DNA from: Buchnera aphidicola (Sarucallis kahawaluokalani)
GTDB taxonomy: Bacteria > Pseudomonadota > Gammaproteobacteria > Enterobacterales > Enterobacteriaceae
Assembly (NCBI RefSeq): GCF_005080725.1
Contig: NZ_CP032999.1
Coordinates: 213,605-277,604, forward strand
DNA length: 64,000 bases
Reading direction: 5' to 3'
The notes beneath the pieces are model-generated. The model was not told the DNA's origin. It was given only the letters and a program-made list of their open reading frames with translations, and searched no databases. Positions 1 through 64,000 of this stretch are shown here, piece by piece (within the stretch, counting starts at the first letter, position 1; each line of letters begins with the position of its first letter). The translations under genes and the position numbers were made by a program.

Positions 1-542
1 ACTTTAGCTTTTAATTTGATTGCTCGGTGTAATTCATGTTCATTGTGAATTTCGGTCAAAATTCCCATGTTCATTTTATGTGCAATATTTTCAAGATATT
101 TATATTGCGCATCATCTAATACTGATAACATTAATAAAATAGCATCAGCTTTATAATATCTTGCTAAATATACTTGATACGGATCAATAAAAAAGTCTTT
201 GCATAATATAGGTTGTTTGACTAATTGATTTATTTCAAATAATCTTTGAAAATTACCGTAAAAATATTTTTCGTCCGTTAATACTGAAATAATTGTAGCA
301 TGTTTTTTATAAACCTGAGTAATTTTTTTTATATTTAAATTAGCGTTAATTACTCCTGTAGACGGAGAAGCCTGTTTAACTTCTAGGATAAAACTTGGAT
401 ATGTTGATTTTAATATTTTGTAAAAATTTCGATTACTTGGAATAATATGATTAGATATTTTTTTTAATGGAAATTTCCTTTGTTGTTTTATTAACCATTG
501 TTTTTTATTGTATAAAATATTTTTTAATATATTTTGTTGCAT
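1..542 (-). CDS. trpC: Indole-3-glycerol phosphate synthase domain of TrpC (partial, C-terminal part beyond window edge)
   Basis: Translating the minus strand from an ATG at 542 gives 180 codons with no stop before the window edge. They align nearly end to end with the N-terminal half of E. coli TrpC(F), which closes the indole ring in tryptophan synthesis in the cytoplasm. Visible signatures are FILEVKQASPS (residues 51-61, carrying the first active-site lysine at 56), ISVLTDEKYF (85-94) and PILCKDFFIDPYQ (111-123, second catalytic lysine at 115). Whether the phosphoribosylanthranilate isomerase (TrpF) half follows cannot be seen. The start codon lies 19 bases inside the end of trpD, so the two genes overlap and are surely co-transcribed and translationally coupled. 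No ribosome binding site is evident upstream of the ATG, which fits coupling. Confidence 0.95.
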   Translation of the reverse strand, partial: MQQNILKNILYNKKQWLIKQQRKFPLKKISNHIIPSNRNFYKILKSTYPSFILEVKQASPSTGVINANLNIKKITQVYKKHATIISVLTDEKYFYGNFQRLFEINQLVKQPILCKDFFIDPYQVYLARYYKADAILLMLSVLDDAQYKYLENIAHKMNMGILTEIHNEHELHRAIKLKAK

Positions 543-1543
543 ATTTTTTCTCTCATAGATATTTTTTTTATATGTTTACTGATATCCCCGTTTTGTATTT
601 TTTGAAAAGCGATTTTTGTATTTACAATAAGGTTTTCATACCCAAATACTTTTAATAAGATTGCTGTATTCATTGCTATTAAATATTGATATTTAATTTT
701 ACCTATTCCTTTCGAAATATTTTTAAAGTAATGGCAATTTTCTTGAATAGTATTATTTTTAAATTTATCTTTTGATATTCTACATAATCCAAAATCTTCT
801 GGATATAATGTATATGCAGTTATATTACCACGATTGACTTCAACAATATTTGTTGTACCATGAAGAGTTATTTCATCCATTCCATCACTATGTAAAATTA
901 TTGCACGTTCATAATTTAATGCATGAACAATTTTTGCAAATGGTAATAATAAATTTTGATGATACACTCCAATAACAGTAAAATTTGGTCTGGATGGATT
1001 TAATAAAGGACCTAGTGTATTAAAGATGGTTCTAGTGCTTAATTCTTTACGTACTTTGACAACATTTTTGAATCCAGAATGATATTTTGGAGCATATAAA
1101 AAACAAATATTTAAATTATCTAATTGTTTTTTATTTTTTTTTAAATTTAAATTAACATTGATATTATTTTTTTTTAAAATATCTATAGATCCCAGTTGGC
1201 TTGATATACCACAATTACAATGTTTTATAATTTTTAATCCTAACGAAGCGGCCAATATAGCACTTGCTGTTGATATGTTAATTGTATTACTATAATCTCC
1301 TCCAGTACCTACAATATCTGAGAAAAAATAGTTAGGATGAGGAAATTTTTTCGCATATTTTTGAAAAGCTTTTATTGCACCAATGATTTCATTGATAGAT
1401 GCCGATCTTACTTTTATTGCAGTTAATACTGCTGTTAATGAAATATTCGAAATTCGTTTTTTGATAATTTTTTTGAATAACTTATAACTTTCTAGTTCAT
1501 TTAATGTTTTTAATTTATAAAGTTTATTGAATATTTTTTTCAT
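524..1543 (-). CDS. trpD: Anthranilate phosphoribosyltransferase
   Basis: TrpD joins anthranilate to PRPP, the second committed step to tryptophan. The 339-residue protein has the stand-alone length of the transferase, without the TrpG amidotransferase fused in E. coli. The PRPP loop GTGGD (79-83), NISTASAILAASLG (89-102), the STRTIFNTLGPLLNP segment and GMDEITLHG are all present. The normally invariant substrate loop KHGNR reads KHCNCG here (107-112): glycine and arginine are both replaced by cysteine, while the lysine, histidine and asparagine remain. This is unusual for the family and is treated as a separate finding. The frame is open and overlaps trpC by 19 bases. No Shine-Dalgarno motif is clear, and the upstream 1 kb is empty, so any promoter must lie there. 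Confidence 0.95.
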   Translation of the reverse strand: MKKIFNKLYKLKTLNELESYKLFKKIIKKRISNISLTAVLTAIKVRSASINEIIGAIKAFQKYAKKFPHPNYFFSDIVGTGGDYSNTINISTASAILAASLGLKIIKHCNCGISSQLGSIDILKKNNINVNLNLKKNKKQLDNLNICFLYAPKYHSGFKNVVKVRKELSTRTIFNTLGPLLNPSRPNFTVIGVYHQNLLLPFAKIVHALNYERAIILHSDGMDEITLHGTTNIVEVNRGNITAYTLYPEDFGLCRISKDKFKNNTIQENCHYFKNISKGIGKIKYQYLIAMNTAILLKVFGYENLIVNTKIAFQKIQNGDISKHIKKISMREKICNKIY

Positions 1544-2568
1544 ATTAATATATTTTTTAATAAAATGAGTTCCTTTATTTGAAAAATAAAATTATATTTT
1601 ATTTATGAAATAGTAATATTGATCAGGAAAAAAAAAGATAACATTTATAATAAAATATTATAAGATTATATAATTACAATTATTGTTTATATAAATAAAC
1701 TTGCATAAATTTACATCATAAAAATGATATTATTTCCATGATGTTGAAATATCATCTCAATATAAATTGTTTTTATAATATTAATATTAATTTTTATATA
1801 TTAGTATATTATTTTTACAGAATTAATTATATTATTAATGAGAATTTCATAAAATATTTGCATCATATTTTATAATACATGTGAAATTTTTCCAAATGTT
1901 AATTAAAATATCAACAAATTAAATTATGTAAATAATTTTTGTCAAAATTTTTCAAAACATCAGTTTGTAAAATGAAATATAACAAATGTATATTATAATT
2001 ATATCAATTTATGATTGCATTATTTTATTTATGTATTTTCATATTTTTATAAAAAGACTAATGTGCTTTATTTTTGAATCTAAACAACATATTCCAAGAA
2101 ATTGAAATGTGTTGATTATACTGTTTTTTTTATTAATTCAATAATATTTCTTATAAAAATTGATGTTATTTATTATAATCTACTTACAAATGATGTATTT
2201 ATAAATTTTTTATTTATAATATGATAAAAATTTTTAATATATAATCTATATAATTTGTTCATTATTAGTATTTATGATTTTAAATATCAAAAATTTATTC
2301 AAGAAAAATTATTATATGTATTCATAAATTATATATTACTGTTAAACTAACTTTATTTAATAATTTAAACAAGTTAGATTAATTTTTAATAATAATTAAA
2401 TTTATTATAATATTATTTTACAAATATTTTTATAAAATATTAGTTACTATATATTTATAAAAATATTTATTAAATATTTCAATAACATATATTTTTATTA
2501 TATCAATGTTATACAGATTTTTATGATAAAGATTTTTAAATTTTAAAATTTTATTTATTACGAGTCTT
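1544..2568. other. Intergenic region without recognisable genes (1,025 bases)
   Basis: This stretch between the divergent genes trpD (minus) and rlmN (plus) is extremely A+T-rich and has stops in all frames. I see no tRNA, no GC-rich RNA core and no recognisable protein fragment. It must hold the promoters of both flanking genes, but in this base composition -10 and -35 boxes cannot be told from background. It is most simply the remains of one or more lost genes. Confidence 0.6.
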
Positions 2569-3636
2569 ATGTTATATAATCAAAAAAATAAAAAAATAAA
2601 CTTAATAAATTATGACCATTTTACGATGCAGAATTTTATGTATGAAATAAATGAAAAAAAATTTCGTGCTGATCAAATTATGTATTGGATTTATCAACGT
2701 TTATGTAACAATTTTGACAATATGATTAATTTACCGTTAAGTTTACGAAATAAATTAAAAAATATCAGTGTGATTCAGTTTCCTATTGCAACTAAAGAAA
2801 TAATTTCTTCTGATCATACAATTAAATGGATTTTTTCTGCTGATAACGGAGTTTTTGAAACAGTATATATTCCCGAAAATAATCGTGGCACATTATGTAT
2901 TTCATCACAAGTAGGATGCATATTAAGATGTAAATTTTGTGCAACTGGTATGCAAGGATTTAAACGTAATTTATTAGTTTCAGAAATGATTGGTCAAATT
3001 TGGGTTATATACAATAAAATGAAATATGATAAAAATATTTTCAGGTACCCGATTACTAATATAGTATTTATGGGCATGGGAGAACCTTTATTAAATTTTA
3101 ATAACGTATTTAAAACATTAAATATAATATTTTCAAAACATGGTTTTCATATTCCGAAAAAGAAAGTGATTTTATCAACAGCGGGTATAGTACCTGCAAT
3201 AAATAAATTATCTAATATATTTGATGTTAAATTAGCACTTTCATTACATGCACCGAATGATATTTTACGAAATCAATTAATGCCAATAAATAAAAAATAT
3301 AACATTAAATTATTATTATCTTCAGTTGAAAAATTTTTAAAACGATCTAGACTAAATAGAAAAGGGGTTACTATTGAATATATTATGTTAAAGAATATAA
3401 ATGATACAATACAACACGCGAAAGAATTAATAAAAATATTAAAAAATTTACCTAGTAAAATTAATCTTATTCCCTGGAATTATCTTCCAGATGTAAATTT
3501 TTCATGTAGTAGTTTTTATCAAATGAATTTATTTTCTAATTTTTTGATGAAACATGGTTTTTTTGTTACTATACGTAAACCTCGTGGACAAGATATTCAA
3601 GCTGCGTGTGGACAATTAACTGGATTAGTATATTGA
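2569..3636 (+). CDS. rlmN: Dual-specificity 23S rRNA/tRNA adenine-C2 methyltransferase RlmN
   Basis: RlmN is a radical-SAM enzyme that methylates C2 of A2503 in 23S rRNA and A37 of some tRNAs. The 355-residue product keeps the whole catalytic apparatus: the 4Fe-4S cysteines C117, C121 and C124 in the GCILRCKFC motif, the methyl-relay cysteine C347 in AACGQL, and C110 just before SSQVGC. MGMGEPLLN and LSLHAPND are also present. The protein ends eight residues after AACGQL, so it lacks the basic tail of the 384-residue E. coli enzyme; the catalytic core is complete. Only a weak GAG precedes the ATG. Downstream, hisS begins 85 bases later; in other Buchnera, as I recall, ispG lies between these two genes, and there is no room for it here. 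Confidence 0.96.
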   Translation: MLYNQKNKKINLINYDHFTMQNFMYEINEKKFRADQIMYWIYQRLCNNFDNMINLPLSLRNKLKNISVIQFPIATKEIISSDHTIKWIFSADNGVFETVYIPENNRGTLCISSQVGCILRCKFCATGMQGFKRNLLVSEMIGQIWVIYNKMKYDKNIFRYPITNIVFMGMGEPLLNFNNVFKTLNIIFSKHGFHIPKKKVILSTAGIVPAINKLSNIFDVKLALSLHAPNDILRNQLMPINKKYNIKLLLSSVEKFLKRSRLNRKGVTIEYIMLKNINDTIQHAKELIKILKNLPSKINLIPWNYLPDVNFSCSSFYQMNLFSNFLMKHGFFVTIRKPRGQDIQAACGQLTGLVY

Positions 3637-3721
3637 AATATAATAGATGATTTTTATTATATATATTATATCAATGATATATTTAATATATATATATTAT
3701 TTTTTAACATAGGAATAATAT

Positions 3722-4984
3722 GTGAATTATATTTTTCAATCTGTAAAAGGTATGCATGATTACCTCCCAAAAGATACAATTTTATGGAATCAAATAGAAG
3801 ATATATTAAAAAAAATATTATATAATTATGGTTATGATGAAATTAAACTCCCTATACTAGAAAAAACTATATTATTTAAAAATTCTATAGGAGAAATGAC
3901 TGATGTTATTGGAAAAGAAATGTATTCATTTGATGATAAAAATGGTTCTAGTCTTTCGTTACGTCCAGAAGGGACAACAAGCTGTGTAAGATCCGTTATT
4001 CAGCATAAATTGTTATATCATAAAAAACCAAAGTTGTGGTATCATGGACCTATGTTTCGATACGAGCGTCCGCAAAAAGGACGTTATCGTCAATTTTATC
4101 AATTTGGTATTGAAACATTTGGATTTTTAGAACCAGATATAGAAATAGAGTTAATTATTTTAATAAATAAATTTTGGAAAAAATTAAATTTAACCAAATT
4201 TTTAACATTAGAAATTAATTCTATCGGTTCTGTTTGTGAGAGAAATAGATATCAAATGATGTTAAAAGATTTTTTTAAAAAGCATATATCTATTTTAGAT
4301 AAAAAAAGCTTAAAATATCTTGATAATCATGCTATTAGGATTTTAGATAGTAAAAATATACATATACAAAATTTATTACTCAAAGCTCCAAATTTATTAG
4401 ATTTTATTAATTCACGGTCAATATTAAATTTTGAAAAATTATGTGCTTTAATTAAAGATTTTAATATTCCATACACTGTAAATTATAAATTAATTCGAGG
4501 ACTTGATTATTACAATAATACTGTATTTGAATGGAAGACAAAATATTTAGGGTCAAAAAATACTATATGTGCTGGAGGAAGATACGATACATTAGTGAAA
4601 AGATTGTTAGGACCTGATATTCCAGCCGCTGGTTTAGCTATTGGAATGGATCGATTATTATTATTATTACAATCTGTTAATGTTTCTCATATTTATCAAA
4701 AAAATATAGATATTATAGTTTTTTTTAGTGATATCAGTATTAAAAATAAAGCATTTTTTTTATCAGAAAATATCCGAAATACATTACCTACATTGAAAAT
4801 ATTATTAGAATTTGCATCTATACAGTTTAAAAAAATATTAAAAAATGTTCATAAATATGATACAAAAATTATATTATTTATGAGAACGAATAATTTAATT
4901 AATATATATGATATTCAAAGTAAAAGATATGAAACAACTCACCAAAATCATGTAATTCAAATCATTACAACTATTTTTACATAA
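3722..4984 (+). CDS. hisS: Histidyl-tRNA synthetase
   Basis: This class II synthetase charges tRNA-His. The 420-residue protein matches E. coli HisRS (424) along its length. Class II motif 2 is PMFRYERPQKGRYRQF (110-125), the histidine-specific signatures are RGLDYYN (259-265) and CAGGRYDTLV (283-292), and motif 3 is GLAIGMDRL (from about 304). The C-terminal anticodon-binding domain is recognisable but more divergent. Translation must begin at the GTG at 3722: an in-frame TAA lies two codons upstream, the ATG at 3720 is out of frame and runs straight into a stop, and an AGGA at 3711-3714 is correctly spaced for the GTG. The gene is probably expressed together with rlmN. Confidence 0.97.
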   Translation: MNYIFQSVKGMHDYLPKDTILWNQIEDILKKILYNYGYDEIKLPILEKTILFKNSIGEMTDVIGKEMYSFDDKNGSSLSLRPEGTTSCVRSVIQHKLLYHKKPKLWYHGPMFRYERPQKGRYRQFYQFGIETFGFLEPDIEIELIILINKFWKKLNLTKFLTLEINSIGSVCERNRYQMMLKDFFKKHISILDKKSLKYLDNHAIRILDSKNIHIQNLLLKAPNLLDFINSRSILNFEKLCALIKDFNIPYTVNYKLIRGLDYYNNTVFEWKTKYLGSKNTICAGGRYDTLVKRLLGPDIPAAGLAIGMDRLLLLLQSVNVSHIYQKNIDIIVFFSDISIKNKAFFLSENIRNTLPTLKILLEFASIQFKKILKNVHKYDTKIILFMRTNNLINIYDIQSKRYETTHQNHVIQIITTIFT

Positions 4985-5092
4985 TTACATGTAATCGAAT
5001 AACATTAAGAATAATAAAATAATACTTATATATTTTATTTCAAAAAATTTTTACTATATAAAATTTTGTAATAGTTATAAGGAAACAAATAT

Positions 5093-6346
5093 ATGTTTCA
5101 ATATAAAAAAATAAATATACAATCTGATGTAGAACTGTGGGATTATGTCACTAAAGAAATTGATCGACAAGAGCAACATATTGAACTTATTGCTTCTGAG
5201 AACTATGCCAGCATTGCAGTTATGCAAGCACAGGGATCATTATTAACAAATAAATATGCTGAAGGGTATCCAAGAAAAAGATATTATGGAGGTTGTGACT
5301 TTGTTGATTGTATCGAACAATTAGCAATTGACCGAGCGAAAAAACTATTCCATGCAGATTATGCTAATGTACAACCTCATTCTGGTTCTCAAGCAAATTT
5401 TGCTGTATTTATAGCTTTATTAAATCCCGGAGATACAATTTTAGGAATGGATTTATCACATGGTGGTCATTTGACGCATGGAGCATCAATAAATGTTTCT
5501 GGTAAAATATACAATACAATTACATATGGTTTAAATGAATTTGGAGATATCGATTATTTAAATATAGAAAAACTGGCTAAAAAATATAAACCTAAAATGA
5601 TTATTGGTGGATTTTCTTCGTTTTCAAGATATATCGATTGGAAAAAATTTCGTTCTATATCTGATTCATGTGGTGCATATTTCTTAGCTGATATGGCTCA
5701 TGTTGCGGGATTAGTTGCAGTAAATTTATATCCTAATCCAATAAAATATGCTGATGTTGTTACTACAACAACTCATAAAACTTTATCTGGCCCTAGAGGT
5801 GGTTTAATTCTTTCATCAAAAAATGATGAAGTTTTGTATAAAAAAATTAATTCTGCGGTATTTCCAGGAATTCAAGGTGGTCCATTGATGCATGTTATTG
5901 CAGCAAAAGCAATAGCGTTTCGAGAAGCATTGCATCCTTCTTTTAAAAAGTATCAACAACAAATATTAAAAAATGCTAAAATTATGTCTAAAATTTTTAT
6001 AGAACATAATTTTAAAATTATTTCTGGTGGTACTGATAATCATCTATTTTTAATAGATTTGACAAATAAAAATGTAACTGGAAAATTTGTAGAAAATATT
6101 TTAGAGTTAGCAAATATTACTGTAAATAAAAATAGTGTTCCAAATGATAAAAATAGTCCTTTTATTACATCAGGTATTCGTATTGGTACACCAGCTATTA
6201 CTCGTCGAGGTTTTAAAGAAGAAGAAGCAACAATTGTAACAAATTGGATAGTGGATATTATTCATAATCATAAAAAATTAGAGAAGATACTAAATATTAA
6301 AACTCAAGTATTAGAATTATGTGAAAAATATCCTGTATATAAATAA
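5093..6346 (+). CDS. glyA: Serine hydroxymethyltransferase
   Basis: GlyA converts serine and tetrahydrofolate to glycine and methylene-tetrahydrofolate, the main source of one-carbon units for purine, thymidylate and methionine synthesis. The 417-residue protein has the same length as the E. coli enzyme. The PLP lysine is K229 in [14 protein letters not shown], identical in position to E. coli; DMAHVAGL (200-207) carries the cofactor-binding aspartate and histidine, and the substrate region [15 protein letters not shown] (53-67) is intact. The start has a good AAGGA a few bases upstream. The gene ends in a hairpin shared with convergent bioD. With serC elsewhere in the window it links serine and glycine supply. 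Confidence 0.98.
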
Positions 6347-6353
6347 AAATTTG

Positions 6354-6387
6354 AATATAGTTATGAATATATATACATAACTATATT
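6354..6387. terminator. Bidirectional terminator-like hairpin between glyA and bioD
   Basis: A perfect 12-bp inverted repeat (arms 6354-6365 and 6376-6387, loop 10 bases) lies between the convergent genes glyA and bioD, with a short T tract at its 3' end on the plus strand. Its position suggests transcription ends here from both sides. This is read by eye only; an A+T-only stem is fairly weak. Confidence 0.6.
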
Positions 6388-6400
6388 TTGTCATTGAATT

Positions 6401-7069
6401 TTATGGTGGTAAAATTATATCTATTTTATTTTCAGGAATGTAATTGATATCTTTTATATAAGGTATTATTCCTAAAAATGGTGCCGAAATATATTTTTTA
6501 ATTATATAAATATAGTTCAGTATATATTTTTCAGGAGTAGTACAATTAGCAAACCATCCAACATATTTTACACCTGATTGTAAAATTGATTGTGTTGTCA
6601 ATATGGCATGATTAATACATCCCAGTTTAATTGCAATCACTAAAATTACAGGTATATTTTCTTTTTTTAACCAATCTGATAAATTATTTTTTATACAAAT
6701 TGGAGTACACCACCCACCAATACCTTCGATGATAATACAATTTGCTTTTTTTTTTATATACTGTAATTTTTTAGAAAGTGTATAAAAATTAATTTTATAA
6801 TTCTTATTATTTAAAAAAACAGGAGGTATTGCATGGTAAAAAGCATATGGATTAATTATTTTATAATCTAATTGTATGGTACTATTTTTTTGTAAAAGTA
6901 ATGTATCAGAATTTTGTAAACCTTTTATAGTTTTTCTGCAACCGCTAGAAATTGGTTTATATCCTATTGCTGTTAAACCTAACCTTTTAGCTTTTTTAAT
7001 TAAAATAATAGATACTATTGTTTTTCCTACATTAGTATCTGTTCCTGTAATAAACCATTTTTTTATCAT
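6401..7069 (-). CDS. bioD: Dethiobiotin synthetase
   Basis: BioD carboxylates and closes 7,8-diaminopelargonic acid to dethiobiotin using ATP and CO2, the penultimate step of biotin synthesis. The 222-residue protein (E. coli 225) shows the P-loop GTDTNVGKT (9-17), the substrate lysine in GYKPISSG (K38) and EGIGGW (115-120), where most relatives have EGAGG. The alanine to isoleucine change is the only oddity seen. Its product feeds BioB, encoded just upstream on the same strand 93 bases away, with a small hairpin between. It faces glyA across a shared terminator-like hairpin. Confidence 0.95.
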   Translation of the reverse strand: MIKKWFITGTDTNVGKTIVSIILIKKAKRLGLTAIGYKPISSGCRKTIKGLQNSDTLLLQKNSTIQLDYKIINPYAFYHAIPPVFLNNKNYKINFYTLSKKLQYIKKKANCIIIEGIGGWCTPICIKNNLSDWLKKENIPVILVIAIKLGCINHAILTTQSILQSGVKYVGWFANCTTPEKYILNYIYIIKKYISAPFLGIIPYIKDINYIPENKIDIILPP

Positions 7070-7109
7070 AGTGTATATTTATTTTAAATGAATATATAAA
7101 TTTTATATG

Positions 7110-7130
7110 CTACCTACGTAAAATAGGTAG
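7110..7130 (-). terminator. Short hairpin between bioB and bioD
   Basis: A 7-bp perfect stem (7110-7116 with 7124-7130) with a 7-base loop sits between bioB and bioD, which are read in the same direction. It contains more G and C than its surroundings, so it may be selected. No T run follows on the minus strand, so it could act as an attenuating or mRNA-stabilising hairpin rather than a full terminator. Confidence 0.35.
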
Positions 7131-7162
7131 AATTATTATGTTTTAAAATTTTTCGAAATTAT

Positions 7163-8167
7163 TTATTTCATAGCATTATAATATTTTTTATTGTTATAGA
7201 TATCATTTTTTTCAGTATGATGTATAAAAAATTTTTTAGCATGTAATCCTAATTTCTTAAATAATCTTACATCATCTACTTCTTTTGGGTTACCAGTGGT
7301 TAATAATTTACATCCATAAAATATTGAATTTGCACCTGCCATAAAGCAAAGAGTTTGCATATTTTCACTCATATTTTCACGACCAGCTGATAATCTAATA
7401 TAAGACTTATTCATCATAATACGAGTAACTGCAATAGTTTTTATAAAATCTACATCATTTATATTTTTATTTTTTTCTAGTGGGGTTCCCGGAATTCTTA
7501 CTAGCATATTCATTGGTATACTTTCTGGTGGTTGATCTAAGTTGGATAATTGCATTAATAGGTCTATACGATCATCTATTTTTTCTCCTAAACCTAATAT
7601 ACCTCCAGAGCATATTTTTATTCCTGATTTTCTAATAATATCCAATGTGTTTAATCGTTCTTGATATGTACGTGTAGTAACAATTTTTTTATAAAATGTA
7701 GGAGAGGTATCTAAGTTATGATTATAAAAATCAAGTCCAGCTTGAGATAACTTTTTTGCTTGACTTATATTAATACTTCCTAATGTCATACAGGTTTCCA
7801 TACCCATATCTTTAATTTTTTTGATTATTTTAATTAAATATGGCATATCTCTTTCTTTAGGATTTCTCCATGCAGCACCCATACAAAATCTATTAGATCC
7901 TATTTTTTTAGCTTTTTTTGCAGCATCTAATATTTTGGACATATCTAGCAGTGGTTCATTCGTTATTTTTGTTTTATATCGTGAACTTTGTGCACAGTAC
8001 TTACAATCTTCTGGGCATAAACCTGTTTTTATAGATAATAAAGTACTAATTTGTATTTCATTAGGATCAAAATGTTTACGATGTATTTTTTGTGCTTGAA
8101 ACATTAAATCTAAAAATGGTTTTTGAAATAACTCTTGTACTTCATATCGTTTCCATAATTTTTTCAT
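7163..8167 (-). CDS. bioB: Biotin synthase
   Basis: BioB inserts sulfur into dethiobiotin to make biotin, using radical SAM chemistry. The radical-SAM cluster cysteines are C51, C55 and C58 in [10 protein letters not shown]. The cysteines for the second cluster are seen in [14 protein letters not shown] and KICSGG, and the fourth ligand is the arginine in RLSAGREN. I start the gene at the ATG at 8167 (334 residues) because GGGA lies 7 bases upstream and the N-terminus then matches E. coli; a TTG at 8179 would add four residues. It is divergent from bioA with about 80 bases between. No copy of the BirA operator of E. coli (TTGTAAACC and its inverted repeat) is visible there, so biotin control is probably lost. 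Confidence 0.97.
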
Positions 8168-8245
8168 ATGAGATCCCAAAAATGTATTACATTAAAGTAT
8201 ACAATTTATAATAAAACATTAAATATTTTAAAATAATATAAAATT

Positions 8246-9535
8246 ATGACACAAAATAACCTGTTATTTAATAATAAACACATTTGGCATCCGTATGATT
8301 CCATAATTAGTCCATTACCTTGTTATGAAATACAATCAACATGTGGAGTATATTTCACATTACAATCTGGTATAAAAGTTATTGATGGTATGTCTTCTTG
8401 GTGGTCGGCAATACATGGATATAATAATCCAAAATTAATTAAAATATTAAAAAAACAAGTTGATAATTTTTCACATGTTATGTTTGGGGGTATAACACAT
8501 AAACCTGCAATTATGTTATGTAAAGAATTGCTAAAAATTTTACCTAAAAAATTACAATGTATATTTTTATGCGATTCAGGTTCTGTTGCTATTGAAGTTG
8601 CTATGAAAATGGTAATACAATACTGGAATAAAAAAAAAAATAATAAAAAATTTTTTTTAACTATACGTAATGGATATCATGGCGATACATTTTCTGCTGT
8701 TTCAGTATGCGATCCAACAAACTCTATGCATAGATTATATAATACAATATTACCAAAACATTTTTTTGCAAAAGAACCAAAATTGTCATTTATAAAAAAA
8801 TGGCATAATTATGATATCTATTCTTTTTTAAATTTTATGGTATGTAATCAAGAAAAAATTGCAGGTGTTATTTTAGAACCTATACTTCAAGGTATAGGCG
8901 GCATGAAATTTTATAATATAGAATATTTAAAACAAGTACGACTGTTATGTAAAATATATAAAATTCCGTTAATTGTAGATGAAATAGCTACTGGATTTGG
9001 ACGAACAGGAAAAATGTTTGCATACGAACATGCTAATATTGTTCCAGATATATTATGTTTAGGAAAAGCTTTAACAGGAGGTATGATGACTTTAGCAGCA
9101 ACTATCACTACTAAAAAGATTGCTTATACTATTAGTAAAAATTATCCCTATAAATTTATGCATGGTCCAACATTCATGGGAAATCCTTTAGCGTGTGCTG
9201 TTGCCAGAAAAAATATTTCTTTACTAAGAAAAAATGTATGGAAAAAACAAGTTGAATATATTGAAAAATATTTTAAAAATAAATTGTTTCCGTTAATTAA
9301 ACACCCTAGAATTATAGATATAAGAATTCTTGGTGCTATTGCTGTTGTTGAATGTTATCATCATGTTAATCTAAAACTGATACAAAAATTTTTTATAAAC
9401 TATGGGGTTTGGATTAGACCATTTAAAAATATTATTTATTTGACACCTCCATATATTGTTCAAAATATACATTTGGATAAATTAACTCAATCAATTAAAT
9501 CTGCTATTCAAAACAATTCGTTATTTATTTTATAA
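8246..9535 (+). CDS. bioA: Adenosylmethionine-8-amino-7-oxononanoate aminotransferase
   Basis: BioA transfers an amino group from S-adenosylmethionine to 8-amino-7-oxononanoate (KAPA), giving 7,8-diaminopelargonate. The 429 residues equal the E. coli length. The PLP lysine is K274 in CLGKALTGG, the cofactor aspartate is in DEIATGFGRTG (245-255), and HIWHPY (12-17) and MSSWW (49-53) form the substrate pocket. An A11 tract falls within the poorly conserved loop around residue 128. The ATG lacks a visible Shine-Dalgarno sequence. Since only bioA, bioB and bioD are here and no bioF or bioC is near, the cell probably depends on an outside supply of KAPA or an earlier intermediate, as inferred for other Buchnera. 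Confidence 0.97.
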   Translation: MTQNNLLFNNKHIWHPYDSIISPLPCYEIQSTCGVYFTLQSGIKVIDGMSSWWSAIHGYNNPKLIKILKKQVDNFSHVMFGGITHKPAIMLCKELLKILPKKLQCIFLCDSGSVAIEVAMKMVIQYWNKKKNNKKFFLTIRNGYHGDTFSAVSVCDPTNSMHRLYNTILPKHFFAKEPKLSFIKKWHNYDIYSFLNFMVCNQEKIAGVILEPILQGIGGMKFYNIEYLKQVRLLCKIYKIPLIVDEIATGFGRTGKMFAYEHANIVPDILCLGKALTGGMMTLAATITTKKIAYTISKNYPYKFMHGPTFMGNPLACAVARKNISLLRKNVWKKQVEYIEKYFKNKLFPLIKHPRIIDIRILGAIAVVECYHHVNLKLIQKFFINYGVWIRPFKNIIYLTPPYIVQNIHLDKLTQSIKSAIQNNSLFIL

Positions 9536-9558
9536 ATTTTTTTATAATTATTATAAGC

Positions 9559-9584
9559 TACTATATCTTGAATATGATATAGTA
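9559..9584. terminator. Bidirectional terminator-like hairpin between bioA and pgl
   Basis: A 9-bp perfect stem (9559-9567 with 9576-9584) with an 8-base loop lies in the 68-base gap between the convergent genes bioA and pgl. The position fits a shared terminator; no long T run follows on either strand. Confidence 0.5.
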
Positions 9585-9603
9585 ACTTTAATATTTAAAA
9601 ATA

Positions 9604-10605
9604 TTAAAGTATCTGATGTGTTATAATCCATGTTGGATTATTACCTACTGAATATTCATATAATTGATTTAGTAAACCGTTTTTTTTAGAAATATTGTAT
9701 ACTATGACAGTATTAGATGCCTGCCCTGCAACAATCAAATATTGACTATTGTAATCTATAGTAAATGATTTTGGTTGTTTAACGGTGTTGATTTGATTGA
9801 TTAAATCCAATTTATAATTTGATAATATTTTAAAAATAGTTATTGTATGGTGTAATCTATCTGATGCATATAAATAATTATTACATGACGTTATATGAAT
9901 ATCTGCAGACCAAAATTTTTTATTATTACATTCGGAATGTATTAGACTAATATTTTGAATATTTATAATACTTTTTTGTATTATATTAATTTTCCAAACG
10001 TCTATTGTACCATTTAATTCATTAATGCTATAAGCATAATTTTTATTATTATGATATATAATATGCCTTGGTCCAGATTTTTCTAGACAGTTAAAATATT
10101 TCAAAAGATTTAATGGATATATATTTTTTTTATTTAGTTCAAATAAATATATACGATTTTTTAGTAAAGATGTTACAAGTATTAATTGATTCGAAATATC
10201 AATTTTTGCTGCATGACATCCTAAAATGTTATTAAAATATTGTATTGGTTCACTTGGAATACCTTGATTATCAATGTTACTTACACTAAAGCAATTAGCA
10301 TGATAATAACTACAAAATAAGAAATTTTCTTTATGATCTGTAAGAAGATAATTTGGACTATGTGGAATAATTACTTCTCCTTTTTTTTTTAACTTGCCAT
10401 TGCATAAAATATCGTATATTAAAATTTTAAATTTTGGTCGTATACCAATATATAATTTATTTTTTTTTTTTGAAATTGTTATTGGTTGTCCTTCATTACA
10501 TTCGGTATATATATTTTGTATTAATTCCATTTGTCCTGTATATAATAATTTCCAAACTTCAATAGATTGGGTGCCAGCTGATACAATATAAATTATTTGT
10601 TTCAT
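9604..10605 (-). CDS. pgl: 6-phosphogluconolactonase (YbhE-type, seven-bladed propeller)
   Basis: Pgl hydrolyses 6-phosphogluconolactone to 6-phosphogluconate, the second step of the oxidative pentose phosphate pathway, directly after Zwf (encoded at 34391-35827). The 333-residue protein (E. coli 331) has the repeated beta-propeller strands of the family, with recognisable blocks SAGTQSIEVWKL near the N-terminus, KSGPRHIIYH and YAYSINELNGTI in the middle, and FTIDYNSQYLIVAGQ near the end. The ATG has AAGG six bases upstream. The pathway gives NADPH and pentose phosphate for nucleotides and aromatic amino acids. Upstream lies a long empty region that may contain its promoter. Confidence 0.94.
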   Translation of the reverse strand: MKQIIYIVSAGTQSIEVWKLLYTGQMELIQNIYTECNEGQPITISKKKNKLYIGIRPKFKILIYDILCNGKLKKKGEVIIPHSPNYLLTDHKENFLFCSYYHANCFSVSNIDNQGIPSEPIQYFNNILGCHAAKIDISNQLILVTSLLKNRIYLFELNKKNIYPLNLLKYFNCLEKSGPRHIIYHNNKNYAYSINELNGTIDVWKINIIQKSIINIQNISLIHSECNNKKFWSADIHITSCNNYLYASDRLHHTITIFKILSNYKLDLINQINTVKQPKSFTIDYNSQYLIVAGQASNTVIVYNISKKNGLLNQLYEYSVGNNPTWIITHQIL

Positions 10606-13360
<2,755 letters not shown>

Positions 13361-13380
13361 ATAATTTGTTTATATTATGC

Positions 13381-13419
13381 ACAGCATGTTTAATTGTTTA
13401 TAAAATAAAGACATGCTGT
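13381..13419. terminator. Hairpin between gapA and fldA
   Basis: A perfect 9-bp inverted repeat ACAGCATGT/ACATGCTGT (13381-13389 and 13411-13419) with a 21-base loop follows gapA, between convergent genes. The right arm also takes part in a second, smaller possible stem GACAT/ATGTC (13410-13414 with 13420-13424), so two mutually exclusive folds exist. No T run follows. Confidence 0.5.
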
Positions 13420-13504
13420 ATGTCTTGAACATTTTTAAAAATATTGCATATATTACAATAAAATTTTTAATCAGTATAGATTTTTTATTAAAAAAAATAA
13501 AAAT

Positions 13505-14026
13505 TTATATTGATATTTTTTTCAATTCAAGTAATACTTGTTTTATCCAGTTTTGAATCCTCATTTTACTTTTTTCTGGTTGTCTATCTTCATCTATGAC
13601 CAATCCTACAAAATTATTTTTATCAATAAGAGCTTTAGAAGCTTCAAATTGGTAACCATCTTTAGGCCATGTACCAATGATTTTTGCATTTCTTTCTTTC
13701 AAAATATTATATATTATACCCATACCATCACAAAAGTACTCACTATAATCTTCTTGGTCTCCACATCCAAATAGTGCAATGATATTGTTTTTAAAATTCA
13801 TTTTTTTTAATTCCAAAATAAATTCATCCCAATCACATTGTAATTCACCGTAATACCAAGTAGGTATACCAAACATAAGAATATCAAAACGTTTGATATC
13901 ATCTATTGTAGCATTAGCGATATCATAAATTTCTGATTGTTCTGGTCCAATTATATTATGAATTTTTTTAGCAATTTTTTCGGTATTACCAGTATCACTT
14001 CCAAAAAAAATTCCTATTTTTTTCAT
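13505..14026 (-). CDS. fldA: Flavodoxin I
   Basis: FldA is a small FMN electron carrier; in E. coli it is essential and reduces radical-SAM and other enzymes. Here likely clients are BioB and RlmN, both encoded nearby. The phosphate-binding loop GSDTGNTE (9-16), the flavin loop GIPTWYYGE with its tryptophan, and [14 protein letters not shown] with its tyrosine are exact matches to the long-chain flavodoxin family. I start at the ATG at 14026 (173 residues, E. coli 176) because AGGA precedes it at good distance; a TTG at 14044 would add six residues that the family lacks. In other Buchnera phrB is next to it, as I remember; here only about 290 empty bases separate it from ybgI. Confidence 0.96.
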
Positions 14027-14319
14027 GATTTTTTTCCTAATCAATTTAAAAATATTTTATTAAAAATAATTATATTTTTATATATTTTTGTGAAATATTA
14101 TATAAATTTATAAATTTTTTATTTTGTTAAATATATGTTAATTTTAAAAAATATTATATATTAAATACATTTTAAATAAAGTTTATATCTTATATATATA
14201 AATTTATTATTTATAATATAAAAAATAAATATGAAATATAAGTATATTTACATAAAATATTTATATATATTAAAATTGGATATATTGCGATAAATATTAT
14301 CAGTGGAAAAATTAATAAC

Positions 14320-15063
14320 ATGAATAATTATCAACTAGAGCAAATTATTAATAAAAAATTAAAAAATCACTTATTTTATGATAACATACCTAATGGTTTG
14401 CAAATTGAAGGTACAAATAATATAAAAAAAATTATTACAGGTGTGAGTATATGCCAAAAATTAATTGATATTGCTATAGAAGAACAATCACAAGCTATTA
14501 TTGTACATCATGGTTTTTTTTGGAAAAATGAATGTCTAAAAATTTTAAAAAATAAAAAAAATCGCTTAAAATCAATTTTAATAAATAATATTAATGTATA
14601 TAATTGGCATTTACCTTTAGATGTACATCCCAAATTAGGTAATAATGCACAAATTGCAAAAAAATTACATATTCATATATTAGGTAAAATATCAGATATA
14701 GTATTATGGGGTCAATTTGCTTCTGCTGTTACAGTACAAGAATTAACAAAAACGATACAAAAAAAATTTAAAAAAACACCGCTTGTATTTGAGCATAATC
14801 AAAATAATTTAATTTCTACAATTGCTTGGTGTAGTGGAAAAGGACAAGAATTTATTAAATCGTTACAGAATATTAAAATAGATGCATTTTTAACTGGAGA
14901 GGCTTCTGAAGATACTATGCATTACGCTAATGAGAATAATATCCATTTTTTCTCTTTAGGACATTATACAACAGAATGTGATGGAGTAAAAGCATTGGGG
15001 AAATGGTTAATGAAAAAATATCATTTGCATACAAAATTTGTTTATATAAATAATCCAGTATAA
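14320..15063 (+). CDS. ybgI: NIF3/DUF34 family metal-binding protein YbgI
   Basis: This is a member of the widespread NIF3 (DUF34) family, hexameric di-metal proteins whose biochemical role is still unsettled; they are often labelled GTP cyclohydrolase 1 type 2 homologues. The 247 residues equal E. coli YbgI in length. Metal-binding motifs VHHGFFW (about 63-69), NWHLPLDVHPKLGNN (about 95-109) and the C-terminal GHYTTE with GVKALGKWL are all kept. It precedes sucA by 70 bases in the same orientation, as in other Buchnera. Retention in such a reduced genome suggests an important housekeeping role, but the sequence does not say which. Confidence 0.93.
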   Translation: MNNYQLEQIINKKLKNHLFYDNIPNGLQIEGTNNIKKIITGVSICQKLIDIAIEEQSQAIIVHHGFFWKNECLKILKNKKNRLKSILINNINVYNWHLPLDVHPKLGNNAQIAKKLHIHILGKISDIVLWGQFASAVTVQELTKTIQKKFKKTPLVFEHNQNNLISTIAWCSGKGQEFIKSLQNIKIDAFLTGEASEDTMHYANENNIHFFSLGHYTTECDGVKALGKWLMKKYHLHTKFVYINNPV

Positions 15064-15124
15064 AAAAAGATTATTTTTAATTATATAAAAATATTATTTT
15101 TATGTTTTACTGTTTATGTTGAAT

Positions 15125-15132
15125 AGGGGTGA
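15125..15132 (+). promoter_or_regulatory. Ribosome binding site that fixes the sucA start
   Basis: AGGGGTGA closely matches the anti-Shine-Dalgarno complement AGGAGGTGA and lies directly before the ATG at 15134. The alternative in-frame ATG at 15116 has no such motif before it. This supports the downstream start for sucA. Confidence 0.7.
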
Positions 15133-15133
15133 T

Positions 15134-17830
15134 ATGAAAAAAATTTTTTCAAACAATCAAATTATTAATTATACATACACAAATGAAATATATATTCAAA
15201 ATATTTACCAAGAATTTATCAAAAATCCTAATATAGTTTCTGATTACTGGAAAAATTTTTTTATTAAAAATCCAACTTATCAGAGGGATGAATTTAATAT
15301 TAATACAGAAAATATAAACTATATTTTAAATCATCAGAATAATTTTCAGGTTATTCAGTTATTAAATTTTATTAGAATGTATGGACATCAATATTCTTAT
15401 TTAAATCCATTACAGCAATCTCAAGGTAAAAATGAATTATATAGCAAAATATTTAAAGATTTTTGTTTACAAAACAATATTCCAAAAAATATTTCAATTA
15501 TACTAAAAAATAAAGAATTGTTTAAAATATATCAAAAATTTATTAATATATATTGCCAATCTATTGGAATTGAGTATATGCACATTGATAACGTTAAGGA
15601 AAGAATGTGGATACAAAAATATATAGAAGATAAATTTTTAACATTTACTTTACCAAAACAAGAAAAAAAAGATCTATTAAATACATTAATTCAAGCTGAA
15701 ATATTTGAGAAGTATCTACATACTAAATTTCCAGGTGCAAAACGATTTTCTTTGGAAGGTTGTGAAATATTAAATGCTGTTTTAAAAAATATAATAAATT
15801 ATACATATAATACATTAACTTCAAAAATTATAATTGGAATGGCTCATCGAGGACGATTAAATGTTTTAGTAAATATTTTAAATAAACCGATACATGATTT
15901 ATGTTTTGAATTTTCTGAAAAATATATACCGTATCAAGGTACTGGAGATGCAAAATATCATTGTGGTATAAAATCTCAATTACACATAAAAGATAAATGT
16001 ATAGAAATTGATTTAAAACCTAATCCTTCTCATTTAGAAATCATTAATCCAGTTATTATGGGTGCTGCCCGTGCATATATTGATAGTTTTGAAAAAATTA
16101 ATACAGATGTTATATTACCAATCAATATTCATGGAGATGCTGCTATTACAGGTCAAGGAGTAATTCAAGAATTATTAAATATTTCAAACACTAGAAATTA
16201 CACTGTTGGAGGTATTTTACATATTATTATAAATAATCAAATCGGTTTTACTACGTCAAGTGTAAAAGATATAAGATCTAGCCGATATTGTACAGATGTT
16301 GCAAAAATGATACAAATACCGATTTTTCATGTTAATGCAGATTACCCGGAATCTGTTATTTTCATTACAAAACTAGCATTAGATTTTAAATATAAATTTA
16401 AAAAAGATGTTTTTATTGATCTTTTTTGTTATCGTAGAAGAGGGCATAATGAAGCAGATGATCCTAATGTAACACAACCAATAATGTATCAAAGTATTCA
16501 ACAACATCCAACAGTATGTAAAATATATGCTAAACATTTAGAATTAAAAAATATCATTGATATGAATTATTTTAATAATACAATTATTACTACAAGAAAA
16601 AAAATTGATTTATTAAGTATGCAACCAAGCATAAAAAATACAAATAAAAAAAATTACCACGCTGGAAATATAATTTCAAAGAAAATTAATTTAAAAAATT
16701 TATTTTTACAAATCAATAATATACCTGATAACATTATAGTACATGAACGTGTTTTAAAAATATATCAAGAACGTAAAAGAATGTTTACTGAAAATAATTT
16801 ATTAGACTGGGGTTCTGCTGAAAATCTTGCATATGCAAATATATTATCTCACGGAATATCATGTAGATTATCGGGAGAAGATGTTGGAAGAGGTACATTT
16901 TTTCATAGACATTCCATATTATATGACCAGAATACTGGTTTAAGTTATATTCCTTTACAAGCTATTAAAAATTGCAAAAGCAAATTTCATATTTGTAATT
17001 CTGCACTTTCAGAAGAAGCGATATTAGCATTTGAATATGGTTATTCTATTGATTCACATAATACAATTAATATATGGGAGGCACAATTTGGTGATTTTGT
17101 TAATGGAGCACAAGTTGTTATAGATCAATTTATCAGCTCTGGAGAACAAAAGTGGGGTATAAAATCAAAATTAATATTATATTTACCTCATGGGTATGAA
17201 GGTCAGGGTCCAGAACATTCTTCAGCAAGATTGGAAAGATTTTTACAATTATCTGCTCAAAATAATATGAGAATTTGTATTCCTTCTACTGCAGCACAAA
17301 TGTATCATATTTTAATGCAACAAGCTTTGTCGTTGACTTATATGCCATTAATTATTTTTACTCCAAAATCCTTACTAAGGAATTCTATGGCATACTCAAA
17401 TTTTTTAGAACTTCAAAAAAATAGTTTTCAATGTATCTTAAGAAATATTAATTATAGTAAAAATAATAATATAAAAAAAATAATTTTTTGTTCAGGAAAA
17501 ATATATTACGAATTATTAGTCATGTTAAAAATGCATAACATTAAATATATTGTTATAATTCGCATTGAACAATTATACCCGTTTCCAAAGAATGAAATAT
17601 TACAGTTATTGAATGAGTATTCATATATTAAAGAAATTCACTGGTGTCAAGAAGAACCAAAAAATCAAGGTGCATGGTATTATATATATCATAAACTAAA
17701 AAATATAATACCTCAAAATATTTCTGTGAGATATATTGGTCGTTCTGCAACTGCTGCTACTGCAGTAGGCTGTATTTCTATACATCAAAAACAACAAAAA
17801 CAGATTATTTCTGATGCTTTGAATATTTAA
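15134..17830 (+). CDS. sucA: 2-oxoglutarate dehydrogenase E1 component
   Basis: SucA is the thiamine-diphosphate-dependent decarboxylase of the 2-oxoglutarate dehydrogenase complex, working with SucB and the shared E3 Lpd. Without a full citric acid cycle in Buchnera, its likely value is succinyl-CoA for the lysine and methionine pathways. The product is 898 residues from the preferred start (E. coli 933). The substrate-binding HRGRLNVL lies near residue 240, the cofactor motif runs from [10 protein letters not shown] to NNQIGFTT, and [22 protein letters not shown] and [10 protein letters not shown] follow. An upstream ATG at 15116 would add six residues but lacks a Shine-Dalgarno motif. It ends 16 bases before sucB, so they form an operon. 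Confidence 0.97.
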
Positions 17831-17846
17831 TTATGAGAAAATTTAT

Positions 17847-19001
17847 ATGAAAGAAATTCATATTTTAGTTCCAGAACTACCAGAATCAGTGACTCAAGCC
17901 ACTGTTGTTAAATGGTATAAAAAAATTGGGGATATCGTCGAACAAGATGAAATACTAGTAGATATAGAAACCGAAAAAGTAATCTTAGAGGTTCCGTCAC
18001 AAGTGCAAGGCATTTTAACAAAAATATTACAACAACAAGGTAATATAGTTAATAGTAAACAAATTTTAGGATATGTTAAAGAAACGAAAAATATAGAAAA
18101 AAATAATACACATAATATTACGAATGTGCAAGACAAGACAATACAAAAAATATGTAGCGATACAATTAAAAATTATGTTACTCAATTAAGTCCGTCAGTT
18201 AGGAGAAGCCTTGCTAAAAATAGTAATTTTAATATCACTACATCAAATATAAAAAATCAATTAAAACAAAACGAAAAAAAATATATATCTAAAGTAGAAT
18301 CACTTCGTGAAGAACGTGTACCAATTAGTATGATACGTAAAAGAATTTCAGAAAAGTTATTACATACTATGCATAATACAGCTATGCTTACAACATTTAA
18401 TGAAGTTAATATGCAGAAAATAATCAAAATTCGTAATAAATATAGAAATATTTTTGAAAAAAAATATAATATACGATTAGGTTTTATGCCTTTTTTTATT
18501 AAATCTACTGTAGAAGCTTTAAAAATTTTCCCAATGATAAATGCAAAAATTGAAAATAAAGAAATGGTATATTATAAATATTTTGATATCAATATTGCAA
18601 TTTCAACAACCAAAGGTTTAGTAACTCCAATTTTAAAAGATGTAAATTACATGTCTATATCAGACATTGAAAAAAAAATTCAATCTTTTATTTCAAAAGG
18701 TAATCAAGGGAAGTTAGAATTATCAGATTTAATAGGTGGGAATTTTACAATTACTAATGGTGGAATTTTTGGTTCGTTATTATCTACTCCAATTATTAAT
18801 CCACCACAGGTTGCTATTTTGGGTATACATGCTATTCAAGAACGTGTAATAGCTATTGATAATAAAATTAAAATTGCTCCTATGATGTACATAGCATTAT
18901 CTTATGATCATTGTATTATTGACGGAAAAGAAGCAGTAAGTTTTTTAAAGACTATAAAAAATTTATTAGAAGATCCTACTCGTATTTTACTTGATTTATA
19001 G
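17847..19001 (+). CDS. sucB: Dihydrolipoamide succinyltransferase, 2-oxoglutarate dehydrogenase E2
   Basis: SucB is the E2 core that carries succinyl groups on lipoyl-lysine and transfers them to CoA. The 384-residue protein has one lipoyl domain with lysine K44 in [13 protein letters not shown], a peripheral subunit-binding domain beginning LSPSVRR (114-120), and the catalytic domain with H355 and D359 in SYDHCIIDG. The binding domain is odd: after SPSVRR the family's GTGxxGR segment is missing and the region is shortened and lysine/asparagine-rich, so docking of E1 or E3 may be weaker. The lipoyl and catalytic domains look intact. It follows sucA by 16 bases; a weak GAG precedes the ATG. 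Confidence 0.96.
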
Positions 19002-19067
19002 ATATAAAAATATTTTTTATTTTAAATTCATTTTATATTAACTGAACAATAAATCCAGGGGAAGTAT

Positions 19068-19769
19068 ATGAAGAAAAATCAATTAATTTTAATCCGACAT
19101 GGTGAAAGTACATGGAATAAATTAAATCAATTTACAGGTTGGACAGATGTAAAATTATCATTACAAGGTATAAAAGAAGCTATATCAGCTGGAAAATTGT
19201 TAAAAAAAAAAAATTTTACATTTGATATTTGCTATACTTCTGTTTTAAAAAGAGCAATTCATACTTTATGGTTAATATTATATGAATTAGAACAAGTATG
19301 GTTACCAGTAAAAAAGACATGGAGATTAAATGAAAGACATTATGGTGATTTACAAGGATTGAACAAAGAATCTATTATTTTGAAATATGGAGCAGATCAA
19401 GTACAAAAATGGCGTAGGAGTTTTACTGAGATTCCTCCACGTATAGAAAAAAACAAACATGCTTCTGTATATTATGATCGAAGATATGATAATTTGGAAA
19501 AAAATAATATTCCTGTTGCTGAAAGCATTAAATTGACTCTACAAAGATTAATGCCATTTTGGGAAGAATATATTTTTCCAAATATAAAAAGCGGAAAAAA
19601 AATTTTAATTGTTGCGCATGGAAATTCCTTAAGAGCATTAATACAATATTTATCTGATCTAAATGATCAAGAAGTCTTTGATTTACATATTCCAACTGGA
19701 ATTCCTATGATATATAATTTTTCTAATGATCAATGCTTAAAAAAATATTCTTTTTTAAAGGATGAATAA
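19068..19769 (+). CDS. gpmA: 2,3-bisphosphoglycerate-dependent phosphoglycerate mutase
   Basis: GpmA interconverts 3- and 2-phosphoglycerate in glycolysis. The phosphohistidine H11 is in LIRHGESTWN, E89 is in RLNERHYGDLQGLNK, and the second catalytic histidine H184 is in VAHGNSLRA. The 233-residue protein is about 17 residues shorter than the E. coli enzyme, the loss being at the flexible C-terminal tail. The start is preceded by AGGGGAAG, one of the better ribosome binding sites in the window. An A12 tract encodes a lysine stretch near residue 46. It lies between sucB and pfkA on the same strand. Confidence 0.97.
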   Translation: MKKNQLILIRHGESTWNKLNQFTGWTDVKLSLQGIKEAISAGKLLKKKNFTFDICYTSVLKRAIHTLWLILYELEQVWLPVKKTWRLNERHYGDLQGLNKESIILKYGADQVQKWRRSFTEIPPRIEKNKHASVYYDRRYDNLEKNNIPVAESIKLTLQRLMPFWEEYIFPNIKSGKKILIVAHGNSLRALIQYLSDLNDQEVFDLHIPTGIPMIYNFSNDQCLKKYSFLKDE

Positions 19770-19812
19770 TGTTATATTTTATATTTAATATCTGTATAAG
19801 AATTAAAAATAT

Positions 19813-20775
19813 ATGATTAAAAAAATAGGTGTATTAACAAGTGGTGGTGATGCTCCTGGAATGAATGCTGCTATTCGTTCTATAGTACGAACAGGTTTAA
19901 ATGAACAGCTAGAAATTTTTGGTATATATGATGGATATTTAGGATTGTATCAGAATCGTATGATTCCATTAAATCGTAATAGTGTTTCTAATATTATTAA
20001 TCGCGGAGGTACATTTCTCGGTTCTGCAAGATTTCCCGAATTTCATAAACATGAAATTCGTACTATAGCAATTCAAAATATAAAACGTGCAAAAATTGAT
20101 GCTGTAATTGTTATAGGAGGAGATGGTTCTTATATTGGAGCAAAAAAAATTACAGAAATAGGTATACCATGTATTGGTTTACCTGGTACAATTGATAATG
20201 ATATTTTTGGAACAGACTATACGATTGGGTATTTTACAGCATTACAAACTATAGTAGAAGCTATTGATCGATTAAGAGATACATCTTCTTCACATCAACG
20301 TATTTCTATAGTTGAAGTGATGGGTCGAAATTGTGGTAATTTAACTTTATCTGCTGCAATTGCAGGAGGATGTGAGTTTATTGTCTTACCAGAAACAAAT
20401 TTTAAACAGGAATTACTATTACAAGACATCAAAGAAAGTATAAAAAAGGGTAAAAAACATGCAATTATAGCAATTACAGAATGTATTTGTGATGTCGATA
20501 AATTGGCTCAATATATTGAAAAAAATACTCATCAAGAAACTAGAGCTACAATTTTAGGACATATACAAAGAGGTGGAGTTCCAGTTGCATATGATCGTAT
20601 TTTAGCATCTAGAATGGGACATTATGCAATTTCAAAGATATTACAAGGCTATGGAGGAAAATGTTTAGGAATTAAAAATGAAAAAATTATCTATTATGAT
20701 TTAGATATTGCTATTAACAATAAAAAAAAAAAAATTAAAAAAAATTGGTTGACAATGGCAAAAAAACTGTATTAA
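19813..20775 (+). CDS. pfkA: 6-phosphofructokinase
   Basis: PfkA phosphorylates fructose 6-phosphate with ATP, the first committed glycolytic step; PtsG in this window brings in the glucose phosphate that feeds it. The 320 residues equal E. coli PfkA. ATP-site glycines are in [12 protein letters not shown] (9-20), the magnesium site in IGGDGS (101-106), the catalytic aspartates in [15 protein letters not shown] (125-139), and the substrate loop [10 protein letters not shown] is intact. An A13 tract lies close to the 3' end, encoding lysines. No clear Shine-Dalgarno motif precedes the ATG. The gene ends at a GC-rich hairpin shared with convergent tpiA. Confidence 0.98.
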
Positions 20776-20788
20776 TATATTGCATTTT

Positions 20789-20812
20789 AAGTGCCGGGAA
20801 ACACCGGCGCTT
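20789..20812. terminator. GC-rich hairpin between pfkA and tpiA
   Basis: AAGTGCCGG (20789-20797) pairs with CCGGCGCTT (20804-20812) through nine pairs including one G-U, closing a 6-base loop GAAACA. It is by far the most G+C-rich intergenic element of the window. It sits between convergent genes, so a two-way terminator is the likely role, yet no T run follows on either strand. Confidence 0.7.
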
Positions 20813-20843
20813 CAATTACAGTACTGTATAAGAAAGTACATGA

Positions 20844-21614
20844 TTATTTATTATATGTTTGATTAACTATTTCAATGATTTTAATAAATTGATTATAATT
20901 TAAAGATGAATTACCTAATAGTACCCCATTTATTTCATCAATATTTAGAAAATTTTGAATGTTACTGAGATTAACAGATCCTCCATATTGTATTATAATT
21001 TCATTGGTATGGACATTACTATTCTCTGTAATATATTTTTTAATAAATTGATGCATTTTACAAATATATTGTATATCGGCAGTTTTTCCAGTTCCAATAG
21101 CCCAAACAGGTTCATAAGCAATGATAGAATTTTTAAATATATTCTCATCAGATAATTTTAATATTACATCAAGTTGTTTTTGACAAACTATTTCAGATTT
21201 TTTAGAAGATTTTTCTTGAATATTTTCACCTATACATAATATTGGTATCATATTTTTCGATTTAATAATTTGAAATTTTTTTGCAATATATTCATTACTT
21301 TCATTATGAAATAATCTTCGTTCAGAATGTCCAATAATTACATATTGAACATTAATATCTTGTAACATATTAATAGAAATTTCGCCTGTAAATGCTCCAA
21401 ATAAATTTGTATCGACATTTTGTGCTCCTAAAAAAAAGTGTTTATTTTTTATTTGATCTTTTATATTATTAATATATGGTATAGGAGGTGCAAAAATTAT
21501 AGTATTAGTAATAATATTTTTAGACAAATAATTTTTTATGTTTTGAATAAAATTGTTTATTAAAAAATTATTTCCATTTAATTTCCAATTTGCCGTGATA
21601 ATAAATCTTTTCAA
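20844..21614 (-). CDS. tpiA: Triosephosphate isomerase
   Basis: TpiA interconverts dihydroxyacetone phosphate and glyceraldehyde 3-phosphate. The 256-residue protein (E. coli 255) has all catalytic residues: K11 in ANWKLNG, H96 in IIGHSERR and E168 in AYEPVWAIGTGKTA, with the flexible loop intact. Translation begins at a TTG at 21614; no usable ATG exists at the right place and AAGGAG (21622-21627) stands exactly 7 bases upstream, so the TTG is well supported. It follows rpsA by 85 bases, with a strong hairpin between, and is read toward pfkA. Confidence 0.98.
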   Translation of the reverse strand: MKRFIITANWKLNGNNFLINNFIQNIKNYLSKNIITNTIIFAPPIPYINNIKDQIKNKHFFLGAQNVDTNLFGAFTGEISINMLQDINVQYVIIGHSERRLFHNESNEYIAKKFQIIKSKNMIPILCIGENIQEKSSKKSEIVCQKQLDVILKLSDENIFKNSIIAYEPVWAIGTGKTADIQYICKMHQFIKKYITENSNVHTNEIIIQYGGSVNLSNIQNFLNIDEINGVLLGNSSLNYNQFIKIIEIVNQTYNK

Positions 21615-21621
21615 GATTATA

Positions 21622-21627
21622 CTCCTT
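21622..21627 (-). promoter_or_regulatory. Ribosome binding site supporting a TTG start for tpiA
   Basis: AAGGAG on the minus strand, with 7 bases to the TTG at 21614. It makes the non-ATG start convincing. Confidence 0.7.
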
Positions 21628-21632
21628 ACATT

Positions 21633-21674
21633 AGAAACTAAGTTAATTATGTAGTATTTTATAACTTAGTTTCT
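21633..21674 (-). terminator. Thirteen-bp hairpin between rpsA and tpiA
   Basis: A perfect 13-bp inverted repeat (21633-21645 with 21662-21674, 16-base loop) lies between rpsA and tpiA, ending just upstream of the tpiA ribosome binding site. The 3' arm on the minus strand ends in TTTCT. It probably terminates the rpsA transcript, or regulates read-through into tpiA. In E. coli and, as I recall, in other Buchnera, ihfB follows rpsA; here there is no room for it. Confidence 0.6.
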
Positions 21675-21699
21675 TTATAATTATAATAAAATAATTATT

Positions 21700-23316
21700 T
21701 TAATCAAATATTTTTGGTATTTCTTTAAAGAAGATATCATTTCTAAATTTATTATAAAAATATTTTTTTTCGCATTTTTTATAAAAAATTACATGAATAG
21801 TACGATTTTTACGATCAAATTTATTGAATTTACATTCAATAAAATCATCTATTTTTAAAAATTTTATATTATTTTTAGCATTAATAGTACCAATAACATC
21901 GTTAGCTAATTTTACATAAATAATTTGATTTGTAAAATTCACTACTTTACCTGGAACAATATCTTCTCTTTTATAATTTTGAATATATTTACTAAAAGTA
22001 TCTTCTTTTAATTGTTTAATTCCTAAAGAAATTCTTTCTCTTTCTGGATCTACTTGTAATACTACAGCAGTAATATCATCACCTTTTTTGTATTTTGATA
22101 ATTCTTTTTCATTTGCATTTTTCCATGACAGGTCTGATAAATGTACTAATCCATCAATTCCACCTGGCAACCCTATGAAAATACCAAAATCAGTGATTGA
22201 TTTAATTTTTCCTTTAACATGAACTCCTCTTCCATTAATTTTAGCAAATAATTCCCATGGATTTGGTTTACATTGTTTAATTCCTAATGAAATACGCCTT
22301 TTTTCGGCATCAATATCTAATATCATTACTTTAACAATATCAGAAACATTTACTACTTTAGTTGGATGAATATTTTTATTTGTCCAATCCATTTCAGAAA
22401 TATGTACTAAACCTTCTATACCTTCTTCGATTTCAACAAAACAACCATAATCGGTTAAATTTGTTACTCTACCATCAACCTTTTTACCTTCATGGTATCT
22501 ATCTAAAATTGAATTCCAAGGATCTTCACTTAATTGTTTTAACCCTAATGATACTCTAGTTTTTTCTCGATCAAACTTTAATATTTTAACAAAAATTTCA
22601 TCTCCAATACTTACAATATCACTGGGATGTTTAACGCGTTTCCATGCCATATCAGTAATATGTAATAATCCATCTACACCTCCTAAATCAACAAATGCAC
22701 CATAATCAGTTAAATTTTTTATAATACCTTTAACTTGTATTCCTTCTTGTAAATTTAATAATAATTGATCTCTTTCAGCACTTGTTTCAGATTCAATAAC
22801 TGCCTTTCGTGATACAACAACATTATTTCTTTTTTGATCTAATTTAATGACTTTAAATTCTAATTCTTTATTTTCTAAATAACCGGTATCTTTAATTGGA
22901 CGAATATCTACCAATGAACCAGGTAAAAAAGCACGTAAATCATTTAATTCAACAGTAAAACCACCTTTTACTTTACCGCTAATAATACCTGTAATCACTG
23001 CAGATTTTTCATATGCTTGTTCTAATTTGATCCATGATTCATGTTTTTTTGCTTTTTCTCTTGATAATATTGTTTCTCCAAAACCATCTTCTATTGCATC
23101 CAAAGCAACATCAACATGGTCACCAATTTTAATTTCTAAAGTTCCGAATTTATTACGAAATTGTTCAATTGGAACATAAGATTCAGATTTTAGACCTGAA
23201 TCAATTAATACTGTATCTTTCTGAATGGCTATTACTGTTCCGGTAATAATTGATCCATTTTTAGTTTTAATTTTTTTTAAAGATTCTTCAAGTAATTGTA
23301 AAAATGTTTCATTCAT
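21700..23316 (-). CDS. rpsA: 30S ribosomal protein S1
   Basis: S1 brings mRNA to the 30S subunit and unfolds it. The 538-residue protein (E. coli 557) contains six S1/OB repeats. The first two are the ribosome-binding type, and repeats three to five carry the RNA-binding signatures [39 protein letters not shown] and [20 protein letters not shown], almost unchanged from E. coli. The sixth repeat, from about residue 450, is clearly eroded and the acidic, alanine-rich tail of E. coli S1 is replaced by a short lysine/phenylalanine-rich end. Such loss is tolerable because the last repeat is the least important in E. coli. It belongs to the run serC-aroA-cmk-rpsA. Confidence 0.98.
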
Positions 23317-23417
23317 ATCAATTTTTTATAATTATTAGGTTGAATAACTATTTTACTTCATGTAAAATAAGTTAATTGAAATTATCTATAATCATCCTAA
23401 TTATAGAAAGAAGATGC

Positions 23418-24095
23418 TTAAATTTTTATAATAGCATGTATATAATTTATAGCTAATTTAAAAACTTCTATAGCTGTCATATTACTAGAATCAATTATAA
23501 TTGCGTTACATGCTGGTTTTAATGGAGAATTTTTTCTTTTAATATCGCGATTATCTCTTTTTTGGATTTGAAAAAATAATTCTTTAAAATGTACTGAAAA
23601 TCCTTTTTTTTTTAGCTCATGCATTCTTCGAAATACGCGATGTTTTAATTCAGCTTGTAAAAAAAATTTTATTATAGCATCTGGAAATACCGTTGTTCCC
23701 ATATCGCGACCATTGGCAACTAATCCAGGATATTTACGAAATAATCTTTGTTTAATTAATAAATTATTTCTAACATATGCAATAGTAGATAATTGAGATG
23801 CAAGATTTGTTACTTCATATGACATAATATCGTATTTTAAAAATTCTTTTATAACAAGATGACATATTTTACCATGATTATAAATAAAATAACGGTCTAA
23901 ATCTTTTAATAAATAAGTTAAATTTTTTTCTGAAATGACACTTTTTTTTTTTAAAAATAAACAAGCAAGTATTCTATAAATCATTCCAGATTCTAAATTA
24001 AACCATTTTAAATGTTTAGCAAGTGCTTGCGATAAAACACTTTTTCCTGATCCGCTGGGTCCATCGATTGTAATTACAGGAGCTAGCTGTATCAT
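23418..24095 (-). CDS. cmk: Cytidylate kinase
   Basis: Cmk phosphorylates CMP and dCMP to the diphosphates. The 225-residue protein (E. coli 227) has the P-loop GPSGSGKS (12-19), the CMP-binding ESGMIYR (D to E change compared with DSGxxYR), the NGRDMGTTVFPDA segment and the lid region QKRDNRDIKR. It lies between aroA (58 bases upstream) and rpsA (about 100 bases downstream), the ancestral enterobacterial order, and is probably transcribed with them. Small A+T stems occur in the 23317-23417 gap but none is a convincing terminator. Confidence 0.95.
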   Translation of the reverse strand: MIQLAPVITIDGPSGSGKSVLSQALAKHLKWFNLESGMIYRILACLFLKKKSVISEKNLTYLLKDLDRYFIYNHGKICHLVIKEFLKYDIMSYEVTNLASQLSTIAYVRNNLLIKQRLFRKYPGLVANGRDMGTTVFPDAIIKFFLQAELKHRVFRRMHELKKKGFSVHFKELFFQIQKRDNRDIKRKNSPLKPACNAIIIDSSNMTAIEVFKLAINYIHAIIKI

Positions 24096-24153
24096 TTAAA
24101 AGTCTCATAAATTATAATAAAATTAAACAGATTATATAATACATGTAAGATAA

Positions 24154-25446
24154 TTATTTTTTCCAATGACTAATTTTATTGAATAAATTAAAAAAATTTG
24201 GAAAAGTTTTTGATACACACTCAGGGTTAATAATTGTGACAGATTGATTTGATAAAGCAATTAAAGAAAAACACATAGCTATTCTATGATCATTATAAGT
24301 ATTAATTTTAGAATAAATAATTTTTTTAGGAGGATGGATAATTATAAAATCTTTACCTTCTGTAACAATTGCACCTACTTTTTTTAACTCTGTTGCCATT
24401 GCATGTAATCTATCTGTTTCTTTAACTCTCCAATTATATATATTTTTAATTGTTGTACTAGAACCATCAGTAAATAATGCAAGCATAGCAATAGTCATAG
24501 CAGCATCAGGTATAGTATTTGCATCTAAATTAATACCTTTTAATATGTTTTTTTTTATACACTCAACATAATTTCTACCCCAAATGATTTTTGCTCCCAT
24601 TTTTTTAAGTACATCAATAAATTTTATATCTCCTTGGATACTATATTTATTAATTCCTTTAACTTTAATATATCGACCTTTAATAGCAGCAGCGGCAAGA
24701 AAATAAGTTGCAGAAGATGCATCACCTTCTATATAATATTCTTTTGGAGATTTATATTTTTGTTTTGCAGGAATATAAAATTTTTTATAATCATAATTAT
24801 GTACGATAATTCCAAAATCCTGCATAATTTTTAATGTTATATCAATGTATGGAATTGAAACTAAAGTTCCTCGGATAATAATATTAGTATCTACATTAGC
24901 TAATGGTGCAGCTATTAATAAAGATGTTAAAAATTGACTTGAAATATCTCCATTAATAAAAATATTTCCTCCAGAAAAACCTCCTTTTAAACATATTGGT
25001 AAATAATTTTTTTGTTCTAAGTATTCAATATTCCCTCCACCTTGTTGTAAAGCATCAATTAAATCTTTAATTGGACGTTCTTTCATTCTATCATCACCTG
25101 TAATAATAATTTTATTTTTTTGTAATGATAAAATTGCAGTAAGAGGACGTACTGCAGTACCAGCGTTTCCTAAAAATAGTGAAATATTGGGTTTATACTG
25201 AAAAATATTTTTACATCCCCAAATGATACATTCTGTTTTATTAAATAAACGATATTTTATACCAATTTTTCTTAATGCATTTAACATATAAATAATATCA
25301 TCACTATATAATAAATTTTTTATATAAGTTGTACCATCAGATATTGCTGATAGTAATAATACCCGATTTGAAATACTTTTTGAACCTGGCAATTGTATGC
25401 TACCAGATATTTTATCTATTGGTTTTAAAGTTAAAAAATTAACCAT
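24154..25446 (-). CDS. aroA: 3-phosphoshikimate 1-carboxyvinyltransferase (EPSP synthase)
   Basis: AroA adds enolpyruvate from PEP to shikimate 3-phosphate, two steps before chorismate completes; it supports the phenylalanine, tyrosine and tryptophan that the aphid host needs. The 430-residue protein (E. coli 427) has the active-site [10 protein letters not shown] (19-28, K23), [21 protein letters not shown], the catalytic aspartate in [11 protein letters not shown], and [15 protein letters not shown] near the end. All residues expected for function are present. GGAG lies 11 bases before the ATG. It sits between serC and cmk, the classical serC-aroA pairing. Confidence 0.97.
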
Positions 25447-25500
25447 TTTTATTACATCTCCTAAAATAAAAAATATATATTTATATTAAATAATTTATTT

Positions 25501-26589
25501 TTATCGAAATTTATATTCAAAATCCTTCATAAATGCAGTTAATTTTTTTACTCCAGATAAAGGCATAGCATTGTAAATAGAAGCACGGAAACCACCGATT
25601 ACTTTATGTCCTTTTAAAAATATTAATCCTGATTCATTTGCTTTACTTAAAAAGAGATGGTTCAGATTTTGATCTTTTAAATAAAAAGTAACATTCATGT
25701 GTGATCGATTGTTTGGATGAACGGTATTAAAATAAAAATTACTATTATCAATAGTTTGATATAATAATTTTGATTTTTTATAATTTAATTTTTCAAAAAA
25801 ATTTATTCCACCTTTCTTTTTTACCCATTGTAATACTAAACTAATTACATACCATGAAAATGTAACTGGGGTATTGAACATAGAATGAGAAGCAAAAATG
25901 TTTTTATAATTTAAAATTGATGGTATATACGGATTACTATATTTTAATATTTTTTTTTTGATAATTACAATGGTAATACCAGCAGGGCCAAGGTTTTTTT
26001 GAGCACTGGCATAAATTAAATCATATTTATTAACATTAATATTTCTTGATAACAAAGATGATGAAAAATCTCCTATAATAATTTTATCTTTAAAATTCGG
26101 TTCTTCGTGTATTGCAACACCGTCTATTGTCTCATTAGGACAATAATGAATGTAATTTGCATGTGTATGCAGTAACCATTTTTCCATTTTTAAAATCATA
26201 ACTTTTCCATTAACATATTTTTTAACGTTAATATGATTAGGAAAACAATATTTTTTTGCCTCTAACATTGCCTGATAAGACCAATAACCACTATCAATAT
26301 AATCAGCACAGTTTAATTGATTTAATAAATTCATAGGTATAGCAGAAAATTGACCTCTAGCACCTCCTTGGCAAAACAGTATAGCATATTCATCAGAAAT
26401 ACTTAATAATTCTCTTAAATATTGTTCAGCATTTTGAATAATAATATGAAATTCTGGACTTCTATGACTAATTTCTATAATTGATGCACCAATTTTATTC
26501 CAATTTAAAAAACTTTTTTTTACTTTTTGTAATACTTCTTCTGGAAGCATAGCAGGTCCAGCGCTAAAATTATATATTTTTTTGTCCAT
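25501..26589 (-). CDS. serC: Phosphoserine aminotransferase
   Basis: SerC makes phosphoserine from phosphohydroxypyruvate, and in E. coli also acts in pyridoxal phosphate synthesis. From the ATG at 26589 the protein has 362 residues, the E. coli length, and begins like it (IYNFSAGPAMLPEEVL). The PLP lysine is in YASAQKNLGPAGI; CQGGARGQFSAIPMN and the C-terminal FRASIYNAMPLSGV are intact. An ATG at 26601 would add four residues; neither start has a visible ribosome binding site. serC and aroA are 54 bases apart and probably co-transcribed, downstream of serS. Confidence 0.95.
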   Translation of the reverse strand: MDKKIYNFSAGPAMLPEEVLQKVKKSFLNWNKIGASIIEISHRSPEFHIIIQNAEQYLRELLSISDEYAILFCQGGARGQFSAIPMNLLNQLNCADYIDSGYWSYQAMLEAKKYCFPNHINVKKYVNGKVMILKMEKWLLHTHANYIHYCPNETIDGVAIHEEPNFKDKIIIGDFSSSLLSRNINVNKYDLIYASAQKNLGPAGITIVIIKKKILKYSNPYIPSILNYKNIFASHSMFNTPVTFSWYVISLVLQWVKKKGGINFFEKLNYKKSKLLYQTIDNSNFYFNTVHPNNRSHMNVTFYLKDQNLNHLFLSKANESGLIFLKGHKVIGGFRASIYNAMPLSGVKKLTAFMKDFEYKFR

Positions 26590-26631
26590 ATTTATTAACA
26601 TAATTTTTAAAGATACTTGAATAATGAAAAA

Positions 26632-27927
26632 TTAATTTAAAAAAGTCATACCATTCATATATTTTTTTCTTAATACGTCCGGTATAGTTACTGATCCATC
26701 AATATTTTGATAATTTTCTAAAATAGCAGCTAATGTTCTACCAACAGCTAATCCTGAACCGTTAATTGTATGTAATAAAAATTTTTTTTTTTTTTTTTTA
26801 TGAAAATATTTTGCATTTATTCTTCTTGTTTGAAAATCTGACATATTAGAACAAGATGATATTTCACGATATTTATTTTGAGCAGGAAACCAAACTTCTA
26901 AATCATATGTTTTAGTAGATGTAAAACCAAGATCTCCAGTACATAACAATATTTTTCTATATGGTAATTTTAATAGTTTTAATATATTTTCTGCATGTGA
27001 TGTTAATATTTCTAAACTCTGCATAGAATATTCAGGACGAGTTAAATGAAATATTTCTACTTTATCAAATTGATGCATACGAATTAAACCTCTTGTATCT
27101 TGTCCATAAGATAAGCTTTCTGCACGAAAACAAGGAGAATATGCAGTTAACATAACTGGTAAATCATTTATTTGTAATAAAATATTTTGAAATAAATTTG
27201 TTAATGGCACCTCTGCAGTTGGTATTAAAATATACTTGTTATTTTTTTGTTTTTGATGTATTGTAGACACATAAAATAATTCTTTCTTGAATTTAGGTAA
27301 TTGACCTGTACCATACATACTATCTGAATTTACTAAATATGGTATATTTGTTTCTAAATATCCATGTTGCATTGTATGTACATCTAACATAAATTGTCCT
27401 ATAGCTCGATACAATAAAGCAATTTTATTTTTCATTATGACAAATCTTGAACCAGAAATTTTTGATGCTGTAAGCCAATCAAAACCATTAATCTTATTTC
27501 CTAATTCCACATGATCAAGAATATTAAAATTATAATTTTTTATTTTTCCCCAATAAGAAATTTCAATATTATGATTTCCATTATTACCAATTGGTACAGT
27601 ATTATCAGGTATATTGGGTATACAAGATATAAAATTTTTTATATCTTTTTGAAATTTTTTTAATACATTATTTTTAGTGGATAATATTTTTTTAATATTA
27701 CATACTTTATTTTTTACATTAATTAAATCTTCTGGGGTAATATTTTTTGAACCAATAATTTTGGATAATTTATTATATTTATATCTTAATTTTTCTACTT
27801 CAATTTGCAGTTCTTTACGATTTTTTTCCATATAATTTAAATGTTTTGCATTTAACACGAAATTTCGATTTTTTAATTTTTTAACAACCAAATTAGAAAC
27901 ATTACGTAATAAATGTGGATCAAGCAT
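26632..27927 (-). CDS. serS: Seryl-tRNA synthetase
   Basis: SerRS charges all serine tRNAs, including the tRNA-Ser(UGA) in this window. From the ATG at 27927 the protein begins MLDPHLLRN, matching E. coli; an ATG four codons upstream is possible. The long N-terminal coiled coil (about 30-100) that grips the tRNA variable arm is present. Class II motifs are SPCFRAESLSYGQDTRGLIR (motif 2), REISSCSNMSDFQTRR and GLAVGRTLAAILENYQ (motif 3). Just before motif 3 the coding strand has 18 consecutive A bases (26782-26799), six lysine codons. E. coli has only short basic residues there. This tract is a plausible slippage site, treated as a finding. Confidence 0.96.
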   Translation of the reverse strand: MLDPHLLRNVSNLVVKKLKNRNFVLNAKHLNYMEKNRKELQIEVEKLRYKYNKLSKIIGSKNITPEDLINVKNKVCNIKKILSTKNNVLKKFQKDIKNFISCIPNIPDNTVPIGNNGNHNIEISYWGKIKNYNFNILDHVELGNKINGFDWLTASKISGSRFVIMKNKIALLYRAIGQFMLDVHTMQHGYLETNIPYLVNSDSMYGTGQLPKFKKELFYVSTIHQKQKNNKYILIPTAEVPLTNLFQNILLQINDLPVMLTAYSPCFRAESLSYGQDTRGLIRMHQFDKVEIFHLTRPEYSMQSLEILTSHAENILKLLKLPYRKILLCTGDLGFTSTKTYDLEVWFPAQNKYREISSCSNMSDFQTRRINAKYFHKKKKKKFLLHTINGSGLAVGRTLAAILENYQNIDGSVTIPDVLRKKYMNGMTFLN

Positions 27928-28114
27928 AATATTTTTCATATTTTAATTAATATATTTAATATAACATATCAATATACCAGTGATATAATTATTAAATATA
28001 TAATAAAAAATAATATATTATCGTATTTTATCATTACAAAGAAAAGAAAAATATTTTATATATATATATAACAAAAAAATTATTTTATTTCATAAAATTA
28101 ATGAGATTTTTATT

Positions 28115-29089
28115 ATGGGATTAAAAAATCAATTATATAAATTAATTATTATTGGATCAGGTCCTGCAGGGTATACTGCTGCTATATATGCTGCACGTGC
28201 TAATTTGAAACCACTGTTAATTACTGGTTTGCAAAAAGGCGGACAATTAATACAAACAGATAAGATTGAAAATTGGCCTGGTAGATTTAAATTAACAACA
28301 GGATATGATTTAATGCATGATATGGAACAACATGCATTATCTTTACAAACAAACATTATTTATGATCAAGTTATTGATGTTGATTTTTCAAAAAAAAAAT
28401 TCCAAATATATTGTGAAAAAGAAAAATATATTAGTTTATCAGTAATTATAGCAACAGGATCATCTCCACGTTATTTAGGATTACCAGAAGAGAAAGAATT
28501 AATGGGTAAAGGTATATCAACATGTGCAACATGTGATGGTTTTTTTTATAAATCGCAAGAAGTTGCTGTTGTTGGAGGAGGTAATACTGCTATAGAAGAA
28601 GCTTTATATTTGTCAAATATTGCTTCTAAAGTACATATAATACATCGACGAGAAATATTTACAGCAGAAAAAATACTAATAGATCGATTAAATAAAAAAA
28701 TAGAAATAGGAAATATTGTATTACATACCAATTTTATTATTAGCAAAATTATTAAAAAAAAAAAAAATATTGTCGAAATTGAAATGAATTGTACTAAAAA
28801 TATTTATCAAAAAAAAACTATTTCTATCCAAGCTTTGTTTATTGCAATTGGAAGTATTCCAAATACTAAAATTTTTTATAATAAAATAGAAATGGAAAAT
28901 GGATATATTAAAATACAAAAAAAAATAAAAAATATAAATACACAAACAAATATACCAGGAGTATTTGCCGCTGGTGATGTTGTAGATCATATTTATAAAC
29001 AAGCAATTACTTCTGCAGCAAGTGGTTGTATGGCTGCATTAGATGCAGAAAAATATTTAAATAAAATAAATTCAATAAAATCATTATAA
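28115..29089 (+). CDS. trxB: Thioredoxin reductase
   Basis: TrxB passes electrons from NADPH through FAD to thioredoxin, which supports ribonucleotide reductase and protein thiol repair. The 324-residue protein (E. coli 321) shows the FAD site GSGPAG (14-19), the redox pair C137/C140 in [10 protein letters not shown], the NADPH site [16 protein letters not shown], and the second FAD motif [20 protein letters not shown]. An A13 tract at 28754-28766 lies in a variable loop. It is divergent from serS and 14 bases upstream of infA, so trxB-infA-aspS likely form one transcript. Confidence 0.97.
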
Positions 29090-29103
29090 ATAAGGTAAAA
29101 TAT

Positions 29104-29322
29104 ATGATTAAAACACATAATATGGAAATGCAAGGTAGTATCATAGATACATTACCAAATACAATGTTTAAAGTTAAGCTTGAAAATGGACATATTATTA
29201 CGGCGCATATATCTGGAAAAATGCGAAAAAATTATATTCGAATATTAACCGGAGATAAAGTAATTGTGGAATTAACTCCTTATGATTTAAGTAAAGGAAG
29301 AATTATCTTCCGAAGTAAATAA
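29104..29322 (+). CDS. infA: Translation initiation factor IF-1
   Basis: IF-1 is an OB-fold protein that binds the ribosomal A site during initiation. The 72 residues equal E. coli IF-1, and the second half is nearly identical ([19 protein letters not shown], then [11 protein letters not shown]). The N-terminus is slightly diverged but EMQG is kept. AAGG precedes the ATG at a proper distance. It lies between trxB and aspS, with short spacers of 14 and 33 bases, which indicates co-transcription. Confidence 0.97.
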
Positions 29323-29355
29323 TCAGAATTAAATTTTATTACAGGTGAAAATTTT

Positions 29356-31065
29356 ATGCGTACAAAATATTGTGGTAATCTTACAGTATCTGATATTGAT
29401 AAAAAAGTAACATTATGTGGTTGGGTGGATCGTAAAAGAAATTTTGGAAATTTCATATTTATTGATTTAAGAGATTGTACAGGTATTATACAAATATTTT
29501 TCCATTCTAAAAAAGATGAAATTTTTCAAGATGCGTTAAAACTAAAAAATGAATTTTGTATTCAAATTTCAGGAATAGTAAAAAAAAGAAAAAAAAATCA
29601 CCAAAATTTAAGTATGTATACTGGAAACATAGAAATTCATGCAACAAATTTAAATATTATAAACATTTCCCAGATTTTACCTTTAGATATAAATAACATT
29701 AATGAAGAAAAAGTTCGCTTAAAATATCGATATTTAGATTTACGTAGATCAACAATGTTTAAAAATTTAAAAATACGACACAAAATCGTTCAATATATAC
29801 GAAAATTTTTAAACAAAAAAAAATTTATAGATATTGAAACTCCAGTATTAGTTAAATTAACTCCGGAAGGCGCCAAAAATTATTTAGTATCTAGCAGAAT
29901 ACATCAAAAAAAATACTACGCATTATCTCAATCACCTCAAATTTTTAAACAATTATTTATGATAGCGGGAATTGATAAATATTATCAAATTGCCAGATGC
30001 TTTCGTGATGAAGATTTAAGATCAGATCGGCAGCCCGAATTTACACAAATTGATATAGAAGCGGCTTTTATTGATGAAATTTATATAAAACAACTTACAG
30101 AATCGATCGTTAAAATGTTATGGAAAAATTTTTTAAATTATGAAATCAATACTATTCCATGTATAACCTTTCAAGAATCTATGAAAAAATACGGTTCTGA
30201 TAAACCGGATTTAAGAAATCCAATCATATTACATAATATTAAAAAATTTATTCATGTCAATCAATATAATAAATCTGTAAATAACGAAAAAATAGTTGCT
30301 ATAATTATTCCTCAAGGTATTTTAAAATTTACTCAAGAAAATATAAATGATCTTAATCAAATGATTAAAAAATATAATATATTATATCACTTTTATATCT
30401 ATGTAAAAAATATATATGATAATCAGTATGATATAAAAATTTCTGATATTTTTTTTCAAAAAAAAATTATCACTAATATTATTCATAAGATAAATTCTCA
30501 TAATAATGATATTATATTAATAATCTCTGGAAGAAAAGAAATTATTTATCAATTATTTCAAATAATAAAAAATTATATTGCAAAAAAACTAGATTTAATT
30601 AAAAAAAATAATTGGAAACCTATATGGATTACGGATTTTCCAATGTTTCAAAAAAACCAAGATAATTCTTTCACAACAACACATCATCCATTTACCGCAC
30701 CTAAAAATTTTGATATTAGGCATATTAAAAATAATAACTTAAATTCAATAATCGCAAATTCTTATGATTTAGTAATTAATGGATATGAAATAGGAGGAGG
30801 TTCTGTACGTATACATGACGTCAAAATTCAGAAAATGATTTTTGAAATTCTAAATATATCTACAGAAAAAAAAGAGGATCCATTTCATTTTTTTATTAAT
30901 GCATTAAAATATGGTACTCCACCTCATGCAGGTATTGCATTAGGATTAGATAGATTAGTTATGTTATTAACGAATAACAATAATATTAAAGATGTTATAG
31001 CTTTTCCCAAAACAAATACTTCTACCTGTCTCATGACAGGAGCACCATCCTATCTAATTAATTAA
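29356..31065 (+). CDS. aspS: Aspartyl-tRNA synthetase
   Basis: AspRS charges tRNA-Asp. The 569-residue protein (E. coli 590) has the N-terminal OB anticodon-binding domain (GWVDRKRNFGNFIFIDLRD), the catalytic class II domain with RCFRDEDLRSDRQPEFTQ, the GAD-type insertion between about 280 and 400, and motif 3 GIALGLDRLVMLL close to the end. The insertion domain is the most diverged part and is rich in asparagine, lysine and isoleucine. The C-terminal AFPKT motif is present. An AGGTGA upstream of the ATG is a good ribosome binding site. The gene converges on znuB; no convincing hairpin is seen between them. Confidence 0.97.
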   Translation: MRTKYCGNLTVSDIDKKVTLCGWVDRKRNFGNFIFIDLRDCTGIIQIFFHSKKDEIFQDALKLKNEFCIQISGIVKKRKKNHQNLSMYTGNIEIHATNLNIINISQILPLDINNINEEKVRLKYRYLDLRRSTMFKNLKIRHKIVQYIRKFLNKKKFIDIETPVLVKLTPEGAKNYLVSSRIHQKKYYALSQSPQIFKQLFMIAGIDKYYQIARCFRDEDLRSDRQPEFTQIDIEAAFIDEIYIKQLTESIVKMLWKNFLNYEINTIPCITFQESMKKYGSDKPDLRNPIILHNIKKFIHVNQYNKSVNNEKIVAIIIPQGILKFTQENINDLNQMIKKYNILYHFYIYVKNIYDNQYDIKISDIFFQKKIITNIIHKINSHNNDIILIISGRKEIIYQLFQIIKNYIAKKLDLIKKNNWKPIWITDFPMFQKNQDNSFTTTHHPFTAPKNFDIRHIKNNNLNSIIANSYDLVINGYEIGGGSVRIHDVKIQKMIFEILNISTEKKEDPFHFFINALKYGTPPHAGIALGLDRLVMLLTNNNNIKDVIAFPKTNTSTCLMTGAPSYLIN

Positions 31066-31109
31066 TTGTAATATATTTATACATCAGAAAAACTAAATTA
31101 TACGATATT

Positions 31110-31886
31110 TTACATTATTAAACTAATTATAAAAAATATTGATTCTAAAAGTATAATTACTGGACTAATTGGAATATTATAAAATATATTAATAAAAATT
31201 CCTATAGTAATTGCAATTATATTAATGATTATTGAAAATAATACCATTAGTTCAGGTGAAGTAGAAAATCTTTGTGCAATTGCTGCAGGAATAATTAATA
31301 TTGCAGTAATTAATAATGCACCAATTAAAGTAGTTGATATACCAATTAATAAAGTAATTAATAACATTAAAATTAAGCGTACATTAAAAACATTAATCCC
31401 ATCTACACAAGCAAGTTCTGCATTAATAATCATTAATAAAATTGATTTCCATAAAATAATAACAACAGATGAAATAATCAGTGTTATAAAAAAAATTATG
31501 TTAATATCAATAAATTTTAATTCTAGTAGATTACCCAATAAATATTTTGTAAGATCCGCTTGTTCGTTTTTTGAAATAATATGTAAAATAATCATACCAA
31601 GCGATAATGAACTATATGTTACGATTGCTAATATCGTATCTAAATTTAAACTCGAAATATGTTCAATATAAATAATTACTACTGTTAAAAAAAATAAAGT
31701 AGTTAACACAGCTAATAAAACATTTATTTTAAGTAATAATGCAATTGATAATCCTAACAACGAAGCATGAGATAATGTGTTACCAAACGATGATATTTTT
31801 CTCCATAAAATAAATGCCCCTAACGGTCCACAACAAACAGACAATAACAATCCTGCAATCCAAATTAGAAAATAATTTTTATACAT
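31110..31886 (-). CDS. znuB: Zinc ABC transporter, membrane permease ZnuB
   Basis: ZnuB is the membrane subunit of the high-affinity zinc importer. The 258-residue protein is almost entirely hydrophobic, with about eight membrane segments, and keeps the family landmarks GPLGAFILWRKISSFGNTLSHASLLG at the N-terminus (given in two parts: GPLGAFILWRK and GNTLSHASLLG) and LLGNLLELKF in the middle, as well as LLITAILIIPAAIAQ near the end. It is 31 bases downstream of znuC on the same strand. The periplasmic zinc-binding protein ZnuA is not encoded nearby, although in E. coli znuA is divergent from znuCB. Confidence 0.93.
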   Translation of the reverse strand: MYKNYFLIWIAGLLLSVCCGPLGAFILWRKISSFGNTLSHASLLGLSIALLLKINVLLAVLTTLFFLTVVIIYIEHISSLNLDTILAIVTYSSLSLGMIILHIISKNEQADLTKYLLGNLLELKFIDINIIFFITLIISSVVIILWKSILLMIINAELACVDGINVFNVRLILMLLITLLIGISTTLIGALLITAILIIPAAIAQRFSTSPELMVLFSIIINIIAITIGIFINIFYNIPISPVIILLESIFFIISLIM

Positions 31887-31917
31887 TTCAACATGCTCAA
31901 AAAAAATCCATATTAGT

Positions 31918-32634
31918 TTAAAAATTATGTGTATGATTGTGGTAATGTGAATATAACGCTAATTCATTGTATGGTATAGAACCAAATAATGCAATGAATT
32001 TTAAATTTTTTGTAATCGCTTTTGGAGTACCTGAACAACAAATATGTTTATTTAAGCAAATTACTTCGTCAGTCTGTGCCATAACAAAATTTAAATCATG
32101 TGATACAATTAATATTGTATATGACAGGTCTTTTTTTAATTGATTAATTAATTTATAAAAAGAAATTTGGCTATTTATATCCATACCTTGTACTGGTTCG
32201 TCTAAAATCAATAATTGTGGATGATTTAATAATGCACGGGCTAAAAAAACTTTTTGCATCTCTCCACCAGATAATGTATTCATTTGCATATTTTTTAAAT
32301 GTGCAATATTTAATTTATTTAAAGTATATAAAATTTCTGTTTTATTGACCCGGACCGATAAATTCATAAATTTATTTACTGAAATTGGAAAATTATTATC
32401 AAAAGTAAATTTTTGAGGAACATAACCAATTTTTAAATTTGAAGCACGAAATATTGAACCTGCACTAGGAGATAATAAATTCAAAATTACTTGAATTAAT
32501 GTAGATTTTCCTGCACCATTGGGACCAATTAAAGTTACAATATTGTTTGAATATAATGATAATGATATATTTGTTAAAATATTACGATTACATAAATTAA
32601 CATAAACATTTTCTAATTTTATTAATAGATTCAT
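31918..32634 (-). CDS. znuC: Zinc ABC transporter, ATP-binding protein ZnuC
   Basis: ZnuC powers zinc import by ATP hydrolysis on the inner face of the membrane. The 238-residue protein (E. coli 251) has Walker A GPNGAGKST (37-45), the Q-loop in GYVPQKF, the ABC signature LSGGEMQKVFLARALL, Walker B LLILDEP and the switch histidine in VSHDLNFV. The C-terminal end is histidine-rich (SHYHNHTHNF), which may bind zinc, as in other ZnuC proteins. It is followed by znuB after 31 bases. The gene upstream, pykA, is on the same strand about 80 bases away. Confidence 0.94.
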   Translation of the reverse strand: MNLLIKLENVYVNLCNRNILTNISLSLYSNNIVTLIGPNGAGKSTLIQVILNLLSPSAGSIFRASNLKIGYVPQKFTFDNNFPISVNKFMNLSVRVNKTEILYTLNKLNIAHLKNMQMNTLSGGEMQKVFLARALLNHPQLLILDEPVQGMDINSQISFYKLINQLKKDLSYTILIVSHDLNFVMAQTDEVICLNKHICCSGTPKAITKNLKFIALFGSIPYNELALYSHYHNHTHNF

Positions 32635-32715
32635 ATGATAATTATTAATATGTAAAAATTTCTCTAAACATGTAGTATACTAAATCGCATAAAAATATGT
32701 AATATATTTTTAGTA

Positions 32716-34158
32716 TTATACTTGTAAAATTCTATGAATATTTGTTTTTCCAGATTGTCCCATAATATCACCTTGTGTAATAATAATGATATCGCCGTTT
32801 CGTAATAGATTTTTTTTTAAAAGTAATAAAATTGCATCATTGGCTACTTGTAAATCTTTGTAAGGACTATTAAAATAAATAGGAACGACTCCACGATATA
32901 ACGAAACTAAATTTAAAACACTTTGATATTTTGATAATGCAAAAATAGGTAAACCAGAACTAATTCTAGAAGTTAATAAAGCACTTAATCCAGATTCTGT
33001 TAATGTAATAATTGCACTAACTCCATATAAATGATTTGCAGAATACATAGCAGACATTGTAATAGTTTCTTCGATATTATCAAATTTCATACCTATTCTA
33101 TGTTTAGATACATGCATACTTGGTATTTTTTCTGCACCTAAACATATATTAGACATAGCTTGTACTGTTTCAGAAGGATATTTTCCAGTTGCAGTTTCAG
33201 AAGATAGCATAACTGCATCAGTACCATCTAAAACAGCATTAGCAACATCCATAACTTCAGCTCGTGTTGGAATAGGATTATATACCATTGATTCCATCAT
33301 TTGTGTTGCTGTTATCACTATTCGATTTAATTGTCTTGCATATTTTATTAATGTTTTTTGTACACCTATTAATTCAGAATCACCAATTTCTACACCTAAA
33401 TCACCTCTTGCAACCATAATTGCATCTGATGCTAAAATCATTCTTTTCATAGTATCAATATTAGAAACTACTTCAGCTCGTTCTATTTTTGCAATAATTT
33501 TTGGATTATTACCGACAGCACTAGATAATTCTCGTGCCAACATTAAATCTCTTGGATGACTGGGAAATGATACTGATAAATAATCAACACCAATATTAGA
33601 TGCAATAAGTATATCATTTTTATCTTTTTCTGTTAAAGAATCTGCAGATAATCCACCTCCTAATTTATTTACACCTTTATTATTTGATAATTTCCCCCCA
33701 ATTAGCACTTTAGTAAAAATTTTTTTTTGATAAATATCTATCACTTCTAATTGTATACGCCCGTCATCTAATAATAAAATATCACTAACTTTTAAATCCT
33801 TATATAATTTTTTGTAATCTATTCCAACTTGTTTTTCATCACCTGCATCAACTTTTAAATTTGCATTTAATACAAAAATTTTACCAGGTACGAGAAATAC
33901 ATATTTTTTTTTAAAACTAGTAATTCTAATTTTTGGTCCTTGCAAGTCTCCTAAGAGTGCTACATGACAACCTATTTTTTTAATAATCTTAAATGCATGA
34001 TAGGCTCGACGTTCATGCTCTGCTTGTGTACCATGAGAAAAATTTAAACGTAATATACTTGCACCTGCTAAAATTGCTTTCTCAAGATTATCATTTTCAT
34101 CTGTAGATGGACCCAAAGTGATGACTATTTTTGTTCTTCTAATTTTTTTTAAACTCAT
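32716..34158 (-). CDS. pykA: Pyruvate kinase (PykA type)
   Basis: Pyruvate kinase makes pyruvate and ATP from phosphoenolpyruvate, the last glycolytic step. The 480 residues equal E. coli PykA, which it resembles more than PykF over its whole length. [17 protein letters not shown], the catalytic [18 protein letters not shown] and [18 protein letters not shown] are intact, and the C-terminal allosteric domain is conserved ([16 protein letters not shown]-like ITQGD). It faces zwf across a 232-base divergent region that must hold both promoters. In Buchnera it is, as far as I recall, the only pyruvate kinase. Confidence 0.97.
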
Positions 34159-34380
34159 TTTTTATTAACCATTTTTATAAAAAGAAAATAATATTTAAAA
34201 TTATTAATTGTAAGTAATTATACGTATAATAAATAATTATATAAAATATTTAACAAAAAATATACATTTAAATTTATTAAAATATATATATTTACGTCAA
34301 TTTCAAAAAAATTATTTTTAATTTATTCATTTAATATTTATATTGAATGTTCCCAAGCATAAAATGTATAAAAAATAAAA

Positions 34381-34386
34381 GGGGGG
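34381..34386 (+). promoter_or_regulatory. G6 ribosome binding site of zwf
   Basis: Six G bases in a row end four bases before the ATG of zwf, preceded by AAAA. The run can pair with the C-rich anti-Shine-Dalgarno sequence. A G6 run is very rare in this A+T-rich sequence and presumably selected; the spacing is on the short side. Confidence 0.5.
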
Positions 34387-34390
34387 ATAT

Positions 34391-35827
34391 ATGAAAATAA
34401 ATAACATACAACCATATGATATAGTAATATTTGGCGCAAAGGGTGATTTATCTTGTAGAAAGTTAATACCTGCATTATATAATTTAGAAAAAAAAAACCT
34501 ATTGTGCAAAAACAGTCGTATTATTGGTATAGGTCGTGCTAATTGGAATCAAAATAAATATACCGAAATAGTTTTAAAATCATTAAATATTTTTTATAAA
34601 AATACTATTGATATTAATATTTGGAATAATTTTAAAGAAAAATTATACTTTTACAAATTAGATGTTACACAAACGGAAAAATTTTTTAATTTAAAAAATA
34701 TATTATTAACATCGAGTAATACAAAAATTTATTATTTTGCTGTTCCACCTAATAAATTTAATAATATTTGTATAGGATTAGGAACCATTCAATATAATAA
34801 ACCCCCTAATAAAATTATTGTAGAAAAACCGATAGGTACATCATTACAATCATCAAAAAATATTCATCATACATTAAATACATATTTTAAAGAAGATCAA
34901 ATATACAGAATTGATCATTACTTAGGAAAAGAGACAATATTAAATTTACTAACATTACGTTTTTCAAATCCAATATTTTACAATATTTGGAATAATAAAA
35001 ATATTGAATATGTAAAGATTTCTGTTTCAGAAACTGTAGGAGTTGAAAACCGGTGGAATTATTTTGATGAAATTGGACAAACACGAGATATGGTACAAAA
35101 TCATTTATTACAAATATTAAGTTTAATTACTATGTCGATACCAAAACAACTCAATTCGAAAAATATTAAAAAAAAAAAAATTCAAGTTTTAAAATCACTA
35201 CGTAAAATTAATACAACGAATATTTATCAAAATACAATACGAGGCCAATATACCTCCGGTGTTATTGACGGTAAAATAGTACCTGCTTATATTGAAGAAA
35301 AAGGAGCAAAAAAAAATAGTGATATTGAAACATTTGTATTAATTCAAGCAAACATTGATAACGAACAATGGTTTGGAGTCCCGTTTTATTTAAAGACAGG
35401 AAAACGACTGGATTGTAAAAAAACTGAAATTATCATTCAGTTAAAAAATATCACACATTCGGTATTTAATCATCACATAAAAAATGATTATCAAAACCAA
35501 ATCAAGATTCGAATAGAACCAAATGAAGGAATAGAAATAAATTTTTGCAATAAAAAACCTGATATAAATTCTAAATATAAATTAAAAAATTCAATATTAA
35601 AATTTGATTATAGAGATATCATACAAGATGAAATTCCAGACGCATATGAAAGATTATTATTTGAAAGTATGAAAAACGATCAATCATTATTTGTATCGAA
35701 AGAAGAAATTGAAACTTCATGGGAATGGATTGATTCTATTATACATGCATGGCAATCAAATAAAATCAAAGTACAATTATATAAAGCAGGAACAAAAGGG
35801 TTAAATTTAAGAAAAAATATTTCATAA
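34391..35827 (+). CDS. zwf: Glucose-6-phosphate 1-dehydrogenase
   Basis: Zwf oxidises glucose 6-phosphate to 6-phosphogluconolactone with NADP+, the entry to the oxidative pentose phosphate pathway; its product is the substrate of Pgl (9604-10605). The 478-residue protein (E. coli 491) has the nucleotide fold FGAKGDLSCRKLIPALYNL (14-32), the active-site RIDHYLGKE (173-181) with its catalytic histidine, EKPIG, and FYLKTGKRLDCK. An A13 tract at 35168-35180 encodes lysines in a variable loop. A G6 motif lies before the ATG. It is divergent from pykA. Confidence 0.97.
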   Translation: MKINNIQPYDIVIFGAKGDLSCRKLIPALYNLEKKNLLCKNSRIIGIGRANWNQNKYTEIVLKSLNIFYKNTIDINIWNNFKEKLYFYKLDVTQTEKFFNLKNILLTSSNTKIYYFAVPPNKFNNICIGLGTIQYNKPPNKIIVEKPIGTSLQSSKNIHHTLNTYFKEDQIYRIDHYLGKETILNLLTLRFSNPIFYNIWNNKNIEYVKISVSETVGVENRWNYFDEIGQTRDMVQNHLLQILSLITMSIPKQLNSKNIKKKKIQVLKSLRKINTTNIYQNTIRGQYTSGVIDGKIVPAYIEEKGAKKNSDIETFVLIQANIDNEQWFGVPFYLKTGKRLDCKKTEIIIQLKNITHSVFNHHIKNDYQNQIKIRIEPNEGIEINFCNKKPDINSKYKLKNSILKFDYRDIIQDEIPDAYERLLFESMKNDQSLFVSKEEIETSWEWIDSIIHAWQSNKIKVQLYKAGTKGLNLRKNIS

Positions 35828-35961
35828 GAAATTTTTTTAATTAAATTAATTGATAATATTTTTTATAATTAATTTTAAAATTTCTCAAATTATTAAAAGT
35901 TGTTCATTTATTTATGATATTGTATTATACATATATCTTCAATATAGGAAACTGTAATTAT

Positions 35962-36840
35962 ATGATACGCGTCATTCTATTTTTACTCACAAATTTATCT
36001 GTTACATTTATGTTTGGAACAGTGTTATTTTTGACAGGAATGGAAGCTAATAGTATCAGAGCATTGATTGTTTTTTCTTCTATTGTTGGATTTAGCGGAT
36101 CAATAACATCATTATTATTATCTAAATGGTCAGCTTTACGTTCTACAAATGGACGAATTATTTATAAACCTCAAACTTCAATGGAAGCATGGCTTTTAAA
36201 TGCTGTTCGGTATCAGGCAAATCAATTAGGAATTAAAACACCAGAAGTTGCAATTTATATTTCACCATCAGTGAATGCATTTGCAACTGGATATAGCCGA
36301 AACAGTTCATTAGTAGCATTTTCTACAACATTACTTGAAGTGATGGATAAAGATCAATTGCAAGCTGTAATTGCACACGAACTTAGTCATGTAGCAAATG
36401 GTGATATGATTACCTTATCTTTAATACAAGGAGTGATAAATACTTTTGTATTTTTTGTATCTACTATCTTTTCACGATGTATTATGAATATGCTATTTAA
36501 TTATAGAAATTCAAATTATGTGCGATCATACGGATTTTTAATTAATTATGTTTCTTCAATGCTTCTACAAGGCATGTTTGGTATGTTAGCAAGTATGATT
36601 GTAATGGCATTTTCAAGATATCGAGAGTTTAAAGCAGATGCTGATGCTGCAAAACGTGTAGGATGGGATAGAATGATTAGATTACTAGTAAAATTTAAAA
36701 AAGTAACTGATCCTCGACCACCAGAAGATATTAAAACATACTGTATTAATGGACAATCAAAATCCTTTTTTAATTTATTTTCTTCACATCCCCCAGTTCA
36801 ACATAGAATTGATGCATTACATGATAGAACATATCAATAA
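35962..36840 (+). CDS. htpX: Membrane zinc protease HtpX
   Basis: HtpX is an inner-membrane M48 metalloprotease that degrades misfolded membrane proteins. From the ATG at 35962 it has 292 residues (E. coli 293) and starts MIRVILFLLTNL, like E. coli; a longer frame from 35914 has no family support. AGGAA lies 11 bases upstream. The N-terminal half has two membrane spans; the zinc motif is HELSH (139-143) with E140 catalytic, followed by two more spans and the third ligand in SRYREFKADADAAK. The C-terminal CINGQSKS and HPPVQHRIDAL are conserved. No heat-shock promoter can be discerned in the A+T-rich upstream DNA. Confidence 0.95.
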   Translation: MIRVILFLLTNLSVTFMFGTVLFLTGMEANSIRALIVFSSIVGFSGSITSLLLSKWSALRSTNGRIIYKPQTSMEAWLLNAVRYQANQLGIKTPEVAIYISPSVNAFATGYSRNSSLVAFSTTLLEVMDKDQLQAVIAHELSHVANGDMITLSLIQGVINTFVFFVSTIFSRCIMNMLFNYRNSNYVRSYGFLINYVSSMLLQGMFGMLASMIVMAFSRYREFKADADAAKRVGWDRMIRLLVKFKKVTDPRPPEDIKTYCINGQSKSFFNLFSSHPPVQHRIDALHDRTYQ

Positions 36841-36896
36841 TTATGTAACTAAAAATTAAGAAAATAATACTTGTTTAATGGTTGTGGAGTTTTGCA

Positions 36897-37610
36897 ATGA
36901 TATACTCATTCAATCCAACACTGTTGGTTGGATTAATAACACTAATTCTATTAGAAATAGTACTTAATATTGATAATTTAATATTTATTTCTATATTGTC
37001 TGGTAAGTTACACCCCGAACAAAGAAATAAAGCCCGTTTGATAGGTTTGGGATTATCATTTACTCTAAAATTAATTTTACTAACAATAATATCATGGATC
37101 ATTACTTTTAATAATCCCATTTTTAGCAATAAATATTTTAATTTTTCTGTACATAATATCATACTACTATTTGGAGGATCATTTCTTCTAATAAAATCCA
37201 CCATTGAATTATATGAAAAATCACAACAGTATATTATTCACAACCAATATAAAAGTAAATATTCTGGTTTTTGGGTTACTGTTCTTCAAATCATAATTAT
37301 AGATATCATTTTTTCGTTAGATTCTGTTATTACTGCAGTTGGCATGATAAAGAGACTACTTATCATGATTCTTGCAGTAATGATAACTACTATACTAATG
37401 TTTATAGCCACAAAACAACTTACAAAATTTATCAATACGCATAAAAAAATCATAATATTATGTTTAATTTTATTATTAATTATTGGATGTATTTTAATAC
37501 TAGAATCATTTGGAATATATATTTCCAAAAATTATATATATATTACAGTAGGGTTTACTATAATTACTGAATTTTTTAATCAAACTTTTTTTAAAAAATA
37601 TATATCATAA
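36897..37610 (+). CDS. TerC-family membrane protein, truncated to the membrane domain (YoaE-like)
   Basis: The 237-residue protein matches the N-terminal TerC domain of E. coli YoaE: about seven membrane segments, with ILLEIVLNIDNLIFISILSG and DIIFSLDSVITAVGMI as paired acidic, likely metal-binding signatures. E. coli YoaE is about 518 residues and continues into two CBS domains and a CorC/HlyC domain. Here the protein stops (TAA at 37608-37610) right after the membrane domain, and the next 573 bases are empty. The ATG at 36897 has GGAG 7 bases upstream; a TTG at 36882 is less likely. The family has been tied to manganese or tellurium handling; substrate is not shown by the sequence. It may be a working membrane half or a gene in decay. 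Confidence 0.85.
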   Translation: MIYSFNPTLLVGLITLILLEIVLNIDNLIFISILSGKLHPEQRNKARLIGLGLSFTLKLILLTIISWIITFNNPIFSNKYFNFSVHNIILLFGGSFLLIKSTIELYEKSQQYIIHNQYKSKYSGFWVTVLQIIIIDIIFSLDSVITAVGMIKRLLIMILAVMITTILMFIATKQLTKFINTHKKIIILCLILLLIIGCILILESFGIYISKNYIYITVGFTIITEFFNQTFFKKYIS

Positions 37611-38183
37611 ACCTAAACATATCAAAAAATAATTTTATAAAATTATTTTAAAATTGATATTTACATAGTTAAATAAAACAAAAAATAAAAAATTTTTTAT
37701 TAATTCATATATTATATAATTAAGTAAGTAATTACATGAAATAAAAATTTTCAATTTATAAAAATAATTTGATATTAAATATTAACAAAAATATATAATA
37801 TTACATTCTAAAATTAATTTTAATTGAAAAATATAAACATTTTCTAATAAAAATTATTTACTTTATATATAAAATAATTAATATTATGTGTAACATATAT
37901 AAGTACATCACTAAAACAATCAATTTTTGATAAAATTCTCAAAAATATATTCAATTTTTATTAATTTATAATAAATAAATATATTTTAAAAATATATTAA
38001 AATATTTCATCACTTATATCAAAATATATATAAATATTTTACTTATATTCAAAAAAGGTTAAATATATCTGCAATTTTATTATAAATCATTATTATCTTT
38101 TTAAACTATTAATATATAAAAATATTTTTAATACTTAATACTATGTAAAATAGTATCGTAAATAATATTAAAATTCATAATAC
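37611..38183. other. Intergenic region, probable remains of the TerC-gene 3' half (573 bases)
   Basis: No open frame, RNA or hairpin of note is seen. The cytoplasmic CBS and CorC domains that normally complete a YoaE-type protein would have occupied roughly 800 bases here, so this spacer is probably their degraded residue. I could not recognise any surviving motif of those domains. Confidence 0.5.
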
Positions 38184-38846
38184 ATGATCAAACAAAACAT
38201 TTTATCCATTGATTCTTCTTTACAAAATAATTTAGTTGCTATGTTATATAATAATAAATTATATTACAATGTCCATACATGTAAACATCATGAAAAAAAT
38301 TTATTAACTATGATACAAAATCTACTTACAGATCAAAAGGCTAGAATACAAGATTTTCAAATTATTTCTTTTACTACTGGTCCAGGTAGTTTTACTGGTA
38401 TTAGACTTAGTGCAAGTATTGCACAAGGATTATCTATTTTAAATAACATTCATTTGATAGGAATTTCTACGTTAGAAGTATTAGCAGAGCAAATATGGAG
38501 ATTATATAAGATAAAGAAGATTATTATTTGTAATATTGCAAATAAAAAACAAGTGTATTGGGTTAAATATACAAAAAATATAAAAAACATTTGGAATGGT
38601 AAAGAGGTATTATTACATATTAATCAAGCGGTGCAAAAAATTAAAAATTTAAAAAATACATGGTATATTACAGGTTCAGGTAAAATACATTTTCAAAATT
38701 TATACAATCCTTTTTTAAAATATATTGAAACAAATCAATCATATGCTAAAGATTTAATTAAATTAACAATTTTAGCAAAAAAAAAAAAAAATTTTTTTTT
38801 ATTAAATGATATTCAATTAAATTATTTACATAATCCAAAATATTAA
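38184..38846 (+). CDS. tsaB: tRNA threonylcarbamoyladenosine biosynthesis protein TsaB
   Basis: TsaB is the regulatory partner of TsaD in making t6A at position 37 of ANN-decoding tRNAs. The 220-residue protein (E. coli 231) has the ASKHA-fold N-terminus ILSIDSS, the hallmark GPGSFTGIRLS (about 66-76) and IGISTLEVLA. The C-terminal third is poorly conserved. Near the 3' end the coding strand carries 15 A followed by 9 T (38777-38800), a striking homopolymer junction. The gene converges on leuD, separated by a 10-bp hairpin. It lies where it does in other Buchnera, but its usual neighbour minE is now on the far side of the leu operon. Confidence 0.92.
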   Translation: MIKQNILSIDSSLQNNLVAMLYNNKLYYNVHTCKHHEKNLLTMIQNLLTDQKARIQDFQIISFTTGPGSFTGIRLSASIAQGLSILNNIHLIGISTLEVLAEQIWRLYKIKKIIICNIANKKQVYWVKYTKNIKNIWNGKEVLLHINQAVQKIKNLKNTWYITGSGKIHFQNLYNPFLKYIETNQSYAKDLIKLTILAKKKKNFFLLNDIQLNYLHNPKY

Positions 38847-38866
38847 AAAATATATTTATTACTATA

Positions 38867-38905
38867 AACTACATATATTTATTTTGTTAATAAAAATATG
38901 TAGTT
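38867..38905. terminator. Bidirectional hairpin between tsaB and leuD
   Basis: AACTACATAT (38867-38876) pairs perfectly with ATATGTAGTT (38896-38905), and the A/T-rich loop can extend the stem with small bulges. It lies between the convergent tsaB and leuD and likely terminates both, closing the min-leu transcription unit. Confidence 0.55.
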
Positions 38906-38917
38906 CACATAAAAAAA

Positions 38918-39535
38918 TTATACAGTTAATTTCATATTATAAAATTCTGGTATTAATCGTTCGTATGTAGAAATTTTTTTTTCATTTTTTAAAGTTAAAT
39001 CAATATTATCTAAACCTTCGAGTAAACATAAACGATATAAAGTATCAATTTTAAAATTATATTTATTGTTGTCAATTATAAATACATTATCTTGTAAATT
39101 AATAGTAGATTGTATACCCGGTGTATTATAAATAATGTTAAAAATATCATTTATATCATTTTTAGGTAAAGTAATTAATAAAAGGTTATTATTAAAACTA
39201 TTACTATAGAAAATATCAGCAAAGTCTGATGCAATAATAACCCGAAAACCATAATCTAAAAGCGCCCATACTGCATGTTCTCTAGATGATCCACACCCAA
39301 AATTATTACGTGTAATTAAAATACTAGATTTTTTATAATCTGGTTGATTTAATACAAATTGCATATCAGGAATGCTGGGGTTATTATTTAAAAAACGCCA
39401 ATTATAAAACAGGCTATCTCCAAATCCTTTTTTATCTATTTTTTGTAAAAATTGTTTAGGTATAATAGCATCTGTATCAACATTAGACATATCTAACGGT
39501 GCAATAATTCCAGTATGAATAGTAAATTTTTTCAA
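38918..39535 (-). CDS. leuD: 3-isopropylmalate dehydratase small subunit
   Basis: LeuD completes the isomerase that converts 2- to 3-isopropylmalate. The 205-residue protein (E. coli 201) carries the swivel-domain signatures NVDTDAIIPKQFLQ and ITRNNFGCGSSREHAVWALLDYG. Translation starts at TTG (39535): GGAG at 39543-39546 is 7 bases upstream and no suitable ATG exists. It is the last gene of the leuABCD cluster, 25 bases after leuC, and is followed by a hairpin facing tsaB. Confidence 0.97.
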   Translation of the reverse strand: MKKFTIHTGIIAPLDMSNVDTDAIIPKQFLQKIDKKGFGDSLFYNWRFLNNNPSIPDMQFVLNQPDYKKSSILITRNNFGCGSSREHAVWALLDYGFRVIIASDFADIFYSNSFNNNLLLITLPKNDINDIFNIIYNTPGIQSTINLQDNVFIIDNNKYNFKIDTLYRLCLLEGLDNIDLTLKNEKKISTYERLIPEFYNMKLTV

Positions 39536-39560
39536 TTTTATACTCCGTAAAAAAATAATA

Positions 39561-40961
39561 CTATATTAGTTTTCTTACATCTTGAAATTTTCCAAAAATT
39601 GCAGCTATAGCTGCCATGGCTGGACTTACTAAATGTGTACGACCTGCACGACCTTGACGATGTTCAAAATTACGATTACTAGTGGATGCACATCTCTCTC
39701 CGGGGTTTAATTGATCATCATTCATACCCAAACACATTGAACAGCCAGGTAACCTCCATTCAAAACCGGATTTAATAAAAATCTTATCTAATCCTTCTTT
39801 TTCAGCCTGTTGTTTTACTATTTTAGAACCCGGTACCACAATAGCTTCTACTTGATTATGAACATATCTATTACGTACAACATGTGCAGCTATACGTAAA
39901 TCTTCTATTCTAGAATTTGTACACGAACCAATAAATACTTTATTAATATTTACATCTGTTAAGTACATACCCGGTTTTAAATCCATATATGATAAAGATT
40001 TTAAAACTGTTTTTCGGGTGATATCATCTGAAAAAGACTGTACTGATGGAATAGGCATATCAATAGAAATAACTTGGCTAGGATTTGTACCCCAAGTAAT
40101 TTGAGGAGCAAGATTATTAATATTAATAAATATTGATTTGTCAAAAACAGCCGTTTCATCTGATTTTAATGTTTTCCAATATTTAATTGCAGTATTCCAA
40201 TCTGAACTTTTTGGAGCAAATCTTTTATTTCTTAAATAATTAAAAGTAATTTCATCAGGTGCTATCAAGGCCGATTTTGCACCCATTTCAATTGCCATAT
40301 TACATAATGTCATCCTTCCTTCCATACTTAAATAAGATATTGTTTCACCACAAAACTCAACAACATATCCTGTGCCTCCCGACACCCCAACTTGATTAAT
40401 AATATATAAAATGATATCTTTTGCACTAATATGTTTTTCTAATTTACCAGAAATATCAATCTTCATTGTTTTATAAAATTTTTGTTTAATTGTTTGTGTT
40501 GCAAGTACATGTTCTACTTCTGATGTTCCAATACCGAATGACAAAGCACCAAAAGCACCATGTGTGGAAGTATGAGAATCACCACAAACAATTAACATTC
40601 CTGGTAATGTCATTCCTTGTTCTGGACCCATAACATGTACAATACCTTGATAATCATGACTTAAATCAAATAATGTAATATTAAAATCATTGCAATTTTT
40701 AAATAGTGTTTTTATTTGATTACGTGCCATATTATTTAATAAATTTATATCATTGGTTCGAGTAGAAACATTATGATCCATAGTAGCAAATGTTTTATTT
40801 GGGCATCGTACATTCCTATTATTTAAACGAAGTCCATGAAAAGCTTGAGGAGATGTGACTTCATGCACCAAATGTAAATCTACATATAAAATAGATGTAT
40901 TACTTATATCGCGATATACTACATGATTATTATATAGTTTTTCATATAAGGTCTGTCCCAT
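39561..40961 (-). CDS. leuC: 3-isopropylmalate dehydratase large subunit
   Basis: LeuC holds the 4Fe-4S cluster of isopropylmalate isomerase in leucine synthesis. The 466 residues equal the E. coli enzyme. The three cluster cysteines are visible in [12 protein letters not shown] and in [11 protein letters not shown], and [26 protein letters not shown] and [19 protein letters not shown] are conserved. The ATG is separated from the leuB stop by a single base, so translational coupling is likely. It is placed in a complete leuABCD cluster that in the best-studied Buchnera lies on a plasmid. Confidence 0.98.
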
Positions 40962-40962
40962 A

Positions 40963-42057
40963 TTATATCTCTTTTATTAGCATTTTAGTAATTATATCAC
41001 CCATTTGATTGGTAGTAATATAATCATTTGAATTATTTGCAATATCAATAGTTCTATATCCTTTTTTTAATACTTGTTTAACAGATTCAAAAATAGCATC
41101 TGATAATTCATATAACTTCATACTATAACGTAATAATAATGCAACTGATAAAATTTGTGCAATAGGATTAGCTATATTTTTTCCTTTTATATCTGGTGCG
41201 GATCCTCCAGCTGGTTCATACATTCCAAAATTTTTTTCATTTAAACTAGCGGAAGCTAACATACCAATTGAACCAGTGATTTCAGCACAGGCATCAGATA
41301 ATATATCTCCAAATAAATTAGAACATAGTATTACATCAAATTGATTAGGATTTTTAATTATTTGCATAACAGCATTATCAATATATAAATGTGATAACCT
41401 GACATCAGGATATCTTTTAGAAATATTATTTACTGTATCACGCCATAACTTTGAACTGATTAAAACATTAGATTTATCAATCGAAGTAAGTTTTTTTTTT
41501 CTTTTTTGAGCTATTTCAAATGCTATTTTTGCTATACGATTAATTTCACGAGTGTAATAACACTCAGTGTCAAAGGCAAATTCATGTAATTGGTCGTCAT
41601 ATTTTCGACCTGATTTACCAAAATAGATACCTCCTGTTAACTCACGTACACATAATATATCTATGCCTTTTTGAATAATATTTTTACGTAATGGAGATAA
41701 ATCTTTTAACTCAGGGTATAAAATAGCTGGTCTAAGATTTGCAAATAAATTAAAATGTTTTCTCAATGGTAATAGCGCACCTCGTTCTGGTTGTTTATCA
41801 TCTGGTAAGTGACTCCATTCCGGACCTCCAACTGAACCTAATAAAATTGCATCTGATTTTTCACAACCTGTTAATGTTTTTTTAGGTAAAGCAATACCAT
41901 ATTTTTCTAAAGCAATACCTCCAATGTCATATTCGTGTAAAATAAAATTAATATAACACCTGCTCTTCAAAACATGAATAATTTTATATGCTTCCTGCAT
42001 TACTTCAGGTCCAATACCATCTCCTGGAAGAATTGCCAAATGAAATTTTTTTTTCAT
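40963..42057 (-). CDS. leuB: 3-isopropylmalate dehydrogenase
   Basis: LeuB oxidises and decarboxylates 3-isopropylmalate, with NAD+, to the leucine keto acid. From the ATG at 42057 it is 364 residues (E. coli 363) and begins like it, with [12 protein letters not shown] near the N-terminus; an ATG at 42069 would add four. [14 protein letters not shown], the arginines of the substrate site, and [19 protein letters not shown] are intact. A GAG lies before the chosen start. It follows leuA by about 85 bases and directly abuts leuC. Confidence 0.97.
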
Positions 42058-42154
42058 ATCAAAACTCATTGAAATTTATATAATAGAAAATAATATAATA
42101 ATTATTCTTTATTATTATATAAAATTAATATTTTAAAATACATATAATCAATAA

Positions 42155-43699
42155 TTATATATTTTTATTTAATGTTAAAATAACCTGCTTCGCTCGCCAA
42201 ATACTATTTAAGACGTTAACCATAGCTTTTGCTGATGATTCAATAATATCAGTTGCTAAACCTATACCATGAAATTTTCTATTTTGATATTCTACAAGAA
42301 TATCAACTTGCCCTAACGCATCTTTTCCTTTCCCTTTTGCAAATAATTGAAATTTTTGTAATAAAATTGAATAACCTGATATTTTATGTAATGCTCTATA
42401 AACAGCATCAACAGGACCATTACTTGTAGTAGCAGATTCCGTAAAAATATCTTTTCCGCAAACTAATGTTACCGAGGCATTAGCAGAACCACTAGAACTA
42501 GATTTAACATTAAAATATTCTAATCGGAAATATTCTGGCGTTTCTTGTTGATTATTAATAAATGCCAATGCTTCAAGATCATAATCAAAAACTTGACCTT
42601 TCTTATCTGCTAATTTTAGAAATGATACATATAATTTATCAATATTATATTCACTATCTTTGTAACCCATTTGTTCCATACGATGTCGTACTGCTGCTCT
42701 TCCTGAACGTGAAGTTAAATTTAACTTAACTGCTTTTAATCCAATAATTTCAGGTGAAATAATTTCATAATTTGCTCTATTTTTTAAAATTCCATCTTGG
42801 TGTATACCTGAAGAATGTGAAAAGGCATTACTTCCAATAATTGCTTTATTTGCTGGAATAGGCATGTTACAAATTTGACTAACAATTTTGCTTGTTCTAG
42901 ATATCTCTTTAGTTTTAATAGTTGTATGTACATTTAATATATCCTGTCGCGATATAATCGCCATAATAACTTCTTCTAAAGCAGCATTTCCTGCTCGTTC
43001 TCCAATTCCGTTTATAGTACCTTCAATTTGTCTCGCACCAGATAAAATAGCAGAAATAGAATTTCCAACTGCCATCCCTAAATCATCATGACAGTGTACA
43101 GAAATAGTTGCTTTATCAATATTAGGAACTTTTTCATATAACAATTTAATAATATTACCAAATTCATGCGGTAGTGTATAACCTACTGTGTCTGGAATAT
43201 TAATTGTTGTTGCACCAGCAGAAATAGCATATTCAACTATTCTGCATAAATTATCTATGGAAGTTCTTCCTGCATCTTCACAAGAAAATTCAATATCATT
43301 AGTATAACGTTTAGCATATTTAATTGAATTAATTGCCATATCTACAATTTCATCAAAATTCTTTCTTAATTTAGAATACATATGTAAATTAGATGTACCT
43401 AAAAAAACATGAATACGAAAATCATGTAATACAGACATTGCATCTGCAGCTACATCAATATCCTTTTTAATACAACGAGCTAGGCTACATATTTTTGTAT
43501 TTTTAATAATTTTTGATATTTCTCTAACAGAGTTAAAATCTCCAGGCGAAGAAATTGGAAAACCAACTTCCATAATATCAATTTTCATCCTTTCTAACGC
43601 CATAGCGATTTGTATTTTTTCTTTTACGCTTAAACTAGCTTGTAAAGCCTGCTCCCCATCCCGCAAAGATGTATCAAAAATAATAATTTTGTCATTCAT
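42155..43699 (-). CDS. leuA: 2-isopropylmalate synthase
   Basis: LeuA condenses 2-ketoisovalerate with acetyl-CoA, the committed step of leucine synthesis; leucine is an essential amino acid supplied to the host. From the ATG at 43699 (514 residues, E. coli 523) the catalytic barrel shows [31 protein letters not shown], the metal-binding HCH in [11 protein letters not shown] and NGIGERAGN; the C-terminal regulatory domain that binds leucine is also present ([14 protein letters not shown]). GGA stands 7 bases upstream of this ATG; a TTG at 43711 is less likely. Only 61 bases separate it from minE on the same strand, and no leader peptide or attenuator is apparent there. Confidence 0.98.
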
Positions 43700-43760
43700 A
43701 ATATTATCCAAAATAAAAATATTTAAAAATTTATAATCAAAATACTATATATTAATTCAT

Positions 43761-44018
43761 TTATATGTCATTTTTTTTAATTACATGTAATTTTAAAATA
43801 AAAATATTCGGATCTTTTTGATTTGCCCTGACGGAAATTATATTTGGTTTCATTTGTATATATTTTTCTACAATAAACAAAATTTCCTTTTTTAATTTTA
43901 TAAAATGATCAGAATAATTTATACATTTTTTTTTTTTTAAGAATATCATTTGTAATCTTTTTTTCGCTATATATGCTGTATTTGTTCTACGTGATAATAA
44001 AACGTCTAACAATGACAT
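43761..44018 (-). CDS. minE: Cell division topological specificity factor MinE
   Basis: MinE drives MinCD off the membrane at mid-cell so division occurs there. The 85-residue protein (E. coli 88) has the membrane-binding N-terminus MSLLDVLLSRR, the anti-MinCD helix NTAYIAKKRLQMI (about 13-25), and the dimerising C-terminal domain. A T13 tract (A13 on the coding strand, 43926-43938) gives a KKKK run near residue 29. The ATG lies 3 bases after the minD stop; GGAG is inside the end of minD. leuA follows 61 bases downstream in the same direction. Confidence 0.96.
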   Translation of the reverse strand: MSLLDVLLSRRTNTAYIAKKRLQMIFLKKKKCINYSDHFIKLKKEILFIVEKYIQMKPNIISVRANQKDPNIFILKLHVIKKNDI

Positions 44019-44021
44019 TAT

Positions 44022-44834
44022 TCATCTCCAAAATAATCGTCTAAAAAAACTTTTTTTTTTTTCTGTTAAAAAACGAAAATTACATGTTGTTCCAAGTAAT
44101 CTACTTACTGTATCATGATATGCTTGACCCGCCTGAGATGTTTGATTTAAAATGATAGATTCACCTTTATTAGATGCTTTTAATACATCTACATCTTCTG
44201 GAATTACCCCAATCACTGGAATACGTAAAATATCTAACACATCATCCAAACTTAACATATCACCTCTTTTTACTCTTATTGGATTATATCTATTTAATAA
44301 TAAATACTCTTTTACAGGAAATAAATTATTTTCAGATCGTTTTGATTGAGCAGCAATAATACCTAAAATACGATCTGCATCCCTCACAGAAGTTACTTCT
44401 GGATTGGCAATAACAATTGCTTCATCAGCAAAATACATTGCTAAAATAGCGCCAGATTCAATTCCTGCTGGAGAATCACAAATAATAAAATCAAAATTCA
44501 TACTACATAATTTATTAAAAATTAAATCAACACCTTTTTTAGTTAACGAATCTTTATTTCTAGTTTGTGAGGTAGGTAAAATAAATAAATTTTTTGTATA
44601 TTTATCTTTTATTATTGCCTGTTCAAGTATTGCATCACCTTCAATAACATTAATTAAATCATATACAACACGTCTTTCACAACCCATAATTAAATCTAAA
44701 TTACGCAAACCAACATCAAAGTCAATAACTATAGTTTTTTTTCCACATTGAGCAAGACCAGTTGCAATAGCTGCACTGGATGTAGTTTTTCCTACTCCTC
44801 CTTTACCAGATGTAATTACAATAATACGAGCCAT
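44022..44834 (-). CDS. minD: Septum site-determining ATPase MinD
   Basis: MinD is a membrane-bound ATPase that recruits MinC and, with MinE, oscillates between poles. The 270 residues equal E. coli MinD. The deviant Walker A motif is GKGGVGKTTSS (10-20, K11 and K16), FDVGLRNLDLIMGCERR is conserved, and the C-terminal amphipathic membrane helix is present (KKKSFFRRLFWR). A run of 12 A on the coding strand (44051-44062) falls just before that helix, so slippage there would remove membrane binding. It lies 25 bases after minC and 3 bases before minE. Confidence 0.98.
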   Translation of the reverse strand: MARIIVITSGKGGVGKTTSSAAIATGLAQCGKKTIVIDFDVGLRNLDLIMGCERRVVYDLINVIEGDAILEQAIIKDKYTKNLFILPTSQTRNKDSLTKKGVDLIFNKLCSMNFDFIICDSPAGIESGAILAMYFADEAIVIANPEVTSVRDADRILGIIAAQSKRSENNLFPVKEYLLLNRYNPIRVKRGDMLSLDDVLDILRIPVIGVIPEDVDVLKASNKGESIILNQTSQAGQAYHDTVSRLLGTTCNFRFLTEKKKSFFRRLFWR

Positions 44835-44859
44835 ATATCTATTTCCATCGTTTAAAAAT

Positions 44860-45555
44860 TTATATCAACAAATGAGCATATACAACATGATTTTTCAAAA
44901 AAATATGTACACCATTTCCTAATAAATCATCAGATATTTGATCAAATAACAAATATTCTCCAGCAATAGAAACAATTTCAGCAAAAAATTTTGTACAAAA
45001 AATATTTCTTGTTTTATCTCCATGAACACCAGCTAAAGCACGTCCTCGCATAGCACCATAAACATGAATATTACCTCCAGCAATTAATTCTGCTCCTGTA
45101 CTTACATTATTAATAACAATCAAATCTGAATGATTAACATAAATTTTTTGACCCGAACGTACTGGAGTAGTAATAATTTTTGATTGTAATTTTTTATATT
45201 TTAACGAATTATTTTTATCTATATAATTTATATTATTTAAAAAATTTTTTCCTTCTGGAAAAATTGGAAAACCAGATCGCATAATTATTTTTTTTAAAAT
45301 AGAATCAATATATCCGGAAATTCCAATAATTCTTAAACCAGTCGATCTAATTGCGTATTGCATATCATTCCAATTTACTGATGAATTTAAAAAAGACACA
45401 TTTAATATAATAGAAGCATTTTTAAAAAATTCAGGTGCTGATTGGATTTTTTTATATATTGCTTTTTTTACAACATCTATAGTATTATTTTTAATGTATA
45501 AAACTAAAAATGTAAATACACTTCCTCTAAATTCTATTGGATAATTTTCTAACAT
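44860..45555 (-). CDS. minC: Septum site-determining inhibitor MinC
   Basis: MinC blocks FtsZ rings near the poles when brought there by MinD. The 231-residue protein equals E. coli MinC in length. The N-terminal FtsZ-inhibiting domain is diverged; the C-terminal beta-helical MinD-binding domain is well kept (VRSGQKIYVNHSDLIV, STGAELIAGGNIHVYG and GRALAGVHGD). The first gene of the minCDE-leuABCD run on the minus strand; its promoter must lie in the 826-base empty region upstream. Keeping the whole Min system indicates real mid-cell placement in this round symbiont. Confidence 0.96.
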   Translation of the reverse strand: MLENYPIEFRGSVFTFLVLYIKNNTIDVVKKAIYKKIQSAPEFFKNASIILNVSFLNSSVNWNDMQYAIRSTGLRIIGISGYIDSILKKIIMRSGFPIFPEGKNFLNNINYIDKNNSLKYKKLQSKIITTPVRSGQKIYVNHSDLIVINNVSTGAELIAGGNIHVYGAMRGRALAGVHGDKTRNIFCTKFFAEIVSIAGEYLLFDQISDDLLGNGVHIFLKNHVVYAHLLI

Positions 45556-46381
45556 ATAATTCAGTTGATTTCAAATATTTATACTAAGGTGTAATAAAAA
45601 AATATAAATATATTATTATAATTTATTAACTAATGTCTTATTCAAAATAAATAAAATATAAAATATATTTAATTAGTTCGAGAAAATATAATCATTATAT
45701 AATACTTGTAATTTTTAATGAAATTTTTGGCAGAAAAGATTTTTATTTACTATGTAAGATCATTTCAGTGAAAAATATTTTTGTAATAAAAATATTCAGA
45801 ATTACATTTAAAGATTTTTATTAAAAAATTTTTATGTTATTATTAAAATTAAATTTATAGAAGCATATAATACAATAAAAAAAAATATATATTTATTTAA
45901 AATTAATTATTTTTGATATTTATTATAAAAACGTCAATGCATAGAATATATATTTATAATATTTTTAAAAATAAAATAATTATGCGATATCTTATAAAAA
46001 ATTTTTTTTAATAATATATTTATCTTAATAGAAATATAAATTTATAAAATATATTTTCTTAATATTTTTATATCTATAAAAATAATATCAAATTTATTAT
46101 TAAAATTATAATACATTTAAAAAATCATTTTAAATTAAAAGTTTTTTCAAATACCAATAAAAGTATTTTTAATAAAAATTTATTTTTTAATATATTGATT
46201 TTATCGTATAGTTTTAAAAAACATTAATAGAATTAAATAATATGAAAATATTTTATAAAGATTGATACATAAAATTATACCTTACATAATAAAATTATAT
46301 TAATTATTTTATATAAATCATGTATATAAAATAGTTCAAAATATTATGTATGTGTTACTAAAATTGATACACATATATTAT
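45556..46381. other. Intergenic region upstream of minC (826 bases)
   Basis: There is no open frame, RNA or clear hairpin here. The DNA is very A+T-rich and presumably holds the min-leu promoter. It is likely the remnant of genes lost between minC and the tRNA cluster; I recognised no fragment. Confidence 0.55.
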
Positions 46382-46465
46382 TACCCAGAGCGGGAATCGA
46401 ACCCGCAAAGCTGTTAAGCCGAGGGATTTTAAGTCCCTTGTGTTTACCTATTTCACCATCCGGGC
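46382..46465 (-). tRNA. tRNA-Leu(UAA)
   Basis: The reverse complement folds into a cloverleaf with acceptor GCCCGGA/TCTGGGT (two G-U pairs), an anticodon stem AGGGA/TCCCT closing the loop CTTAAAA (anticodon UAA), a class II variable arm, and the T arm GCGGG TTCGATT CCCGC. The discriminator is A and CCA is not encoded. It follows tRNA-Cys by 16 bases, matching the cysT-leuZ order of E. coli. 84 bases. Confidence 0.97.
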
Positions 46466-46481
46466 AAAAATAAAATAAAAA

Positions 46482-46553
46482 AGGCGCGTTCTGGAATTGA
46501 ACCAGATTATACGGATTTGCAGTCCGCCACATAAGCCAATCTGTCAACGCGCC
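46482..46553 (-). tRNA. tRNA-Cys(GCA)
   Basis: The acceptor GGCGCGT/ACGCGCC and the anticodon loop CTGCAAA (anticodon GCA) are clear. The discriminator is U, as expected for cysteine. CCA is not encoded. It is upstream of tRNA-Leu on the same strand; the tRNA-Gly that precedes them in E. coli (glyW) is not found in the adjoining sequence. 72 bases. Confidence 0.97.
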
Positions 46554-46752
46554 AAAAGATTTTTATTAAATAATCTATATATCGTATACTTCGTATTAAT
46601 TAATTATATTTTAATTAATTCATCTTATATATTATCATAACATAAAATATTATCAAAATAAATAAATAAAAACTTTACATATAATATTATTTATATTAGT
46701 ATATAATAAAAATTATATTGATATAAATAAAAAAGTTTTTATATACATATCA

Positions 46753-46840
46753 GGAGGAGTGGCCGAGTGGTTTAAGGCAGCGGTCTTGAAAACCGCCGAT
46801 GAGTAATACTCATCCGAGAGTTCGAATCCCTCCTCCTCCA
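46753..46840 (+). tRNA. tRNA-Ser(UGA)
   Basis: The acceptor GGAGGAG/CTCCTCC is fully paired. The anticodon stem GCGGT/ACCGC closes the loop CTTGAAA (anticodon UGA), and the long variable arm GATGAG/CTCATC is typical of serine. In the T stem (GAGAG with CCCTC around the TTCGAAT loop) one pair is an A-C mismatch. The discriminator is A rather than the G usual for serine, if the acceptor is paired as given. CCA is not separately encoded. 88 bases. Confidence 0.95.
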
Positions 46841-46961
46841 CAGATCTTTACATATTACATTAATAATTAAAAAAATTTATATAAGAATTATATTTATAAA
46901 AATATATTATCTATGATAAAATGCTCACATCATAATTAATGATATGTTTTTAAATATATTA

Positions 46962-48494
46962 TTATATTATAAAATAAAAGTTTTTTAATCGAATCCCAAA
47001 TATAAATAATACTAAAAAATATATTACCCAAGAAAACATAAATATTATCAATAAACTAAAAATTTTCCACCAAATAGTACCAATATTCCAGTTCGGAAAT
47101 AATACGAAAAAAGTAATTAATACAATAAACATCACTAATGACGAAAATATTACTTTAAATAGAAAAACTGGCCAATCAGACTGTAATTTAAATAAGCCCT
47201 TGCGATGTAAATTCCAATACAATAAAATACAATTTAACCAAGCTGAAAAACTAATAGATAATGATAAACCTAAGTTACCAAGTTTCATAAATAAAAAAAA
47301 TAAATTAATACCTTGTGTAAATATTATTGTTATTAATGAAATAACCATAGGTGTTTTCATATCTTGACGTGCATAAAATGCAGGAGATAGAATTTTTACT
47401 AAAATCAAACCCAATAATCCTATGGAGTATCCTACCAAAGATCTTTCTGTCATCATGGTATCAAATTTTGTAAATTTCCCATATTGAAATAATACTGTAA
47501 TTAACGGGTGAGATAAAACATATAAAATAATTGAACTAGGTAATCCTACCATCACACTAATTCGAATACCCCAATTAATTAATTGACAAAATTGATTATA
47601 TTTATTATTAACAATACTTTTTGTTAGAGAAGATAATAAGATAGTACCAAGTGAGATTCCTAATATTCCTACTGGAAATTCAATTAATCTATCTGCATAA
47701 TACATCCAGGATACTGAACCTGAAATAAATAAAGATGATAATACGCTATTAATTAATAAAGAAATATGATTAGCTGAAATTCCTAAAATACCAATACCAA
47801 TTTTCTTTAATAAGTTTGATATTTTTAATATTTTAAAATTTATTTGTGGTAAAACAAACATATTAATTTTTTTTAAAAACAAAAATTGGTATAAAAATTG
47901 CAATATACCGCCAAAAATTACAGACCAGGATAAAGCAAAAATTGGAGTATAAAAATATTTTGTAAAAAACAATGAAAATATTATCATACTACTATTTAAT
48001 AAAATTGGTGAGCATACTGGAATAACAAAAAAATTCCAAATATTTAAAACAGCTGTCGTTAAAGATGATAACGAGATAAAAAAAATATAAGGAAAAGTTA
48101 TTCTTAATAATTCTACAGTTAACTCAAATAATTTTTTTTTTTTTAAAAATCCAGGAACAATAATACAAATAATATAAGGAGCGCAATATATACCTATAAT
48201 AGTTAAAAAAAACAATACTAAAATCATAAAACCTAAAATAGAAGAAAAAAACTTTCGGGTGAAATAAATATTTTTTTTTTTATATTGAATAAGAATAGGA
48301 ATAATAATTTGTAAAAACGCTCCTTCTGCAAAAATTCTTCTTAATAAATTAGGTACTTTAAAAGCTATAAAAAATGCATCCGTTGATACAGATACTCCAA
48401 ATGTATAAGCAATAATAAAATCACGAATAAAACTTAATATTCTTGAAAAGAAAGTCACTAAACTAATATTAATAAACGATTTTAAGAGATTCAT
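46962..48494 (-). CDS. murJ: Lipid II flippase MurJ (MviN)
   Basis: MurJ flips the peptidoglycan precursor lipid II across the inner membrane. The 510 residues (E. coli 511) form about 14 membrane segments of the MOP exporter superfamily. The family N-terminus is well kept (ISLVTFFSRILSFIRD, TDAFFIAFKVPNLLRRIFAEGAF given in parts: FIAFKVPNLLRR and IFAEGAF), as is FYARQDMKTP in the second half. Runs of 13 and 11 A on the coding strand (48132-48144 and near 48271) encode basic loops. It lies downstream of nothing on its strand, so it is probably transcribed alone. Its presence implies that some peptidoglycan is still made. Confidence 0.95.
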   Translation of the reverse strand: MNLLKSFINISLVTFFSRILSFIRDFIIAYTFGVSVSTDAFFIAFKVPNLLRRIFAEGAFLQIIIPILIQYKKKNIYFTRKFFSSILGFMILVLFFLTIIGIYCAPYIICIIVPGFLKKKKLFELTVELLRITFPYIFFISLSSLTTAVLNIWNFFVIPVCSPILLNSSMIIFSLFFTKYFYTPIFALSWSVIFGGILQFLYQFLFLKKINMFVLPQINFKILKISNLLKKIGIGILGISANHISLLINSVLSSLFISGSVSWMYYADRLIEFPVGILGISLGTILLSSLTKSIVNNKYNQFCQLINWGIRISVMVGLPSSIILYVLSHPLITVLFQYGKFTKFDTMMTERSLVGYSIGLLGLILVKILSPAFYARQDMKTPMVISLITIIFTQGINLFFLFMKLGNLGLSLSISFSAWLNCILLYWNLHRKGLFKLQSDWPVFLFKVIFSSLVMFIVLITFFVLFPNWNIGTIWWKIFSLLIIFMFSWVIYFLVLFIFGIRLKNFYFII

Positions 48495-49089
48495 ATGTTA
48501 ATAAAATTTTTAGATGAACGTAAAATTTAAAAATAAAGAGTTATCCCCTAAAATATATTATTATTTCACAACATCAAATAGAATAATTAATTTTTTAGAT
48601 ATGACAATATAAACTGTATAAAAATCTTACATTCATATATTTAATAAATATCTATATATAACAAATTTTATGACAACGCACAAAATTAAATTGAGTTAAA
48701 TATCAAGGTATATGTAATGTAACATTTAAATATTATAAATCATTATTCAAATGATTTAATTTTAATGTTGCTAATTTATATATTTCAATATATTATATTT
48801 TACAAGATAATAAAATAAAATTACAATTTAACAATTAAGTATGAAATGTATAAGAAATAATATATAATAAAATATAAATATTAGAAAAGAATAAATTTAA
48901 AAATATATTTCAAAAAATGATATAATAGTTATAAAATTATTTTTATTAAATAATATCTTTGATAAAATTCATTTTATTATAACTAAAGCGTTTATTTTAA
49001 CATAAAATTAGTAAATGATCAAGAAAAATAAAATTAAAAATATTAACTATAATACATTTGAAAAATGTAATACTATAAAAGGTACGTAA
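48495..49089. other. Intergenic region between murJ and flgD (595 bases)
   Basis: No gene, RNA or clear remnant is seen. In other Buchnera this position holds the start of the flagellar flgNABC genes, so the DNA is probably what is left of them. I searched by eye for C-terminal FlgC-like sequence before flgD and found none. A short hairpin ACATTT/AAATGT lies near 49055. Confidence 0.5.
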
Positions 49090-49767
49090 ATGAATATTAT
49101 TAATAGTATTAATATTAAAAAAATGTCTACTATTTATTTTAAAAATAAAAATATCATATCTCATTTAAAAAATACAATACAAAAAAAAAAAAATATTCAA
49201 GTATCAAATAAAAATATCTATGATCAAAAAATACAAAAAATAAAAAAAAACAATATATCTAAAAAAACAATAGATCAAGTCAGTCTAGAAAATAATCTAA
49301 TTAATATTAATAATTCAACAATTTATAATATCAATGAAGAAAATTCTAATTTTTTAAATCTATCAGAATTAATTGGACATAATGTACTAATCCCTGGGTC
49401 TAAAATTACTTATATTAAAAATACCAATATAATATATGGTTATTTCTTACCTAAATATACAACATCGTTATTAATACAAATTAAAGATCAAAATCATCAT
49501 TTAATTTTTTCGAATTTAATTAATACACAAAAACCTGGAAATTATACATATTACTGGAATGGAGAAGTTAATAATATATGTAATTTAAACTCAGGTTTAT
49601 ATGAACTTTCAATCCAAGCTGAAAACGAAAATGGACCATTTTATGTACAACCTTTAGTTCATGGTATCGTGAAAAGTATTGATTATGATCCGAATGCTAA
49701 TGCATATAAAATTAATTTAGGTATTACTGGAAAAGTTGATATAAAAGATATTAAAAGAATATTTTAA
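49090..49767 (+). CDS. flgD: Flagellar hook-capping protein FlgD, N-terminus diverged, isolated from all other flg genes
   Basis: FlgD caps the growing flagellar hook. From about residue 93 the 225-residue protein aligns well with E. coli FlgD: LIGHNVLIPGSKI, GKAG-like TQKPGNYTYYWNGEVN, NSGLYELSIQAENENG, VQPLVHGIVKSI and the end LGITGKVDIKDIKRIF. The first 90 residues do not: the family signature FLTLLVxQLxNQDPxNPM, needed for export and early function, is absent and is replaced by a lysine/asparagine/isoleucine-rich stretch with an A13 tract at 49181-49193. AAGG stands 7 bases before the ATG, so it looks translated. No other flagellar gene is in the window. Either the cap domain has a separate use or the gene is in decay. 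Confidence 0.85.
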   Translation: MNIINSINIKKMSTIYFKNKNIISHLKNTIQKKKNIQVSNKNIYDQKIQKIKKNNISKKTIDQVSLENNLININNSTIYNINEENSNFLNLSELIGHNVLIPGSKITYIKNTNIIYGYFLPKYTTSLLIQIKDQNHHLIFSNLINTQKPGNYTYYWNGEVNNICNLNSGLYELSIQAENENGPFYVQPLVHGIVKSIDYDPNANAYKINLGITGKVDIKDIKRIF

Positions 49768-50009
49768 AATATATAATCAAATAAGTGTTTTATTATCTTT
49801 TAATATAAAATTTAAAAAATTATTTTAAAAGATTTAATAAAATTATATAAAAAAATTTATTTAAAATATAAAAATCACTTTCAAAATTAATATATTCTTA
49901 AAAATAATTTTAATATTTAAAAAAAATATAAACATATTAATATACTAAAAAAAAATATATAATCTTTTTTATATCATATACAATTAAATACTTAAAAATT
50001 CGGAATATA

Positions 50010-50945
50010 ATGCATAAAAAAAATATCTTCAATATAAAAATTACTTATGATGATCAAAAACAAAGAATAGATAACTTTGTACGTAAAAAATTTCATAAAA
50101 TCCCGAAAAACGCATTATATAAAATGCTTAGAACAGGTGATATAAAAATTAATACAAAAAAAATTCAACCAGATTATAAGTTAGAAGTAGGAGATACTTT
50201 ATCATATTATAAAACAATTAAATTAAAAAATAACAATAAAAATATTTTATTAAATAATACAATGAAGAAAAAATTTTTATCTTACATTTTATTTGAAGAT
50301 AATCATTTGTTGATTCTTAATAAACCAACTGGCATACCAGTACATGGTGGCAGTGGGTTAAAATTTGGAATTATAGAAATATTTAGATTACTATACTCAC
50401 ATTCTCATTTTTTAGAACTAATACATCGAATAGATCGAAATACTTCTGGTATATTAATGCTAGCAAAAAAAAAATCTACTCTAAAAAATATACATCAGCA
50501 ATTTAGAGAAAATAAAATTTTTAAAAGTTATACTGCAATTTTACATGGCATTCTAGATTATAATATAAAACACGTGTCTGTACCGATTTATAAAAATATG
50601 AAAAATGGAAAAAAAATCATTACAGTTAATCCATTAGGTAAACAATCTACTAGTACTTTTAAATTTAAAAAAAAAATTAATCAACATACCTTAGTAGAAA
50701 TTATTCCTCGCACTGGTAGGACACACCAAATACGAGTACATGCTGCACATATCGGGCACCCAATTGTTTTTGATGATATATATGGTCATTGCAAATTAGA
50801 TAATAATATTCAAGTGAAAAAAAAATATAAACAAATTTTATTACATGCATCTAAAATTATTTTTTATCATCCTGATAATAATAAAAAATACCACATTTAT
50901 GCACCTTTAGAAGACAAATTTATAAAATTTTTTCAAAACATATAA
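50010..50945 (+). CDS. rluC: 23S rRNA pseudouridine synthase RluC
   Basis: RluC makes pseudouridines 955, 2504 and 2580 of 23S rRNA. The 311-residue protein (E. coli 319) starts with an S4-like RNA-binding domain (to about residue 65) and has the RluA-family catalytic block ELIHRIDRNTSGILMLAKK with the catalytic aspartate D142, plus RTGRTHQIRVHAAHIGHPI. A weak GGA lies before the ATG. In E. coli and other Buchnera rne (RNase E) is adjacent upstream; here the 242 bases before rluC are empty and the next gene is flgD. Confidence 0.95.
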   Translation: MHKKNIFNIKITYDDQKQRIDNFVRKKFHKIPKNALYKMLRTGDIKINTKKIQPDYKLEVGDTLSYYKTIKLKNNNKNILLNNTMKKKFLSYILFEDNHLLILNKPTGIPVHGGSGLKFGIIEIFRLLYSHSHFLELIHRIDRNTSGILMLAKKKSTLKNIHQQFRENKIFKSYTAILHGILDYNIKHVSVPIYKNMKNGKKIITVNPLGKQSTSTFKFKKKINQHTLVEIIPRTGRTHQIRVHAAHIGHPIVFDDIYGHCKLDNNIQVKKKYKQILLHASKIIFYHPDNNKKYHIYAPLEDKFIKFFQNI

Positions 50946-50983
50946 TTAAAATATATTCATATATTCCTTAAGGAGTTTTCTAT

Positions 50984-51166
50984 ATGGCAGTTCAAAAAAG
51001 TAAACCAACACGATCAAAAAGAGGTATGCGTAGATCTCATAGTAAATTAACACCAGTTATTCTATCGCAAGATAAATTTAGTAAAGAAATACATATTCGA
51101 CATTGTATTACAAAAAAACTTTTTTATAAAGGTCAATTAATTATAAAAAAGAACCACAACAAATAA
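50984..51166 (+). CDS. rpmF: 50S ribosomal protein L32
   Basis: L32 is a small protein of the large ribosomal subunit. The 60 residues (E. coli 57) begin [19 protein letters not shown], nearly identical to E. coli, and continue with a diverged, basic second half ending in lysine and asparagine. A full AAGGAG precedes the ATG. It sits upstream of fabD; plsX and fabH, which stand between rpmF and fabD in E. coli, are absent, with only 102 bases here. Confidence 0.97.
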
Positions 51167-51268
51167 ATATATCAATATTTGATGTAAGTAAAATAATTTT
51201 AAGTAAATATATTTAATAAATTACAATATAAAAATTATTTTTACAATATTAAGGTGAAAATTATCTTC

Positions 51269-52189
51269 TTGAAAATAGCAATGATTTTTCCGGGACAAAG
51301 TATACAAAATATTAACCAAATATTACATTTAAATAAATATAATCATGTTATTAAAAATACATTTGATGAAGCATCAGAATATTTACATTACAATATTTGG
51401 AAAAATATACAAAAAAAAAAATATATAATTAAAAAACAAGGGTATGCACAACCAATTTTAATTACTATCGCAGTAGCAATTTATAGATTTTGGAAAAAAA
51501 TCAGCGGAAAAAATCCTCATATTGTATCAGGACATAGTTTAGGAGAATATTCTGCTTTAATATGTAGTGATGCAATAAAATTCTCAGAAGGACTTTTATT
51601 AGTGCAACGAAGAGAACATATGATGAAAAAAAATTCTTCATCATTAGAAATACAAATGCAAGCTATTATTGGATTATCAAAAAATATCATTGTAGAAATA
51701 TTAAAAAAAAATCATTTAATTAAATTTATTAGTATTGCAAGTATAAATTCAAAAAATCAAGTCATTATTTCAGGATATAAAAAACCTGTAGAAAAAATCA
51801 ATATAACATTAGAAGCACTTGGAGCAATAATTATCCCACTAAAAATTGATGTTGCGGCACATTGTTTTATTATGAAAAAAATTTATAGAAAATTTTCTAA
51901 ACAAATAAAAAAAATTTTGATTAAAAAAACTAAATATCCAGTAATTAATAGTACAATCATAAAAAAACAAAATAAAAGCGATACTATTCAAAAAAATTTT
52001 ATTAAACAACTTTCTCATCCAGTACAGTGGGAAAAAACAATGCATATAATTACATTAACATCGGATATTATTTTAGAAATTAGTACAAATAACGTCTTAA
52101 AAAAAATATGTAAAGATAATAATTATATTAATATTATATCAATCAATAATTTTAAAAATATTAAATTAACATTAAATTTATTAAAATGA
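51269..52189 (+). CDS. fabD: Malonyl-CoA:ACP transacylase
   Basis: FabD loads malonyl groups onto ACP for fatty acid synthesis. From a TTG at 51269 the protein has 306 residues (E. coli 309) and begins MKIAMIFPGQS; GTG at 51254 would add five residues. An AAGG at 51251-51254 lies rather far from the TTG, so the start is uncertain. The nucleophile is in GHSLGEYSAL and the catalytic histidine in DVAAHCFIMKK. The usual FPGQGSQ loop reads FPGQSIQ, replacing the oxyanion-hole glycine by serine. Its last four bases overlap the fabG start (ATGA), so the two are coupled. Confidence 0.95.
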   Translation: MKIAMIFPGQSIQNINQILHLNKYNHVIKNTFDEASEYLHYNIWKNIQKKKYIIKKQGYAQPILITIAVAIYRFWKKISGKNPHIVSGHSLGEYSALICSDAIKFSEGLLLVQRREHMMKKNSSSLEIQMQAIIGLSKNIIVEILKKNHLIKFISIASINSKNQVIISGYKKPVEKINITLEALGAIIIPLKIDVAAHCFIMKKIYRKFSKQIKKILIKKTKYPVINSTIIKKQNKSDTIQKNFIKQLSHPVQWEKTMHIITLTSDIILEISTNNVLKKICKDNNYINIISINNFKNIKLTLNLLK

Positions 52190-52929
52190 AAATTATACAA
52201 CCAAATAAACAAATTGCTTTAGTTACTGGTGCGAATAGAGGTCTTGGAAAAAAAATTGCAAAAGTATTATCTCAAAATAACATTTTGGTTATCGGAACTG
52301 CAACAAGTATACAGGGAAAAAAAATTATTGATCAAGAATTAAAAAATCATGGATTTGGTATTGTGTTAAATCTTAATAATTTATTTCAAGTGTCACAAAT
52401 TATAAAAAATATTTATCATACATTTCAACGTATTGATATACTTATTAATAATGCTGCTATTAAAAAAGACCAATTATTAATTAATACAAACTTAGAAAAT
52501 TGGATGTATACGTTACAAATTAATTTAACTGCTGTATTTTATATTACAAAACTTACTGTAAAAAAAATGATTAAAAAAAAATATGGGCGTATTATTACAA
52601 TAGGATCAGTAATTGGAAATATAGGAAATATTGGACAGGTAAGCTATGCAACATCAAAATCTGGATTGATTGGATTTAATAAAACACTTGCATTAGAAGT
52701 TGCTACTCACGGTATTACCTCAAATATTATTGCACCAGGTGTAATTAAATCAGGAATGTTTAAAACAATGAAAAAATCTCACCAGGAAAAATATTTATCT
52801 AAAATTCCTATGAAACGTTTTGGTACACCTCAAGACATTGCATCTGCAGTGCTATTTTTAATTTCAAAAAATACATCTTATATCACCGGACAAACAATTC
52901 ACATTAATGGTGGTATCTATATGAATTAA
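52186..52929 (+). CDS. fabG: 3-oxoacyl-ACP reductase
   Basis: FabG reduces 3-oxoacyl-ACP with NADPH in fatty acid elongation. The 247-residue protein (E. coli 244) has the SDR dinucleotide motif TGANRGLGKKIA (15-26), NNAA, and the catalytic tetrad: the serine in TIGSVIGNIGN and YATSK with its tyrosine and lysine. The dimer/tetramer end INGGIYMN is conserved. It overlaps fabD by ATGA and is followed by acpP after about 50 bases. fabF, which follows acpP in E. coli, is not present. Confidence 0.97.
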   Translation: MKIIQPNKQIALVTGANRGLGKKIAKVLSQNNILVIGTATSIQGKKIIDQELKNHGFGIVLNLNNLFQVSQIIKNIYHTFQRIDILINNAAIKKDQLLINTNLENWMYTLQINLTAVFYITKLTVKKMIKKKYGRIITIGSVIGNIGNIGQVSYATSKSGLIGFNKTLALEVATHGITSNIIAPGVIKSGMFKTMKKSHQEKYLSKIPMKRFGTPQDIASAVLFLISKNTSYITGQTIHINGGIYMN

Positions 52930-52984
52930 CATAGATAACACATTACATATATTATTTAAATAAATATATAAAAATATGAAAAAT

Positions 52985-53221
52985 ATGAAAAATATTCAAA
53001 ATCAAATAAAAAAAATTATTTCAAAAATAATGGATATCAAAAAAGAAGAAATTACGGAAACAGCAAATATATTTACAGATTTACAAGTTGATTCATTAGA
53101 TATTATTGAAATTGCAATGGCTATAGAAGAAAAATTTAATATAGAAATACCAGATACAGTACTAGAAAAATTTAATACTATTACATTTATTGTAGAATAT
53201 ATTCAAAAAAATAAAAAATAA
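52985..53221 (+). CDS. acpP: Acyl carrier protein
   Basis: ACP carries growing acyl chains on a phosphopantetheine arm. From the ATG at 52985 the protein has 78 residues, the E. coli length, and the modified serine is S37 in DLQVDSLDIIEIAMA. An ATG at 52976 would add three residues (MKN is repeated); neither has a ribosome binding site. The protein is much more lysine-rich than E. coli ACP, as expected from A+T bias, though helix II that meets partner enzymes keeps its acidic residues (DxSLDxxE). tmk follows after 6 bases. Confidence 0.95.
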   Translation: MKNIQNQIKKIISKIMDIKKEEITETANIFTDLQVDSLDIIEIAMAIEEKFNIEIPDTVLEKFNTITFIVEYIQKNKK

Positions 53222-53227
53222 ATATTT

Positions 53228-53887
53228 ATGACAAACAATACAGAAAATATATTTCATAAAAAAGGAAAACTTATTATTGTAGAAGGTATTGATGGTGCAG
53301 GAAAAACTGATGCTTGTCAAATTATTAAAAAAATCTTAAAAAAATATAAAATAAAAAACACAATGATACGTGAACCGGGAGGAACTCCATTATCTGAAAA
53401 ATTAAGAAATATTATTAAAAATTATAATCCATATGAAATTATAAATACAAAAACAATACTTTTACTCATGTATGCTGCACGTATGCAAGTAATACAAAAT
53501 ATAATTAAACCAGCTTTGAATAATAGCATCTGGATTATATCAGATAGATATGATTTATCATCATTTGCTTATCAAGGAGGAGGTTATAATATTAGTCAAG
53601 ATATTATTATGATTTTAAGTAAAATTGTAGTACAATCGTACATACCAGACCTTACAATATATTTAGATATAATACCAAAACACGCACTACAACGAATCAA
53701 TCTCCGTGGAAAATTAGATAATATTGAAAAAAACAATTTACTTTTTTTTGAACGTACAAGAAATGTATATTTAAAATATATTAAAAAAAATAAAAATAGT
53801 TTTACTGTCAATGCTAATCTAAAAATAGATATTGTACACAAAGAAATAAAAAATAAACTAAAAAAATGGTTAAAAAATGCAAAATAA
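53228..53887 (+). CDS. tmk: Thymidylate kinase
   Basis: Tmk phosphorylates dTMP to dTDP. The 219-residue protein (E. coli 213) has the P-loop EGIDGAGKTDAC (19-30), the substrate arginine in IREPGGTPL, and DRYDLSSFAYQGGG; the lid region is diverged. It starts 6 bases after acpP and overlaps holB by 11 bases, so acpP-tmk-holB are coupled. In E. coli pabC and yceG stand between fabF and tmk; both are absent here. Confidence 0.95.
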   Translation: MTNNTENIFHKKGKLIIVEGIDGAGKTDACQIIKKILKKYKIKNTMIREPGGTPLSEKLRNIIKNYNPYEIINTKTILLLMYAARMQVIQNIIKPALNNSIWIISDRYDLSSFAYQGGGYNISQDIIMILSKIVVQSYIPDLTIYLDIIPKHALQRINLRGKLDNIEKNNLLFFERTRNVYLKYIKKNKNSFTVNANLKIDIVHKEIKNKLKKWLKNAK

Positions 53888-54851
53888 ATCATATCCATGG
53901 TTAAATTCAATTTATACAGAAATAATTAATAATTATAAAAAAAAAAAACTACATCATACAATTTTAATTGAATCATATAATATTAATAATACATATAAAA
54001 TCATTTGGGCAATAAGCAAATGGATATTTTGTAAAAATAAATATCATATTAAAAATTGTGGAAAATGCACAGGATGTATTTTAATAAAACAAAAAAATCA
54101 TCCTGATTTTTATATATTACATCCTAACAACACTAGTAAAATAATAGAAATTGAACAAATTAGAAATATATTGTACGCGATACAAAGCACATCACAATAC
54201 AATAATGCTAAAGTTATATGGATTCCAAATTATAAAACATTAACAATTTTTAGTATCAATGCATTGTTAAAAGTTATTGAAGAACCGCCGAAAAATACAT
54301 TTTTCTTTATTGGAAATACTTTTTATAAAAAAGTACATCTTACTTTTCAAAGTAGATGTTTATTGTATAAAATCAATATACCTACCACAAAAGTAGGATT
54401 ATTTTGGATACAAAAAAATACAAAATTTAGTAAACAAAAATGCTTAATTGCGTTACATATTAATAATAATGATCCAGAATTAGCTAAAAAATTGTTAGAA
54501 AAATATTGGAAACAACGCAATCAATTATATCAAAATATTCAAATGGCTACTATAAAAAATAACTTTTTAATATTACTACCACAAATAAATACAAAAAATA
54601 TTTTAAATAAAATTTATTGGATAATTGTATTATTATTAGACAGTTTGAAATTTAAAAAAAATATTTCATATCTAATGAATACGGATTACATAAATTTAAT
54701 TCGTAAAATATCCAAAAAATATTCATTTGATAATTTACATAATATATTAAAATCTTGGATTATATGTAGATATTTATTAAGAAAAATAGAAAACATTGAT
54801 AGTGAATTATTAATACTTAAACAATTACTAAAATGGCAAATTTTAAATTAA
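53877..54851 (+). CDS. holB: DNA polymerase III delta prime subunit
   Basis: HolB is part of the clamp loader that sets the beta sliding clamp on DNA. The 324-residue protein (E. coli 334) starts with YPWLN as in E. coli. The zinc-binding cysteines are C52, C61, C64 and C67 (CGKCTGC), the sensor region is seen in NALLKVIEEPPKNTFFF and QSRCLLYKI. The ATP-binding loop is naturally degenerate in this subunit. The C-terminal collar domain is poorly conserved. The start lies 11 bases inside tmk. A 12-A run at 53937-53948 encodes lysines near residue 22. Confidence 0.92.
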   Translation: MQNKSYPWLNSIYTEIINNYKKKKLHHTILIESYNINNTYKIIWAISKWIFCKNKYHIKNCGKCTGCILIKQKNHPDFYILHPNNTSKIIEIEQIRNILYAIQSTSQYNNAKVIWIPNYKTLTIFSINALLKVIEEPPKNTFFFIGNTFYKKVHLTFQSRCLLYKINIPTTKVGLFWIQKNTKFSKQKCLIALHINNNDPELAKKLLEKYWKQRNQLYQNIQMATIKNNFLILLPQINTKNILNKIYWIIVLLLDSLKFKKNISYLMNTDYINLIRKISKKYSFDNLHNILKSWIICRYLLRKIENIDSELLILKQLLKWQILN

Positions 54852-54870
54852 AAAATCAAAAAGAGAATAT

Positions 54871-55665
54871 ATGATGTATTTAATTGACTCACATTGTCAT
54901 CTTAATATTATTAAAAATCAAAATAAAAATATTCATCATATATTAAAAAAAGCATATCAAAACTCTGTAAAATTAATTTTAAACATTGCAATATCAATTG
55001 ACGATTATATAACATCTTATCAAGATTTTAAATATAATAAAAATATTTTATATAGCTGTGGTATTCACCCTTTACATACAAGTTTAAATGATAAAAATAA
55101 TATTTCGGAATTAGAAAAATTAATTTCTTCTCAAAAACAAATTATTGCACTTGGTGAAACTGGTCTTGATTTTTTAAAAAAAGAAAACAAAAAAAATATC
55201 CAAATAGATAAATTTCAACAGCATATTTATTTAAGTATCAAGCATAAAAAACCAATTATCATACATACAAGAAATGCAGAATACGATACAATTAATATTT
55301 TGTCTAATAAAAATTTTCTATCCTGTAATGGGATCATACATTCTTTTACTGGTAGCATCAATCTAGCTAGAAAATTATTAAATTTAGGATTTTATATTTC
55401 TTTTTCAGGAATTATCACATTTAAAAATGCGTTGTATTTAAAAGAGATCATACAATTTATTCCAATAAATCGCATACTCATTGAAACTGATTCTCCTTAT
55501 ATATCTCCAGAACCATTTCGGGGAAAATATAATCAACCAGCTAATTTATTATATATTGCAAAACATTTAGCAAAAATAAAAAATATTAGTTTAATTGAAA
55601 TATCTAGAATATTAAAAAAAAACTTTTTTCAATTATTTGATATATCAAAAAATCATACAAATTAA
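54871..55665 (+). CDS. ycfH: TatD-family metal-dependent hydrolase (YcfH)
   Basis: The protein belongs to the TatD family of metal-dependent DNases/hydrolases; E. coli YcfH is its closest match and its physiological role is not settled. The 264 residues (E. coli 265) contain the metal ligands: D-S-H-C-H (6-10), the glutamate in GETGLDF, HTRNAEYDT, HSFTGS, and ETDSPYISPEPFRGK. An AGAG lies before the start. It lies 19 bases downstream of holB, the ancestral order, and 34 bases upstream of ptsG. Confidence 0.92.
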   Translation: MMYLIDSHCHLNIIKNQNKNIHHILKKAYQNSVKLILNIAISIDDYITSYQDFKYNKNILYSCGIHPLHTSLNDKNNISELEKLISSQKQIIALGETGLDFLKKENKKNIQIDKFQQHIYLSIKHKKPIIIHTRNAEYDTINILSNKNFLSCNGIIHSFTGSINLARKLLNLGFYISFSGIITFKNALYLKEIIQFIPINRILIETDSPYISPEPFRGKYNQPANLLYIAKHLAKIKNISLIEISRILKKNFFQLFDISKNHTN

Positions 55666-55699
55666 TTTCAATAAAAAATTTATGTAGGAAATATGAAAT

Positions 55700-57154
55700 A
55701 TGTTAACAAATATGTTTGCAAATCTGCAAAAATTAGGAAAATCCCTAATGTTACCAGTATCAGTATTACCCATTGCTGGAATTTTTTTAGGTATAGGTAC
55801 AGCAAATTTTCATATTATACCATCGGTAATATCAAATATTATGGTAGAGGCAGGAGGTGCAGTATTTAAAAATATACCATTAATTTTTTCTATAGGTATT
55901 GCTTTAGGCTTCACAAATAATGATGGTGTTGCAGCATTAGCTGCAGTCATTGGTCATGAAATTATGATTAAAACTACCACTATTGTTATTCCTATCATAT
56001 TAAAAAATGAAATCATTTGTAAAAATCATCAATATTATTGTGATATCGGTGTTTTAGGGGGTATTTTTTCTGGTATAATTACAGCATATTTATTTAATAA
56101 ATTTTCAAGAATTGAATTACCAGAATATTTAGGTTTTTTTTCTGGAAAAAGATTTATTCCTATGATTTCTGGATTATGTGCGATATTATTTGGATGTATA
56201 TTATCTTTAATATGGCCACCAATTAGTCAAATTATTAAAATGTTTTCACAATGGGCTGCTTATCAAAATCCTATGCTAGCTTTTGCTATATATGGTTTTG
56301 TAGAAAGAATTTTAGTACCATTCGGTTTACATCATATTTGGAATGTTCCATTTCAAATGCAAATAGGTGAATATACTAATTCGTTAGGACAGGTATTTCA
56401 TGGAGATATCGCAAGATATATGGCTGGTGATCGCACTGCCGGAAAATTAGCAGGAGGATTTTTATTTAAAATGTATGGATTGCCAGGAGCAGCTTTTGCT
56501 ATATGGAATTGTGCACATAAAAAAAATCGTTCTAAAGTCGGAGGTATGATGATTTCTGCGGCTTTAACAGCATTTTTAACAGGAATTACAGAACCAATTG
56601 AATTTGCATTTTTACTTACTGCGCCTATCTTATATTTTATACATGCAATTTTAGCTGGTTTAGCTTTCCCTGTATGTATTTTTTTTGGAATGAATGCTGG
56701 AACTAGTTTTTCTCACGGGTTAATTGATTTTATTATCTTAAGTGCAAACGGAAAATCTATATGGTTATTCCCTATAGTAGGTACCGTATATGGAATAATA
56801 TATTATGTGATATTTTATACTTTAATAAAATATTTTAATTTTATGACACCAGGTAGAGAAAATATTCAAAATAATATCACTATAAAGAATCCAAAAGAAT
56901 TAGCACCGATATTAATTCAAGCTTTAGGTGGTGCAAAAAATATTCAACATTTAGATGCTTGTATAACAAGAATTAGAATCACTGTATATACAGTTGATGT
57001 AATAAATCAAGTACAAATTAAAAAATTAGGTGCATCTGGAATTATTATTTCAGGTTTAGGAGTACAAATAATATTTGGCACTAAATCAGATAATATAAAA
57101 AGTGCAATGGATGATTATATTAAAAATAATACTCAAAATAATAAATCATTTTAA
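55700..57154 (+). CDS. ptsG: Glucose-specific PTS enzyme IIBC
   Basis: PtsG imports glucose and phosphorylates it in passing, probably the main sugar entry of this cell. The 484-residue protein (E. coli 477) has the EIIC domain with about eight to ten membrane spans from [19 protein letters not shown] on, including [16 protein letters not shown] and ITEPIEFAF, and the EIIB domain at the C-terminus with phospho-cysteine C421 in LDACITRIR, in the same position as E. coli. AGGA lies 10 bases upstream of the ATG. The phosphate donor proteins (EI, HPr, EIIA-Glc) must be encoded elsewhere. An 11-bp hairpin follows the gene. Confidence 0.98.
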
Positions 57155-58008
57155 ATAACATTATATCCTACTACTATTATGCATAAATAAAAAAATAACA
57201 TAATAGTAGAAAATATTGATATATGCTTTACATAAATATTATGCTAATCTTCTTAAGTAATTACATTATGAAAAAATAAAATATTTTAATAAAAATTATA
57301 CATTTTTTAATAAAAAACCATACTATTAAATATGAAAAACAATTCAAATATCGAATGTAATAAATAAATTTCAAAAAATTATATTTTTATAAATTGATTT
57401 TTTTTAAATGATTAATTAAAAATTAAGGTAATTTTTTTATAAAAATAATTAAAATATTTATTAAAATATTTTTTAAAATTATATCTTTAAAAATTTTTAT
57501 AAAATAATATACTACAATCTATATCATATAATCAAAATTAAATTTTATCATTTTGTAGAAATATATAATAATTATCAATCTAGAAAACATTTATAATAAT
57601 GTATATTATGTATTATTATATTATGAAAGTTTATAAATATAAAAAATACTGATATCATACAGTAAATTAATAAATATTCAAAATAATTATCAAAATAAAA
57701 ATACCTTTACTAAAAACATTCCAATTAATAAATTATTACAATAACCACAATTTACTTGATTGTTCTTACAAGACATATAAATTGTTTATTTGATATTACT
57801 TGATTATTAATAATTTGTATTATATATATAAAATGAATCTATCAACATATTCATATCGATAATAATAAAAATACTATATTATAAGACGTTATATATAAAC
57901 TTATAGATACTTTTATATATTAAATTCTTTAATAAAAAAAATCTTTTTATGTCTTAAAAAATCTAATAGTTCATATTAAATCATATAAAAATTGTTTCAA
58001 AATATCTT
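57155..58008. other. Intergenic region between ptsG and asnS (854 bases)
   Basis: Apart from the hairpin just after ptsG (57171-57209) no gene, RNA or remnant was recognised. It lies between convergent genes, so no promoter is needed. In other Buchnera small genes such as hinT lie near here; this is probably where they were lost. Confidence 0.55.
57171..57209 (+). terminator. Hairpin downstream of ptsG
   Basis: CTACTATTATG (57171-57181) pairs perfectly with CATAATAGTAG (57199-57209), 11 bp with a 17-base A-rich loop, 17 bases after the ptsG stop. No T run follows, so it may protect the 3' end of the transcript as much as terminate it. Confidence 0.5.
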
Positions 58009-59412
58009 TTAACATAACGCATGATTTACAGTACGAGGAAATGGAATTAAATCTCTTACATTACGAACACCTGTAATATATGAAAGTAATCTTTCAAAAC
58101 CTAACCCAAAACCAGCATGAGGTACACTACCATAACGACGTAAATCAAGATACCAATCATAATTTTTTATATCTAATCCTGCTTCTAAAATACGGTTTTT
58201 TAATAATGCTTGTCGTTCTTCACGTTCTGATCCTCCAATAACTTCACCAATATTAGGTACTAAAAAATCCATTGCAGCAACAGTATTATTATCATGATTC
58301 ATGCGCATATAAAATGCCTTTAAATGTTTAGGATAATTTGTAATAAATACCGGTGCACAAAAATATTTATCAACGAGATATTTTTCATGTTCTAAAAATA
58401 AATCTGCACCAAAACTTACTGCATGTTTAAAATTAATTTTTGCCGTTAATAAAATATCAATAGCATCCGAATATTCAATTTGTATAATTTTAGTATTTAT
58501 AAACTGCTCTAATCTATAAAAAATATTCCTATCTCCTTGATTATAAAAAAACTCTATATCTAAAATATGGTATTGTAAAATATATTGAATAATATATTTT
58601 ATAATATCTGTCGATAATTGTATAATATCTTGTAAATTTAAAAATGCACCCTCTATTTCTAACATCCAGAATTCTGCCAAATGACGTGTAGTATTAGAAT
58701 TTTCGGCTCTAAAAGTTGGTCCAAATGTATAAACTTTTGTCATAGCACAAGCATACGCTTCTGCTGTTAATTGTCCAGATACTGTTAAAAAAGTTTCTTT
58801 TCCAAAAAAATCATCTTTAAAAACATTTATTCCCTTTTGTAAAAAGTTATTTTTATTGTTAATACTTAACATCGATACCCGAAACATTTCACCCGCTCCC
58901 TCTGAATTTAAACCGGTAATAATCGGAGTCGGAATCCAATAATAATGAAAATTATTCAAAAAAGTATGAATAGCATAAAACATGCCATTTCGAATTCGTG
59001 TAATTGCACTAAAAAGATTAGTACGTGATCTAAGGTGTGGTATAGATCGCAAATATTCACAAGTATGCTTTTTAGATGCAATAGGATAATTACCTGGACA
59101 ATCTACCCAGCCAATCACTTGAATTTTATTAATTTTAATTTCATATTTTTGATTACCATTCATAGACCATATTACCATACCTTCAATACGTATTGAACAA
59201 CCATTTGTTAATTTCAGTATTTCAGATTCATAGTTTAAAATATTATTTGTAATCACCCCTTGAATAGTTCTTAAACATGAACCATCATAAATATCAATAA
59301 AAGAAATTCCACATTTTGAATGTCTACGATTACGAACCCATCCAAATAAAACTACATTTTTATTGATTAAATTATATTGTGTATATATATCATAAATCGA
59401 TATTTTTTTCAT
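58009..59412 (-). CDS. asnS: Asparaginyl-tRNA synthetase
   Basis: AsnRS charges tRNA-Asn. The 467 residues (E. coli 466) contain the OB anticodon-binding domain (GWVRNRRHSKCGISFIDIYD), the class II motif 2 around PTFRAENSNTTRHLAEFWMLE (given in parts: PTFRAENSNTTRH, AEFWMLEIEGAF), and motif 3 FGLGFERLLSYITG with NVRDLIPFPRT at the end. All expected active-site residues are present. It is transcribed alone or with trhO, 131 bases upstream on the same strand. Confidence 0.97.
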   Translation of the reverse strand: MKKISIYDIYTQYNLINKNVVLFGWVRNRRHSKCGISFIDIYDGSCLRTIQGVITNNILNYESEILKLTNGCSIRIEGMVIWSMNGNQKYEIKINKIQVIGWVDCPGNYPIASKKHTCEYLRSIPHLRSRTNLFSAITRIRNGMFYAIHTFLNNFHYYWIPTPIITGLNSEGAGEMFRVSMLSINNKNNFLQKGINVFKDDFFGKETFLTVSGQLTAEAYACAMTKVYTFGPTFRAENSNTTRHLAEFWMLEIEGAFLNLQDIIQLSTDIIKYIIQYILQYHILDIEFFYNQGDRNIFYRLEQFINTKIIQIEYSDAIDILLTAKINFKHAVSFGADLFLEHEKYLVDKYFCAPVFITNYPKHLKAFYMRMNHDNNTVAAMDFLVPNIGEVIGGSEREERQALLKNRILEAGLDIKNYDWYLDLRRYGSVPHAGFGLGFERLLSYITGVRNVRDLIPFPRTVNHALC

Positions 59413-59542
59413 ATAGTATATTACCTATTAAACTTGTATGATAAAATATTTTTAAAATCTCAAAATTAATTAAAAAATATATTATATGTTAAATAAATTA
59501 TTATAGAAATATTCTAAAAATGAGTTTTATTAATTATTATAA

Positions 59543-60505
59543 TTATTTCACGATAGAATATACTGGATGTTTTGTATCAAATTTTTTGCAATTTATCGAA
59601 CAATATTTATTATATTTAATTTGACATACTGTACATTGAATAAATAAATCATGACATGTATCACGACGACAATTAATATAATCATCACAATCGATTTGAC
59701 AAGTTTTACATTTTCCTAAAATATGCTTAGAGACTCGTTCCGACATTCTATGATCAAAAACAAAATTTTTTCCTTTAAATTTTATTGGAAAATTATTTTT
59801 CTGAGACTCATTAACATAATTTAAAATACCTCCTTGGATATGATAAACATTTTTAAAATTATGATATTTTAACCACGATGTAGCTTTTTCACAACGAATA
59901 CCTCCGGTACAATATAAAACAAGTGTTTTCTCTTTGTATTTTTTTAAAAAACCCACTATACCTTTTAATTGATCCCTAAAAGTAGATCCAGGTACATGTA
60001 CGGCATGTTCAAAATGACCAATAACGAATTCATAATCATTTCTCATATCAATAAAAACTACATTAGGATCATATAACATCTGATTTACATTTTTGATTTG
60101 CACATAAATACCAGTATCATGATGATCAAAATTTTTATTTAATAATCCATCAGAAACAATTTGTTTACGTACTTTAACTTGCAGCATCCAAAAAGATTGC
60201 TTTGTGTTTAATCCTGAATTAATATGAATATTTTTAAATTTTTTATTTATTTTATTTAAAAATTTTTTTAAACAAGAAATTTTATTATGTAAAATATTAA
60301 TTTGTGCGTTAATCCCTTCTTTTGCAATATACACTCTACCAAAGATATTTAATTTTACAAAACTTGTATATATCATATCTCTAAAAATATACGGATTACG
60401 TATGTTAAAATATTTATAAAAAGAAAGTGTAATACGATGTTCATTTTTTTTTAGGATAGATAACTTCAATTTTTTTCTTGAATAAATATTATGTAGTATT
60501 GACAT
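59543..60505 (-). CDS. trhO: tRNA uridine(34) hydroxylase TrhO (YceA)
   Basis: TrhO is a rhodanese-like enzyme that hydroxylates wobble uridine 34 in an oxygen-dependent way. The 320-residue protein (E. coli 350) has the N-terminal acylphosphatase-like domain (GRVYIAKEGINAQINIL), the rhodanese domain with the active-site cysteine C179 in VLYCTGGIRCEKATSWL, and a cysteine-rich C-terminus (CKTCQIDCDDYINC and CTVC) that looks like a metal-binding region. The tail is slightly shorter than in E. coli. It lies between valS (about 100 bases upstream on the same strand) and asnS. Confidence 0.93.
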   Translation of the reverse strand: MSILHNIYSRKKLKLSILKKNEHRITLSFYKYFNIRNPYIFRDMIYTSFVKLNIFGRVYIAKEGINAQINILHNKISCLKKFLNKINKKFKNIHINSGLNTKQSFWMLQVKVRKQIVSDGLLNKNFDHHDTGIYVQIKNVNQMLYDPNVVFIDMRNDYEFVIGHFEHAVHVPGSTFRDQLKGIVGFLKKYKEKTLVLYCTGGIRCEKATSWLKYHNFKNVYHIQGGILNYVNESQKNNFPIKFKGKNFVFDHRMSERVSKHILGKCKTCQIDCDDYINCRRDTCHDLFIQCTVCQIKYNKYCSINCKKFDTKHPVYSIVK

Positions 60506-60606
60506 ATAATATTTTGTTCCAAAATATATGTGATATAAAAAGATATAATATAATATTTATAATAATATATTTTTAAAAACTTATTAATGCATATAAAATA
60601 TTATTA

Positions 60607-63435
60607 CTATAATAATTCATTTTTATACATAGTTAATTTTTTTAATTTCTCTTTTTTAGCACGAATTACTTTTTTAGGTGCATTTTGTAAAAATTTTTTG
60701 TTAGATAAAGTCTTCTTTAAATTAAGAATTTTTTCATTTAATTTGTTTATTTTGTATACTTTCTTTTCAGAATTAATCAAATTGAATATTTTTATATTAA
60801 AAACAACAAATACCGTATGATGATTAATAATTTCTATAATTGCATTATCTGGAATGTGATTACCATTCGTAAAATTAATCTCTTCTAATATGCCTATTTT
60901 CTTTATCAAATTATAATTTAAAAATATGATTTTCTTGTATTCTATATCAAATTCAACAATAAATAAACGAAATAAAATATTACGATAATTTTTTAATTTA
61001 GAACGAATGTTTCTTAAAAATAAAACTATTTTTTGTAACCACTGCATTATTTCAATAATTTGATTTGATTGATTTTTAATATTAAACTTAGGAAATTTCT
61101 GTAACATAATAGTTTTAGTAGTAATATTAAAAAATTTTTTTAATTTTTTCCAAATATATTCTGTAATAAAAGGAATTACTGGATGAGATAAACGCAAAAA
61201 TATCTCAAATATATAAATTAATGTAAATTTCATACTTTGTACTTCTTGTAAAGAACTCATCTTTAATGTTAACTTAAAAATCTCTAAATACCAATTACAA
61301 AATTTATTCCAAAAAAAATCATATAATATATTGATTGCAATGTCGAATCGATATGAATCCAAAGCAGTTCGATAAATTTTAATAGTATTATTTAATTCTA
61401 AAGATATCCAATTATTAAAAAAATACAAAGAATTATTATCACAATATAAAATAATATCTTCCAATTTAACATTTAAAAAAATTAATCGACTAGCATTCCA
61501 AATTTTATTACAAAAATTTCTATACCCTTGTAATTGTTTCTTATCTAAAATAATATCACGCGTTATAGAAGAAAATGAAGCTAACGTTATACGTAATACA
61601 TCAGCACCAAATCCTTGAAAACCTTGAGGAAAAATTTTTCTAAAATTATCAGGAATTTTATCTACATTAATTGATTGTGCATCATTTAAAACACATGTAT
61701 TTAATGTATTAAACCCAGAAATTCCATCTATAATATGTAATGGATCCAATACATTTCCATGGGATTTAGACATTTTTTTTCCTGATATATCTTTAATTAA
61801 ACCAGTAATATATACATGCTTAAAAGGAACTTGAGGTATACCTATATCATCTTTGATACAATACAAAGTCATCATAATCATACGCGCTACCCAAAAAAAT
61901 ATAATATCAAATCCACTAACTAATACATTTGTTGGGTGAAATAATTGAATTAATTTATGACTTCTAGGCCAGTCTAATGATAAAAAACTCCATAAACTAG
62001 ATGAAAACCATGTATCTAGCACATCTGATTCTTGAGTAAGATATACTTTATTAGATATATTATATTTTTTACGAATTTCAATTTCATTATTTCCAACATA
62101 AATATTACCTAATATATCATACCATACAGGAATACGATGCCCCCACCATAACTGTCTGGAAATACACCAATCTTGAATATTATGCATCCATGATAAATAT
62201 AAATTTTTATATTGTTTGGGATAAAAAATGATTTTATTTTCTTGTACTACTTGAATAGCTATTTTCGATAATTTCTTAGTACGTAGATACCATTGATTAG
62301 TTAAAATACATTCAACTTCAGAACCGCTTCTATCTCCATATAAACGAGTAATATTAGAGTGAATCATAGAAACTAATAATTTATTTTGATTTAAAATACT
62401 AAATATTTTCTTTTTTGCTTCTGATCGTGTTAAACCTTGAAATTGAACAGGGACATCTGTATTATAAATATTTGTTTTATTACCATAAATATCATATATA
62501 TCAAATGTATTAGATATTTTACAATCTTCTGTAAAAATATTAATCATAGGTATTTTATGTCGTATAGCAAAATTATAATCATTAAAGTCATGAGCAGGAG
62601 TAATTTTCACACAACCTGTACCCTTATTCATATCGACAAAATTATCACTAATAATAGGAATAATTCTATTTACAATAGGTACAGTTACAAACGATCCTAC
62701 CAAAGATGTATATCTTGTGTCTTTAGGATGTACTGCAATAGCTGTATCACCGAATAAAGTTTCTGGACGGGTAGTTGAAATAACTAGATATGTATTGTGA
62801 TTAATTTTTCCTTTTGCATCTGATAAAAAATATTTAATATTCCAGATATCACCTTTGACTGTACGATGCTCAATTTCTAAATCAGATAACACTGTTTTTA
62901 GTTTTATATCCCAGTAAGATAATTTTTTATTGCGATAAATAAAATCATTGTTATATAAATCTATAAAAACTTTTCTTACACCTTCTTGTGAAATATCATC
63001 TAATGTAAATCGTAATCTGCTCCAATCAACAGAACTACCTAATCTCTTTATTTGCGAAAAGATATTATGATCATTTTTATTTTTCCATTCCAAACATTTT
63101 TCTATAAAATTCTTTCTACCAAATTTTTTTAAATTACAATTATATTTTAATTTAATTTGTTTAGCAACTAACATTTGCGTTGCAATACCAGCATGATCAA
63201 CACCCATTTGCCATAAAGTATTATATCCTTGCATACGATGATAACGAATTAAAATATCCATAATTGTTTGTTGAAATGCATGCCCTATATGTAGATTACC
63301 TGTAATATTAGGAGGTGGCATAACAATACAAAAATTTTTTGCATTAATATTTTTTTTAGGGATAAAAAATCCATTTTTTTCCCAAAACGTATATAATTTT
63401 TCTTCTATATCTTTTGGGTTATATTTTTTTTTCAT
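60607..63435 (-). CDS. valS: Valyl-tRNA synthetase
   Basis: ValRS charges tRNA-Val and edits mischarged threonine. The 942 residues (E. coli 951) contain the class I HIGH motif in PPPNITGNLHIGHAF (about 38-52), the editing domain (around 195-345, including TTRPETLFGDTAIAVHP), the KMSKS loop in GKKMSKSHGN, the anticodon-binding domain, and the C-terminal coiled-coil arm ending in a lysine-rich segment. The arm and the preceding anticodon domain are the most diverged. In E. coli holC precedes valS; here the 565 bases upstream are empty to the window edge. Confidence 0.97.
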   Translation of the reverse strand: MKKKYNPKDIEEKLYTFWEKNGFFIPKKNINAKNFCIVMPPPNITGNLHIGHAFQQTIMDILIRYHRMQGYNTLWQMGVDHAGIATQMLVAKQIKLKYNCNLKKFGRKNFIEKCLEWKNKNDHNIFSQIKRLGSSVDWSRLRFTLDDISQEGVRKVFIDLYNNDFIYRNKKLSYWDIKLKTVLSDLEIEHRTVKGDIWNIKYFLSDAKGKINHNTYLVISTTRPETLFGDTAIAVHPKDTRYTSLVGSFVTVPIVNRIIPIISDNFVDMNKGTGCVKITPAHDFNDYNFAIRHKIPMINIFTEDCKISNTFDIYDIYGNKTNIYNTDVPVQFQGLTRSEAKKKIFSILNQNKLLVSMIHSNITRLYGDRSGSEVECILTNQWYLRTKKLSKIAIQVVQENKIIFYPKQYKNLYLSWMHNIQDWCISRQLWWGHRIPVWYDILGNIYVGNNEIEIRKKYNISNKVYLTQESDVLDTWFSSSLWSFLSLDWPRSHKLIQLFHPTNVLVSGFDIIFFWVARMIMMTLYCIKDDIGIPQVPFKHVYITGLIKDISGKKMSKSHGNVLDPLHIIDGISGFNTLNTCVLNDAQSINVDKIPDNFRKIFPQGFQGFGADVLRITLASFSSITRDIILDKKQLQGYRNFCNKIWNASRLIFLNVKLEDIILYCDNNSLYFFNNWISLELNNTIKIYRTALDSYRFDIAINILYDFFWNKFCNWYLEIFKLTLKMSSLQEVQSMKFTLIYIFEIFLRLSHPVIPFITEYIWKKLKKFFNITTKTIMLQKFPKFNIKNQSNQIIEIMQWLQKIVLFLRNIRSKLKNYRNILFRLFIVEFDIEYKKIIFLNYNLIKKIGILEEINFTNGNHIPDNAIIEIINHHTVFVVFNIKIFNLINSEKKVYKINKLNEKILNLKKTLSNKKFLQNAPKKVIRAKKEKLKKLTMYKNELL

Positions 63436-64000
63436 ATTAAAAATCTCATAAAAATTTTATTATCATATAAAATAAAAAAAATATTTATTAAAAAAAATTA
63501 ATATAATTACATTAAATGTAATAATTTAATTATTATTCTATTCTCATTCTAAAAAATTTAATATGTATTATAATATAACTTATAATAATATTTTTAATAA
63601 TATAAATAATTAAGAAAATAAATTTATTATTATAAAAATATAAAATTTCATTGAAAAATTAATATACTATAAAATATAATAATGTATACATTCCAATACA
63701 TCAAAATTAAAATATAAATTATATTATTTTATAAGATGTAAAAAAAATTAAAAATATTATTAAATAACATTTAAAATATATACCAAGAATAAAATATACT
63801 TCGGAGGTTGATAAAAACTTATATATAATACAAAAATAATATTACTATCAAAATCAAATGTAATATCTTTAAAAAATGTTATTATATTTATAATATATCA
63901 TGTAATAAAATTATTATTAAATATTAATTTAAAAAATCATTTCTATTATTTTTTATCATGTATACATAAATACTAAATTATTAACATATTTTCAAAATAA
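63436..64000. other. Intergenic region upstream of valS to the window edge (565 bases)
   Basis: No gene or RNA is recognisable. A GC-bearing motif at 63801-63810 resembles a ribosome binding site (GGAGG) on the plus strand, but the frame after it closes within a few codons. The valS promoter presumably lies here. The expected holC or pepA 3' end is not visible. Confidence 0.5.

Follow-up and report, generated by a model that had tools for sequence, protein, structure and literature searches.

A run of 18 adenines within the seryl-tRNA synthetase gene serS is very probably a long coding poly(A) tract of an ordinary kind, in a Buchnera genome that is reduced, rich in A+T and apparently without mismatch repair. 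The tract itself, its reading frame, the fixed length of the protein segment that carries it, the absence from the genus of matches to one MutS domain and one MutL domain, and the lack of synonymous avoidance of long A-runs are direct observations. The tract is ordinary for genomes of this kind. Here we describe its position, its relation to codon use and to the protein, and the consequences that slippage within it would have.

The serS gene (positions 26632–27939, minus strand, of the window, by which we mean the whole 64-kb stretch of DNA analysed) is an unbroken open reading frame of 435 codons. Its product matches the family model TIGR00414 over residues 5–425 with 491 bits (cut-off 302), bearing out the original prediction that the gene is serS, and contains the Pfam domains PF02403 (Seryl_tRNA_N) and PF00587 (tRNA-synt_2b), the class II core. 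The best match to a solved SerRS has an E value of 2.9e-149, with bacterial SerRS at the top by sequence, and a fold search with the predicted SerRS model likewise placed bacterial enzymes best, Klebsiella pneumoniae first and E. coli second. The neighbouring genes resemble what we take to be aroA, serC and trxB. A scan of genome contigs for serS returned 44 loci that are 31–46% identical, none of which is titled as an insect symbiont; these loci were left out of the comparisons below. The tract, at 26782–26799, reads as T18 on the plus strand and A18 on the coding strand, and is the top homopolymer of the window (runners-up 15, 14 and 13). It begins at offset 1140 of the coding sequence, in frame 0, and consists of six AAA codons for Lys381–Lys386; three residues (FLL) separate these lysines from HTINGSGLAVGR (HTINGSG), which we take to be the beginning of ‘motif 3’ of SerRS. 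The sequence thus agrees with the original prediction in strand, in the intact frame and in the placement of six lysine codons just ahead of motif 3.

The length of the run follows from codon bias, and its rarity lies in the six consecutive lysines rather than in codon choice. The window has a G+C content of 23%, and AAA accounts for 1,636 of its 1,730 lysine codons (roughly 95%). When synonymous codons were resampled with the proteins preserved, 74% of 500 resamplings had a longest run of at least 18. The share was 13% among 200 order-5 Markov windows, 1.3% among 1,000 within-gene codon shuffles and 0.5% among 200 order-1 Markov windows; all of these figures are for a tract preselected as the longest run of the window. 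Because the codon shuffles so seldom reach this length, composition alone does not explain the cluster of six lysines, which is the only lysine run longer than four in the 53 open reading frames of the window. Runs of A or T of at least nine bases number 51 in the window, 48 of them inside predicted reading frames and three between, and on the sense strand of the 53 reading frames such runs are A in 47 cases and T in one. We pooled the window with 60-kb orthologous stretches of five congeners, in totals that were summed by hand over mechanically called reading frames of related genomes, so that the trials are not independent. In this pool, sense A-runs of at least 9, 11 and 13 were observed 315, 79 and 22 times, against 299.9, 69.4 and 17.7 expected under synonymous resampling, and synonymous avoidance of long A-runs was not seen. 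Nor are lysine runs in the pool enriched in AAG (21 of 691 codons in runs of three or more lysines versus 380 of 7,203 among single lysines), so selection to break up the runs is not visible; one congener, G001, goes against the pooled trend, with AAG at 7 of 54 in K3 runs versus 90 of 1,089 in single lysines. The slight excess of long runs is partly unexplained; a mild influence other than codon choice, for instance local A-richness or expansion, may be at work. Low G+C, the use of AAA, the outcome of synonymous resampling and the presence of similar tracts elsewhere place the serS tract among the long in-frame coding poly(A) tracts of A+T-biased symbionts.

Such tracts are widespread in the genus, which appears, from domain searches of its sequences, to lack mismatch repair. 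The single MutS domain searched for, PF00488 (MutS_V), had no match in any of the 11 genus genomes, and neither did the single MutL domain, PF01119 (DNA_mis_repair), which we take to be of MutL type; each was found in 11 of 14 controls. Runs of at least 15, coding or not, occur in all 11 genus genomes. This genome, a single contig of 428,356 bp, has ten tracts of at least 15 among the matches listed, after collapsing by hand: one A24, two A18, one A17, two A16 and four A15. The A24 (contig C1 of this genome, G000, 27633–27656, outside the window) is in frame and encodes the last eight lysines before the stop of an RpoC-like reading frame, and an A16 (C1:190598–190613, also outside the window) is in frame in an argS-like reading frame, which would make it the second aminoacyl-tRNA synthetase gene here to carry a very long run of A; we take these genes to be rpoC and argS by recognition. 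The ends of rpoC in relatives carry similar lysine tails in G002 (A15) and G006 (A25) and interrupted ones in G001 and G010; the end in G009 gave no match to the motif. The second A18 (C1:289334–289351) and the A17 (C1:355094–355110), both outside the window, are not in long open frames. Both runs are enclosed by inverted repeats that fold at −14 to −22 kcal/mol whichever strand is taken, figures that carry no shuffle control, and the two are perhaps terminator hairpins between genes. Separately, G006 is a lineage with exceptional homopolymers: its overlapping A15 matches number 132, where none of the ten other genomes exceeds 35, and it has one run of at least 28.

Within the protein, the tract lies in a segment of 16 residues (residues 374–389, positions 26773–26820, minus strand) that runs from the DFQxRR block to HTxNGSG and whose length is kept while its sequence varies. 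It is 16 residues long in all 11 Buchnera genus genomes. Counting these in, the family set comprised 39 loci, 11 from the genus and 28 others, the latter taken from a search that matched 79 of 79 genomes and gave loci for its best 30 matches; two of the 39 gave no match to the search motif, and 34 of the 37 readable loci have 16 residues, the exceptions having 15, 17 and 18. E. coli SerRS aligns over the same segment without gaps and has three lysines in the 16 residues, and the genus has four to seven. In the predicted SerRS model, residues 381–384 form a turn flanked by strands at 377–380 and 385–388, so that the six lysines may sit in a turn of the enzyme. Mean pLDDT is 90 for residues 381–390 and 65.9 for the whole model, whose superposition on solved SerRS is poor (rmsd around 20 Å); given this weak overall model, we count the turn placement as support only. 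The longest A-run in the segment measures 18, 13, 11, 9, 9, 9, 9, 9, 8, 7 and 6 across the 11 genus genomes. Each of the ten congeners has two to seven non-A bases at the 18 positions of the tract, and for every position one or more of these congeners has an A there. Because the segment is fixed at 16 residues, A18 can have arisen by point substitutions without a net insertion or deletion, and the length of 18 keeps the ancestral register.

This fixed length bears on two other accounts of the tract. Replication slippage could have lengthened a shorter run in three-base steps, as might be expected from the missing MutS and MutL domain matches and from long runs being slightly above synonymous expectation. 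However, the residue count is equal in all 11 genomes, which means that there was no net expansion, and the relatives carry A-rich codons at the same columns in interrupted form; we rejected net expansion by slippage and regard this account as extremely improbable. The true length might instead differ from 18, that figure having been fixed by the base caller or assembler, a concern that the original prediction had raised as a miscount. Long homopolymers are hard to call, and a run of 31 N, which may or may not be an assembly gap, lies near the rpoC A24 of the same genome. Against this, 18 bases give the residue count of all ten congeners and of E. coli, whereas a miscount by one or two would break an essential gene. 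The agreement with the ten congeners makes a miscount by one or two unlikely, and we consider an artefact highly improbable. The original prediction also proposed that tract lengths be compared among relatives: the tract itself stands, but the uninterrupted A18 is present in only one of 11 genus genomes and is not a conserved feature. Its implied oddity is weaker than it first appears, as a lysine-rich turn is common to the genus, no net insertion or deletion is needed, and runs of at least 15 occur in every genus genome.

Slippage within the tract would nonetheless matter to the gene’s products. In silico, changing the number of A bases by three in either direction keeps the frame and gives proteins of 434 or 436 residues, whereas changes of one, two or four bases lead to a stop at 391–397 residues, 11–17 codons from the start of the tract, with loss of motif 3. 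Given what has been published on Buchnera, slippage is likely and its production of such truncated SerRS plausible, so that the interpretation in the original prediction is supported in part. As the original prediction had noted for Buchnera, poly(A) slippage is described as rescuing endosymbiont genes: a review reports 12–50% ‘corrected’ transcripts at long poly(A) runs in frameshifted endosymbiont genes (PMC5009743), and a second paper gives a figure of 30% from the same original source (PMC3017870). Transcriptional insertions in Buchnera climb exponentially with run length, as measured up to 11 nt, and that study states that it detected no case of frame restoration (PMC5574713). For E. coli RNA polymerase, slippage is reported to be lower on runs of A than on runs of T (PMC6260861). 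None of the papers listed by a literature search on Buchnera homopolymers and frameshifts had serS in it.

Three known situations resemble that of serS. In Buchnera and Blochmannia, frameshifted genes with poly(A) runs (Tamas et al. 2008; Wernegreen et al. 2010; as described in PMC5009743, PMC3017870 and PMC4389277) resemble serS in having a long coding run of A in an insect endosymbiont rich in A+T, and the same physical slippage is expected. A gene of that class would be expected to have a frame broken by an insertion or deletion at the poly(A) tract, with the broken frame or tract kept among relatives, and the runs quoted for the known cases are 11 and 12 nt; serS, with its longer run, is in frame 0 over 435 residues, its A18 is confined to one of 11 genomes, and the serS matches contain no stop in any of the 11. 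Unlike the rescued genes, it has nothing to rescue and, because its genomic frame is intact, slippage can only break transcripts. The transcriptional insertions and deletions of Buchnera LSR1 and E. coli (PMC5574713) likewise concern homopolymers within normal Buchnera genes, where insertions become more frequent with length, although the Buchnera measurements end at 11 nt, short of the serS tract. Slippage sites that yield more than one product, such as Thermus dnaX (PMC5009743 and PMC6260861), also combine a coding A-run with short out-of-frame tails; the serS run, in contrast, is not conserved in relatives, and nothing points to use of a short SerRS. A further account of the tract is that it works as a throttle: slippage of RNA polymerase at A18 would be so frequent that a substantial share of the serS mRNA, perhaps a selected one, is out of frame, which would lower SerRS output. 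The corrected fractions and the exponential dependence on run length cited above would favour such a throttle, as would the early termination of the slipped frames. The lesser slippage of E. coli RNA polymerase on A runs speaks against it, and so does the distribution of the tract, as the next longest runs in the genus are A13 and A11. With A18 in a single genome, a throttle device is not conserved; we rejected conserved slippage on this ground and consider the throttle highly improbable.

Genes split between frames were not found among the 53 reading frames of the window when these were compared with the 60-kb orthologous stretches of the five congeners, save for one mechanical reading frame of 67 residues (46344–46547), split in three of the five and taken as a non-gene. 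The reverse search, with congener reading frames against the window, gave no split and seven partial matches, of which four are a TerC-family gene, one touches the edge of the window and the other two are small reading frames that match 46482–46613. This comparison sees frame changes between two tblastn pieces (E ≤ 1e-5, one strand), and slips near a gene end or in genes without a match escape it. Reading frames without a match numbered 2, 2, 4, 2 and 12 of 53 in G001, G002, G010, G006 and G009; some are located past the stretch ends and others may be lost genes. Several other loci in the window drew our attention. The TerC-family membrane protein (36882–37610) has 242 residues, against 440 (G001), 437 (G002), 524 (G010) and 522 (G006) in its orthologues, and so lacks the C-terminal half; the 570 bases downstream, rich in A+T, have stop codons in each of the three forward frames and show no evident remnant. 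A 225-residue reading frame with an A13 tract (49090–49767) matches FlgD weakly, falling just short of the Pfam cut-offs, has no match in the 60-kb stretches of the five congeners, and is possibly a fading flagellar gene. At 38777–38800, A15 is followed directly by T9, an A/T-run of 24 bases within an open frame, at the 3′ end of a reading frame that matches Pfam TsaD (38184–38846).

Taking A18 as an ordinary coding tract, we propose that point substitutions removed the last interrupting bases from a turn of SerRS that is rich in lysine and tolerant of sequence change. Six adjacent lysines, each encoded by AAA because nearly all lysine codons of the window are AAA, would then have yielded the run of 18. 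Purifying selection would maintain both frame and residue number; replication slippage would be frequent, its frame-breaking products being purged. Transcriptional slippage would give a mixed pool of serS mRNA, in which slips of three bases would produce enzymes with five or seven lysines, probably active, and slips of one or two bases would produce proteins ending at 391–397 residues without motif 3. The tract would have no regulatory role, and its likely effect would be a passive cost.

More speculatively, coding tracts of 16–24 A in serS, argS and rpoC might make at least 10% of the transcripts off-length, SerRS being a standing mix of active variants with four to eight lysines and truncated forms of 391–397 residues, a possibility that we hold tentatively and think rather doubtful. 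If it were true, the lysine turn would tolerate slips of multiples of three bases, and essential genes would persist well past the run lengths measured so far. The serS tract exceeds the longest Buchnera transcript runs measured in PMC5574713 by seven bases. Being in frame, longer than the measured runs and present in interrupted versions in relatives, whose forms of the same turn are built-in controls, it offers a clean natural test of transcription slippage tolerated by an essential gene; otherwise, A18 is the expected yield of A+T bias, lysine richness and the loss of mismatch repair.

Follow-up and report, generated by a model that had tools for sequence, protein, structure and literature searches.

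The Buchnera aphidicola of Sarucallis kahawaluokalani has kept one gene of the flagellar flgN-flgK cluster, flgD. The gene is probably a true orthologue in its ancestral place, and what selection maintains would be its C-terminal beta domain alone, not a hook cap. The N-terminal part of FlgD has lost its family block and has the composition of intergenic DNA. The C-terminal domain is conserved in the one other genus genome that carries flgD (G005), and no rod or hook family was found in either genome. The symbiont genome is one contig of 428,356 bp. Coordinates refer to the window, the whole stretch of 64,000 nucleotides that was analysed (NZ_CP032999.1, positions 213,605 to 277,604).

The flgD gene is a complete frame of 225 codons (49090..49767, forward strand) between conserved murJ on the left (46962..48494, reverse strand) and conserved rluC on the right (50010..50945, forward strand), which also served as an independent clock. 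The murJ side of other Buchnera carries flgN-A-B-C-D-E-F-G-H-I-J-K, so flgD is in its ancestral place; judged by this position and its whole C-terminal domain, it is a true orthologue. The first-pass annotation had proposed that flgD alone is left of the cluster. This was confirmed by tblastn with flgN and flgA-K of other Buchnera, which returned flgD as the sole flg match between murJ and rluC and no other flg gene or remnant in this interval, flgH and flgI included. The intergenic segments at 48495..49089, the site of flgN, A, B, and C in relatives, and 49768..50009, the site of flgE-K and rne, hold no flg remnant by the same search. The flgD ATG lies immediately 3′ of an in-frame TAA, so no missing upstream part is hidden in frame. 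The good ribosome binding site noted earlier is a Shine-Dalgarno-like aaaagg (49077..49082, forward strand), and flgD of G005 has aaagg at a similar distance from its start. The probability of a 225-codon open frame arising by chance in such AT-rich DNA is ~1e-11 to 1e-12.

Codons 96–225 and the stop (49375..49767, forward strand) encode the tudor and Ig-like (FnIII) C-terminal domain of the FlgD family, which was recovered with NCBIfam, Pfam, and PDB chains. Residues 83–225 align to positions 55–197 of the 197-position NCBIfam profile NF005176 (E = 3.3e-19), in agreement with the earlier description of this domain as well kept. The Pfam families FlgD_tudor (PF13861; 6.6e-6) and FlgD_ig (PF13860; 2e-5) match slightly below their curated cut-offs. 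Matches to solved FlgD structures include 7bhq (3.8e-9) and 7eh9 (1.1e-8).

Codons 1–95 (49090..49374, forward strand) lack the FLTLLxxQxxNQDP block, as the first-pass annotation had recognized. The best score of an 18-column block profile over residues 1–95 is −20.6 (shuffle p 0.81), compared with +64.7 for an intact FlgD from Buchnera. A scan of the three forward frames upstream of flgD found no block. A 13-A run lies within this part (49181..49193, forward strand); a block hidden by it in another frame was rejected, since the profile scan found none. NFLNLS at residues 87–92 is similar to the docking motif and was taken as chance; it is short and sits at the start of the C-terminal domain. 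GC content of the N-terminal part is 13.0% vs 11.8% in flanking intergenic DNA (p 0.60), and that of the C-terminal part is 24.1% (p 9e-8 vs intergenic). The N-terminal halves of the Sarucallis and G005 proteins are hardly alignable, slightly better than shuffles (z 4.3). The pentamer-stalk helix region is unalignable and neutral in composition; its single-sequence AlphaFold pLDDT of 37 was produced with no alignment and is not usable. G005 FlgD keeps FLEIL, a relic of the block (shuffle p 0.0075 at 18 columns), and G005 FlhB keeps its C-terminal domain. FlgD of the Thelaxes Buchnera (G101, L193:1147-1809) has no recognizable N-terminal block despite the presence of flgB, flgC, flgE, and a full FlhB. 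The Sarucallis genome has lost both the block and the FlhB C-terminal domain; strict coupling of the two losses, with n = 2, is countered by the Thelaxes genome and was rejected.

Membrane components of the flagellar export gate are encoded elsewhere in the genome. FlhA (695 aa), a fliO-fliP fusion (356 aa), FliQ, FliR, and the membrane part of FlhB are all open frames. FlhB is cut to 245 aa and its C-terminal domain is gone, with no remnant of that domain found. The fliF frame stays open over 384 codons; beyond them the same frame goes on but is interrupted by stops, which leaves no intact MS ring gene. The FliI ATPase is missing from the genome, and a search of the fli locus returned no matches to fliG, fliH, fliI, fliJ, or fliN. 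The rod and hook families PF06429 (Flg_bbr_C) and PF00460 (Flg_bb_rod) have zero matches in this genome and in 10 congeners; a hook or rod for FlgD to act on (FlgE, FlgG) was thus not found by these families in the Sarucallis genome. The earlier suggestion that the other genes had moved elsewhere fails for rod and hook genes genome-wide, and holds for the export gate, which lies outside the window. The genome search leaves the idea of an orphaned flgD standing for the flg cluster. It does not extend to the whole flagellar system, because flhA, fliOP, fliQ, fliR, and truncated flhB survive.

Several related features were observed in the gate loci of the genus. Among the seven genomes with a gate, five (L015:2169-2906, L053:1105-1848, L054:1036-1821, L056:967-1806, and L057:1174-1911) have an FlhB that ends at nearly one position, shortly after the membrane part, and FlhA is full length. 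fliO and fliP form one frame of 356–357 codons in five genomes (L014:8774-9844, and the same place in L048, L049, L050, and L052) and are separate frames in G005.

Two of 11 genus genomes, the Sarucallis genome and G005, carry flgD. A tree built from nine proteins encoded in the mnmG-atp-gyrB region does not place them as sisters: the flgD-less pair G001/G002, and then G010 with others, branch between them. The gene was therefore lost at least five times, if never regained. Both carriers retain gate genes; flgD is present in two of seven gate-bearing genomes and none of four gate-less genomes, an association that is not significant. The remnants retained differ among congeners. Between murJ and rluC, flgH and flgI frames remain in G003 (L041:4022-5603) and G004 (L042:3844-5626). 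Both genomes are without FlhA, FlhB, and FliP, which makes these frames orphan L- and P-ring genes with no export gate. FlgI is 346 codons long in G004 and 259 in G003. The fliG-H-I-J region of G001 (L048:4399-7656) is in fragments, and the same genes are open in its sister G002; the pair is a useful series of recent pseudogenes.

The C-terminal domains of Sarucallis and G005 FlgD are 52% identical in amino acids and 61/84/55% identical at codon positions 1/2/3. Synonymous sites look saturated, and identity at fourfold sites is 7/21; with agreement this low, recent flgD transfer from one carrier to the other was rejected as the source of the high identity. The N-terminal parts are 40% identical in a pairwise, low-complexity alignment. 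In an eight-taxon alignment, identity of the pair is 0.33 in the N-terminal part and 0.52 in the C-terminal domain. Other Buchnera with rod and hook genes, Thelaxes excluded, range over 0.32–0.69 and 0.21–0.48, respectively, with the N-terminal part more conserved in all but one of ten pairs (G100-G129, about even). Relative to FlhA, the C-terminal domain distance is 1.01 for the Sarucallis-G005 pair (bootstrap 0.77–1.34) vs 1.9–2.5 in the ten other pairs, and is below these in 1000/1000 bootstraps. RluC identity is 56% for the pair vs 57% among three outgroups, and C-terminal domain identity is 52% vs 28% among the same outgroups. On the Sarucallis branch, the C-terminal domain (0.47) is not accelerated compared with RluC (0.70) and FlhA (0.63), a measure that does not resolve relaxation late on the branch. 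The cytosolic half of FlhA is 31–34% identical to other Buchnera in the Sarucallis genome vs 39–46% in G005, and appears somewhat relaxed in the Sarucallis lineage. The first-pass annotation had proposed a check for a pseudogene; codon-position identities and the domain contrast place the C-terminal domain far from neutral and contradict neutral evolution over the whole frame. The result for the two halves represents one independent genome pair.

Constraint on FlgD has thus swapped from the N- to the C-terminal part, and for this reason a new role for the domain, one of three readings offered earlier, is the best supported; the swap would reflect a new or secondary role. Rod and hook would have been lost first, which would have freed the N-terminal part of constraint and let it drift. 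The drifted part would have carried the export docking motif and the helix from which the cap pentamer is built; with these lost, FlgD could not work as a hook cap. On the tudor/Ig-like domain, constraint would have tightened beyond that seen in Buchnera with rod and hook genes, and FlgD would most likely serve as a small binding domain in some other setting. The combination of a conserved C-terminal half with a lost hook, docking motif, and FlhB dock is unlike simple decay of a hook cap and fits retention of this domain for another purpose. The N-terminal domain of FlgD is essential for capping, the first 86 residues alone complement partly, and FlgD74-232 is unable to form a pentamer or cap (PMC8595650). 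The half conserved here is partly dispensable for capping. There is close to an even chance that the beta domain was recruited to a new function in Buchnera without a hook. In that case selection would have shifted from the cap-forming N-terminal half to the C-terminal one ahead of the split of the two surviving lineages, yielding a one-domain protein. Against retention for a new role, flgD is missing from nine of 11 genus genomes and its role is therefore dispensable in most lineages. Block loss and dock loss are also not strictly matched, as the Thelaxes genome has no block, a full FlhB, and hook genes, and this form of FlgD occurs in two genomes only, hence the single independent pair.

Late decay, in which FlgD is a leftover that seems conserved since its function was lost recently, would make N-terminal drift a first sign, with loss to follow as in nine congeners. 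Progressive loss around flgD (fliF stops, unmatched fliG/H/I/N, truncated flhB), the repeated independent losses on the tree, and the neutral composition of the N-terminal part agree with it. It is nonetheless unlikely: identity of the C-terminal domain is 52% at a divergence where synonymous sites seem saturated, its constraint exceeds that in Buchnera with rod and hook genes, the Sarucallis branch shows no acceleration in it, and the open frame has a chance probability of ~1e-11. The earlier reading of a last step of decay accordingly does not apply to the C-terminal domain and applies to the N-terminal part and the neighboring system, with its broken fliF and unmatched fliG/H/I/N. That FlgD still caps an unrecognized hook is effectively refuted: the C-terminal domain is complete by profile, but Flg_bb_rod and Flg_bbr_C occur nowhere in the genome and the cap-forming N-terminal part has diverged past recognition.

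The partner of a FlgD kept for its C-terminal domain could be the residual gate, FlhA-FliPQR-FlhB(N), which is a plausible but unproven guess held at well under even confidence; a non-flagellar partner in the cytosol is no less possible. At the gate, FlgD would be a leftover substrate or plug, and the FlhB C-terminal dock would no longer be needed. A specific form, compatible with retention of the C-terminal domain, is that FlgD is exported through FlhA-FliPQR-FlhB(N) by its hydrophobic extreme N-terminus; this is possible but doubtful. Gate genes are present in both carriers, and the proteins start with MNIINSI (Sarucallis) and MNVFSNI (G005). Residues 36–40 of Salmonella FlgD dock on the FlhB C-terminal domain, and in its export the N-terminal hydrophobic signal outweighs this docking motif (PMC8983047). 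Hydrophobic N-terminal residues are, however, likely by chance because the sequence is very isoleucine-rich, and in the Sarucallis genome the MS ring gene is broken, FliI is lost, and the FlhA cytosolic half is somewhat relaxed. This relaxation and the non-significant distribution (2/7 vs 0/4) also count against any link between FlgD and the gate.

For the role of leftover flagellar parts in Buchnera, flgD offers a defined protein to seek. This lineage has kept a gate and a single "cap" protein, with measurable selection on a domain dispensable for capping, which argues that retention unrelated to a basal body is possible. Compared with the hook-cap protein FlgD, the likeness is position-based orthology and a full C-terminal domain; the N-terminal docking motif, cap helix region, and hook are missing, and Pfam scores are below cut-off. 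Buchnera of Cinara cedri, with 15 flagellar type III secretion proteins reported (PMC3246468), shares a strongly reduced flagellar set and a small genome. Its set is larger than the one found here, where flgD is accompanied by a broken fliF and by five gate genes that are intact or partly so. Pea aphid Buchnera has reduced flagellar basal bodies and 26 flagellar genes (PMC8109811); gene family, gene places, and loss of filament and motor are common to both. The Sarucallis genome differs in having no rod or hook, no rings found in the flg locus, and only gate genes and flgD left. Across Buchnera, flgD is described as often shed and rod genes as well kept (PMC8109811), an order that is reversed in the Sarucallis genome.
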